This document shows, piece after piece, positions 1-39,975 of a stretch of 39,975 nucleotides of DNA; the first letter of the stretch is position 1, and each line of letters opens with the position of its first letter. This stretch comes from a virus, in the IMG/VR virus record IMGVR_UViG_3300009436_000049, positions 1-39,975 of that record. One strand, 5' to 3'. A program made the translations under genes and the position numbers. The notes beneath the pieces are model-generated. The model worked only from the letters and a program-made list of their open reading frames with translations, ran no database searches and had not been told where the DNA came from.

Positions 1-123
1 AACTCATAATGTACACGTGTTTTTAATCGCTCACCCTCGTAAAATGGGTAAAGATGATGATGGTAATGACATTATGCCTGACTTGTACGATGTTAAAGGA
101 TCAGGAGATTTTAGAGATCAAGC
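1..123. repeat. Terminal direct repeat (copy 1)
   Basis: Bases 1-123 are identical to 39853-39975. The repeat lies inside a continuous reading frame (the primase-helicase), so it is either the overlap produced when a circular or circularly permuted genome is assembled, or a true short terminal redundancy. The uninterrupted frame across the join and the absence of any special sequence at the edges favour assembly overlap. The non-redundant genome is about 39,852 bp. Confidence 0.95.
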
Positions 124-427
124 TCATAACGGTTTATGTGTGCATAGGGTTTATGATAGCGATGATAAAAGAGATGTTATAATTAAAAACCTAAAGGCAA
201 AGTTTAAGAATCAAGGATCAGGTAATATAGGTAATACTGTAAGTGTAAAATTTAATGTTAAAAACGGTAGGTACTTTGAAAGCTTTGAGGATAATAGCCC
301 AATATGGGAGGAATCAAAACAACAGGAAATTAAACCAATTCAAAGTAATATAGAAAACAGTAGATTAAGCGCATTAAATAGGCAAAGCGGTTACCCTAGT
401 GAGTTAATTGATGACTGCCCTTTTTAA
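2..427 (+). CDS. Primase-helicase, C-terminal part (continues from 38465)
   Basis: This is the 3' end of the gene that starts at 38465; position 1 equals 39853 and the frame is preserved, giving a full protein of 604 residues. The part here holds the end of the RecA-like DnaB/T7 gp4-type helicase core, including the motif around LIAHPRK that in this family contacts nucleotide or DNA. About 60 residues of low-complexity tail follow. The protein ends in ELIDDCPF, an acidic tip with a terminal Pro-Phe that resembles the tip of bacterial SSB. The phage SSB-like protein at 34783 ends in a similar tip (QDDSLPF). The tip may bind a host replication partner; that is inference. An internal ATG at 17 is not the real start. 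Confidence 0.93.
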   Translation, partial: THNVHVFLIAHPRKMGKDDDGNDIMPDLYDVKGSGDFRDQAHNGLCVHRVYDSDDKRDVIIKNLKAKFKNQGSGNIGNTVSVKFNVKNGRYFESFEDNSPIWEESKQQEIKPIQSNIENSRLSALNRQSGYPSELIDDCPF

Positions 428-462
428 AATAAATATTAAAAAAAGTGTTTCATATTAGAATT

Positions 463-477
463 TTATTATTATATTTG
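463..477 (+). promoter_or_regulatory. Promoter, Bacteroidetes-type, long leader
   Basis: TTATTATTATATTTG contains the Bacteroidetes -7 box TAnnTTTG (470-477). The first ATG downstream is at 504, leaving a 26-nt A/C-rich leader. The same extended box occurs at 9248, 32015 and 33447. It would drive the operon of the HTH protein, helicase-methyltransferase and MazG-like protein. Confidence 0.6.
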
Positions 478-503
478 CATACACACAAAAACAATTAAAC
501 ATT

Positions 504-707
504 ATGAATCAAAAAACAAGGTTATTAAACTACCTAGAAGAGGGTAACAACATCAACCCGTTAAAGGCTTGGAATGAGCTAGGAATTTACAGATTAGCGT
601 CAAGGATATGCGATCTTAGAAAAGAGGGTATTAAGGTTAAGGATGTATGGTTAGATGTATCTAACAAATATGGAGAATTTGTAAAAGTTAAACAATACTA
701 TTTATAA
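504..707 (+). CDS. Small helix-turn-helix protein
   Basis: This 67-residue protein has a predicted winged-helix/HTH fold. An N-terminal helix (KTRLLNYLEEG) is followed by a turn with INPLKAWNELGIYRLASRI, the usual look of the small phage HTH domain found in many Bacteroidetes and Firmicutes phages, and a basic beta-wing (DLRKEGIKVK). It lies immediately after a TATATTTG promoter and 3 bases before the helicase-methyltransferase gene, so it is the first gene of that transcription unit. It could regulate early genes by binding DNA; no target can be assigned. The fold call is good, the role unknown. Confidence 0.7.
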   Translation: MNQKTRLLNYLEEGNNINPLKAWNELGIYRLASRICDLRKEGIKVKDVWLDVSNKYGEFVKVKQYYL

Positions 708-710
708 ACT

Positions 711-2876
711 ATGGACTATCAAAAATTTTTAAAAACAAAAGAGAAAAGTCATGTATCAAGTGGATTTGATATAGAAGAAAAAGCATTAAATACTAGCTTA
801 TTTGACTTTCAAAAGTTTACTGTAAAAACAGCCCTTAAAAAAGGTAGGTTTGCTGTATTTGCTGATTGTGGTTTAGGTAAAACACTAATGCAGTTAAGTT
901 GGGCTGAAGAAGTATTTAATTATACAGGGCAAAAGGTTTTATTATTAGCTCCTTTAGCAGTAGTAGAGCAAACAAAAAGAGAGGCAGTAAAGTTTAATAT
1001 TAACTTAGATAGCTTTGATATTACAAACTATGAACAGCTTAAAAATACTGATACTTCTATTTATTCAGGTGTAGTTTTAGATGAATCAAGTATTTTAAAA
1101 GGTAGAGATGGTAAACTATCAAGATATATTATTGATACTTTTAAAATGACTCCTTATAAGTTAGCTTGTACAGCTACACCATCACCAAATGATCACATGG
1201 AGTTAGGTCAGCACGTAGAGTTTTTAGGATTTGATACATATGACAATATGAAGTCTATGTTTTTTGTTCAAGATCAAAAAATAAAAAGTAATGATAAGTG
1301 GAGATTAAGAAAACACGCAAAAGATGATTTTTGGAAATATACTTGTAAATGGAGTATTTCAATTGATAACCCTAAAACATTAGGTTTTAATCATGATGGT
1401 TATGACTTGCCCGAAATAGAATATATTGAGCATATAATACCAGTAGAGAATACTACCAATAATTTATTTGGTGATGTTGCAGTTTCTGCTACTGATTTAC
1501 ATAAAGATTTAAAAAGAAGTCTAGATAAAAGAATTAATAAAACAGTTAATATTATTAATAAAACACCTAATGAACAGTTTATAATTTGGACATTAAAAAA
1601 TGATGAAGCGAAAGAGTTAAACAAAGTTTTAACTGATAGTATTAATGTTCAAGGATCTGATAAACCTGAGGTAAAAGCTAATAATTTAAATGGTTTTGCA
1701 AGAGAAGAGTTTAAAAGATTAATTACTAAAACATCAATAGCATCTTTTGGTATGAATTACCAGCAATGCCATAATATGATATTTACAAGCTATGATTTTA
1801 AGTTTGAAGCGTTTTATCAAGCTGTTAGAAGATGTTATAGATTTGGTCAAACTAAAAAAGTTAAAGTACATTTACTAGTACCCGAATCGCAACTTAATGT
1901 TAGAAAATCAATTTTAGAAAAAGAAAAAAAACATAAAGAAAAACAAAGAGAAATGGCTAAATATTCAAGTGACTCAAATTACAAATCTGAAGTAGAATTA
2001 ATAAACGTAAAAGAAAAAGAAGTAAAAGAAAAAGATTACTGGTTAATTAATGGAGATTGTAATGAAGAAATAAAAAAAATAAAAGATAATAGCGTAGATT
2101 ATTCTTTTTTTTCACCACCTTTTAAAGATTTATATACTTATTCTGATGATCCAAGAGATCTATCTAACGTAACTAGCAGTGATGAGTTTTATAATCATTT
2201 TAGATATTTAGTTCCTGAGTTGTTTAGAACTTTGAAAAGCGGTAGATTATTATCTATGCATATTATGCAAGGCACTACTTCAATAGGTAAAGATGGCTTT
2301 TTATCAATAATAGACTTTAGAGGAGAATTAATCAGATTATTTCAAGAAAATGGATTTATATTTCATGCTGAAAAAATGATAAGAAAGAATCCTCAACTTG
2401 CAGCAGTTAGAACTAAAAATGTACAATTAATGCATGGTCAAACTAAAAGAGATAGTTCAATTAATAGACCAGGACTAGCGGATTATGTTATAACTTTTAG
2501 AAAGCCTGGAATTAATGAAATTAAAATTAAAAATGATATTGATTTTGACTTATGGTGTAAACTAGCAGAGCCAGTATGGATGGATATTAATGAATCTGAT
2601 GTTATTTCTAATTTTAGAAAAGCAAAAGGAAATAAAGATGAAAAACATATGACACCTACTCAATTAAGTGTTATAAGAAATTGCTACTTGTTATGGTCAA
2701 ATGTTGGAGATGTTTGTTTTAGTCCTTTTGGAGGAGTTGGCTCTGAGGGATGCCAAGCTTTAAAAATGAATAGAAAAAGTATAAACATAGAATTAAAAAA
2801 CAGTTATTTTAATATGAATGTACATAATCATAAAGCTTTTGATTTAGAAAAAAACTCAGTATTAACTTTATTCTAA
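711..2876 (+). CDS. SNF2-type helicase fused to DNA methyltransferase
   Basis: This 721-residue protein joins two enzymes. Residues about 30-400 form an SF2/SNF2-like ATPase: Walker A GLGKT (54-58), motif II LDESS (123-127), motif III TATPS (154-158) and motif VI RRCYRFGQ near 370. Residues about 440-710 form a beta-class amino-methyltransferase: catalytic SPPF near 467, then the SAM-binding FGGVG near 672, in that order. SPPF is usual for N4-cytosine or N6-adenine enzymes. Helicase-methylase proteins are known in phages (for example the P1 DarB defence protein, which modifies DNA in cis), so a role in protecting phage DNA from host restriction is plausible. No nuclease motif is seen. It overlaps the MazG-like gene by one base (TAATG), implying translational coupling. 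The order is helicase first, methylase second. Confidence 0.88.
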   Translation: MDYQKFLKTKEKSHVSSGFDIEEKALNTSLFDFQKFTVKTALKKGRFAVFADCGLGKTLMQLSWAEEVFNYTGQKVLLLAPLAVVEQTKREAVKFNINLDSFDITNYEQLKNTDTSIYSGVVLDESSILKGRDGKLSRYIIDTFKMTPYKLACTATPSPNDHMELGQHVEFLGFDTYDNMKSMFFVQDQKIKSNDKWRLRKHAKDDFWKYTCKWSISIDNPKTLGFNHDGYDLPEIEYIEHIIPVENTTNNLFGDVAVSATDLHKDLKRSLDKRINKTVNIINKTPNEQFIIWTLKNDEAKELNKVLTDSINVQGSDKPEVKANNLNGFAREEFKRLITKTSIASFGMNYQQCHNMIFTSYDFKFEAFYQAVRRCYRFGQTKKVKVHLLVPESQLNVRKSILEKEKKHKEKQREMAKYSSDSNYKSEVELINVKEKEVKEKDYWLINGDCNEEIKKIKDNSVDYSFFSPPFKDLYTYSDDPRDLSNVTSSDEFYNHFRYLVPELFRTLKSGRLLSMHIMQGTTSIGKDGFLSIIDFRGELIRLFQENGFIFHAEKMIRKNPQLAAVRTKNVQLMHGQTKRDSSINRPGLADYVITFRKPGINEIKIKNDIDFDLWCKLAEPVWMDINESDVISNFRKAKGNKDEKHMTPTQLSVIRNCYLLWSNVGDVCFSPFGGVGSEGCQALKMNRKSINIELKNSYFNMNVHNHKAFDLEKNSVLTLF

Positions 2877-3157
2877 TGAAAGACTTAATAGAAGCAAATT
2901 ATAAAAGTATAGTAGATCGGGGGTTAATAGCCCCCTCTACTACTCTTTTTGAGTTTTTAGATAAAATAGATGAAGAGGTAGAAGAGTTAAATAAAGAAGC
3001 TTTAAAGCCTAAACAGTATAGCAACTTACCAGAAGAGTTAGCTGATGTTATAATGGTATGTCTTAACTTTGCTAAACATTATAACATAGATATAGAGCAA
3101 GAGATTAAAAATAAAATTAAGGTAAACGAACAAAGAGCGAAAAATGGTAAAAGATAA
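2876..3157 (+). CDS. MazG-like nucleotide pyrophosphohydrolase
   Basis: This 93-residue protein has the all-alpha NTP pyrophosphohydrolase pattern: EEVEEL near residues 33-38, then EELADVI near 53-59, the ExxE...ExxD metal-binding residues of MazG and dimeric dUTPase relatives. Such enzymes hydrolyse NTPs or dNTPs to the monophosphate and pyrophosphate. In phages they may clean the nucleotide pool or lower alarmone levels; which applies here is unknown. The ATG overlaps the upstream stop by one base, and the end overlaps the next gene by 14 bases. Confidence 0.75.
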   Translation: MKDLIEANYKSIVDRGLIAPSTTLFEFLDKIDEEVEELNKEALKPKQYSNLPEELADVIMVCLNFAKHYNIDIEQEIKNKIKVNEQRAKNGKR

Positions 3158-3419
3158 AGATTACTACAGATTTACAGCATTGAGATTCCTAGCTAACTCT
3201 ATTGCATTGTTAGAGGATATTGAGGACTTAAAAGAAACTAAGTTATATTCAAAACAGTTAAAGCATTACGGTAATAAGTTTGTCCATGAGCTGGAAAGAA
3301 TAGCAGTACCTTTAGAGGATGAGTTAGCTAAAAATGGAGAGATTGAAATAGTAGATGAGATTACAAAAGTAGTTAGAGAATTTAATAGGAGTGTAACAGA
3401 TCAATACTTAGTAAAATAA
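3144..3419 (+). CDS. Hypothetical helical protein
   Basis: This 91-residue, charged, mostly alpha-helical protein has no motif I recognise. It begins inside the end of the MazG-like gene (14-base overlap), so it is translated from the same mRNA. It is the last gene before a strong hairpin at 3425-3456. No signal peptide or membrane segment is visible. Confidence 0.6.
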   Translation: MVKDKDYYRFTALRFLANSIALLEDIEDLKETKLYSKQLKHYGNKFVHELERIAVPLEDELAKNGEIEIVDEITKVVREFNRSVTDQYLVK

Positions 3420-3424
3420 CGGTT

Positions 3425-3456
3425 AAAGTAATAACTTTTTTAATTGTTATTACTTT
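3425..3456 (+). terminator. Hairpin terminator after the MazG-like operon
   Basis: Perfect 11-bp inverted repeat: AAAGTAATAAC (3425-3435), a 10-base T-rich loop, GTTATTACTTT (3446-3456). It starts five bases after the preceding stop codon. There is only a short T-rich tail, so termination strength is uncertain. The candidate gene cassette begins about 17 bases further on. Confidence 0.6.
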
Positions 3457-3586
3457 GTGTTAAAAATATACGGTTAGCTGCGCACTAATCTAATAGACTT
3501 CACAGATATACGGGTTTAAGTTAATGAAGTATTCCCCCGTTATTTTTAACGGTTTGGGTATGGAAAGTAAATTAAACGGAATTGAA

Positions 3587-3763
3587 ATGAAAAAATTTGA
3601 AACAAAAGAAGAACTTGTAGAATGGATTGAAACAATGCACCTACAAAATACAAATGGAAGAGAAACGGAAGAAGAAATGTTTAGACTTGGAATAGAAGCT
3701 GCAATAGAAGAACTAACCGAGTTTAATTTATTTTCTATACCCGTTGTTGTGAAATCGTTTTAA
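3587..3763 (+). CDS. Hypothetical protein in candidate cassette
   Basis: A small acidic protein of 58 residues starting MKKFETKEELVEWIE. The frame is open upstream to ATGs at 3524 and 3560. I prefer 3587 because a perfect hairpin (CCGTTA-TTTT-TAACGG, 3537-3552) occupies the upstream part and because MKKF looks like a natural start. The stop TAA (3761-3763) falls in the loop of the hairpin at 3743-3777, so gene end and element are physically joined, as in integron cassettes. No homology recognised. It is not obviously a phage structural or replication gene, which fits cargo. Confidence 0.5.
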   Translation: MKKFETKEELVEWIETMHLQNTNGRETEEEMFRLGIEAAIEELTEFNLFSIPVVVKSF

Positions 3764-3777
3764 TGTTTTACAACAAC
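3743..3777 (+). repeat. attC-like hairpin element, site 1
   Basis: GTTGTTGTGAAA pairs with TTTTACAACAAC (12 bp, one G-T pair) around an 11-base loop, TCGTTTTAATG. The same loop occurs in the sense of the minus-strand genes at 26438-26448, and its CGTTTTAATG core at 25424-25433. Stem sequences differ between the three but stay paired. There is no T tract after it, so it is not an ordinary terminator. An outer stem like those of sites 2 and 3 is not clear here. Confidence 0.55.
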
Positions 3778-3847
3778 CTTGTAAAGAAAGCTTGAGCGTC
3801 GTTTTCTTTTTAGAAAATGTTCTTTTACAATACTGTTATATTTTTAG

Positions 3848-3855
3848 TATATTTA
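3848..3855 (+). promoter_or_regulatory. -7-like box with short leader
   Basis: TATATTTA ends 7 bases before the ATG at 3863. It is one of several TATATTTR boxes placed almost against a start codon. It would begin the HNH/TerS/TerL transcription unit after the candidate cassette. Confidence 0.45.
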
Positions 3856-3862
3856 AATTACT

Positions 3863-4057
3863 ATGAAAGTTAATCAAGTTAAGGTAGGTGATAAGTTTTA
3901 TTATAAGAGTGAATGGTATAAAGTTCTTAAATCAGATGATACTTTTACCTTTAGTAATAAGATAAAGAATGACGGTTATAGATATTTACTTTTGAATGAT
4001 ACCGAAGTAAGTATGGTAAAAGATGAGTATTTTAAAAAGAACCCTGATCATAAATAA
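3863..4057 (+). CDS. Hypothetical small protein
   Basis: This 64-residue protein has an N-terminal MKVNQVKVGDKFYY, the look of a small SH3-like or OB-like beta barrel, then a charged tail. It is one base from the HNH gene, so both are probably on one mRNA started by the TATATTTA box at 3848. Function unknown. Confidence 0.6.
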   Translation: MKVNQVKVGDKFYYKSEWYKVLKSDDTFTFSNKIKNDGYRYLLLNDTEVSMVKDEYFKKNPDHK

Positions 4058-4058
4058 G

Positions 4059-4694
4059 ATGGCTAAAAAAGTAGGTAGACCGAAATCAGAATTTGAAGAG
4101 TCAAAAAAAGACTTTCCAAAAGACTGGTACGATATAGTATTAAAAGAGTATAAAGAGGGGGCTAGTGATGTTGAAATAAAAGCAATGTTTTGGGAGTGGA
4201 GAAAGTCATTTTCTAATGATTTATGGGATAGATGGTTAGTAGAAGAAAAGGAGTTTTCGGAATTAATAAATAAAGGAAGGAGTTTATCTAAGAAATCTTT
4301 TAAAGAATACAATAGTGATGTAAGAGAAGAGAGAAATAGAAAACGACGAGAAAGAAGAGATGGTAAAAAAGAATATCAATCTAATAAGTTTGCTGTTTCA
4401 GCAAGAAATCTTTTAGGGTATCATTTAAGACAAAAAGGTAAAGCTAAAAGTAAAAAGACATTTGAATATTTTGGATATACACCTAAAGAGTATTTTAATT
4501 GTGTAAATTCAAAGCTAAAAGACGGAATGACTTTAGATAATTACGGATTATGGCATGTAGATCATATTAAGCCTTTATCATTGTTTGATTTAACGAAAGA
4601 TAAAGAAATTAAAAAAGCTTGGGCATTTGATAACTTACAATGCTTATGGGCTAGGGATAATATTTCAAAAAGTAATAAATATGAAGAAAGGTAA
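4059..4694 (+). CDS. HNH endonuclease with TerS-like N-terminal domain
   Basis: A 211-residue protein. The C-terminal third is an HNH nuclease: WHVDHIKPLS near residues 164-174 (the H-D-H core), then NLQCLWARDNISKSNK near 191-206, typical of free-standing phage HNH homing endonucleases. The first about 75 residues (GRPKSEFEE..., then a PKDW...EGASDVEI helix-turn-helix-like stretch) resemble the start of the adjacent TerS (GRPRIELKD..., PDKW...GGSIVEI). This suggests the nuclease captured or duplicated the TerS DNA-binding domain. The middle is very basic (RNRKRRERR). HNH proteins beside terminases occur in many phages and in HK97 one takes part in packaging; homing is the alternative. It overlaps TerS by 14 bases. 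Confidence 0.82.
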   Translation: MAKKVGRPKSEFEESKKDFPKDWYDIVLKEYKEGASDVEIKAMFWEWRKSFSNDLWDRWLVEEKEFSELINKGRSLSKKSFKEYNSDVREERNRKRRERRDGKKEYQSNKFAVSARNLLGYHLRQKGKAKSKKTFEYFGYTPKEYFNCVNSKLKDGMTLDNYGLWHVDHIKPLSLFDLTKDKEIKKAWAFDNLQCLWARDNISKSNKYEER

Positions 4695-5103
4695 AGGCAG
4701 ACCAAGAATAGAATTAAAAGACTTACCTGATAAGTGGGAGGAGTCTATTATTAACCTAGCAAAGAAAGGAGGTAGCATAGTAGAAATAGCTGTAGAGTTA
4801 GATATAAGTAGGAATACTTTAAAGGCTTTAAGTGAAAGAGATGAGCATTTTTTGAACACCATAAAAAAGTGTAAGAGATATTGTGAGGCTTGGTGGTTAG
4901 GAAAAGGTCGTACAGAGTTAGACAATAGAGACTTTTCTTATACTGGTTGGTACATGAATATGAAAAACCGTTTTGGCTGGGCTGATAAAAAAGAAATTAA
5001 AGAAGAGAAGAAAGTAGAAACCACTTTTGATTATAGTAACCTAGATGCAGAAACACTTAGAACAATTATTAAAGGGGTTAAACCTGACAAAGATACAGAG
5101 TGA
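4681..5103 (+). CDS. terS: Terminase small subunit
   Basis: A 140-residue protein starting MKKGKGRPRIEL. The 4681 ATG is preferred over one at 4627 because the GRP motif then sits at the N-terminus, as in the HNH neighbour. Residues about 25-55 form a helix-turn-helix (SIVEIAVELDISRNTLKAL), followed by a helical region with GWYMNMKNRFGWADK, a pattern common in small terminase proteins. TerS recognises phage DNA at pac or cos and recruits TerL. The gene lies directly before terL and overlaps it by 59 bases. Confidence 0.85.
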   Translation: MKKGKGRPRIELKDLPDKWEESIINLAKKGGSIVEIAVELDISRNTLKALSERDEHFLNTIKKCKRYCEAWWLGKGRTELDNRDFSYTGWYMNMKNRFGWADKKEIKEEKKVETTFDYSNLDAETLRTIIKGVKPDKDTE

Positions 5104-6502
5104 GTTATATAAGAAGTCTTTCTATGATTTTAGCTTAGACGCTTTTAAAACACTTCACAATGGGCAAGAGCTTATACCTAATTGGCATATTAAATTACTA
5201 TGTGATAGGTTACAAGTAGAGGCAGAGAGAATAGTAAACGGAGGAGAAAGAGATAAACATCTTTTAATTAATGTACCACCTAGAACATTAAAGAGTGAAT
5301 TAGTAAATGTTTTCTTTAGTGTTTACTGTTGGATATTAAAAGACTCAATACAGTTTATTAGTTCAAGTTACTCAGCAAGTTTATCTATAGTGCTTTCTAC
5401 TCAGTCCAGGAGGCTAATAGAGTCTGATTGGTTTATAGAGCATTTTCCTGATATTAAACTATCAAAAGATGAGAATACCAAAAGTAGGTATACAACTACT
5501 AACGGAGGTTTACGTTACTCTACCTCAACAGGTGGAACGGTTACAGGTATGGGTGCTGATGTAATAGTAATAGATGACCCACAAAACCCACAGTTAGCAA
5601 GATCAGAAGTAGAAAGAGATAACGCTAATAGATTCTTTAATGAAACTCTAAGAAGTAGATTAAACAATCCTGACAAAGGTATCTTTATTGTAATTATGCA
5701 AAGGTTACACGAGAATGATATGACAGGAATGTTATTAGAGAAAGAACCGCATAATTGGGAGCACATCTGTTTACCATCTGAACTATCTGATAACGTTAAA
5801 CCAATTGAATTACAAGAGCTTTATGTTGATGGTTTACTATTTCCACAAAGATTAAGTAAAAACGTCTTAGATGGCTTTAGAATTGGTTTAGGTTCGTATG
5901 GTTATAGTGGTCAATACTCACAGTTACCATCACCAAGTGAGGGAGGTATCTTTAAGGGTGATTGGTTTAACACTATTAAAGAATTACCTAATAATCTTAA
6001 ATTAGATCAGTTAAAGTGGGATTTCTATTTAGATACCGCATACACTAATAAACAAGAGAATGATGCTACAGCAATGTTATGCGCTGCTTTCCACAATAAC
6101 GAGCTATACATAAGAGAGGTAAGAGCCGTTCGTATGGAATTCCCTGAGCTAATTAAAGAGATTCAAAACTTTACAATAGTAAACGGTTACAGTAATAGAA
6201 GCCGTATATATGTAGAGCCTAAAGCAAGTGGTAAAAGTATTGTGCAGATGCTTAAACGGTCTACTGGATTAAATATAATGGAGGATAAACCACCAACTCA
6301 GGATAAAATTAGTAGAGCAAGTAGTATCTCCGCTTTTGTTGAGAGCGGTAGGGTAAGTATGTTAGACGGTAGATATATAGATAACTTTTTAAATGAGCTT
6401 AAAGGCTTTCCTAATGCTAAACACGATGATATGGTAGACGTTTTAATAATGGCTATTGATAGAAATACAAACAGACGTAAAAAAGTTAGGGCTATGTCAT
6501 AA
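5045..6502 (+). CDS. terL: Terminase large subunit
   Basis: A 485-residue packaging motor. The ATPase half has a degenerate Walker A, NVPPRTLKSE (about 76-85), without the usual glycine, as in several terminase subfamilies, and Walker B VIVIDDPQN near 173. The nuclease half has the RNase H-like acidic residues: LDTAY near 328 with a following ENDATA, and KHDDMVD near 459. It cuts concatemers and pumps DNA into the prohead through the portal at 27063. The start at 5045 overlaps terS by 59 bases. No in-frame ATG lies nearer the terS stop, but GTG or TTG starts cannot be excluded. Confidence 0.95.
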   Translation: MQKHLEQLLKGLNLTKIQSELYKKSFYDFSLDAFKTLHNGQELIPNWHIKLLCDRLQVEAERIVNGGERDKHLLINVPPRTLKSELVNVFFSVYCWILKDSIQFISSSYSASLSIVLSTQSRRLIESDWFIEHFPDIKLSKDENTKSRYTTTNGGLRYSTSTGGTVTGMGADVIVIDDPQNPQLARSEVERDNANRFFNETLRSRLNNPDKGIFIVIMQRLHENDMTGMLLEKEPHNWEHICLPSELSDNVKPIELQELYVDGLLFPQRLSKNVLDGFRIGLGSYGYSGQYSQLPSPSEGGIFKGDWFNTIKELPNNLKLDQLKWDFYLDTAYTNKQENDATAMLCAAFHNNELYIREVRAVRMEFPELIKEIQNFTIVNGYSNRSRIYVEPKASGKSIVQMLKRSTGLNIMEDKPPTQDKISRASSISAFVESGRVSMLDGRYIDNFLNELKGFPNAKHDDMVDVLIMAIDRNTNRRKKVRAMS

Positions 6503-6662
6503 GTTTACTATTAAAAAGTGCTATACATTACACTAATTCATATAAATAAACTATAATACTTTATAAACAACACTTTAAGTGTACTACATTGCACTATTAA
6601 AATTGATTATTCTCAATTCGCAAATCAAAAATAATTTATTACATTAGGGGCAAAACTAATAG
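6503..6662. promoter_or_regulatory. Repeat-rich intergenic region
   Basis: This 160-bp gap has two related 20-base blocks, AAGTGCTATACATTACACTA and AAGTGTACTACATTGCACTA (16 of 20 identical), each of the form AGTG-N10-CACT. The second joins a perfect dyad ACACTT-T-AAGTGT (6570-6582). AGTTTACT at 6502-6509 is the complement of the AGTAAACT half of the repeats at 37470 and 37682. TACATTAG (6640-6647) is a plausible -7 box 15 bases before the ATG at 6663. This could be an operator array or an origin; I cannot tell which. Confidence 0.45.
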
Positions 6663-7886
6663 ATGGGAGATAAAGTTAGGGTTAGACTAAATAAGTCAGA
6701 GATTGAGTTTTTAGGGTTAAAAGTAAAAAAAGATAACAGACATAGATTAACAGAAGAACAACACAAAGAACTAATAACCCTTAGAACTACACCAAACAAA
6801 AGAAAGTTTGTAGAAACTATTAAGAAGTTAGACAAAAACGGTCGTACAATCTCCAGCACAGAAAAGCTACAAAGTAAACCGATTGAAGTACCTGATAACT
6901 TTGAGGTAATTAAGGTAAGCACATCTAAGACTACTGGTCAGCAATGGATTCAATACGCTCCAAAGAAAGAAACAATAGAGGAGGCTGTTGAAAGCTTTGA
7001 CTTTAAAAGTATCATAGAGAAGTATATTAACCCTTTAGATATTTATGGATATGATACGGTTACATACAAAAGTACCAATCTTAAAGACTTTGATAAGCTT
7101 ATTATAACAGATGTTCATATAGGAATGGACACTGACATAGATAACAATACTATGTATAAAGCTGAGTGGGATAAGAAAGAACTATTTAAAACAGCTCAGA
7201 TAGTAATAGATAAGACTTTAGAGGAGCAAGAAAGTGATATTCTTTATGTAGATGAGTTAGGGGATTTACTAGACGGTTTTAACGCTCAAACAACTAGAGG
7301 CGGTCATGCACTACCTCAAAATATGACTAATGAGGAGGCTTTTGATTATGCACTAGAATTTAAGCTTAAAATACTTTATGGCTTAATAGGTAGTTATAAA
7401 GAAATACATTTTAATAACATTTGTAACGATAATCATTCGGGTGCTTTTGGTTACTTTGTTAATGAAGCTTTCAAACAGATTGCGGAGTTACAATTTAAAA
7501 ACGTAACAGTAACCAATCACAGGAAATTTATTAATCATTACTTTGTTAAAGAAATTTGCTTTGTGATAAGTCATGGAAAGGATGATAAGAGTTTAAAGTT
7601 TGGTTTTAAGCCTCAACTGGATTTAAAAGGAGTTGATAAGATTGACCAGTATTTAAAACAAAATAAGATTTATAAAGATGCTGAGTTAATTATCTTTTGT
7701 AAAGGAGATTCTCACCAACTTTTAATGGATATGTGTACTAGTGATGATTTCTATTACTTTAACTATCCAGCTTTAAGTCCATCTAGTAACTGGATAAAGA
7801 ACAACTTTAAACTAGGGCGTCGTGGCTTCGTTAACGAGTCTTACAAAGGCTTAAAACACTATCAAAAGATTAACTTTATTAAATAA
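6663..7886 (+). CDS. Calcineurin-like metallophosphoesterase
   Basis: A 407-residue protein. The C-terminal 270 residues carry the spaced metal-binding motifs of the superfamily: ITDVHIG (near 149, D-x-H), GDLLD (near 199, GDxxD), CNDNHSG (near 253, the GNHD position, here DNH), SHGKDD (near 303) and KGDSHQ (near 346). The about 120-residue N-terminal region is basic and helical and may bind DNA. Family members are phosphatases or nucleases (SbcD/Mre11-like). The substrate here is unknown. It sits between terL and virion genes, so a role in DNA processing before packaging is possible but inferred. Confidence 0.75.
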   Translation: MGDKVRVRLNKSEIEFLGLKVKKDNRHRLTEEQHKELITLRTTPNKRKFVETIKKLDKNGRTISSTEKLQSKPIEVPDNFEVIKVSTSKTTGQQWIQYAPKKETIEEAVESFDFKSIIEKYINPLDIYGYDTVTYKSTNLKDFDKLIITDVHIGMDTDIDNNTMYKAEWDKKELFKTAQIVIDKTLEEQESDILYVDELGDLLDGFNAQTTRGGHALPQNMTNEEAFDYALEFKLKILYGLIGSYKEIHFNNICNDNHSGAFGYFVNEAFKQIAELQFKNVTVTNHRKFINHYFVKEICFVISHGKDDKSLKFGFKPQLDLKGVDKIDQYLKQNKIYKDAELIIFCKGDSHQLLMDMCTSDDFYYFNYPALSPSSNWIKNNFKLGRRGFVNESYKGLKHYQKINFIK

Positions 7887-7890
7887 TATT

Positions 7891-7898
7891 TATATTTA
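7891..7898 (+). promoter_or_regulatory. -7-like box, 4 bases before ATG
   Basis: TATATTTA is followed by CGCT and ATG (7903). Spacing is identical to the boxes at 10601, 14271, 21790 and 31242. Transcription from it would start at or next to the start codon. Confidence 0.45.
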
Positions 7899-7902
7899 CG
7901 CT

Positions 7903-8106
7903 ATGGAAAAGAAAACAGTTAAAAAGAAAGTAGAAAAGAAAGCGGTTAAGCCTGTAAAAGTATCTCTAAAGGATAAACTAACAGAAACAGTAAACTTTAT
8001 TGAGAAAGCAGTAAAAGAGGAAAGAGGTATCAATTTAAACACCTCAGCGTGTGCAAAACTAAATAAGGCAGCTTTCACTATTAATACTATTATTAAAAAT
8101 CTATAA
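7903..8106 (+). CDS. Lysine-rich small protein
   Basis: A 67-residue protein. The first 25 residues alternate K, V, E and A (KKTVKKKVEKKAVKPVK), a histone-tail-like basic segment, followed by an amphipathic helical region. The stop overlaps the next ATG by one base (TAATG), so it is coupled to the frameshift gene. It may bind nucleic acid because of its charge, but no family is recognised. Confidence 0.6.
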   Translation: MEKKTVKKKVEKKAVKPVKVSLKDKLTETVNFIEKAVKEERGINLNTSACAKLNKAAFTINTIIKNL

Positions 8107-9028
8107 TGATAACCGTAACTATCCTAGACAAAGAATATAAATTACGTAATGAATGGGCTGACAATACTATAAAGCAAATGTCTATAGCTCAAGATTATAT
8201 TGATGCTATGCCAAAGTGGTTAGAGCAGTATATTTATTCAGACAAAGAAGATACACCAGTAAGCGAGGTTAAGTTATTAGAGTTCTATATTGATTGGATA
8301 TTAATATTTTCAGACATACCTAGAGATTACTTAGAGTCTGAGATAGAAATAAAGGATTCTAAAGATACTTCACTAATAGAACTGTTTAACTTAGTAGGAA
8401 AGTTTTTAGGAGAGCCTACAGAGGCTGAGGTTGGCTCATCTGATACTATCAATTTTGAGGGTATAGACTATGTTTTTATAGAATCTGCTAAAACAGCTGG
8501 AGGAGTAGAGAAGCTTTTAGGCGGTGCTACATTCAAACACTTTGCAGAAAGTCAAGCATTATCTACGTTATTCCAAAAGAAACAGTATAGAAAGTGGGAG
8601 TACATTGCTAGAATCACAGCTATACTATTTAGAAAGCATCAGGATGAGGAGTATAATGAGCTTAAAATAGATACAAGATCTAAGAAGTTTTTAGAATTAC
8701 CAGTATCAGAAGCATATAAAGCATATTTTTTTTTGGACTCGCATATCAACAAATTACAAAGTTCTACCCTAACATCTTTAACGGAAAGAGCGGAAAACCA
8801 ATCGGCTCAGCATCAGAAACAATCGTTAAAAATGTTTATTGGCAAATTAAAGCCTATGAGCTATCTGAGAAAGGTATTTACACGAAAGAGGGGTTAAGTC
8901 CATTAGAAAGTGTTTACGATACCAATGTGTGGGATATAATGCAGTATATAAGCATACAAACAGCTCAAGACACTTTAAAGTATGAAGCTCAAGAGTTAGC
9001 ACATAAAAACTCTAAACGTAGCAGATAA
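8106..9028 (+). CDS. Tail-assembly-chaperone-like protein with probable -1 frameshift
   Basis: The 0-frame reads 263 residues from 8106 to 8897. At 8726-8734 a run of nine T gives TAT TTT TTT TTG. Slipping back one base opens a second frame (FFFGLAYQQITKFYPN...) that ends at TAA 9026-9028, overlapping the next ATG by one base. Downstream of the T run, the -1 frame uses ordinary AT-ending codons and reads as normal protein, while the 0-frame is rich in TCG, GCG and CAG, so the -1 frame looks like the real coding sequence. The fused product would be about 307 residues. The N-terminus (TVTILDKEYKLRNEW) resembles phage tail assembly chaperones, which use -1 shifts in lambda (G/GT). Alternatives are polymerase slippage on T9 or a homopolymer error. 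Confidence 0.65.
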
Positions 9029-9243
9029 TGGATAGGACAATGTTTATAGATCAAGTATTAGAGTCCTGTGAGCTTTACAGATATGATATTTTAGGGCAGT
9101 ATGTTAAATACTATTTACTTGGTATATCTGATAACCTGGTAAGGGTTGAAATGCGATACTTTGACGAGTATAGCGAGGTATGTACTACCTTAGAGTTTCA
9201 AAATGATGAACAGTTAATAGATGCTTTAATAGATGAGTTATAA
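9028..9243 (+). CDS. Hypothetical acidic protein
   Basis: A 71-residue acidic protein rich in Tyr, Glu and Asp. It starts on the stop codon of the shifted frame before it (TAATG), which implies that ribosomes finish the -1 frame at 9028. No family recognised. Confidence 0.6.
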   Translation: MDRTMFIDQVLESCELYRYDILGQYVKYYLLGISDNLVRVEMRYFDEYSEVCTTLEFQNDEQLIDALIDEL

Positions 9244-9247
9244 TAAT

Positions 9248-9262
9248 TTATTACTATATTAG
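9248..9262 (+). promoter_or_regulatory. Promoter, long-leader class
   Basis: TTATTACTATATTAG differs by one base from the boxes at 32015 and 33447. The leader to ATG 9287 contains CACTAAA, as do those promoters. It would allow separate expression of the duplicated gene pair and the glycosyltransferase. Confidence 0.55.
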
Positions 9263-9286
9263 CACTTCACACTAAACAAAAACAAC

Positions 9287-9484
9287 ATGACTATTAAGAT
9301 TAACAACAAAGAACAAGAGCAAGAAACACTAGCTAGACTAGGTAATGAGGGTTTTTTATGGGTAGATGATGTTTACCCTGAGGACTGGAAACTATCACTA
9401 AGCAATCACTTTAGAGGATTTCCTTATGAGTTAGTGATAATTAATGATAGTATAAGATGGTCTTATAATAACACTAAAAACTAA
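9287..9484 (+). CDS. Paralogous small protein, copy 1
   Basis: A 65-residue protein starting MTIKINNKEQEQ. It is clearly homologous to the next gene: both share TIKI.NK.QEQ.TL, LGNEG and VYP...SLSN...GFPY in the same order. Aromatic and glycine-rich segments suggest a small mixed alpha/beta domain. It follows its own promoter. Function unknown. Confidence 0.65.
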   Translation: MTIKINNKEQEQETLARLGNEGFLWVDDVYPEDWKLSLSNHFRGFPYELVIINDSIRWSYNNTKN

Positions 9485-9489
9485 ACACT

Positions 9490-9888
9490 ATGACTATTAA
9501 GATTGAAAACAAACAGCAAGAGCAAATTACACTAGAAAACTTAGGTAATGAGGGTTACAGATGGTCTACTGATGTTTACCCTATTGACTTTAAGCCGTCT
9601 TTATCTAACAACTTTAATGACATAGGCTTTCCTTATATTATTTATATAAGTAATAATGTTATTAATTGGGATTATCTAGGCACACTAGATTATATAAGTG
9701 AAATTGGATTACCTAGAAATGAAGATAGGGAGTTGATTAAAACAGATAACTCTAAGGTTAACGAAAACCTACTAAAAGAAAACAAAGAGTTAAAAGTACG
9801 TTTATCTAATATTGAGGAGTGGTTAAGAACTAGTGTTACTGGTAATGAATCATCAGAACATATATTAAACTTATTCTTTAACGACTAG
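9490..9888 (+). CDS. Paralogous small protein, copy 2 with coiled-coil extension
   Basis: A 132-residue protein. Residues 1-60 repeat the whole fold of the preceding 65-residue protein, six bases upstream. The remaining 70 residues add a leucine- and lysine-rich helix (LLKENKELKVRLSNIEEWL) predicted to form a coiled coil. The pair arose by tandem duplication with domain gain or loss. Function unknown. Confidence 0.65.
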   Translation: MTIKIENKQQEQITLENLGNEGYRWSTDVYPIDFKPSLSNNFNDIGFPYIIYISNNVINWDYLGTLDYISEIGLPRNEDRELIKTDNSKVNENLLKENKELKVRLSNIEEWLRTSVTGNESSEHILNLFFND

Positions 9889-9890
9889 CT

Positions 9891-10595
9891 ATGAATAGAG
9901 TACTTGTTGCAATGCCTACAGCAGATAAGAAAGATTATTGCGTAGATGAGTTTATAGAGCAGATTAAGACGTTTACATATCCATTATACGACATCTTTGT
10001 ATTAGATAATAGTAAAGACCCTAAACACGTTCAAAAGTTTTGGGAAAACGGTATTAAAGCCGTTCACGAGCCTATCAATGGTAACTTTAAATCTGAGTTA
10101 GCTAGACATCAAAACATAATCAGAAACTACTTTTTAAATGGTGATTACGATTACCTATTAATGCTAGAGTCTGATGTATTTGCTGGTGAATGTATCATAG
10201 AAAACTTAGTTAGCTATGCTGATGTTTACGGTGCTAGTATAGTTACCGCTACTTATGAGATTAGAAAGGAGGAGGACTTACTATGTTTAACCTCAACATC
10301 TGATAGAAGAGCTGTAAGAAGTGAGAAAATACTAACTAGAGAACATGGTTACAATATAATGGGGCAAGGTACTTTACCATTAAGACATTTATTAGTAGAT
10401 CCTGATGCTAGAATAACAGCCACTGGAATAGGTTGTACTTTATTCGGTAGAGAGGTATTAGAACAGGTAGAGTTTAGGGTAGACTTAGATTTAAATGCTA
10501 ATGCTTTTAGTGATACTTTTATTTTTACTGATGCTGAGAAATTAGGGTATAAAATCTTAATTAATTCTAATCTTATATGCACTCATAACAAGTAA
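9891..10595 (+). CDS. Glycosyltransferase, GT2-like
   Basis: A 234-residue protein with a Rossmann-like N-terminus (RVLVAMPTAD), a YDIFVLDN strand and LLMLESDVFAG near residues 84-94, the position of the DxD-type metal/nucleotide-sugar motif in GT-A fold enzymes. CTLFGREVLE near 183 and TDAEKLGYKI near 215 match the later part of family 2 glycosyltransferases. No membrane segment is seen, so it is probably cytoplasmic. In a phage it may glycosylate virion proteins or modified DNA bases; no base-modifying partner is evident, so virion decoration is a little more likely. Confidence 0.7.
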   Translation: MNRVLVAMPTADKKDYCVDEFIEQIKTFTYPLYDIFVLDNSKDPKHVQKFWENGIKAVHEPINGNFKSELARHQNIIRNYFLNGDYDYLLMLESDVFAGECIIENLVSYADVYGASIVTATYEIRKEEDLLCLTSTSDRRAVRSEKILTREHGYNIMGQGTLPLRHLLVDPDARITATGIGCTLFGREVLEQVEFRVDLDLNANAFSDTFIFTDAEKLGYKILINSNLICTHNK

Positions 10596-10600
10596 TTTAT

Positions 10601-10608
10601 TATTTTAG
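10601..10608 (+). promoter_or_regulatory. -7-like box, 4 bases before ATG
   Basis: TATTTTAG is followed by TGTT and ATG (10613). It has the same 4-base spacing as the boxes at 7891, 14271, 21790 and 31242, with a slightly weaker sequence. Confidence 0.35.
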
Positions 10609-10612
10609 TGTT

Positions 10613-10762
10613 ATGGATGAGATTATAGGAATGGCATTAAACCCTGAGTACTTTGAAACTGAGGAGGAAATGGATGGATTAAGTGATGAAATAGCAATGA
10701 TTCATATAGCAATCGGACACATACCAACCTCAACAAAAATAGATTTTATAAAACAAAATTAA
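10613..10762 (+). CDS. Very small acidic protein
   Basis: A 49-residue protein, MDEIIGMALNPEYF..., with an acidic first half and an amphipathic second half, ending at TAA 10762. It fills the gap between the glycosyltransferase and the next gene. Its start is placed 4 bases after a TATTTTAG box. Codon use is like the neighbours. No family recognised. Confidence 0.5.
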   Translation: MDEIIGMALNPEYFETEEEMDGLSDEIAMIHIAIGHIPTSTKIDFIKQN

Positions 10763-10773
10763 CATTAAGCCAA

Positions 10774-11286
10774 ATGAGTTTAGCCACTAAAAAAGTACTA
10801 GAGAAAGAGTTAGAAGTATTTAAAAGCCGTATTGAGTTTTTAAATAAATGGATAACTGAGATTAGGAATAAAACCTATGAAACTGATTACGATAGTTTCT
10901 CTGCATTAAACGAGGTTTACAAGCTAGAAAATGAGAGAGATTTTAAAGCTACGTTAGTATCTCAAAGAGTTAGCCAAATAGAAACAATAAACCAGCAAGA
11001 GGAGCTAAAAAGTAAAGCATCTAAAGAAATACCTGATTTAATTAATAAGGCTGAAATCGTATTAGAGCAAATAAGAGCGGATTTAATCGTATTAAAGACA
11101 TCTAAACCACTAAAGAAAGAGGCTAAGAAAGATAGATCGGACGGTATTAAAATGATTTCACTACAAATAGAGCAGATTGATACTATTATAATGGGTTGTA
11201 TTGAGAGATATAAAGCAAGTAATACACATACTCAACTATTAGCAGACTTTAGAGTATTAAATGAGGTGTTAAAGCTTAAGAAATGA
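10774..11286 (+). CDS. Coiled-coil hypothetical protein
   Basis: A 170-residue protein, almost entirely alpha-helical with heptad-like Leu/Ile spacing, highly charged. A very basic stretch (KPLKKEAKKDR) lies near 110-120. It overlaps the following small ORF by four bases (ATGA). It precedes the virion structural block, so a structural or assembly role is possible. No family recognised. Confidence 0.6.
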   Translation: MSLATKKVLEKELEVFKSRIEFLNKWITEIRNKTYETDYDSFSALNEVYKLENERDFKATLVSQRVSQIETINQQEELKSKASKEIPDLINKAEIVLEQIRADLIVLKTSKPLKKEAKKDRSDGIKMISLQIEQIDTIIMGCIERYKASNTHTQLLADFRVLNEVLKLKK

Positions 11287-11360
11287 GTTTAATAGGCTTA
11301 TTGTTTACCTTGTTATTAATCAGGATAATAGTAAAGTTTATACGCAATAATTTCCAATAA
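11283..11360 (+). CDS. Candidate 25-residue membrane peptide
   Basis: ATGA overlap with the preceding stop. The peptide has one hydrophobic segment (LIGLLFTLLLIRIIVKFI) and a basic end, ending at TAA 11360 just before a terminator. Coupling and composition suggest a real single-pass membrane peptide, but so short an ORF could be chance. Confidence 0.35.
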   Translation: MSLIGLLFTLLLIRIIVKFIRNNFQ

Positions 11361-11376
11361 ACAAAATAATTTTAAT

Positions 11377-11405
11377 AAAGGGGGTTTAATTACCCTCTTT
11401 TTTTT
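11377..11405 (+). terminator. Rho-independent terminator
   Basis: AAAGGGGGT pairs with ACCCTCTTT (one G-T pair) around loop TTAATT, and the T run continues to 11405. It separates the preceding small genes from the fibre/tail block starting at 11448. Confidence 0.8.
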
Positions 11406-11447
11406 GTACATTAGTTATATCCAACTATCAGCCGTATATCTAAAAAT

Positions 11448-11687
11448 ATGGCAACAATAATTAATAATACAGACGGTATAGAGGTTACCGATAATGGTGG
11501 TAGTGTTTACTTTATCAAATATGGTAATGTTAAACTTCTTAAATCAGCAACAACTTTAAGCATTTACGATAACTCAGAAAGGAGATCAGGAGCTAACGCT
11601 TTAAGATTTACCAGTGCTGAGGTAACTAATCCAGCTACAGCTAACGTAGATGCTCTTTATTTATCAATTAGAAACTTTATAGATTAA
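11448..11687 (+). CDS. Virion fibre-associated small protein, paralogue of next N-terminus
   Basis: A 79-residue beta-rich protein. It aligns along its whole length with residues 1-80 of the next protein: MATI.N.T.GIEV, NVKLLK, a SIYD/NIYD strand, EVT.P.TA, VDALY..../IDALY. It is probably a stand-alone copy of the particle-attachment domain of that fibre-like protein. The stop overlaps the next ATG by one base. TATATCTA (11435-11442) five bases before the start may be its promoter. Confidence 0.65.
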   Translation: MATIINNTDGIEVTDNGGSVYFIKYGNVKLLKSATTLSIYDNSERRSGANALRFTSAEVTNPATANVDALYLSIRNFID

Positions 11688-12571
11688 TGGCTACAATTAC
11701 AAATTTAACTAGCGGTATAGAGGTAGACTTCGGAGGAGCGGTTACTTATATCAAACACAATAACGTTAAACTTCTTAAAAGAGGTACTAACATTAATATT
11801 TACGATGATTCAGATGATGACGGTAACCAAAGAGGGCAAGTTTATATAACTATTCCATTTAGTGAGGTTACAAGTCCTGTTACTGCTGATATTGATGCAC
11901 TTTATACAGCCGTTAAAGGTTATATAGATGTTTCTAGTGGTGGCGGTGGTGGTACTGATGCTAATGCTGTTCATGTTAATGTAGGCTCTGAAATATCAGC
12001 AATAACGGCTAAGGCTACACCAACATCTAGCGATATTCTTTTAATAGAAGATGCTGCAGATAGTAACAATAAAAAGAAGATTACTATAGGAGATTTACCA
12101 GCTACAAGTGATGCTAATGCTGTTCATGTTAATGCTGCTAATGAGATCACCGCAATAACTGAGAAAACAAGTGTAGATAATCAAGATGAGTTTATATTAG
12201 AGGATAGCGATGCTAGTTATGTTAAGAAAAGTATTACTAGAAAGAACATTGTTAAACCTATTAGTAATAGTATAGAAACAGCAACAACTTTAACTCCTAA
12301 CATTGATGAGAATGAGCAAGAGGTAGTGACAGATTTAGCTAGTGCTTTAACTATAGCAGCTCCAACAGGTACACCGTCAACGGGTATGAAGTTAGTTATT
12401 AGATTAACAGATGATGGAACTAATAGAGCTTTAACATGGAATGTTATTTATAGAGCTATAGGAATTACTTTACCATCAACAACAACGGCTAATAAGATTT
12501 TATACATTGGATGTGTTTATGATGAGGCTGGAAGTAAATGGGATGTAGTAGCAGTTAAAGAAGAGGTTTAA
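11687..12571 (+). CDS. Modular head- or tail-fibre-like protein
   Basis: A 294-residue protein in modules. Residues 1-80 are the domain shared with the preceding gene. A glycine linker (SSGGGGG) follows. Two copies of a repeat with DANAVHVN and EI.AIT come next; the first copy also has LLIEDAADSN and KKKITIGDLP, a unit seen in phage fibre proteins. The C-terminal about 90 residues are a beta domain (from LTPNIDENEQ through ALTIAAPTGTP to YIGCVYDEAGSKWDVVAV) that recurs in phage fibre and head-fibre proteins. It is probably virion-exposed and may take part in host adsorption. Confidence 0.7.
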   Translation: MATITNLTSGIEVDFGGAVTYIKHNNVKLLKRGTNINIYDDSDDDGNQRGQVYITIPFSEVTSPVTADIDALYTAVKGYIDVSSGGGGGTDANAVHVNVGSEISAITAKATPTSSDILLIEDAADSNNKKKITIGDLPATSDANAVHVNAANEITAITEKTSVDNQDEFILEDSDASYVKKSITRKNIVKPISNSIETATTLTPNIDENEQEVVTDLASALTIAAPTGTPSTGMKLVIRLTDDGTNRALTWNVIYRAIGITLPSTTTANKILYIGCVYDEAGSKWDVVAVKEEV

Positions 12572-12607
12572 AAAGTAGTAATAATAAGTATTAAAAATTA
12601 AAAAAAA

Positions 12608-12889
12608 GTGATAACAATAATTAGCAAAATAGAATTAGAGGGTACTGATAATTTAAACTATACTGATGTTGGTTACACTACAGATATAAGTGTAATAAAT
12701 GAGATCAATGAGGCTTATGATAGTACATTAGGTAAGTTTTTAGGTGAGAATAGAACTAAACTAGAGATAGGTGAGGTGTCAATAAGTACTTTTTTTAGTG
12801 GTGTTAGTTATGTTAATGAGGCTAGGACAGAGGTGGAAAATGTTGATGCTTTAAGCCTTATTGAAATCACTAACGTAAATCAATTATAA
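12608..12889 (+). CDS. Hypothetical virion-region protein (GTG start)
   Basis: A 93-residue acidic, beta-rich protein. No ATG fits; the only start near the upstream end is GTG at 12608 after an A-rich leader. The stop overlaps the next ATG by one base. It lies between two fibre or tail-associated genes. No family recognised. Confidence 0.55.
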   Translation: MITIISKIELEGTDNLNYTDVGYTTDISVINEINEAYDSTLGKFLGENRTKLEIGEVSISTFFSGVSYVNEARTEVENVDALSLIEITNVNQL

Positions 12890-13554
12890 TGGCAGTACCA
12901 ACTAAAGGAAATGTTACAAGTGCTAACCCAACACCAGGAGCTAACTTTAAAACACAAAACCATACCCAAAACACTGGTAATGATGGTTTAATTATAGCTC
13001 AGTTTACTATGAGTAATGCTAGGAATTACACTAGTTGTACTTATGGCGGTGTTGCTATGACTCAGCTATATCAGATTAATAGAAGTGGTTTATCTCAAAG
13101 AATGGCTTTTTTTTATTTAGAGAATCCTCCAACTGGTACAAATCAATTAAGAGTTAATTTTAATAACTCACAATGGAATCCTATATCTATGCATATTAGG
13201 AGCTTTACTGATTGTGGAGGTGTAGGAGCATCTACAAGAACAGGCGGTCAATCTACACCAAATAACGGTAGTTTAACGGTAGAGGATGATAGTTTAATAA
13301 TGATTACTTCATGCTCTATTAACGCTATTACAAGCCAACAAATACCAACAGGAACAAATAGAACTTACACGCAACATAACACCAATAGACAAGTAGCTAC
13401 GGGTGCTATATCTGCTGATGTTGGGCATAGTGCTGGTAGTATTACTTTACGATCTACCTCGACATTCGGAAGTATAACACTAGATAGAACAGAGATAAAA
13501 GGTTTATCTAGTTCAGTTGATACATCAGGAGGCGACTTTTTTATGTTAATGTAA
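12889..13554 (+). CDS. Beta-sandwich virion/adhesin-like protein
   Basis: A 221-residue protein rich in Ser, Thr and Asn. The run LIIAQFTMSNARNYTSCTYG, then GVAMTQL and later MAFFYLENPP, resembles jelly-roll or lectin-like domains in phage tail and surface proteins, where a similar TYGGVAMT motif recurs. The C-terminus is a low-complexity tail (SSVDTSGGDFFMLM). It is probably exposed on the virion; receptor or glycan binding is inferred. Confidence 0.55.
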   Translation: MAVPTKGNVTSANPTPGANFKTQNHTQNTGNDGLIIAQFTMSNARNYTSCTYGGVAMTQLYQINRSGLSQRMAFFYLENPPTGTNQLRVNFNNSQWNPISMHIRSFTDCGGVGASTRTGGQSTPNNGSLTVEDDSLIMITSCSINAITSQQIPTGTNRTYTQHNTNRQVATGAISADVGHSAGSITLRSTSTFGSITLDRTEIKGLSSSVDTSGGDFFMLM

Positions 13555-13555
13555 T

Positions 13556-14233
13556 ATGGAGAGCGTTTTAAAAGAATTAGCAGAGAATTTAGAGGGAGGA
13601 TTAATAACAGCTTTAGTTATATTGGTTTTAGCTTTTATGTGGATATTTAAAAAAAGCATACCTACATGGGTAAATACTTTTTTAAGTGTAAAGCATAAAC
13701 TAACAATCAAATCTTTAGAACATCATGATGTTTTTAATACCTGTGCAAGGGTAGAGAAAGAGGTATCTTTTATGAAGTTCTACACGCATGGAGAATATGA
13801 CATTTCTAAGAGTAAAATGTGTAAAGACTTTACTAAGCATAAGATCAAAGTTTGTTCAGAAAGTTTTAACAATATACTAAAGGATGATATTGAGGCTATG
13901 AAACCTGATGAGTTTAAAATGTACATTATAGAAGCTCAGACTCAAATGCATATTAAATATATTGGTGCTATTGTAGATGAGTGGAGAGAAAAGGGTATTT
14001 CTGAGGATGATATAAAGTACGTTATTGAGTTATTTGAAAAGTTTAGATATGATGTTGTAAAGGCTTTTGAGTATAGAATAAATTCAATCTTTAGTACAAC
14101 CAGCCATAAAAACAATACAAGACGGCTATTAGCTATATTTGAAATGTGGGCTTTTGGTATTGATATGCTGCCTAGAGATATGCAAACAACTTTTGAAACT
14201 TTGAACGGTAGATTTAAAGAAATAAACTACTAA
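13556..14233 (+). CDS. Membrane-anchored hypothetical protein
   Basis: A 225-residue protein. One strong transmembrane segment (ITALVILVLAFMWIF, about residues 17-31) is followed by a basic turn (KKS) and a 190-residue helical soluble domain with several Cys. The topology suggests N-out, C-in anchoring. It lies at the end of the fibre block, before the operator-like dyad at 14245. It could be superinfection exclusion, lysis-related or structural; no family confirmed. Confidence 0.6.
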   Translation: MESVLKELAENLEGGLITALVILVLAFMWIFKKSIPTWVNTFLSVKHKLTIKSLEHHDVFNTCARVEKEVSFMKFYTHGEYDISKSKMCKDFTKHKIKVCSESFNNILKDDIEAMKPDEFKMYIIEAQTQMHIKYIGAIVDEWREKGISEDDIKYVIELFEKFRYDVVKAFEYRINSIFSTTSHKNNTRRLLAIFEMWAFGIDMLPRDMQTTFETLNGRFKEINY

Positions 14234-14244
14234 GTAAACTCTTA

Positions 14245-14278
14245 TTTAGAATCAATCTAAATTATTTTACTATATTTA
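14245..14278 (+). promoter_or_regulatory. 17-bp dyad operator plus -7 box (site 1)
   Basis: TTTAGAATCAATCTAAA (14245-14261) is a 17-bp dyad with one mismatched pair. It is nearly identical to the perfect dyad at 35943 and similar to 26863. A TATATTTA box (14271-14278) follows after nine bases, then AACT and ATG (14283). It is probably a regulated promoter for the tail operon. AAGTAAACT (14232-14240), the half-site of the 37470 repeats, lies just upstream. Confidence 0.55.
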
Positions 14279-14282
14279 AACT

Positions 14283-14765
14283 ATGGCTGATTACAGTAAT
14301 ATAATAGACGAATTACAGATAATAGCTAATGCCTTTGATGATGTTAGCTATTTTCTTTATAACCGAGTTAGTGCTGTAAATGGTACTCAAAATGCTAAAG
14401 GTTATCCTTTAATTCTAGTAAACTCTACTCCTAATACTATACGAGGTGATATTAATAATTCTTTTTTACCGAATAATAAGCGCTTTACCGTTGATATCTT
14501 TTGCTATAATTTGCGAAATAGAGATGTACAAGCGGTTAAGACGATGCAAAAAAGCCAAGCGGAGGTAGATGCTATCTTAGATAAATACATAGCTGAGGTA
14601 ATTAGAAGAAATATATCAGGAGCTAATGGATTTAGTATTGTAGAGTTTAATACAATAGGCGGTTTTATGGCTCATGATGTACACAACGATAAGTTAGTAG
14701 CATCTAAATACTCAATAACAATAGAATTAGACTCAAACTGTGTAACTGGTACATTTAATTACTAA
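14283..14765 (+). CDS. Tail completion / head-tail joining protein
   Basis: A 160-residue protein, DYSNIIDELQIIANAFDDV at the start, then alternating strands and helices including FTVDIFCYNLRNRDV and a C-terminal beta strand (YSITIELDSN). Size, fold pattern and position before an HK97 gp10-like gene fit tail terminator or minor tail completion proteins. It is first in the operon behind the dyad promoter, and its stop overlaps the next ATG. Confidence 0.5.
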   Translation: MADYSNIIDELQIIANAFDDVSYFLYNRVSAVNGTQNAKGYPLILVNSTPNTIRGDINNSFLPNNKRFTVDIFCYNLRNRDVQAVKTMQKSQAEVDAILDKYIAEVIRRNISGANGFSIVEFNTIGGFMAHDVHNDKLVASKYSITIELDSNCVTGTFNY

Positions 14766-15256
14766 TGCTAGACTTTTCTAAGGTAGAAAATATGATAATA
14801 AAGGCTTTGCAAACTGAGTTAATCGGGCAAGGTCATAAAGCTACTGGTGAGTTAATAAACACTATTGAGGGGCGCACAATGCAGTTACCTGATAGTGTAG
14901 TTATTGAGATACTAATGCAAGATTACTCTAGATATGTTAATGATGGTAGAAAAGCTGGAGCAAAGAAAGTACCTATAAGCGTTTTAGTAGATTGGATAGA
15001 GCGTAAAGGAATAGCGAGTGGAGATAAGGATATAAAAAACTTAGCCTTTGCTATTCAGATGAGTATATTTAAAGAGGGCTCACCAACTCAAGGTAGTTTT
15101 AAGTTTAGTAATAACGGTCGTAGAGCTGGTTTTATAGACTTTGTAATACTTACTGAAATAAACCCAATAGTAGATGCTTTAGGTAAAGAGGTGTTTAGAA
15201 ATGTAGATAATATAGTAACTGATATAGTTCAAGACTATAATAAAGATAATAAGTAA
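14765..15256 (+). CDS. HK97 gp10-like head-tail component
   Basis: A 163-residue protein. The pattern HKATGELINTI near residues 24-34, then YSRYVNDGRKAGAKK near 54-68 and a helical C-terminus, is typical of the gp10-like neck/tail joining family. It overlaps neighbours by one base at both ends, as expected for a co-translated tail module. Confidence 0.65.
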   Translation: MLDFSKVENMIIKALQTELIGQGHKATGELINTIEGRTMQLPDSVVIEILMQDYSRYVNDGRKAGAKKVPISVLVDWIERKGIASGDKDIKNLAFAIQMSIFKEGSPTQGSFKFSNNGRRAGFIDFVILTEINPIVDALGKEVFRNVDNIVTDIVQDYNKDNK

Positions 15257-16482
15257 TGGCAATAACTTTAGTAACAGCTCCAACATCACCAGTACTAGCT
15301 TATAGTCCTGTAGTGTTTCAGTTAAATAGTAATAACGCTGATATAGTACACTTAATAATTGAAACGGTAGTATCTTATGATGAATTTGTTACACCTCTTA
15401 GAAAGTCAGCAACAAGCGTACAACCTAACTTAGGTACTACTAATGAATTTACTTTTGATATATCTGATATATTAAGTGTTAATGTTGAGTTTGTTTTAAA
15501 AACATTAGGCTCTAGTGCTATAATAAATGATACTGATAACTTACAGTTTAGAATAAAGGCTTATGAGGTTACGGAAAACCCAACAACTAAGCTATTAGAA
15601 ACTAACTACGACCCAGCAGATGCAAACAATACTAATACCAATTATCAAAGTCCTGTTTTTGCTGGTTTTAATTGGAGTGAGAGCCATTTTGACCTTAATA
15701 GTTTTAATTTATCTAATTACTCAATGGTTTCGGATGATAAGTTATTTCTTACTGAGGGTACTAACCCAAAAACTATAGAACTTAATCAAAATGAGTTCTT
15801 AGGTATGGCTTATGCTGTATCTACAGGAGGGGTAAAGAATTACAAAGTACAAGTATTAACGTATAATAGTGCTAACGCTTTATTAAACACTGATTTAATA
15901 AATGTAACACAATGGAATAATGTAATTGTAAGCTCTTTAACTGATTCTTACTTAGATGCTCCTGTAGGTACTCAAAACCTTATTAACGCTGGTATTAGTT
16001 TAACCAATGTTGCATACTATACAGTTAGGCTAATTAATGATGATGGTAATAAGTCTGAGTTAAAAAGATATAATATAGTTGATGGATGCTCTACAGATTT
16101 AAGAGTGCATTTCGTTAATAAGTTTGGTAAACAAGATAGTATAACGCTAAAAGGTAATCAAATTGAGGGATATACAAACAAGTCTACTAGATATCAAAAG
16201 GCTTTAAGTAGTACTTATAGTTCTAGCGATTATGGTAGTGCTATTGTAAGAAATACAAAGGTTAAAAACTTTACAGCTTATTCTAAAACTATCGGTAGAG
16301 ATACCTTAGCTTTTGCTCAAAGTATGTTAACTAATAACATGGCTTGGATTGAGGTAGGTGGTAGTTACTTTAGTATCATTATTGATGATGGTAGTGGTGT
16401 AAAAGTTAACGAGCATAATATGCCTATACAGTTTATTTTAAATTTTAGTTTAGCTAATAACGAAAGAGGTTTAAGAGGATGA
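15256..16482 (+). CDS. Tail structural protein
   Basis: A 408-residue beta-rich, Asn/Ser/Thr-rich protein. It begins MAITLVTAPTSPVLAYSPVV, like an immunoglobulin- or fibronectin-like strand pair, and has a single cysteine (GCSTDLRVHF) in the middle. It lies between the neck genes and the large tail protein, with a four-base overlap with the latter. It is probably a distal tail or baseplate-type component; no catalytic motif is seen. Confidence 0.55.
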   Translation: MAITLVTAPTSPVLAYSPVVFQLNSNNADIVHLIIETVVSYDEFVTPLRKSATSVQPNLGTTNEFTFDISDILSVNVEFVLKTLGSSAIINDTDNLQFRIKAYEVTENPTTKLLETNYDPADANNTNTNYQSPVFAGFNWSESHFDLNSFNLSNYSMVSDDKLFLTEGTNPKTIELNQNEFLGMAYAVSTGGVKNYKVQVLTYNSANALLNTDLINVTQWNNVIVSSLTDSYLDAPVGTQNLINAGISLTNVAYYTVRLINDDGNKSELKRYNIVDGCSTDLRVHFVNKFGKQDSITLKGNQIEGYTNKSTRYQKALSSTYSSSDYGSAIVRNTKVKNFTAYSKTIGRDTLAFAQSMLTNNMAWIEVGGSYFSIIIDDGSGVKVNEHNMPIQFILNFSLANNERGLRG

Positions 16483-18722
16483 ATGACGTAGTAATTAGAA
16501 TATTAGATACTAGTAATAATGTACTAGGTAATTTAGATTTAACTAGCTTTACTGACTTTCCTTTAGTACTTACTAAGGGTATTGTAAACCTGGATAACTT
16601 AAAAGCTCGTACTGGTACATTCTCAAAGACTTTTAAAGTACCTAATACTAAGAATAACGCTACTTTATTAAGTAATATAGATGATATAAACAGCAGAAAA
16701 GACTATAGAGATGCTTTAAACCGTAAACCATGTGTTATTATAGCAAACGGAACGCAAATAGATAAAGGTTTTGTACAAGTTAGCAAGGTTTTAGAGGGTT
16801 TTGAGTTAGATAGTTATGAGTTAGTATTTTTTGGTAATAATATTGATTGGGTTAAGGGTGCTAGTGAGTTAAAGTTAAACAGTTTAACATATAGAAATAA
16901 TGCTCAAACTTATGATATTGACGGTATAAACGATGCTAACTTTTCAAATGTATCAACATATGATCACGCTTACCCATATATTAGTAGAGGAGGTAACGAA
17001 AGCCTTAATAATTCTGAGGTAAGAGATTTCTTTCCTTGTTTGTACATGAAAGGGCTATTAGAAACTGGTTTAAATAGCTTAGGTTGGAATATTAGCAGTA
17101 CTTTTTTAGATGATGCGGATATAAGTAGGCTTATTTGTGATATTAACGGTGACATGACCGTAAATAAAGATATTATTGACGAGTCTAAAACTAGAGTATC
17201 TTTAACATCTCCAGTATCTACACTAGGATTCAATAGGCTAGTGTTTCATGATGACTCTACACCTCCTAATAATGATGTTAATGATAATTATAATTTAGTT
17301 ACTGGATATTATACTATACCAACTACAGGTAGATATAACTTTAAAGTAACATTAAATACTGGAGATTGGGCTTTATCTAGTGGCGCATCTAGTGTAGGTT
17401 TAAAGGTTATAATAGCTCAACAATTTGGATCTACGATAGGTGCAAAAGGTGAGTTAACTAGAAGCATAAAAGCTAATCAAGATGATCAGGTTAGCTATGA
17501 TATTTCTGCATTATGTACTGCTGGTGAAACTATATCTGTATATACTAGATGGACTAGACCGCTTAATCAAACTTTCAATTTTAAAACAGGTTCTTTTTTT
17601 GAAGTTCAAAGAAGTGCTGAATTAATTGAAGGTGATAATTTCTCTTTAAATGAAATAATACCTAGTAATATAAAACTACTAGATGTTATTAATGATTTTA
17701 CTAGAATGTTTAATATTTACTATTGGACTGATGTAAAGACTAAAACAATATACTTAGAGCCTAGAGATACTTTTTTTCAAAGCAAAACAAGTGCTTTAGA
17801 TTGGACTAATAAGTTAGATATAGGAAAAGGTTATGAAGTAGACTACATAAGTAGCTATAAAAGAAATATAACCTTTGGATATAGAGATTTAAGTAATGAT
17901 GAATGGCTAAAAGGTTGGGAGGGTGCTAACAGAAGAACATACGCTAAATATACTCATGTATTACCTGATAGGTTTGCAGAGGGTACAACAGAGGTTAAAC
18001 TAGATTTATTTAGTGCTACTTATGCTCATGTAGCATCAGAGGTTACACCTATTGTAGGTGGCTCTTATAATTCTAACATAGCTCCAACTACTTTAAAGAT
18101 TTGGAATGAATATTTAACAAACGGTAACATACCTAGTGAAAGAATAGAAAGCTATAACGCTAGAGTTTTCTTTTTTCAAAACGCTGAGCAATTATCTCCT
18201 GATGGTACTACTAGAATATTTAAGTTAAACGGGTTAACTACAAACTTTACACCCTATGGTATATTTGAGGACTGGAATAATACAAATTCACCTCAAAATT
18301 TAAGTTTTACGGGTACTGATGGTTTATTTTCTACCTATTACTCTAATATGTTTAAAAACATTGAGGAGGGTGGTAGGTTAATAGCTTATTTAAACTTAAC
18401 TAATACAGATATAGATAACTTAGATTTTAGAAAGTTAGTCTATATTGATCGACCTAGTAAGGTTAGCGGTTACTACTTAATAGAGCAAATAATAGATTTT
18501 AACCCATTAAGCGATGGATTAACAAAAGTTAGTTTATTTAAGTTTGAAAATTTAGGTAGTGTACCAATAGATACCACTCAGCAAGGTAATAATAGTAGTA
18601 ACGATGATGACGCTAACGACACACCACCACTAGATTATATCTATGTAGAGGATGGTAGTAATTTATTAATAGTTTTAACAGAGGATTCAGTAACGGGGGC
18701 ATATTCAGCAATTAGAAAGTAA
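16479..18722 (+). CDS. Large minor tail protein (tail tip)
   Basis: A 747-residue protein. The N-terminal KARTGTFSKTFKVPNTKNNA, followed by CVIIANG, is a pattern I associate with large tail proteins of Bacteroidetes siphoviruses. The middle includes YWTDVKTKTIYLEPRDTFF, similar in feel to the gp27/gp44-like baseplate hub fold. The C-terminus is acidic and ends in a small repeat-like module. The gene overlaps its upstream neighbour by four bases and ends three bases before the tape measure. Tail-tip role is by position and size. Confidence 0.6.
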   Translation: MNDVVIRILDTSNNVLGNLDLTSFTDFPLVLTKGIVNLDNLKARTGTFSKTFKVPNTKNNATLLSNIDDINSRKDYRDALNRKPCVIIANGTQIDKGFVQVSKVLEGFELDSYELVFFGNNIDWVKGASELKLNSLTYRNNAQTYDIDGINDANFSNVSTYDHAYPYISRGGNESLNNSEVRDFFPCLYMKGLLETGLNSLGWNISSTFLDDADISRLICDINGDMTVNKDIIDESKTRVSLTSPVSTLGFNRLVFHDDSTPPNNDVNDNYNLVTGYYTIPTTGRYNFKVTLNTGDWALSSGASSVGLKVIIAQQFGSTIGAKGELTRSIKANQDDQVSYDISALCTAGETISVYTRWTRPLNQTFNFKTGSFFEVQRSAELIEGDNFSLNEIIPSNIKLLDVINDFTRMFNIYYWTDVKTKTIYLEPRDTFFQSKTSALDWTNKLDIGKGYEVDYISSYKRNITFGYRDLSNDEWLKGWEGANRRTYAKYTHVLPDRFAEGTTEVKLDLFSATYAHVASEVTPIVGGSYNSNIAPTTLKIWNEYLTNGNIPSERIESYNARVFFFQNAEQLSPDGTTRIFKLNGLTTNFTPYGIFEDWNNTNSPQNLSFTGTDGLFSTYYSNMFKNIEEGGRLIAYLNLTNTDIDNLDFRKLVYIDRPSKVSGYYLIEQIIDFNPLSDGLTKVSLFKFENLGSVPIDTTQQGNNSSNDDDANDTPPLDYIYVEDGSNLLIVLTEDSVTGAYSAIRK

Positions 18723-18725
18723 GTC

Positions 18726-21689
18726 ATGGGAGATAAGGTAGTAGCAATTAAGATAGATGTACAAGGTACAGCAGATCAAAAAAAGAAACTAGAGGGTTTA
18801 GAGAAGTCTTTAAATACTTTAACTAAAGCCCGTAAAAGAGTTAACGACCAATTAAAAAAAGGTAAGATAACACGAGATCAATATGCTAAAAGTATAGCTA
18901 GAATTAACTTAAAACTTAAAGGAACTAGAACAGAGCTTTTAAAGACTAGACAGCAGATGCTAGGAATTGATAGTTTTACTAAAAAACTAGGAAAGAGCTT
19001 TAGTAAACTAGGTACTTCTATTGGTGGAGCTTTTATTGGTTTGTTTGCGGCTCAAAAGTTGTTTCAAGTTGTAAGTGACGGTGTTAAAACTATCAAGGAG
19101 TTTGAGCTGCAAATGGCAAAAGTTAAAGCTATTACAGGAGCTACTAATGATGAGTTTCAAGCTTTACAAGCATCAGCTAAAGACTTAGGTTCTACTACTC
19201 AATTTACAGCTAGTCAAGTAGGTCAATTACAAGAGGAGTATGCTAAATTAGGTTTTACTACTCAAGAGATATTAGATGCCTCAGAAGCTACATTAGAATT
19301 AGCAACCGCTACGGGTTCAGACTTAGCACAGTCTGCTAAAGTTGCTGCATCTACTATTAAAGGTTTTGGATTAACAGCAAAAGACACTCAGAAAGTAGTT
19401 GATGTTATGGCTAAGTCTTTTACTAGCTCTGCTTTAGATATTAATAAATTTGAAACTGCTATGTCATCTGTAGCTCCTGTTGCTGCTGCTGTTGGTTTTA
19501 GTATTGAGCAAACTACGGCTAGTTTAGGTGTCTTAACTGATGCTGGTTTTGATGCGAGTACAGCTGGAACGGCTTTAAGAAATATACTTTTAGATACTCA
19601 GAAAGCTGGTATATCAGTAACTGAGGCTTTTAGACAAGTTAGAGAAAGTACAAATCCAGCTACAAAAGCTTTAGAATTATTTGGTAAGAGGGGTGCTGCT
19701 GTTGGTTTAACACTTGCTAAAAACGAGGATAAAGCTAATGCATTTGCAAAGTCTTTAGAAAACGCTGGAGGCTCTGCTGCTGCAATGGCTAGAATAGTAG
19801 GTGATACTTTAGATGGTGATTTAAAACGTCTAAGCTCAGCATGGGAGGGTTTAATACTTAACTTTTCTGAAACTGATGCATTAAGGGATATTGTACAGTT
19901 AACTACTGATTTAGTTGGTGGTATTAGTGATTTAACTAAGAACATACATGAGGAGTCTGACGCTATGGAAGAGCAAAGGATTAAAACTAATATTTTAGTT
20001 AAAAGAATATCAGCTTTAAACGTAGGTACCGATGAAAGAAAGAAGTTAATAACAGAATTAAATCTTTTAAATCCTGACTTTCTTAAGGGGTTAGATCAAG
20101 AAAACTTAAAAACTGAAACTTTAGCCAAAAGATTAAAAAGGGTTAACGATGAATTAGTTAATAACATATTATTAAAAAGAGAAGATGAAAAGATTAATGA
20201 TCAAGCTGAAGATAGAGCGGATGCGTTTGAGGATTTAGAGGAAAGAAGAGAAGCTATAGCTAGAAAAATAGAAGCTAGAATAAAGAAAAACATAGTACTA
20301 CAGGATAAAGAAACTATTTTAACTTCATCAAATGTTGAGGGGATAAGAGCTAGAGCTAAAGCAGAAAATGAATATCTATCTGTATTGGGAATTTCTCAAG
20401 AAAAACAAGCAGAATACTTAGCACAACAAGATGAATTAATAGGTGCTAAAACTGGAGCTACAGATATAGGTACATTACTTCGTAAATTTTTAGCAGCAGA
20501 AAAGGAGTTTAATGATGAAACAGCTAAAGGTATTGAATTAAGGGAAAAGAAAGACGCTTTAGAGTTAAGGTTATTTGGTGCAAGTAGAAAGAAAGCAGAA
20601 GCGGATAAACTAGCAGCTTTAGAGGCTAAAAAGTTAGCAGATGCAGAAGCTCTTAGACTAGCATCACTAGGTAAATCATTTAAGTTTATAGCTGAGGAGT
20701 TAGCGGAGCTTGATGATGATAACGAAAAGTTTGAGGAGAATTTTGTAGATGTTAATAAAGGTAAAGAAGAATCTCAACAAGCGTTTTTTGACTTTATAGA
20801 TGAGGGTTATCAAGAAAGTTTTGACCTTAACCAAAAACTATTAGATCAAGATGTAGAAGCTTTTGGAAAGTCACTTTTATATAAACAAAAACTAGAGGAG
20901 GATAACGAAAAGCAAAAGGCTATAGTTAAACAAGAACTAATAAAAGGAGGTATAGATGTTGCTAATGCTGCTGCTACCGCTTTAGTTGATGTAGCTGGTA
21001 GGAAAGCAGAAAGAGAAAAGGATATAGAGTTAAGTAATTTAGATGCTAAACTAGAAAACGGATTAATAACTCAGCAACAGTTTGAAGATAAAAAACTAGA
21101 AATAGAAAAGAAAGCCTTTAAACAGAAAAAAAGGCTAGAACTAGCTAACATTGCTATAGCTCTAGCTACTGAGATAGCTAATATTCAAACAGCAGCAGCG
21201 GCTAACCCGTTAAACTCTGTTACTTTTGGTGGTGCTGGATTAACACAAGCTGGTGTTTTAACTGGTGTTGCTATTGCTAAAAGTGCTGTTCAAGCTGGTA
21301 TTGTTGCTAGTCAATCATTTGCAGAGGGTGGATATACTGGAGGTGGAGTTGGTACTCCTGATGCTACAGGGTTTAAACAAGCTGGTGTAGTTCATGAGGG
21401 CGAGTATGTTGTACCTAAAAACGTATTAGAGTCTAACGGTGGTAGTAGATTAGTTGGTGCTTTAGAATCAATGAGAAACAATAGACCGCAACCGTATTTA
21501 AGTGCTGGTTTTGCTAATGGTGGTTTTTCTAGTGGTGGTAGTGGTTTAGATATTAACGGTCTTAGAGATGAAATAAGCTCAGCTGTTATTAGTAGTATTG
21601 GTTCTATTCCAGTTGTAAACGTAGCAACAGAAACAACTACACAAGCTAATAGAGTTAATAATATACAAAGCGAGGCTACATTTGGGTAA
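18726..21689 (+). CDS. Tail tape measure protein
   Basis: A 987-residue protein. Residues about 15-75 form a basic coiled coil. A hydrophobic segment lies near 95-120 (IGGAFIGLFAAQKLF). Residues about 125-400 match the TP901-type tape measure domain (AKVKAITGATNDEFQAL, LGSTTQFTASQ, AASTIKGFGL, GTALRNILLD). Long charged coiled coils follow (about 420-790), then an Ala/Gly-rich hydrophobic region and a C-terminal domain (GGYTGGGVGTPD...GVVHEGEYVVPK). It sets tail length and may enter the cell envelope during DNA ejection. By length alone, a tail of roughly 140-150 nm would be expected. Confidence 0.93.
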   Translation: MGDKVVAIKIDVQGTADQKKKLEGLEKSLNTLTKARKRVNDQLKKGKITRDQYAKSIARINLKLKGTRTELLKTRQQMLGIDSFTKKLGKSFSKLGTSIGGAFIGLFAAQKLFQVVSDGVKTIKEFELQMAKVKAITGATNDEFQALQASAKDLGSTTQFTASQVGQLQEEYAKLGFTTQEILDASEATLELATATGSDLAQSAKVAASTIKGFGLTAKDTQKVVDVMAKSFTSSALDINKFETAMSSVAPVAAAVGFSIEQTTASLGVLTDAGFDASTAGTALRNILLDTQKAGISVTEAFRQVRESTNPATKALELFGKRGAAVGLTLAKNEDKANAFAKSLENAGGSAAAMARIVGDTLDGDLKRLSSAWEGLILNFSETDALRDIVQLTTDLVGGISDLTKNIHEESDAMEEQRIKTNILVKRISALNVGTDERKKLITELNLLNPDFLKGLDQENLKTETLAKRLKRVNDELVNNILLKREDEKINDQAEDRADAFEDLEERREAIARKIEARIKKNIVLQDKETILTSSNVEGIRARAKAENEYLSVLGISQEKQAEYLAQQDELIGAKTGATDIGTLLRKFLAAEKEFNDETAKGIELREKKDALELRLFGASRKKAEADKLAALEAKKLADAEALRLASLGKSFKFIAEELAELDDDNEKFEENFVDVNKGKEESQQAFFDFIDEGYQESFDLNQKLLDQDVEAFGKSLLYKQKLEEDNEKQKAIVKQELIKGGIDVANAAATALVDVAGRKAEREKDIELSNLDAKLENGLITQQQFEDKKLEIEKKAFKQKKRLELANIAIALATEIANIQTAAAANPLNSVTFGGAGLTQAGVLTGVAIAKSAVQAGIVASQSFAEGGYTGGGVGTPDATGFKQAGVVHEGEYVVPKNVLESNGGSRLVGALESMRNNRPQPYLSAGFANGGFSSGGSGLDINGLRDEISSAVISSIGSIPVVNVATETTTQANRVNNIQSEATFG

Positions 21690-21696
21690 ATAAAAA

Positions 21697-21719
21697 AGGA
21701 GGGTGTTTTAAACCCTCCT
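21697..21719 (-). terminator. GC-rich hairpin, oriented for minus-strand termination
   Basis: AGGAGGGT and ACCCTCCT form a perfect 8-bp stem with a 7-base loop. The run of A lies on the left, so the T tract follows the stem only on the minus strand. It may still mark the end of the tape measure mRNA. Confidence 0.6.
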
Positions 21720-21789
21720 ATAACCTACTCACTAAACACTACTACTCGCAAAAGTGTTGCTAATATAGTCTATTTATTTAATAAATGGT

Positions 21790-21797
21790 TATATTTG
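21790..21797 (+). promoter_or_regulatory. -7 box, 4 bases before ATG
   Basis: TATATTTG, then TTTT and ATG (21802). The box is a perfect match to TAnnTTTG. No TTG is found at the usual -33 distance. It fits the short-spacing class. Confidence 0.5.
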
Positions 21798-21801
21798 TTT
21801 T

Positions 21802-22035
21802 ATGTTATTAACTAAATTATTTGGTAAAGCCAAAAACTACGCTAGTGAAATACTAGATAGCAAATCAAAAAAACAAAGATTAGATACTTGTCAGTCATGT
21901 TCTAAATACAGAAAAGACTTTACATTTTTACTTATATTTAAAAAAAAGAATATACCTCAATGCGGTATCTGTAAATGTGCTATTAATGATAAAATAATAT
22001 GGGAGGATGAGAAATGCCCTAAACAATTATGGTAG
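21802..22035 (+). CDS. Small zinc-ribbon protein
   Basis: A 77-residue protein with CQSC (about 30-33) and CGICKC (about 54-59) plus a final KCP, a four-cysteine zinc ribbon of a type common in phage genomes. A hydrophobic stretch (FTFLLIFKKK) lies between the cysteine pairs. It is first in a small operon between tail and head modules. Role unknown. Confidence 0.65.
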   Translation: MLLTKLFGKAKNYASEILDSKSKKQRLDTCQSCSKYRKDFTFLLIFKKKNIPQCGICKCAINDKIIWEDEKCPKQLW

Positions 22036-22268
22036 ACTTTGACGTAAACGAGAATTTAAATAACATAACACAAGAACAAAGAGATAATATAAAAGAAGCT
22101 ATTAAAAAGGTGCTAGGTAAGATGCGACCTGATTCAATAAGCTTAGATTATTTATTTCAAATGTTTAAAGATAATATAGATCCAAAATTTGATGGTAGAT
22201 GTGGAAAATGCAAAAAAAGAGTTATAGGCTATTGGAGTCAGAGGCTAAGGAGTTGGGAGATGTTTTAA
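22029..22268 (+). CDS. Hypothetical protein with Cys pair
   Basis: A 79-residue helical protein ending in DGRCGKCKKRVIGYW, half of a zinc knuckle. It overlaps the previous gene by seven bases and the next frame by 70 bases. No family recognised. Confidence 0.5.
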   Translation: MVDFDVNENLNNITQEQRDNIKEAIKKVLGKMRPDSISLDYLFQMFKDNIDPKFDGRCGKCKKRVIGYWSQRLRSWEMF

Positions 22269-22501
22269 CACATACTTTATACTCTGTAGTAGATAAAGCT
22301 TTAGATAGTAGACACGCAATTACAATATTACTAGATAAGGGTTTAATTAATGAAACAGCTATTAGAGATATAGCGGTAATTAATGACTTTGATAAAATGT
22401 ATAATATTCCATTAGCTAAGAATATGGATATATATTACAACCTATCAGTAAAGTATGATTTATCAGTAAACCATATCAGGAGAATAATAAGAGATAGATA
22501 A
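22199..22501 (+). CDS. Hypothetical protein with C-terminal HTH-like segment
   Basis: A protein of up to 100 residues. The first 20 residues overlap the preceding gene in another frame, so the true start may be later (for example TTG within LLESEAKELG). The C-terminus, NLSVKYDLSVNHIRRIIRDR, looks like a DNA-binding helix-turn-helix. It may regulate the head genes downstream; this is inference. Confidence 0.5.
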   Translation: MWKMQKKSYRLLESEAKELGDVLTHTLYSVVDKALDSRHAITILLDKGLINETAIRDIAVINDFDKMYNIPLAKNMDIYYNLSVKYDLSVNHIRRIIRDR

Positions 22502-22525
22502 CTATTTTAAGGAGGTAGTTTAATT

Positions 22526-22553
22526 GGGTAGCTTAACGGTTACCCTTTTTTTT
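22526..22553 (+). terminator. Rho-independent terminator
   Basis: GGGTAGC pairs with GTTACCC (one G-T pair), with a short loop and eight T (22546-22553). It lies before the head protease gene. Confidence 0.75.
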
Positions 22554-22603
22554 GTCCATTATATAAACATTATGTTAAACAGATTATTGTAATCATTGCA
22601 TAG

Positions 22604-23653
22604 ATGAAATGGTATAACGTAAAAAATTCTATTAATAATCTTTCAATCTCTATTGATGAGGAGATAGGCTCTTTTGGTGTTAATGCTAAAGACTTCATAG
22701 AAGAGGTACAAAGCAATGGATCTAAAAACATTGAGTTAACTATAAATAGCGGTGGTGGTTCTGTATTTGAAGCTTTCGCAATTTATGACTATCTAAAAAC
22801 ATCTAATCTAAATGTAAATGTTAAAATAGTAGGTGTTGCTGCATCTGCTGCATCTGTTTTAGCTCTTGCTGGTGATACTTTACCAACAATGACAGAAAAC
22901 AGTGTAATAATGATACACAACGCTTGGATGCCTGTAATAAGTATGCAAGGTATGAATAGTGACGAGATTAGAGATTACCAGGAGGAGCTAGAGAAAGATG
23001 CTAAGTTAATGGACTCTTTAAATTTAAAGATTGCTAAGATTTATTCTAATGCTACTGGATTAGATTTAGAGAAAGTTCAAAAGATGATGAGTGAAGAAAC
23101 TTGGATATTCTCAGAGGAGGCTTTGGAATTAGGTTTTGTTAGCGAAGTTAAAGAGGGTAAGAAAATAGCAGCTTTTGCAAGTGCTAAAGACTTAGCTAAA
23201 ATGGGGTATAAAAACACTCCATCCAATTATGTAAATCAATTAAATAACGTGAATATGTCAGAGAAAAATGAGTCTATTTTAGACAAGTTAAAAGCTCTAA
23301 TTTCTAATGAGGGTGCTAAAGAAGTATCTAAAGAGATTGAAGAGCCAAAAGACGCTCTTGATATTGACGCTTTAAAGGCTGAATTATCGGCTAGTATTAA
23401 AGCTGAATTATCAGAAGAGTTAGAACTAGTTAAAGCTGAAAAGTTAGAGCTAGAATCAAAGTTAGAAGCTGAGAAAGCTGAGGTTTTAGCTAAAGCCGAT
23501 GAGGTAGAATTAGCTAAAAAAGAAGTAGAGAAAGCTAAAGCTAGTAGAGATGTATCAGAGGCTAAAGCTGATGTTACTGAGGAAATTAAGAAAGAAGTTA
23601 TCGTAGATGAGTTAGGTAGTGCTATCATCAACGTGTTAAAATCAATGCACTAG
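22604..23653 (+). CDS. ClpP-like prohead protease with scaffold-like tail
   Basis: A 349-residue protein. Residues about 15-200 form an S14/ClpP-type serine peptidase: TINSGGGSVFEAFAIYDYL (47-65), GVAASAAS with the nucleophile Ser near 81, MIHNAW with His near 105. Residues about 220-330 are a long Ala/Glu/Lys coiled coil (KAELSEELELVKAEKLELES and on), as in scaffolding proteins, so protease and scaffold appear fused. It would cleave the scaffold during capsid maturation. It lies 22 bases before the major capsid gene, as usual. Confidence 0.88.
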   Translation: MKWYNVKNSINNLSISIDEEIGSFGVNAKDFIEEVQSNGSKNIELTINSGGGSVFEAFAIYDYLKTSNLNVNVKIVGVAASAASVLALAGDTLPTMTENSVIMIHNAWMPVISMQGMNSDEIRDYQEELEKDAKLMDSLNLKIAKIYSNATGLDLEKVQKMMSEETWIFSEEALELGFVSEVKEGKKIAAFASAKDLAKMGYKNTPSNYVNQLNNVNMSEKNESILDKLKALISNEGAKEVSKEIEEPKDALDIDALKAELSASIKAELSEELELVKAEKLELESKLEAEKAEVLAKADEVELAKKEVEKAKASRDVSEAKADVTEEIKKEVIVDELGSAIINVLKSMH

Positions 23654-23675
23654 AAACTAAATTATTTAAAAAAGA

Positions 23676-24704
23676 ATGGCAAATTTTATTACACAATCGA
23701 TTTCTAGTACGTATAGCGGAAAGGAATTTACAGAGATTTTATTCGCTCCACAAGAGGGATCGGATGATTTACAAGGAATTAGAGTAATTCCAAACATTAA
23801 AGTTAAGGCTAATATGTACCTTAACTCAACTTTAACTAAGATTGTACGATCGTACTCTACTTGTGGTTTTTCTGCTACTGGTGGTGTTACTGATGTATCT
23901 GATAGAACTTTAGAAGTATCTAAATTAAAGGTAAACCTTGAGGAGTGTGGAGATGCATTTTACGGTACTATCTTTGAAGAGTTTTACGGTGCTGGTACTG
24001 CTATCGATGATTTAGAGCCTACTGTAGTTGGTGAAATCGCTAGAAAGAGAGTTGCTGAGGGTATTGCTGATGACAATGGTCGTTTAGCTTGGTTTGCTGC
24101 TTCATCTGCTGCATCTGCTGATTATAACCAATTTGATGGACTTGTTCAGCACTTTGTAACAGATTCAGCTCAATTAGGTCAGTATGTTGAAATGACTGCA
24201 ATCGCTAACGTAGAAGGTACTGACGGTGTTTTAGTTGCTGATGGAGCTTACGAGCTTTTAAAGTCTGCATATGAGAACCAGTCTAAAGTATTAAGACAAA
24301 TGCCAAACGCTTCTAAGTCTTTTAGAGTTACTGCTACAATCGTAGATAACTTAATGACTACTTTCGAGCAGTTAGGTACAGGAAATGCTTTAGGATTAGC
24401 TATGTTGAAAGAAGGTCAATCTTTAACTTTCAGAGGTATTCCAGTTGTAGAAATTACTGGATGGGATACTCAACTAGCTGATGCTGCTAACCCTAACTCA
24501 GGTGGTTTAGGTGCTGATATTGGTGCTAACATGATGGTTTATACTGTTAACGATAACTTAGTATTAGGTACTGATGTTAACGACCCATCTGCACAATTGA
24601 AATTCAGAAGTAATGATGACGATGATGAATTACTAAAAATCATTGCTAAGTACAAAATGGGTACTCAGTTTGTTTTTGGAGAATTAATCTCTTTCTACTT
24701 CTAA
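23676..24704 (+). CDS. Major capsid protein
   Basis: A 342-residue protein directly after the protease/scaffold gene. Its codon use is more selective than the neighbours', as expected for the most abundant protein. It is glycine-, alanine- and aspartate-rich, with KVKANMYLNSTLTKI near the N-terminus, a long helix region (EPTVVGEIARKRVAEGIADD) and FRGIPVVEITGWD near 250, a motif seen in HK97-fold capsid proteins before the P-domain. It is followed by a terminator. The call rests on position, size and composition. Confidence 0.85.
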   Translation: MANFITQSISSTYSGKEFTEILFAPQEGSDDLQGIRVIPNIKVKANMYLNSTLTKIVRSYSTCGFSATGGVTDVSDRTLEVSKLKVNLEECGDAFYGTIFEEFYGAGTAIDDLEPTVVGEIARKRVAEGIADDNGRLAWFAASSAASADYNQFDGLVQHFVTDSAQLGQYVEMTAIANVEGTDGVLVADGAYELLKSAYENQSKVLRQMPNASKSFRVTATIVDNLMTTFEQLGTGNALGLAMLKEGQSLTFRGIPVVEITGWDTQLADAANPNSGGLGADIGANMMVYTVNDNLVLGTDVNDPSAQLKFRSNDDDDELLKIIAKYKMGTQFVFGELISFYF

Positions 24705-24713
24705 GAAATAAAA

Positions 24714-24740
24714 GCCCCTCCTTAGTGGGGGGTATTTTTT
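24714..24740 (+). terminator. Rho-independent terminator after major capsid gene
   Basis: GCCCCTC pairs with GGGGGGT (G-T pairs at two positions) and is followed by ATTTTTT. It would separate the capsid mRNA from the next gene, though read-through is possible because that gene starts 21 bases later. Confidence 0.7.
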
Positions 24741-24761
24741 AACTTATAATATTTAAAAAAA

Positions 24762-25337
24762 ATGGCAGAAATTACAACAGATATTCTATTAGCTTGTGCT
24801 GATGAGAATAGAAGAGGTGGTATAAAGTCCGTTTATGTTATTAATAAAGATGACATAACTAGCTTTACAGCTTCTACGGTTGCTGGAGAATACGCTTACA
24901 CAGCGGTTACTTTATCTAGCACAGACGATAAATTTTACGAAATTGAGGGAGAATTAGAAGGTAAATCTTATTCTAGTGAAGGATCAAGAGAGAACGGTTC
25001 TATAGCATATGAAACTACTTTAGAGGTGTTTTGTCCTAAAATGGAAAAAACTAAAGCTTTTGGAATTAACGAATATGTTGAGTCTTGTGGTTTAGTAGTA
25101 ATCTTTGAAACTTATAACAAAGAAACAGCAGATAATAAAGCTTTTGTTTTAGGTTTTGATGAGATTATGGGTAAAGATGCATCAGTTGATGCAATCGCTA
25201 ACGAAGTATTAGAGGGTGAATTACAAGGGCAAAATGGTTACACAGTAACGTTTGCTGGTAAACAAGCTCAAATAGTAAGAGAATTTGTAGGGACAATAGT
25301 AACTAACAGTGGTGGTACTGTTTCTTTTGGTTCATAA
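24762..25337 (+). CDS. Probable tail tube (major tail) protein
   Basis: A 191-residue protein. It begins with a polar segment (ITTDILLACADENRRGGIKS) and continues as alternating strands (YEIEGELEGKSYSSEGS, TTLEVFCPKM, GLVVIFETYN), ending EGELQGQNGYTVTFAG, a typical major tail protein pattern. It follows the capsid gene and is closed by a strong terminator, consistent with high expression. A capsid decoration role is an alternative. Confidence 0.6.
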   Translation: MAEITTDILLACADENRRGGIKSVYVINKDDITSFTASTVAGEYAYTAVTLSSTDDKFYEIEGELEGKSYSSEGSRENGSIAYETTLEVFCPKMEKTKAFGINEYVESCGLVVIFETYNKETADNKAFVLGFDEIMGKDASVDAIANEVLEGELQGQNGYTVTFAGKQAQIVREFVGTIVTNSGGTVSFGS

Positions 25338-25376
25338 AAACTTTGGCTTATAGTGGATAGTTACGAGAGTAACGAG

Positions 25377-25406
25377 GGGTATAACTTGATTGTTATACCC
25401 TTTTTT
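25377..25406 (+). terminator. Rho-independent terminator
   Basis: GGGTATAAC pairs perfectly with GTTATACCC around loop TTGATT, followed by six T (25401-25406). The minus-strand gene insertion begins at the very next base. Confidence 0.9.
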
Positions 25407-25458
25407 GTTGTTAAAAATAAACACATTAAAACGTGTTTTAACATTCTATAATAACAAC
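25407..25458 (-). repeat. attC-like hairpin element, site 3
   Basis: Outer arms GTTGTTA (25407-25413) and TAACAAC (25452-25458), inner arms AAACAC (25419-25424) and GTGTTT (25433-25438), loop ATTAAAAC. The 10-mer CATTAAAACG (25424-25433) is shared with site 2 in the same orientation, and inverted at site 1. ACCTAAC at 25457-25463 matches the integron core RYYYAAC (GTTAGGT on the minus strand). Total length of 52 bp is close to the 53 bp of site 2. Confidence 0.5.
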
Positions 25459-25493
25459 CTAACGGTAGTTTATTATTTCAATGTTAAGGGTAA

Positions 25494-25697
25494 TTATTTC
25501 TTACGTCTGTACCAAATCCAAACATAATTAAAGTTTGCTTTAGCGTCTGTATGCTGTTCCCATCCTTCAGAAGTTAATAATTCGTGTTTATATTCCATAA
25601 CAAGCAACTCACCGCATTTTATTCTTCGGTAATTATATCCTTCTTCTATTTTAACTCCGTAATAAATACCCTTAACAAAATTTAAAAACAATTTCAT
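25494..25697 (-). CDS. Hypothetical protein (cassette gene 3)
   Basis: A 67-residue basic, aromatic-rich protein (many Tyr and Trp; ends NYVWIWYRRKK). The text EMEYKHELLTSEGWEQH-like centre (actual VMEYKHELLTSEGWEQ) and C-terminal Trp/Tyr strand resemble small single-domain proteins often seen as orphan genes. The gene ends 36 bases before element site 3 (25407-25458). No function assigned. Confidence 0.55.
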   Translation of the reverse strand: MKLFLNFVKGIYYGVKIEEGYNYRRIKCGELLVMEYKHELLTSEGWEQHTDAKANFNYVWIWYRRKK

Positions 25698-25735
25698 ACT
25701 TCAACAGATTTTTACATTCAACATTAGCATTAATA

Positions 25736-26383
25736 CTAAGTCCATTGGTTAGCAATAGCTTCCGCCATACCTTTAAAGGTTTTACTTCTTAATGTTCTTA
25801 AATGATCTTTACTTGTTGCTTGTGCTAAACATTCATAAATCCAAGTAGCTTGCCTTTTAGTTTTACCAGTCTTTTTATCTACCCACTCTTTAAAATCTCC
25901 TTTTTCCACTACGTTTGTGTGTTTAAGTTTCGGTAGTCCCTTCAGCCATAAACAAGTGCTTTTACTTGCTTTATCTCCAAAATGATAAGGATGTACTATC
26001 TGGTCAGGTTTTCTTATTTGGCTACTAATTACACTTACAGGGTTTTCAATAGCTATTTTATCTATTGGTGCATCCATTAATTTTCTAACAAAATCAAGTG
26101 CATCTTCTTGGTTTTTCTTCCTAACCTCATTTATTACTTTGTTACCGTTTTCGTCTTTCTTATACATTGCCCAAGCACCAGCCACGCTTAAATATGTACA
26201 GGGTGGGTGAGCTATCATCATATCCCAACCTTTATCTATAACTTCAAATACATCTTGTTGGTAATGCCATTCGGGATGCCCACCACTACAAGGCAATAAA
26301 TCACAACTAAATGCTTCGTGTCCTAAATTTCTAAATTCTTTTGTTATCGCTTGGCTTTCTTCACAAGCTACTAATATTCTCAT
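25736..26383 (-). CDS. C5-cytosine methyltransferase-like protein (cassette gene 2)
   Basis: A 215-residue protein starting RILVACEESQAI, then GHEAFSCDLLPCSGGHPEWH, a SAM-binding-like start. HPPCTYLS (59-66) matches the catalytic Pro-Cys of C5 methylases and IENPV (112-116) the ENV-type motif. This short family is common in phages and islands and is usually annotated as DNA cytosine methylase-like; activity is unproven. It lacks a clear target recognition domain. Its stop codon sits in a small hairpin TTAG-CATTAATA-CTAA (25724-25739), perhaps a decayed version of the elements at its neighbours. A defence or anti-restriction role is plausible. Confidence 0.7.
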   Translation of the reverse strand: MRILVACEESQAITKEFRNLGHEAFSCDLLPCSGGHPEWHYQQDVFEVIDKGWDMMIAHPPCTYLSVAGAWAMYKKDENGNKVINEVRKKNQEDALDFVRKLMDAPIDKIAIENPVSVISSQIRKPDQIVHPYHFGDKASKSTCLWLKGLPKLKHTNVVEKGDFKEWVDKKTGKTKRQATWIYECLAQATSKDHLRTLRSKTFKGMAEAIANQWT

Positions 26384-26417
26384 TCTATATAATTTATTCG
26401 TTAATAATCCGTACTAA

Positions 26418-26470
26418 TGCTAACAATATGTAACAGGCATTAAAACGACCTGTTACACGGAGCGTTAGCA
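26418..26470 (-). repeat. attC-like hairpin element, site 2
   Basis: Nested structure: outer arms TGCTAAC (26418-26424) and GTTAGCA (26464-26470); inner arms TGTAACAGG (26429-26437) and CCTGTTACA (26449-26457), both perfectly paired; unpaired spacers AATA and CGGAGC; loop CATTAAAACGA (26438-26448). The stop TAA of gene 26465-26770 lies inside the right outer arm. This two-stem, two-spacer layout is that of an integron attC, except that the outer core reads GTTAGCA rather than GTTRRRY. Confidence 0.65.
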
Positions 26471-26770
26471 AACATTGATTTCTTCAATATTGTCTATTTT
26501 GTTGCTTCTCTTGTTGTGATAAAAAACAGCCTTAGCCGCTAATTCATTAGGTGCTTCAATATCTTCATGTATAGCAATACCCGACACTTTGAAGTGTATT
26601 CTCCAAGTACGTTTGCTAACAAGTTGTAACGATAAATTTAAAACTAATTGTTGGTACTCATTCAGGCTTATTACGTCTTGTTTAATCCACATATAAAGCA
26701 TCTTATGAGCGTTTTCGTTAGTTTCTTTTTTAAGTCGTTCTGTGTAGTCTTTAAGTTTATATTCGTCCAT
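26465..26770 (-). CDS. Hypothetical protein (cassette gene 1)
   Basis: A 101-residue protein. An N-terminal helical part (DEYKLKDYTERLKKETNENA) is followed by a beta-alpha part (WRIHFKVSGIAIHEDIEAPN, then ELAAKAVFYH). The latter resembles small domains fused to or found near toxin-antitoxin or restriction proteins, but no family is certain. The stop codon is embedded in hairpin site 2. A 16-base sequence almost identical to that site's right half lies 32 bases before its start codon. Confidence 0.55.
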   Translation of the reverse strand: MDEYKLKDYTERLKKETNENAHKMLYMWIKQDVISLNEYQQLVLNLSLQLVSKRTWRIHFKVSGIAIHEDIEAPNELAAKAVFYHNKRSNKIDNIEEINVC

Positions 26771-26801
26771 TTCTTCTGTGTTTATCCGTTTTAAATCAAT
26801 C

Positions 26802-26817
26802 GTTACAAGGAGCGTTA
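26802..26817 (-). repeat. Half-copy of the attC-like element
   Basis: GTTACAAGGAGCGTTA matches 15 of 16 bases of 26452-26467, the inner arm, spacer and outer core of site 2. No pairing partner lies nearby, so it is a solo half-site. It would mark the upstream edge of the insertion. Confidence 0.55.
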
Positions 26818-26862
26818 TACAATATTAATAAATAAATACATAACTAAACATTTAACCGCTTA

Positions 26863-26905
26863 TTTAAAATGATTCTAAATAATAACTTTATTTTTATTAT
26901 ATTTA
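26863..26905 (+). promoter_or_regulatory. 17-bp dyad operator plus -7 box (site 2)
   Basis: TTTAAAATGATTCTAAA (26863-26879) is the second copy of the 17-bp dyad (one mismatched pair). TATATTTA (26898-26905) follows after 18 bases, then six bases and ATG 26912. It is probably the promoter of the portal operon, under the same control as the tail operon promoter at 14245. Confidence 0.55.
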
Positions 26906-26911
26906 AACTAT

Positions 26912-27085
26912 ATGAAAAAATTTACTATAAAAGAAAGCTTTTTAGGTAAAAAAATTATGGGTAAAAATATTGGTGTAATTAATTTAACACTTAATACAAC
27001 TCAGAAAGATTTAAAAAAGCTTAATAACAACGGTTTTGCACACATTTTAGACGTAGTAATAGATGAGCCAAAAGAAGATAAATAA
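26912..27085 (+). CDS. Small protein preceding portal
   Basis: A 57-residue protein, MKKFTIKESFLGKKI..., basic at the start, then ITLTL-type strand and helix (TQKDLKKLNNNGFAHIL), with acidic end. It starts six bases after the TATATTTA box and overlaps the portal gene by 23 bases. Its position matches small head-assembly proteins that sit before portals in related phages; function unknown. Confidence 0.6.
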   Translation: MKKFTIKESFLGKKIMGKNIGVINLTLNTTQKDLKKLNNNGFAHILDVVIDEPKEDK

Positions 27086-28394
27086 GATAAAAGGTTCTAC
27101 TGTTAAGCCTAAAGCTGATCCAGTTACTACTCCTATCATTGATAAAGAGAAAGAACCTAATCAGGATATATTACAAAATTGGATTCCATTTTTTCAAGAT
27201 TCCAATAATATCTATGTAAATGATTTAGCTAAAAGGGCTAGACGTTCAAGTACTCATAGTTCTATAATTAATCAAAAGATAACTTTTGCATTAGGTAAAG
27301 AGTTTCTTTTTAAAGTAGATGGTGAGGAGAAAACTTTTGAGGAGCTAGATAATGGCTTTCAAGAGTGGTATATGGAGGTTAACCCTGAGGGTGATACGCT
27401 TAGAGATGTTTTTAAAGAGCTTATGCAGTCTTTTGTAATTACTGGTAACTGTTACCCTCATGTTAAAAAAGTAGGTGACTACACCGCTTTATATTGTGAG
27501 GATGCTACAACAGTAAGAAAGTCTAAGGATAAGAAAAGAGCTTACATCTCTAACTTTTGGAGAGATATTTTAAATAGTAACGCTCCGACTAGTCAATACC
27601 CAATTAATAGTAAGCTTACTTTTTACGATGGAAGTCAAAAAAGTGAGTACTTATTACACATAATGAGAAAGTACCCTGAGTTTAATTACTATGGTTTACC
27701 TGATTATGTAGGTGCTTTAAATTGGATTGATATAGAATATAGAATACCTAAATACAATATTGATAAATTTGATAACGGTTTTTTTCCTAGTGTATTAATG
27801 CAAATGTTTGGTGAAGTACCTGATGGCATGAATGCACAGGAATACGTTAATAAGATTAAAGATACTTATGTAGGTGAGGGAAAGAATGACAAAATATTAA
27901 TTGAGTTATTAGATTCACCTGAGCAAGCAGCAGTAATACAACAGCTAGAAAATGAAAGAGAGGGAGAGTTTTTAACTTTATCTAATCTATCAGAAAAGGC
28001 TATTATTGTAGCTCACCGTATCACTCCTGGTATTGCTGGTTTAGAAACAGCTGGAAAGTTAGGAAGTAACCAACAAGTAAAAGATGAGTACGACAAGTTT
28101 ATGAACTCTGTAGTAATTCCTGACTATCAAGAGCCTTTATTGAGAGCTGTTAATAGAATTATCAAAAGAGATACTAAATGGAATAACATAGAGATTAGTA
28201 TTTTAAATGTAGCTCCAGTTGGTAACTCAGGTAGTTTAGACATTAACGCTGTAACAACTATTAACGAGGGTAGATCAATGTTAGGATTAAAACCTTTGGA
28301 AGATGATTTAAGAGGTGAGAATTTTATTAATCAAAACTCTGTAGGGAATATAGAAACTACGGAAGATAAAGAGGAGGATAAAGATGGCATTTAA
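27063..28394 (+). CDS. Portal protein
   Basis: A 443-residue protein. N-terminal disordered basic part (about 1-40), then LAKRARRSSTHSSIINQKI, LMQSFVITGNCYPHV, the clip/stem region with WIDIEYRIPKYNIDKF and DNGFFPSVLM, and a C-terminal wing and tail (RVNRIIKRDTKW...). The helix ETAGKLGSNQQVKDEYDKF near 340 matches the stem helix of SPP1/HK97-like portals. It forms the dodecameric DNA channel at the capsid vertex and docks TerL. It lies downstream of the capsid gene rather than beside terL, an unusual order. Confidence 0.88.
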   Translation: MSQKKINKIKGSTVKPKADPVTTPIIDKEKEPNQDILQNWIPFFQDSNNIYVNDLAKRARRSSTHSSIINQKITFALGKEFLFKVDGEEKTFEELDNGFQEWYMEVNPEGDTLRDVFKELMQSFVITGNCYPHVKKVGDYTALYCEDATTVRKSKDKKRAYISNFWRDILNSNAPTSQYPINSKLTFYDGSQKSEYLLHIMRKYPEFNYYGLPDYVGALNWIDIEYRIPKYNIDKFDNGFFPSVLMQMFGEVPDGMNAQEYVNKIKDTYVGEGKNDKILIELLDSPEQAAVIQQLENEREGEFLTLSNLSEKAIIVAHRITPGIAGLETAGKLGSNQQVKDEYDKFMNSVVIPDYQEPLLRAVNRIIKRDTKWNNIEISILNVAPVGNSGSLDINAVTTINEGRSMLGLKPLEDDLRGENFINQNSVGNIETTEDKEEDKDGI

Positions 28395-28890
28395 TACTAA
28401 TATAATGACCTCAACAGAGGTTAAGAATTTAGCGGTTGATGATTTAGCTTTTGATCAAACATACTTCGATAATTACATAATTACAAGTCAGCGTAAATAT
28501 GTAAGAAGTGTATTAGGTAAAAAGTTTTATAATGAAATATTAACTCAGATTGAGGGAAATACTTTAACTACTGATAACTCTACATTACTAGAAAGCTTTA
28601 TTAAGCCTATGTTAGCACATTATATAGTTTATGAGTGCTATTCTAAAGTACATACTCAGCTAACTAATCAGGGGGCTATGAGTAACGACACTGAGTTTAC
28701 CGATCAAACTAAAAGTTTTGAATATTCACAAAGTAGAGATTTCTACATGAATAAAGCAGACTTTTGGAGAAAAGATATGGTTAGCTATGTTGATGAGATA
28801 AAAGATAATGATAGTACTAAATTTCCTTTATTTAATGAGTGTGCTGATGTGCCACAAGTTAATAAGAAAGGATTAATATTCTACAGTTAA
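28384..28890 (+). CDS. Head-tail adaptor
   Basis: A 168-residue, mostly helical protein. Start MAFNTNIMTSTEVKNLAVDD, middle IIDSQRK-like (actual IITSQRKYVRSVLGKKFYNE), end ADVPQVNKKGLIFYS. Helical bundle plus position directly after the portal (11-base overlap) fit a connector/adaptor protein that closes the capsid after packaging. The family is common after portals in Bacteroidetes phages. Confidence 0.65.
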   Translation: MAFNTNIMTSTEVKNLAVDDLAFDQTYFDNYIITSQRKYVRSVLGKKFYNEILTQIEGNTLTTDNSTLLESFIKPMLAHYIVYECYSKVHTQLTNQGAMSNDTEFTDQTKSFEYSQSRDFYMNKADFWRKDMVSYVDEIKDNDSTKFPLFNECADVPQVNKKGLIFYS

Positions 28891-28891
28891 T

Positions 28892-30475
28892 ATGGCTATT
28901 TTACATAAAAATATAAATGCAGAGGGTGATATACATAACCCTAAATGGTTTAGCGGTGCTAATAATGGTGATGTAGCTTGGAGAAATGAGTTAGGGGTTT
29001 TAGAATCTACTGATGAATTAGTTTTACCAGCAGCTTTAGACTTTGTAGATGGTAGTGTAGCACCACCAACTAGTAATAGTGGTGATATTTATGTGCTATC
29101 TAGTGGTGGTAGTGTTAATGATGGATGGGGTACTGTTGCCTTAGGTGATTGGGTTAGATATGATGGTACTACTTGGAACGTAATTACACCGCAAAAAAGT
29201 ACTTTATGTTATGATGAGGATAGTGATACTTTACATTCTTATGACGGTGCTACTTGGAATCCAATAGGGGCAGCGTCTGTAAATGTTTTAGGTATTTCAG
29301 ACTCTTTAGGTGTTTATACATATTATTCTAGTTTTAGTAGTGCTATTACTTCGGCTAGTGCTGGTGATACTATAGAGCAGTTTTCAGATATAGTAGAATC
29401 TAGTAACACTGTGATAACTATTGACAAAGAGCTAACTATTAATATGAACGGTTATACGTATAGTTGTACTAGTACAGGTACTACGGATGGGGTATATGTT
29501 AATACAACTAATAAAGTAAAAATATTAAACGGAACTATTAAAAGAAGTGGAGGTACTTATGGCAGCACTTCAAACAGGGCTTTAGTTTTAGTTTCTGATG
29601 GTGATTTAGAGTTAACAGGTACGGACATAATAAATAGTACTGGAATGTCTTTATATAGTACAGGCTCTAGTACGAATATTTTAAACGGTAGGTTTATAAC
29701 AACATCACAAACAATAAACCAGGTTGCGGTTCAATCGGTTGCAAATATTACGGGTTCTGTTTTTGAAAGTTCAGCATATAACAATTTTAACGGTATAATT
29801 TTTAACGTAAAAGCAACATCAACAAGTACAAACGTATTAAAAGGAGGATACGCTAATTTTTGTCAATTTAGACAAACTAACTCAAGCGGTTACGATGCAA
29901 TACTTTTAACCAATGGTTCTAAGGGTGTACACTGTAAGGCTTATAATGTTTCAACGAATTACCCAGCTATAAGAATTAGCGAAGCGAATACAGAAATAAG
30001 TTTTTGTTATGGCTATTCTACACTAGATAACGGTATTGAGGTGGCTAGTGGAACACCTAAAGGGATATACAATTGTATAGGTATTAATGTTTCGGGAGCT
30101 AATAAATATGGCGGTCAAATCACATCTTTAAGCGATGGGGTTTATAATAGCACTTTTATAGGTTTAGGCGGTTACGGTGCTGTTGTTAATAGTGGAGCGG
30201 ATAATACTTTTGTAAAATGTAACTTTATAAATAAAAATGCAGCCGTTTCTAATGCAGCTTTTTACGATACAAGCTCAGGAACGGTAAGAGTTTATGATTG
30301 TTATTCAGAACAAGCGGATTCAGGTAAGCCTAATTTAAGATTTACAAACTCTTCAAAGGTTGTTTATTTAGCAAGTAATAAATTACAAGGGGGTACAGGT
30401 ATTTCAATAGCTCATGCAAGTGGTAACAGTCAAACAACTGCCGCAGATTCAACAGGTAATATAATTTTAGATTAA
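28892..30475 (+). CDS. Beta-helix fibre or spike protein
   Basis: A 527-residue protein. The N-terminal 130 residues form a particle-attachment part with repeated GDWVRYDGTTWN / SYDGATWN motifs. Residues about 150-500 have short repeating strands rich in Asn, Ser, Thr and Gly (ELTINMNGYTY, VKILNGTIKRSGG, LELTGTDIINSTG and so on), the mark of a right-handed parallel beta-helix as in pectate lyase folds and tailspikes. It may bind or cut surface polysaccharide; no catalytic residues can be assigned. From about base 29,700 codon use shifts (more ACG, GCG, TCG), suggesting an exchanged receptor-binding part. Confidence 0.72.
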   Translation: MAILHKNINAEGDIHNPKWFSGANNGDVAWRNELGVLESTDELVLPAALDFVDGSVAPPTSNSGDIYVLSSGGSVNDGWGTVALGDWVRYDGTTWNVITPQKSTLCYDEDSDTLHSYDGATWNPIGAASVNVLGISDSLGVYTYYSSFSSAITSASAGDTIEQFSDIVESSNTVITIDKELTINMNGYTYSCTSTGTTDGVYVNTTNKVKILNGTIKRSGGTYGSTSNRALVLVSDGDLELTGTDIINSTGMSLYSTGSSTNILNGRFITTSQTINQVAVQSVANITGSVFESSAYNNFNGIIFNVKATSTSTNVLKGGYANFCQFRQTNSSGYDAILLTNGSKGVHCKAYNVSTNYPAIRISEANTEISFCYGYSTLDNGIEVASGTPKGIYNCIGINVSGANKYGGQITSLSDGVYNSTFIGLGGYGAVVNSGADNTFVKCNFINKNAAVSNAAFYDTSSGTVRVYDCYSEQADSGKPNLRFTNSSKVVYLASNKLQGGTGISIAHASGNSQTTAADSTGNIILD

Positions 30476-30476
30476 T

Positions 30477-30884
30477 ATGATTAAGATAGTAACAACAGAT
30501 AAGATAGAATTGACTAAGATAGAGTTTAGCGATTTTGGAGATGTATTACAAACAGTTTTACCAATAGGTACAGAGTTAACAATATGGTTAACAGCTCCTA
30601 CGGATATTGGCGGCGGTTTATCGTTAAAATGGGAAATTAATTTAATGATGTGGGTAGGTGATGAATCACAAAAAGACACTAGCCCTAGCGTAATAATTAA
30701 AGAAGTATCTAAGAAATATAAGATAGGTTTGTTTAATGCTGATGGTAGTTATAAATATCCTTTTATAAGGTCAGAAAAGGATTATATATTAGGAATGGTA
30801 GAAGATCAAAATAGGCTAGTAGTTCAGTTCTTTTACGATAACGGTATCTTTCCACAAGGCTCACTTGAAATAGTAGGTATTTAG
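30477..30884 (+). CDS. Hypothetical virion-region protein
   Basis: A 135-residue beta-rich protein (TDKIELTKIEFSDF, LTIWLTAPTDIG, RLVVQFFYDN). It starts one base after the fibre stop and ends on the GTG of the next gene. It may be a fibre chaperone or a second adhesin; this is by position only. Confidence 0.5.
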   Translation: MIKIVTTDKIELTKIEFSDFGDVLQTVLPIGTELTIWLTAPTDIGGGLSLKWEINLMMWVGDESQKDTSPSVIIKEVSKKYKIGLFNADGSYKYPFIRSEKDYILGMVEDQNRLVVQFFYDNGIFPQGSLEIVGI

Positions 30885-31240
30885 TGTTAGGATTTATATT
30901 ATTAATAATATCAATTTTATTAGCAGTCATCTTACTACCTGTAGGGTGGCTGTATTCTTTATTTACCCTAAGATTAAGTATTAAAAGGTTAGGAGCTTAT
31001 TTTAAAACTATAGCTATATCAATTGATCAACTTGGTAACGTAGTACTATCTAATTTATTAAATGATGTACTAATAAATAAAAACGGTTATAAGTTTGGAG
31101 ATGAGGATGAAACTATAAGCAAAGTGCTAGGTATTAACAAGGCTAACAATACGCTATTAAAAACAGGGAAAATAATATCTAGTATACTTAACCGTATTGA
31201 TAAAAACCATGTAGAAAAGGCTAGTAAATCAGATAATTGA
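30884..31240 (+). CDS. Membrane protein, holin candidate 1 (GTG start)
   Basis: A 118-residue protein starting at GTG on the preceding stop. Residues 2-30 are strongly hydrophobic (LGFILLIISILLAVILLPVG), giving one or two close transmembrane segments. The rest is soluble and basic. Its position in front of the DUF5675 gene fits a lysis-related membrane protein. The holin role is not proven. Confidence 0.55.
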   Translation: MLGFILLIISILLAVILLPVGWLYSLFTLRLSIKRLGAYFKTIAISIDQLGNVVLSNLLNDVLINKNGYKFGDEDETISKVLGINKANNTLLKTGKIISSILNRIDKNHVEKASKSDN

Positions 31241-31241
31241 T

Positions 31242-31249
31242 TATATTTG
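31242..31249 (+). promoter_or_regulatory. -7 box, 4 bases before ATG
   Basis: TATATTTG, then TAAA and ATG 31254. Consensus -7 box with the same 4-base gap as other short-leader boxes. It may give the lysis enzyme its own transcript. Confidence 0.45.
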
Positions 31250-31253
31250 TAAA

Positions 31254-31691
31254 ATGAAGCTTACTCTAATTAGAGATATTTATACAAGTAAAAGTACTAT
31301 AGGTAGGCTTTTTATTGATGGTGTTGAGTTCTGCTATACATTGGAGGACATTGCAAGACCAAAAGGAGTTAAAGTCTATGGAGAAACGGCTATACCTTGT
31401 GGTAAATACTCAGTTACTTTAAGCTACTCTAATAGGTTTAAACAGTTAATGCCATTAGTTTATAATAAGCCTGATTTAACGGTAAGAGATGATAACGGTA
31501 TAAGTTTCTCAGGTATTAGAATACACTCAGGTAATACGGATAAAGATACTTATGGGTGTATATTACTAGGTAGAACTAAAAGCGAAAACTTTATAGGTCA
31601 TTCAAAAACAACTTATAAAGAGCTTTTAAATATATTAGGAGATTTTGATATATTAGAGCTTGAGATAATTAACGAAATTCAAAAGAAATGA
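31254..31691 (+). CDS. DUF5675-type putative lysis enzyme
   Basis: A 145-residue protein. RDIYTSKSTIGRLFIDGVEF at the start, CYTLEDIARP near 27, then IRIHSGNTDKDTYGCILLG near 88-106. The conserved His and Cys in H-SGN-...-D-T-GC resemble the L,D-transpeptidase (YkuD) active-site layout, so a role on peptidoglycan is plausible. The family is common in phages and islands with no proven activity that I know of. It lies between two membrane proteins, and no other endolysin is visible in the genome. Confidence 0.7.
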   Translation: MKLTLIRDIYTSKSTIGRLFIDGVEFCYTLEDIARPKGVKVYGETAIPCGKYSVTLSYSNRFKQLMPLVYNKPDLTVRDDNGISFSGIRIHSGNTDKDTYGCILLGRTKSENFIGHSKTTYKELLNILGDFDILELEIINEIQKK

Positions 31692-31894
31692 AAAAAGTAA
31701 TAGGATTAGTAGGAAATTGGTTAATGAGTTCTAAAGGTGCTAAAACGATCGTAGATGGTGTTGAGGTAGTTGGAAAGAACAAATTAAATAAAATGAAATT
31801 AACAGCGGTTATAATAGTAGTATTAGGTTTATTACTATTAACTGGTGCTATCTCAGAGGAAACATTTATACTATTGTTTGATGAGGTAAATTAA
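31688..31894 (+). CDS. Small membrane protein, holin candidate 2
   Basis: A 68-residue protein with a basic N-terminus and one transmembrane segment (LTAVIIVVLGLLLLTGAI, about 37-54), overlapping the previous gene by four bases. Small single-TM proteins next to a lysis enzyme are common holins or spanin partners. The operon ends here. Confidence 0.55.
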   Translation: MKKVIGLVGNWLMSSKGAKTIVDGVEVVGKNKLNKMKLTAVIIVVLGLLLLTGAISEETFILLFDEVN

Positions 31895-31941
31895 GAATCT
31901 ATACCCTTTCTATAGGGGTGTGTTTTTTTGTTTGTGTTTAT

Positions 31942-31968
31942 GGAGGGGGTTGTGCCCCTCCTTTTTTT
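31942..31968 (+). terminator. Strong rho-independent terminator
   Basis: GGAGGGG pairs perfectly with CCCCTCC around loop GTTGTG, followed by seven T. It ends the late operon. A weaker hairpin with a T run (31900-31930) lies just before it, so it is a double terminator. Confidence 0.9.
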
Positions 31969-32014
31969 GTGCCTTATTTTAAATATTATTATTTTAATAG
32001 TTGGTATTAGAAAA

Positions 32015-32029
32015 TTATTACTATATTTG
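32015..32029 (+). promoter_or_regulatory. Early promoter, long-leader class
   Basis: TTATTACTATATTTG, with TTG at 32001-32003 giving an 18-base gap to TATATTTG, a good fit to Bacteroidetes -33/-7 spacing. From the box through the next ten bases it is identical to 33447-33471. The leader carries CACTAAA. It would start the early operon. Confidence 0.7.
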
Positions 32030-32057
32030 TAAGACACAATCACTAAAGGACTATAAA

Positions 32058-32237
32058 ATGAGATACGTAAAATTAACAAAAGAACAATCTAAAAAAATAA
32101 GTAGCACAAAAAAAGGTTTAACATCAGGTAAGAGAGATAAGAAAACAGGATTAAGACCAAGCATAGTATTTTGTTCTTCTTTAGATTTCTCAATTGAGTT
32201 TGGAAGCGATGCTAAAAGAGAATTTATTACAATATAA
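32058..32237 (+). CDS. Small basic hypothetical protein
   Basis: A 59-residue, Lys/Ser-rich basic protein beginning MRYVKLTKEQSKKIS, first gene after the early promoter at 32015. First early genes of phages often act on the host; nothing specific can be seen here. Confidence 0.55.
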   Translation: MRYVKLTKEQSKKISSTKKGLTSGKRDKKTGLRPSIVFCSSLDFSIEFGSDAKREFITI

Positions 32238-32272
32238 TTTTTAAAAAATACACTAACTAAAACACAAACATT

Positions 32273-32536
32273 ATGAAAGATTTTACAACAGTATTAGCAA
32301 AGATTCAAACAGCAGAAAACACTATTTTCTCTATTGAGTTTATCAAAAAAGATGGAACAGTAAGAAACATGGTCGCTAGATTGAATGTTAAAAAAGGTGT
32401 TAACGGTAACGGTATGGCATACGATCCAATCGCTAAAGGTTTACTACCTGTTTGGGATATGCAAAAAAATGCTTTTAGAATGATTAATATGAAAACGGTA
32501 ACTAAATTACAAATCAAAGGTGAGGAGCTGGTTTAG
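32273..32536 (+). CDS. SH3-like small beta protein
   Basis: An 87-residue protein: FSIEFIKKDGTVRNMVARLN, then a short loop and VWDMQKNAFRMINMKTVTKL, the strand-turn-strand pattern of a small SH3-like barrel found widely in Bacteroidetes phages and plasmids. It has a long A-rich leader with ACTAAAACAC. Function unknown. Confidence 0.6.
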   Translation: MKDFTTVLAKIQTAENTIFSIEFIKKDGTVRNMVARLNVKKGVNGNGMAYDPIAKGLLPVWDMQKNAFRMINMKTVTKLQIKGEELV

Positions 32537-32571
32537 CCCTCACTTTTTTACTAACTATTAAATTATATATT

Positions 32572-32811
32572 ATGTGGATTAAGATTAAAGAAAAAAGTAT
32601 CAATTTTAACAATGTTGTTAATTATTTAATTCAAAAGGTAGAGTTAAGAAATAAAGGTGTTAAAAATGGAGAGTTTAAATATATGCTATGGATTGAAACA
32701 ATAAATGAAGATGATAGCTATGGCGGTCTTTATATTAATTATGACACTAAAATAGAAGCTATGGCAGTTATTAAGCAATTAGATGAACTTTTAAATGTAG
32801 TATCATTATGA
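32572..32811 (+). CDS. Hypothetical acidic protein
   Basis: A 79-residue mixed alpha/beta protein, MWIKIKEKSINFNN..., ending in an amphipathic helix. It overlaps the next gene by four bases (ATGA). No family recognised. Confidence 0.55.
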   Translation: MWIKIKEKSINFNNVVNYLIQKVELRNKGVKNGEFKYMLWIETINEDDSYGGLYINYDTKIEAMAVIKQLDELLNVVSL

Positions 32812-33005
32812 AAAAATTAACAATTATTTACGGTAGTATTTCAATAATATTTTTAGGTTTTTTAGCTTACTACATTACAGACTTAGAAGTAATTGCAGAC
32901 ATTACAACAGTATTAGTAATTCTATTTTTATTAGTAGCTGTACTTTTAATGATGGTTATACCAGTTTACGGATGGCTTAAAGAGTTAACCGATAAAGACA
33001 AATGA
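32808..33005 (+). CDS. Two-TM membrane protein
   Basis: A 65-residue protein with two transmembrane helices (about 5-24 and 34-57) separated by an acidic loop (DLEVIADIT). It lies between two genes with four-base overlaps, in the early operon. Early small membrane proteins can block superinfection or alter the host envelope; that is inference. Confidence 0.55.
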   Translation: MKKLTIIYGSISIIFLGFLAYYITDLEVIADITTVLVILFLLVAVLLMMVIPVYGWLKELTDKDK

Positions 33006-33433
33006 AGCGATTTAATACGTTTAAAATAAAAAAAGGGTGCCATTACTCAGGTTTTAGATTTAGACCGTTTATATATAAGCGCAGTATGGTTGCTGATGTT
33101 GTATTCACACCTAGCTGTAGATATGATGGTAGTTACCAGTTAGAAACACAAATTAATAAGCTCTTTGGTTTTGGTTCTATGAATCACCATAACAACAGCC
33201 ATAGATTAGGCTGGAGGTATAACGAGGACTTAGATAGGGTTTTTATTTTTGAATACTTTTATGTTAAAGGTAATAGACACGAAAAACAAATATGTAAAAT
33301 TTGCATAGGTCAAAACATTAGATTGAAGTTAAAAGCTAAAAATGGTTATTGGTTTGGTAAAAGGTTATACCCTTACTTTGGAGGTAAAGAACCAGCTCCA
33401 CACGATCTAAAAATAAAAATTAATTTTTTGTAG
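33002..33433 (+). CDS. Basic hypothetical protein
   Basis: A 143-residue protein, strongly basic and aromatic (KGCHYSGFRFRPFIYKRS; WRYNEDLDRVFIFEYFY), with four scattered Cys. The end, YWFGKRLYPYFGGKEPAPHD, is a recurrent pattern in Bacteroidetes phage proteins of unknown function. Last gene before the second early promoter. Confidence 0.55.
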   Translation: MKRFNTFKIKKGCHYSGFRFRPFIYKRSMVADVVFTPSCRYDGSYQLETQINKLFGFGSMNHHNNSHRLGWRYNEDLDRVFIFEYFYVKGNRHEKQICKICIGQNIRLKLKAKNGYWFGKRLYPYFGGKEPAPHDLKIKINFL

Positions 33434-33446
33434 TAGTATTAACATT

Positions 33447-33461
33447 TTATTACTATATTTG
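33447..33461 (+). promoter_or_regulatory. Early promoter, long-leader class
   Basis: TTATTACTATATTTG, identical to 32015-32029 including the next ten bases; the leader again holds CACTAAA. It would drive the recombination and SSB gene cluster. Confidence 0.7.
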
Positions 33462-33491
33462 TAAGACACAACCACTAAATCACTATATATT

Positions 33492-33749
33492 ATGGCAAAT
33501 TTTGGAACAGTAGAAAGAGAAGTAACGTTTTCATTAGGTGAAAATGGAATCAAGTTTTTTACTTGTATGATTGAGTATTCTTATGATAGCGGAGATTATT
33601 ATACTCCAGCTGATGAGGATTACCAAATAACTAGCGATATTACAGATGAAGAGGGTAATATAGTAACTGACTTAGTTGATAGATACGAGGCTTTTACAGG
33701 AATTAATATTGCTGATATTGCATACGAAGAATTTAAAGAGTTAAATTAA
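33492..33749 (+). CDS. Acidic hypothetical protein
   Basis: An 85-residue, strongly acidic protein (FTCMIEYSYDSGDYYTPADE). High negative charge is reminiscent of DNA-mimic or anti-defence proteins, but there is no specific motif. First gene after the promoter at 33447. Confidence 0.55.
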   Translation: MANFGTVEREVTFSLGENGIKFFTCMIEYSYDSGDYYTPADEDYQITSDITDEEGNIVTDLVDRYEAFTGINIADIAYEEFKELN

Positions 33750-33759
33750 AACAAAAACA

Positions 33760-34005
33760 ATGAGTAAACCAACAAATGACTTAGGAGCGTTTTTACACGC
33801 TCAAACTAAGAAAAGCAATGAAGAGTTAGCGGATAGCATTAGAACATCTAAAAAGCTAAGTAATAAACATAATAACGTAGTAATCTTTCAAGAGAAGCGT
33901 AGTGTATGTGGAACGGCTACAAAACTATTACAAGCTATCCAGGACTTTGACAGTACAGCAGAATTAATAATTAAAACAAAAACAGGAACATGGAAACAAA
34001 AATAG
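33760..34005 (+). CDS. Hypothetical protein upstream of ERF
   Basis: An 81-residue protein with LGAFLHAQTKKSNEELADS at the start, basic C-terminus, and 16-base overlap with the ERF gene, which implies a shared role in recombination. No family recognised. Confidence 0.55.
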   Translation: MSKPTNDLGAFLHAQTKKSNEELADSIRTSKKLSNKHNNVVIFQEKRSVCGTATKLLQAIQDFDSTAELIIKTKTGTWKQK

Positions 34006-34532
34006 AACTTTACAAAGCCTTAGCAGCTTTTCAACAGGAAGTACCAACAATACACAAAGGCACTAAAGGGTATGGCTACTCTTATGCTGACTTACCTACA
34101 ATATTAACAACTATTAACCCATTATTAAAAAAACATGGTTTAGGTTTTACACAGCTTTTAAATGGTAACTGTATTAACACTGTAGTTTTTCATTGTGAAA
34201 GTGGAGCTACTATTGAGAGTTCTGTAGATGTACCTGATGATGTAATATTAAAAGGTATGAATAAATTTCAAGTAGTAGGTAGTGCAATTACTTACTATAG
34301 AAGATATTCTTTAAGCTCAATATTAGGTTTAGTTACTGATGTAGATGCTGATGCAACAGGTGCACAAGTAGCTACTAAACCAGTTAAACAGTTAATGACT
34401 GATGATAAGTTTGAGAAAGCTAAAGGATGTAATCTTGATCAGATTAATAAAGTTCTTAGTACTTTTAAGTTTAATAAACCTCAGCAAAGAAAAGAGCTAG
34501 AGGATATTAGAGATAAACTAAATAAAAAGTAA
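33990..34532 (+). CDS. ERF-family single-strand annealing protein
   Basis: A 180-residue protein. LYKALAAFQQEVPTIHKGTK, GYGYSYADLPTILTTINPLL and YRRYSLSSILGLVTDVDADA are the three conserved parts of the ERF family (P22 Erf). It anneals complementary single strands and circularises terminally redundant DNA or joins concatemers. The C-terminal 50 residues are a separate helical domain. Next to an SSB-like protein and RusA, it forms the phage recombination module. Confidence 0.9.
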   Translation: METKIELYKALAAFQQEVPTIHKGTKGYGYSYADLPTILTTINPLLKKHGLGFTQLLNGNCINTVVFHCESGATIESSVDVPDDVILKGMNKFQVVGSAITYYRRYSLSSILGLVTDVDADATGAQVATKPVKQLMTDDKFEKAKGCNLDQINKVLSTFKFNKPQQRKELEDIRDKLNKK

Positions 34533-34535
34533 GTT

Positions 34536-34781
34536 ATGAGCTATGACAACAACGTAGAGTATATAACTCCTAAACAACAAGATAAGCTAGATGATTTACT
34601 AGATAATAATAGTAATTTCTATGCTATTGATGTCGATGAGCTACATGAATTAGAAAAGGAGTTTTTTAATAATATAGGTGGATTAACTTATGACAGAGCT
34701 CAAGAAATAATAAGTTATTTACTAGAAAATAAGGTATCAACTGACCTTGACCAACAGTTTGACAATATAAACTTTAAGTAA
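34536..34781 (+). CDS. Acidic hypothetical protein
   Basis: An 81-residue acidic helical protein (ITPKQQDKLDDLLDNNSNFY; LEKEFFNNIGGLTYDRAQEI). The second half resembles a short helix-hairpin with a LTYDRAQEII motif often found near phage recombination genes. It sits between ERF and the SSB-like gene. Confidence 0.55.
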   Translation: MSYDNNVEYITPKQQDKLDDLLDNNSNFYAIDVDELHELEKEFFNNIGGLTYDRAQEIISYLLENKVSTDLDQQFDNINFK

Positions 34782-34782
34782 A

Positions 34783-35166
34783 ATGTACGAATTAAAAGGA
34801 AGTGTAAAAGTAGTAAGCGAAACAGCTGTAATAAGCGACAAGTTTAAAAAAAGAGAGTTTGTTATTACTGATGACTCTAGCCAGTACCCTCAGGATATAG
34901 CAATGCAATTAACTCAGGATAACTGTGATAAATTAAACGGTGTTAAAGTAGGCGATAGACTATTAGTAAAGTTTAATCTAAGAGGTAGAGCCTGGAATGA
35001 TCCAAAAACTGGAAAGGATAGATACTTTAACAGTCTTGATGCTTGGTTTATCCAAAAAGAAAGCGCTAATACTTCATCAGGTGTTAAAGGTGGAATAGAG
35101 AAAAACTTTATGGAGGACGCTATTAGTACTGGAATAGGTTCACAAGATGATAGTTTACCGTTTTAA
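34783..35166 (+). CDS. DUF3127-type SSB-like protein
   Basis: A 127-residue protein with the OB-fold-like pattern of DUF3127, a Bacteroidetes family: KVVSETAVISDKFKKREFVI, YPQDIAMQLTQDNCDKLNG, VGDRLLVKFNLRGRAWNDP and YFNSLDAWFIQK. The C-terminus is a disordered linker ending SQDDSLPF, matching the acidic Pro-Phe tip of bacterial SSB. It is likely the phage single-strand DNA-binding protein, acting in replication and with ERF. A similar tip ends the primase-helicase. Confidence 0.8.
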   Translation: MYELKGSVKVVSETAVISDKFKKREFVITDDSSQYPQDIAMQLTQDNCDKLNGVKVGDRLLVKFNLRGRAWNDPKTGKDRYFNSLDAWFIQKESANTSSGVKGGIEKNFMEDAISTGIGSQDDSLPF

Positions 35167-35168
35167 TT

Positions 35169-35606
35169 ATGGATAGTAAAGATTTAGAAGAGTTAACTAA
35201 AGGTTTAGAGGGTGTTTTAGCCCTCTATTCTTCTTTAGATTCAGACTTTAAGGATATTAATAGGCTTATAGTAGCTAAAAGAAAGTTAAGCGGTTATATG
35301 TACCGTTTTAGTGTTGTGTTAGCTGAGGCTTTAGAGGATTATAATAATGCTTATGCTTTTAGAAAACGACACCATGCTGAGGAAATGTTAAAATGTGTTG
35401 AAGCTGGAAGTACTTTAGGTAAAGCTGAGTTAAACGTAGAAATAAAAGCGTATAAGTTTAGAGTAGATGAGGGTCAAAAAGAATCTATGTATAGAAAGTT
35501 TAAAAGCCAGTACGATAGTTTAAGAGATACTATGAACAGTATACAACAGGATATTAGCACTTTAAAAATGGAGCGTAATGAGTCAAAAGTTCATAATAAC
35601 GGGTAA
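35169..35606 (+). CDS. Coiled-coil hypothetical protein
   Basis: A 145-residue helical protein with charged coiled-coil stretches (YRKFKSQYDSLRDTMNSIQQ). It lies between the SSB-like gene and rusA and overlaps the latter by 29 bases. Helical proteins of this kind are often found in phage recombination clusters; role unknown. Confidence 0.6.
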   Translation: MDSKDLEELTKGLEGVLALYSSLDSDFKDINRLIVAKRKLSGYMYRFSVVLAEALEDYNNAYAFRKRHHAEEMLKCVEAGSTLGKAELNVEIKAYKFRVDEGQKESMYRKFKSQYDSLRDTMNSIQQDISTLKMERNESKVHNNG

Positions 35607-35937
35607 TACACCATCTAAAAGTAATTGCTACAAAGTTATTAGACTAGGTAATAGATGTGGATTAGGTAAGCAAAAAAAGCTATATGATTATGAAAAAAGT
35701 TTTTTAGATCAGATGCTGCAATACAATTACGAAATAATAGAGGGTAACTTTAAATTTATTATTGATGTGTTTTACGATTCTAGGCGGCCTGATTTAGATA
35801 ATAGTTTAAAGGTGGTCCTGGATTGTTTACAAAAAGCTAAAGCTATTAAAAACGATAACAAATGTTTAGAGATTAACGCTTACAAGCATTTAGATAAGTT
35901 AAATCCTAGAATAGAGTTTAGTATTGTAGCACTATAA
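35578..35937 (+). CDS. rusA: RusA-like Holliday junction resolvase
   Basis: A 119-residue protein. FIITGNTPSKSN at the start, then RRPDLDNSLKVVLDCLQ near 76-92, the RusA acidic core (D-x-D-N...D), and AKAIKNDNKC after it. The fold and length match RusA. It resolves four-way junctions from ERF-mediated recombination or replication. The start lies inside the preceding gene. Confidence 0.88.
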   Translation: MSQKFIITGNTPSKSNCYKVIRLGNRCGLGKQKKLYDYEKSFLDQMLQYNYEIIEGNFKFIIDVFYDSRRPDLDNSLKVVLDCLQKAKAIKNDNKCLEINAYKHLDKLNPRIEFSIVAL

Positions 35938-35942
35938 CACTA

Positions 35943-35959
35943 TTTAGAATCATTCTAAA
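35943..35959. promoter_or_regulatory. 17-bp perfect dyad (site 3)
   Basis: TTTAGAATCATTCTAAA is a perfect 8-1-8 palindrome six bases after the rusA stop. It differs by one base from the copy at 14245. A second small dyad (ACAAGCCTTGT, 35959-35969) follows, then a T run near 35990, so it might also help terminate rusA transcripts. It is more likely an operator. Confidence 0.55.
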
Positions 35960-36019
35960 CAAGCCTTGTAATTAATTTTATAGGGTTTTTTTGTGTTTCG
36001 GTAGCTTAATATTAAAAAG

Positions 36020-36036
36020 TTATTATTACATTTACG
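36020..36036 (+). promoter_or_regulatory. Promoter, long-leader class
   Basis: TTATTATTACATTTACG resembles the other long-leader boxes; the leader contains CACTAAA. It would drive the small-protein and DnaA-like gene cluster beginning at 36056. Confidence 0.5.
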
Positions 36037-36055
36037 TATCACTAAACGAAAAGAC

Positions 36056-36220
36056 ATGAATTTAACACTAACAAAAGAATTAATTGAGGCTATTGATTCA
36101 GTAGATCCAAACTTAGAAGTAAATGAGTTAGCTGGTAGCATAGCTTTTATACTTAATGAGTATTATAACGAAAAAAACAAAAACCAATTTTTAGAAACAC
36201 TTAAAACTAAATTAAAATGA
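36056..36220 (+). CDS. Small hypothetical protein
   Basis: A 54-residue helical protein (NLTLTKELIEAIDSVDPNLE...), first gene after the promoter, ending in an ATGA overlap with the next gene. Spacing, coupling and codon use support it as real. No family recognised. Confidence 0.5.
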   Translation: MNLTLTKELIEAIDSVDPNLEVNELAGSIAFILNEYYNEKNKNQFLETLKTKLK

Positions 36221-36411
36221 ATGAGCAAACAAAATTACTAATAGGGGTATTAGACTTAACTAAAAAGTATCAAGACTTATTCCATGAAGCTGCAGAAAAT
36301 AGAGATACATCTGTAAGTGATGAAAGTAGAGATTATTGGACTAAAGAGGCTCAGATTAGATTGCATCAGATGGATGTAATGACTGAGGTTTGTAAACTTG
36401 TAAATAAATAA
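36217..36411 (+). CDS. Small helical protein
   Basis: A 64-residue helical protein (LDLTKKYQDLFHEAAENRDT), one of three short helical proteins in a row before the DnaA-like genes. No family recognised. Confidence 0.55.
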   Translation: MNEQTKLLIGVLDLTKKYQDLFHEAAENRDTSVSDESRDYWTKEAQIRLHQMDVMTEVCKLVNK

Positions 36412-36415
36412 AATT

Positions 36416-36610
36416 ATGAATAAGCAACAGGAAATAGAAAAGATTGAAACTCATTTAATGATATTTGCACAAAATTTAGGTGAGTACGGAAGTACTTTAA
36501 ACATTGAAGAGGCTGTAAGTAGTGAGGTTAAAACCGCATCAATGACTATGCAAAGAATATTAACAGATTGTTATAACGAATTAGAAAACCAATTAAACCT
36601 ATTAAAATGA
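36416..36610 (+). CDS. Small helical protein
   Basis: A 64-residue acidic helical protein (QEIEKIETHLMIFAQNLGEY). It overlaps the next gene by four bases. No family recognised. Confidence 0.55.
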   Translation: MNKQQEIEKIETHLMIFAQNLGEYGSTLNIEEAVSSEVKTASMTMQRILTDCYNELENQLNLLK

Positions 36611-37056
36611 AATATAACGAAACCGATCTATATAAGATTCACTCACTAGCTAAAAAAGGACTTTCATTAAGAGAGTCCATAGCTACCCTGAGAAGTGAAA
36701 AAGACATACCATTTAACGAGGATAAGTTAAAGATGTTAGGTGATGCTGTAGCTATTTATACTGGTGTTAGCATTGATGAAATATCTAAAGAGAATAGACT
36801 GTTAAATGTATCTACGGCTAGAAGTGCTTATTTATACTTAGCTTGTTTAATGACTAGCTTACCACTTACTAGAATAGCTCATAGTGTTAAAAAGCATCAT
36901 GCAACAGTACTACACAATAAAAATAAGATTAAAAACCTTTTAGAGATTGGAGATATTGAAACAAAGAAGCTTATAAATGATATTATAACAATTTATGATA
37001 AAGCTTTAAGATGGTACAATGTAGAACAGTTAAAAGAATTAGAAGATGTACACTAA
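36607..37056 (+). CDS. DnaA domain IV-like protein, copy 1
   Basis: A 149-residue protein. Residues about 46-110 match the DNA-binding domain IV of bacterial DnaA: VAIYTGVSIDEISKENR, then VSTARSAYLYLACL and the signature-like KKHHATVLHNKNKI (DnaA itself has RDHTTVxH). No AAA+ ATPase domain is present. It probably binds a DnaA-box-like sequence, either at the phage origin or to compete with host DnaA. It lies directly before a diverged copy, with an 11-base overlap. Confidence 0.72.
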   Translation: MKYNETDLYKIHSLAKKGLSLRESIATLRSEKDIPFNEDKLKMLGDAVAIYTGVSIDEISKENRLLNVSTARSAYLYLACLMTSLPLTRIAHSVKKHHATVLHNKNKIKNLLEIGDIETKKLINDIITIYDKALRWYNVEQLKELEDVH

Positions 37057-37462
37057 AAAAGATTTATTAATAGCCTTTAGAATGGGTGTAAAGGGGTTAA
37101 GCTTTCCAATGGTTGAGGAGATGTTAGGAGATTATGAAGATACCAGCTCTTTTACTTTAGAAAAGCTTCTCAGATTAGTTTGTGATTATTACAAGGTAGA
37201 TATTAAAGAGGTTGTAAGCGACTCAAGAAAGCAACCTTTAATAAATGCTCGTGCTATGTATAGTTATTTTGCTACTGAGGTATATGGAGCTATCCAGGAG
37301 GATGCTAGTAGGCTATTAAAAAAGGATCGTACCACTTTAATACACTACAAGAGAAAAGTAAAAGGTTATTTAGATATAAATGATGAGGTAACAGTATTAG
37401 AGTTTAACCAGCTGAAAGAAAAACTAGAGAATATATTTTATTTTAGAATAGAAGAGGAATAA
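37046..37462 (+). CDS. DnaA domain IV-like protein, copy 2
   Basis: A 138-residue paralogue of the previous protein: VCDYYKVDIKEVVSDSR, INARAMYSYFATEV and KKDRTTLIHYKRKVKGY occupy the same places as in copy 1. The Asp-Arg-Thr-Thr core is closer to true DnaA than copy 1's. The N-terminal 40 residues also correspond (TKKDLLIAFRMGVKGLS versus ETDLYKIHSLAKKGLS). A tandem duplication whose copies may bind different sites or act as a heterodimer. Confidence 0.7.
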   Translation: MYTKKDLLIAFRMGVKGLSFPMVEEMLGDYEDTSSFTLEKLLRLVCDYYKVDIKEVVSDSRKQPLINARAMYSYFATEVYGAIQEDASRLLKKDRTTLIHYKRKVKGYLDINDEVTVLEFNQLKEKLENIFYFRIEEE

Positions 37463-37469
37463 TTTTTTT

Positions 37470-37491
37470 AAGTAAACTAAATAGTGTAAAT
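37470..37491 (+). promoter_or_regulatory. Operator-like repeat, copy 1
   Basis: A 22-base block with core AGTAAACTAAATAGTG, repeated with one mismatch at 37682-37703. The centre ACTAAATAGT is near-palindromic. It ends seven bases before the ATG of the HTH peptide gene. Confidence 0.55.
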
Positions 37492-37498
37492 TAGAGTT

Positions 37499-37666
37499 AT
37501 GATTGAAATAAAAGATATTGAAAATCAAATAAAAAGCAAAGGACTAAAGAAAAGCTTCATAATTGAAAAGCTAAATGTTAGTAAGAAAACTTTTTATAGT
37601 AGAATGAAAACTAAATTATTTAAACCCGAAGAGGTTAGTATTTTAAAAAGCTTAGGATTAGGGTAA
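37499..37666 (+). CDS. HTH peptide regulator
   Basis: A 55-residue protein: GLKKSFIIEKLNVSKKTFYS is a clear helix-turn-helix, with the recognition helix SKKTFYSRMK. It fills the gap between two copies of the operator-like repeat, each next to a start codon (its own and that of the initiator gene at 37707). The simplest reading is a Cro-like regulator that controls itself and the replication genes. Confidence 0.65.
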   Translation: MIEIKDIENQIKSKGLKKSFIIEKLNVSKKTFYSRMKTKLFKPEEVSILKSLGLG

Positions 37667-37681
37667 AAAAATTTATTTAAC

Positions 37682-37703
37682 AAGTAAACTAATTAGTGTA
37701 AAT
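37682..37703 (+). promoter_or_regulatory. Operator-like repeat, copy 2
   Basis: Second copy of the 22-base block; here the centre ACTAATTAGT is a perfect palindrome. It ends three bases before the ATG at 37707, so a bound regulator or the transcript start would lie at the ribosome-binding region. Confidence 0.55.
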
Positions 37704-37706
37704 AAT

Positions 37707-38468
37707 ATGAGTAAAGATAGTTATTGGTTTAGACATGATTCTACAGCTGGAAGAGGTTTAAAGATGCGTAAAATAGCACATATATACAATCATTGGGGCA
37801 AAGGTGTTTATTGGGATGTGGTAGAAATGTTAAGAGATTCAGAAAATTATGAGTATGATAATACTGAATTTGACTTACTAATGTTAGCAGATTTGATAGG
37901 TTGTAAAGATCCTGAGAAATTTATTAATTGGTACTCCGATTGTGTTAAATTTGGGCTACTTGTTGAGTCAAAAGGTAAGTTTAGTTCTCCAGCTTTAAGT
38001 GAGGTTATGGAATCGTGGGAAGCAAAGAAAATAAACGGCTCTAAAGGTGGTAGACCGAAGAAAATAAAAACCGAAATAAAACCTAAAAGAAAGCTAAACG
38101 AAACCGAAACTAAACCTAACATAAAAGCTAATCATAACCATAAGAGAATAGAAGAGAATATAATAGAAGATAAGATAAGAGAAGATAATACTATTAAATT
38201 TATTTCTTCTTTTCCTGATTATGAAAATTTAATTAAAAAAGATGAGGTTTTTATAAGAAACTTATTTCAAGAGTTAACTGGTAAATGGACTTTTTTAGAG
38301 TTGAATGATTTACATAGAGATTTAGGTCAAAAGTTGATCAATTATAAATTCTATTGTGATAAGTATAAAATAAAGTTAACAGATTTAAAGCATGTTAAAA
38401 ATAGTTTTAAGAAATTTGCTTTATCACACTGGAATAAAAACACAACTCAAATAATGAACTTAAAATGA
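37707..38468 (+). CDS. Replication initiator, Lin1244/DnaD-like
   Basis: A 253-residue protein. Residues 1-105 (YWFRHDSTAGRGLKMRKIAH, WGKGVYWDVVEMLRD, GLLVESKGKFSSPAL) match the Lin1244/Lin1753-type N-terminal winged-helix domain of phage replication proteins. A basic linker (GRPKKIKTEIKPKRK...) and a helical C-terminal part follow. It probably melts or marks the origin and loads the primase-helicase encoded directly downstream with an ATGA overlap. Confidence 0.75.
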   Translation: MSKDSYWFRHDSTAGRGLKMRKIAHIYNHWGKGVYWDVVEMLRDSENYEYDNTEFDLLMLADLIGCKDPEKFINWYSDCVKFGLLVESKGKFSSPALSEVMESWEAKKINGSKGGRPKKIKTEIKPKRKLNETETKPNIKANHNHKRIEENIIEDKIREDNTIKFISSFPDYENLIKKDEVFIRNLFQELTGKWTFLELNDLHRDLGQKLINYKFYCDKYKIKLTDLKHVKNSFKKFALSHWNKNTTQIMNLK

Positions 38469-39975
38469 TTGAATGGAATAAAATTGATCTATCAGGTAAA
38501 AAGCCAAAAGCAAATGGAGAAGTACAAACACTTTGCCCTAGTTGTAGCCATACTAGAAAAAAGAAAACAGATAAATGTTTAAGCGTAAATGTAGAAACTG
38601 GAGTAGCTAAGTGCTGGAATTGTGATGATATTTCTATAAGAGATAAAAAACGCAACAAAATTAGCTACGATTTGCCGCCTCAAAAATGGTCTAACCATAC
38701 CAACCTATCAGATAGAGTGGTAAAGTTCTTTAAAGAGCGTGGAATTAGCCAAAAAACGCTTATTGAGTGTAGAATAACAGAGGAAAAGTTCTACCAACCT
38801 AGATTAGGTAAAGAAGTTAATAATATTGTATTCAATTATTTCTACGGTGTAACTCTTTTAAATAAGAAGTTTAGATCATCTACAAAAGATTTTGCTCAGT
38901 GTAAAAATGCTAAGAAAGTTTTTTACGGTATTAATGATATTGAAGGAGAAAAGGAATGTTTTATTGTAGAGGGTGAGATGGATAAACTTGCTTTATATGA
39001 GGCTGGTTTTAAAAACTGTATTAGTGTACCGAATGGAGCTAATGATTTAAATGATGTTTTTGAAAATTGCGAAAATGAATTAAAAGCAATTGAAAAATAT
39101 TACATAGCTGTAGATAATGATGAAGCTGGGCAAAAGTTAGAAAACGCTTTAATAACTAGACTAGGTAAATACAAATGCTCTAAAATTGAATTTGTAAACG
39201 GTAAAGATGCTAATGATGAGTTAAAACATTCTATTTTTAGTTTACATGACTGTTTAAATAATCCTATAGACTATCCAGTAGAGGGAACTTTTACAGCTCA
39301 AGACGTAGCCGAAGATATATACGACCTTTACGATAATGGAGATAGTGAAACTTTAAAACCTAAAGGATCTAATTGGAATAACTTTAACGATATGTTTTCT
39401 ATATTGTTAGGTCAATTAACAGTTGTTACGGGTGTACCATCATCAGGAAAGTCTAATTTTATTGAGTGGTATATTTTATGTTTAATAAGAGATAACAATC
39501 ATTTAAAAACTTCTTACTATTCACCTGAGCACTTTCCTTTAAAGAAACATCATGAGATAATGGCAGAAAAGGTAGTAGGTAAACACTTTGCTAAGTCTAA
39601 ATTTGATGATAGAATGAATAGGGCTGAGGTAGGTGAGTATATTAAGTGGTCAAGTGATAAGATATACTTAACTATGCCTGATGGAGGTGTTACTCCTGGA
39701 TGGGCTTGGATTTTTGAAAGATGGAAAGAGCAATGTTTTAAATACGGTTGTAACATCTTTGTAGTTGATGCCTTTAATAAGGTTAAAATGGATAATAGAG
39801 AAAGCACAGCGCAAATAAGTGACCTACTTAGTGATATTACTATGTTTTGTCAAACTCATAATGTACACGTGTTTTTAATCGCTCACCCTCGTAAAATGGG
39901 TAAAGATGATGATGGTAATGACATTATGCCTGACTTGTACGATGTTAAAGGATCAGGAGATTTTAGAGATCAAGC
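38465..39975 (+). CDS. Primase-helicase (T7 gp4-like), N-terminal part, runs off window
   Basis: The frame is open to the window end and continues at position 2-427, for 604 residues in all. Residues 24-53 hold a zinc-binding domain (CPSC at 24-27, CWNC at 50-53). A Toprim domain follows (FIVEGEMDKLAL near 165, YIAVDNDEAG near 212). The RecA-like helicase has Walker A GVPSSGKSN near 322 and Walker B IFVVDAFNK near 430. It makes RNA primers and unwinds DNA at the fork. No DNA polymerase gene is present, so it must work with host polymerase. It starts inside the stop of the initiator gene (ATGA). Confidence 0.93.
   Translation, partial: MIEWNKIDLSGKKPKANGEVQTLCPSCSHTRKKKTDKCLSVNVETGVAKCWNCDDISIRDKKRNKISYDLPPQKWSNHTNLSDRVVKFFKERGISQKTLIECRITEEKFYQPRLGKEVNNIVFNYFYGVTLLNKKFRSSTKDFAQCKNAKKVFYGINDIEGEKECFIVEGEMDKLALYEAGFKNCISVPNGANDLNDVFENCENELKAIEKYYIAVDNDEAGQKLENALITRLGKYKCSKIEFVNGKDANDELKHSIFSLHDCLNNPIDYPVEGTFTAQDVAEDIYDLYDNGDSETLKPKGSNWNNFNDMFSILLGQLTVVTGVPSSGKSNFIEWYILCLIRDNNHLKTSYYSPEHFPLKKHHEIMAEKVVGKHFAKSKFDDRMNRAEVGEYIKWSSDKIYLTMPDGGVTPGWAWIFERWKEQCFKYGCNIFVVDAFNKVKMDNRESTAQISDLLSDITMFCQTHNVHVFLIAHPRKMGKDDDGNDIMPDLYDVKGSGDFRDQ
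39853..39975. repeat. Terminal direct repeat (copy 2)
   Basis: Exact copy of bases 1-123, within the primase-helicase gene. It shows the sequence closes on itself. Confidence 0.95.

Follow-up and report, generated by a model that had tools for sequence, protein, structure and literature searches.

A phage array of single-gene cassettes with attC-like hairpins and related sites and recombinases in Bacteroidota

The phage genome analysed here carries a gene-cassette array that, with a probability of about 0.78, changes its contents by site-specific recombination at YAA|C through an IntI-like enzyme provided in trans by the host, to the benefit of counter-defence. Exact insertion points, swappable contents, a two-cassette indel and the linkage of each hairpin to the gene on its 3′ side were seen by direct comparison of sequences. 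The whole stretch of DNA, referred to as the window, is 39,975 nt long; it represents a phage genome and has a terminal repeat of 123 bp, as expected from a circular or permuted assembly. Its host is probably a member of the Bacteroidota, judging from the site family and from named phages with matching sites.

Organization of the array

The ORF list confirms the three single minus-strand ORFs that an earlier note on this DNA had placed between a phage terminator and the portal operon. Going by that list only, they are the sole minus-strand genes of the window. Comparison of near-identical phages places the array crossovers at 26814|26815 and 25483|25484. The locus is composed of the following features.

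25377–25406, plus strand: phage terminator adjoining the array, from sequence; also present in the empty relatives L341 and L426
25407–25442, minus strand: terminal hairpin with loop CGTTTTAATG, adjoining the docking site; present in every filled close relative
25439–25486, minus strand: docking hairpin of 48 nt, the fixed 3′ edge of the array, with its YAAC box at 25483–25486; unchanged beside eight different last cassettes in near-identical phages
25484–26814, minus strand: array of three cassettes between two fixed boxes; edges fixed and contents differing in near-identical phages
25494–25697, minus strand: cassette 3 gene, 67 aa (ORF)
25705–25726, minus strand: left half-site before cassette 3, with the degenerate box TAAT at 25723–25726 (sequence)
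25736–26383, minus strand: cassette 2 gene, a DNA methyltransferase of 215 aa (phrog_757, E 5.7e-63)
26384–26420, minus strand: leader of cassette 2 with TTAGTACGGATTATTAAC, common to several different genes (flank alignment)
26418–26470, minus strand: site 2, a full attC-like hairpin at the 5′ end of cassette 2 (fold; 71.7 bits with covariance model R1, site 2 itself being one of the 32 sites from which R1 was built)
26464–26467 and 26421–26424, minus strand: the YAAC and GTTR boxes of site 2
26465–26770, minus strand: cassette 1 gene, 101 aa, family-less (ORF)
26795–26817, minus strand: left half-site before cassette 1 (TAACGCTCCTTGTAACGATTGAT), repeating the left arm of site 2
26814–26817, minus strand: fixed box at the 5′ edge of the array, TAAC after TTAATATTGTA; same edge in L345, L336, L339, L342 and L418

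Site 2 folds into two nested stems with unpaired spacers, the attC-type layout that the earlier note had described. Its 27-nt inner core recurs exactly in 23 other viral contigs, with unrelated left flanks in nearly all of them. At the fixed 5′ box, the sequences of L345, L336, L339, L342 and L418 part directly after AAC. The half-copy previously noticed at 26802–26817 is real, and the same half-site again precedes the relative of gene 1 in L002.

Two further hairpins of the earlier note are present in altered form. The degenerate element of the middle gene (25724–25739) exists, but it is actually a left half-site just past the stop codon (minus strand TTAATGCTAATGTTGAATGTAAAAATC) with the box TAAT; the L288 relatives have TAAC where the window has this TAAT (25723–25726). 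The hairpin described as a first site (25407–25458) is a composite, in which the functional piece is the docking hairpin beside the terminal hairpin. The stem of the terminal hairpin covaries among relatives (ACAC/GTGT versus AGCC/GGCT). Its outer arms have the wrong polarity for the site family, and R1 does not detect it. A scan of the window finds three short perfect sites, one of which (25370–25410) is the phage terminator, and 20 shuffles gave two in total. Some boxes and hairpins of cassettes 1 and 3 are degenerate, so parts of the array may be immobile.

Genes 1 and 3 have no convincing family match in Pfam or PHROG, and the searches with gene 3 returned zero matches. The first part of the cassette 1 gene is conserved in L002 and in Tenacibaculum phage JQ, and its C-terminal part differs. 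More generally, members of the gene 1 family (26465–26770, L002:4001–4303 and L033:40322–40588) keep the first 40–50 residues and the upstream leader and differ in the C-terminal part, as if they were chimeric. A leader with TAGTACGGATT lies behind many phage sites and half-sites and before unrelated genes, in the window (26384–26420) and in the flanks of other contigs; it could be a promoter or an accessory site.

The window holds a second cassette locus, on the plus strand, at 3417–3838.

3417–3462, plus strand: full attC-like site, whose TAA is the stop codon of the preceding gene (sequence, scan)
3524–3763, plus strand: single cassette gene, 79 aa (ORF), with other genes here in near-identical phages
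3771–3838, plus strand: docking-like hairpin, conserved in L521 behind a different cassette with the junction Y|AAC

Cassette turnover in close relatives

Relatives were collected by the portal gene and a neighbouring gene encoding 191 aa. The gap between these two genes is 1725 bp in the window. In L345 and L336, with 100% identity in the portal, the gap is 1375 bp and contains three different genes. It is 1089 bp in L339 (portal 97%), with one methyltransferase, and 670 bp in L342 (portal 93%). In L341, L426 and most relatives at 62–80% identity, the gap shrinks to about 280 bp and is empty. The inserted genes of close relatives lie on the minus strand.

All filled loci have in common the edge '...TTAATATTGTATAAC|' and the docking hairpin '|YAAC RTTGAARTAATAAAC...'; their contents vary from AAC onward at one edge and up to AAC at the other. 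Eight different contents are found at the locus, counting L418, L485, L486 and L487. Clean empty sites are provided by L341 and L426. L337 was also considered as one and rejected: the array and half of the terminator are gone and the portal is 100% identical, which probably reflects an imprecise deletion.

Near relatives thus hold none, one or three different cassettes here, in support of the earlier proposal that the phage captures cargo cassettes. The opposite outcome, the same three genes with no size variation, is not what close relatives display, since both contents and lengths vary. By these comparisons the array is real and evidently acts as a cassette array.

Cassette unit, crossover point and polarity

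L396 and L398 are identical along stretches of 1634 and 315 nt; what separates them is 648 bp containing two cassettes, with a 3-nt AAC overlap (AAC/GTT) at the junction. Homologs of cassette 2 in L288, L291 and L104 align from 26466–26472 to 25724, ending at the two boxes. The indel and these limits of homology therefore define the unit as C-hairpin-leader-gene-YAA. In phage cassettes the crossover lies in the box on the 5′ side of the gene.

The hairpin evidently travels with the gene on its 3′ side. Among protein-level pairs with near-identical right-hand genes, the hairpin is mostly common and the left genes differ; no pair with only the left gene in common exceeds 48% identity. L104 and L284 are an exception, in which the hairpin of one gene is swapped. 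The protein-level version replaced a first linkage test that compared mostly leaders. Because scans by hairpin sequence favour pairs with a common hairpin, the linkage rests most on L396/L398 and on the fixed docking site.

The genes on both sides of phage sites run in the same direction as the YAAC-first strand (98 versus 3), whereas chromosomal genes run opposite to it (37 versus 5, among 42 clear cases). Chromosomal cassettes are thus canonical, with gene, then site and a far-box cut, and phage cassettes are inverted relative to them. Both in phages (33:1) and in chromosomes (30:6), wobble pairs favour the YAAC-first strand as the one that folds. Folding as DNA is the better reading of this bias, because the YAAC-first strand is antisense in most chromosomal arrays, and the bias serves as indirect evidence for strand use. 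Wobble pairs were compared with AC/CA; a GT-versus-TG comparison is uninformative on strand choice.

In T4-type phages, PeSL regulatory cassettes place a stem-loop and a leader before shuffled phage genes. Homologous or illegitimate recombination at conserved intergenic elements of this kind, with hairpin and leader acting as terminator and promoter, would let phage recombination shuffle the genes. It would explain why hairpin and leader are common to different genes and why one hairpin is swapped in L104/L284, and the window contains an ORF for a putative ERF-type annealing protein (33990–34532). This is the strongest of the alternatives. It is nevertheless unlikely: several junctions have only 3 nt in common, with the same base at all edges, the two sides of the hairpin are non-equivalent, and chromosomal copies adjoin IntI-like recombinases.

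A site family in phages and Bacteroidota

The sites have the consensus YAAC, 5 nt, a stem of about 10 bp, the loop (T)CGTTTTAATG, the returning stem, 3 nt and GTTR. The earlier note had read the core as GTTAGCA in place of the GTTRRRY of integrons; the box consensus is YAAC/GTTR, and conservation is limited to this part. On the far side of the box, AATTNNNNYAAC is the conserved sequence.

BLAST of the hairpin picks up comparable intergenic hairpins in the isolated phages P12002L (Polaribacter) and JQ (Tenacibaculum); each of the two has small single genes arranged in rows, and several methyltransferases. A pattern scan of viral contigs, which allowed 24–38 nt, yields at least 121 matches; among the matches listed, all but one are 30 or 31 nt. 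The inner stem covaries strongly (0.401 versus 0.168 in shuffles). R1 detects sites in 12 of 80 evenly drawn Bacteroidia genomes and in none of 79 genomes from one control class. G001, one of the Bacteroidia genomes, was the centre of the draw, and its sites were known beforehand. A chance origin of the sites is ruled out by the exact cores, the covariation, the control genomes and the window shuffles. A GTTACANGGAGCGTTA pattern was discarded, its frequency in viral contigs not being above our chance expectation.

Bacteroidota chromosomes also carry long versions of the site, of about 123–148 nt, with the same boxes. Arm pairing in the short sites shows no conserved bulge, and a conserved extrahelical base is absent from the L stem. 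Beyond YAAC and GTTR, the outer arms are no more complementary than shuffled arms; outer-arm complementarity was dropped as evidence for sites, and its lack fits shuffling. Single-gene cassettes have elements of this kind at their borders both in phages and in the chromosomes of Bacteroidota, at odds with the possibility, raised beforehand, that no bacterial genome would have them at cassette borders.

Two good R1 matches occur in a Methylophaga genome bin (G105:C8:114406–114472 and G105:C9:10866–10931). These matches may mean that the site family extends to other phyla, or that the bin is contaminated.

Candidate recombinases

A search of the window with the tyrosine recombinase profile PF00589 gives zero matches, in line with the earlier note's remark that an integrase is absent. 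Since the window encodes no such enzyme, it is probably the host's.

No protein in 18 Bacteroidota genomes, chosen for the presence of sites, passes the IntI cut-off (TIGR02249). IntI-like recombinases of Bacteroidota reach 168–212 of 265 bits; their matches are split into two stretches, with profile positions of about 180–240 missing. Such a recombinase and a site lie within 25 kb on one contig in about ten of the 18 genomes by our count, with one or two expected by chance on a rough estimate. G018:C35 displays an integron-like arrangement of a recombinase with divergent cassettes, and in G007:C14 the recombinase is followed by a long array. Integron-like layouts are also found in G047:C6, G011:C3, G008, G009, G013 and G069. 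Some of the recombinases in these layouts are truncated.

The catalytic residues R, K, H, R, H and Y are invariant in the array recombinases. The closest solved structures to an array recombinase (model pLDDT 86.6) are XerA and the Vibrio integron integrase. The spacing from Arg I to HxLRH is 96–97 residues, versus 138–139 in IntI, and the extra domain that IntI has between these motifs is missing. A tree was built in which IntI was sampled from gammaproteobacteria only and Xer from Bacteroidota only; there the array recombinases fall with IntI and apart from Xer with support of 100/99, and their own monophyly is weakly supported (84/64). The family is also present in many genomes in which R1 detects no site. 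Three site-bearing phage contigs carry IntI-like relatives of their own (L133:4183–5016, L101:6918–7712 and L123:1989–2588). The candidate for the host enzyme used by the window's phage is of this type, related to IntI and lacking its extra domain, and this IntI-adjacent group would recombine the sites.

A small zinc-finger-like protein of about 120 aa, with weak Pfam matches only, is encoded just upstream of and divergent from the array recombinase (L317:9097–9480, L489:9313–9690 and L491:9172–9522, all minus strand). It is possibly a partner of the recombinase.

The host XerC/XerD could instead act on double-stranded dif-like boxes, in the manner of pdif modules, with the hairpin being incidental. 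Half-sites with the first two boxes only are indeed frequent, and AATTNNNNYAAC on the far side of the box recalls a Xer arm. An incidental hairpin is difficult to reconcile with the inner-stem covariation and the strand bias, and the recombinases near arrays form a separate group, distinct from the hosts' Xer in the tree. A Xer-type mechanism is accordingly rated lower still than shuffling by phage recombination.

Cargo

The right-hand neighbours of phage sites, a non-redundant set of 99 genes, include 20 with matches to N6/N4 and 6 with matches to C5 DNA methyltransferases; two Mom matches and one Acb2/Tad1 hairpin match occur in the same set. PHROGs adds five matches to phrog_757, which may overlap the methyltransferase matches. 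Possible phage core genes among the sampled cargo comprise two portal and two NinG genes. The composition is consistent with a putative counter-defence role.

Outside the cassettes, a 721-aa ORF of the window (711–2876) joins a SNF2/DEAD-type helicase to an N6/N4 methyltransferase domain.

Proposed mechanism

Returning to site-specific recombination as the preferred explanation, each cassette would consist of one gene behind an attC-like DNA hairpin, or its left half, and would end in ...YAA. Cassettes would enter and leave by site-specific recombination within YAA|C, docking before the fixed phage hairpin. The YAAC-first strand would be folded and cut as single-stranded DNA, like the bottom strand of attC. 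The enzyme would act in trans from the host; the likeliest candidate is a tyrosine recombinase of Bacteroidota from the group beside IntI, with no extra domain. The benefit would be a changing set of anti-restriction and other counter-defence genes. Phages thus appear to run a mirror-image integron system, probably on a borrowed bacterial enzyme.

Alternatively, the hairpins might be transcription terminators or RNA elements of the ordinary kind, and the genes might form a hypervariable spot that has nothing to do with them. Although the hairpins lie near gene ends, and attC sites are thought to be weak terminators (PMC9892861), a U-run is absent, boxes and loop are conserved, an Rfam search of the hairpin returns no match, the strand bias persists where the folded strand is antisense, and the cassette indels are exact, all of which makes this explanation very improbable. 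Misjoining of metagenomic contigs at repeated hairpins is hardly credible: most relatives are metagenomic and some hairpin cores identical, but the isolated phages P12002L and JQ carry the same kind of array, and the key junctions, with just 3 nt in common, are too short to mislead an assembler.

On the site-specific reading, what phages exchange are precise modules of one gene each, often a DNA methyltransferase with a possible role against restriction, and the site family involved is spread over many phages and Bacteroidota. A wider reading, tentative and falling just short of an even chance in our judgement, is that Bacteroidota and their phages have a common system with bulge-less hairpins and IntI-adjacent recombinases that never had the extra domain, I2. 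If true, an early stage of integron evolution is preserved, and phage cassettes constitute a separate inverted pool.

Comparison with known systems

Phage-borne cassettes are not new, because Qi et al. (2023) reported CALINs in phages, including Polaribacter phage P12002L, and, of two P12002L sites assayed in E. coli, IntI1 recombined one with attI1 (PMC9892861). P12002L has sites that belong to one family with site 2, and the gene context suggests which of its sites were the two assayed. Like the array described here, the phage CALINs have attC-like sites between single genes, methyltransferase cargo and no integrase. That study does not describe inverted polarity, a docking site, cassette exchange among near-identical phages, how large the family is, or a host recombinase without the extra domain. 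As for bacteria, IntegronFinder 2.0 lists one complete integron in Bacteroidetes proper, in Salinibacter, and Bacteroidota are not among the 11 attC models of Ghaly (2021). We found no direct description in the literature of Bacteroidota arrays of this kind.

Like chromosomal integrons, the system has cassettes of one gene each, R and L boxes in its hairpin sites, a crossover within AAC/GTT and, in Bacteroidota chromosomes, a recombinase at the array edge. It differs in the site box (GTTR versus GTTRRRY), in short sites without a conserved extrahelical base, in phage cassettes with the site at the 5′ end of the gene, and in array recombinases that score below the IntI cut-off and lack the extra domain. 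In contrast to a complete integron, intI is absent from the same element (PF00589). The earlier integron-cassette reading is thus borne out for the cassette organization and not for a canonical attC, the site being attC-like. As GTTRRRY, the extrahelical bases, the site position and the IntI cut-off all fail to match, the system is an integron variant, not a member.

PeSL cassettes have the same order of stem-loop and leader before shuffled phage genes; array crossovers, unlike theirs, fall within 3 nt of one box, next to a fixed docking site. XerC/XerD and pdif modules likewise use tyrosine recombinase boxes, carry genes as modules and have phages that borrow host enzymes, as CTXphi borrows host Xer enzymes (PMC4792948). 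They differ from the present sites, which have a covarying hairpin and a strand bias, and from the array recombinases, which group with IntI and not with the host Xer.

What is new comprises the inverted phage cassettes, the docking sites, turnover between near-identical phages, the methyltransferase-rich cargo and a recombinase group beside IntI without the extra domain. Escudero et al. (2016) imagined a Xer-like ancestor of IntI that lacked the I2 domain, as well as a possible viral origin of integrons (PMC4792948). A recombinase group and a site family with these properties make that question testable.
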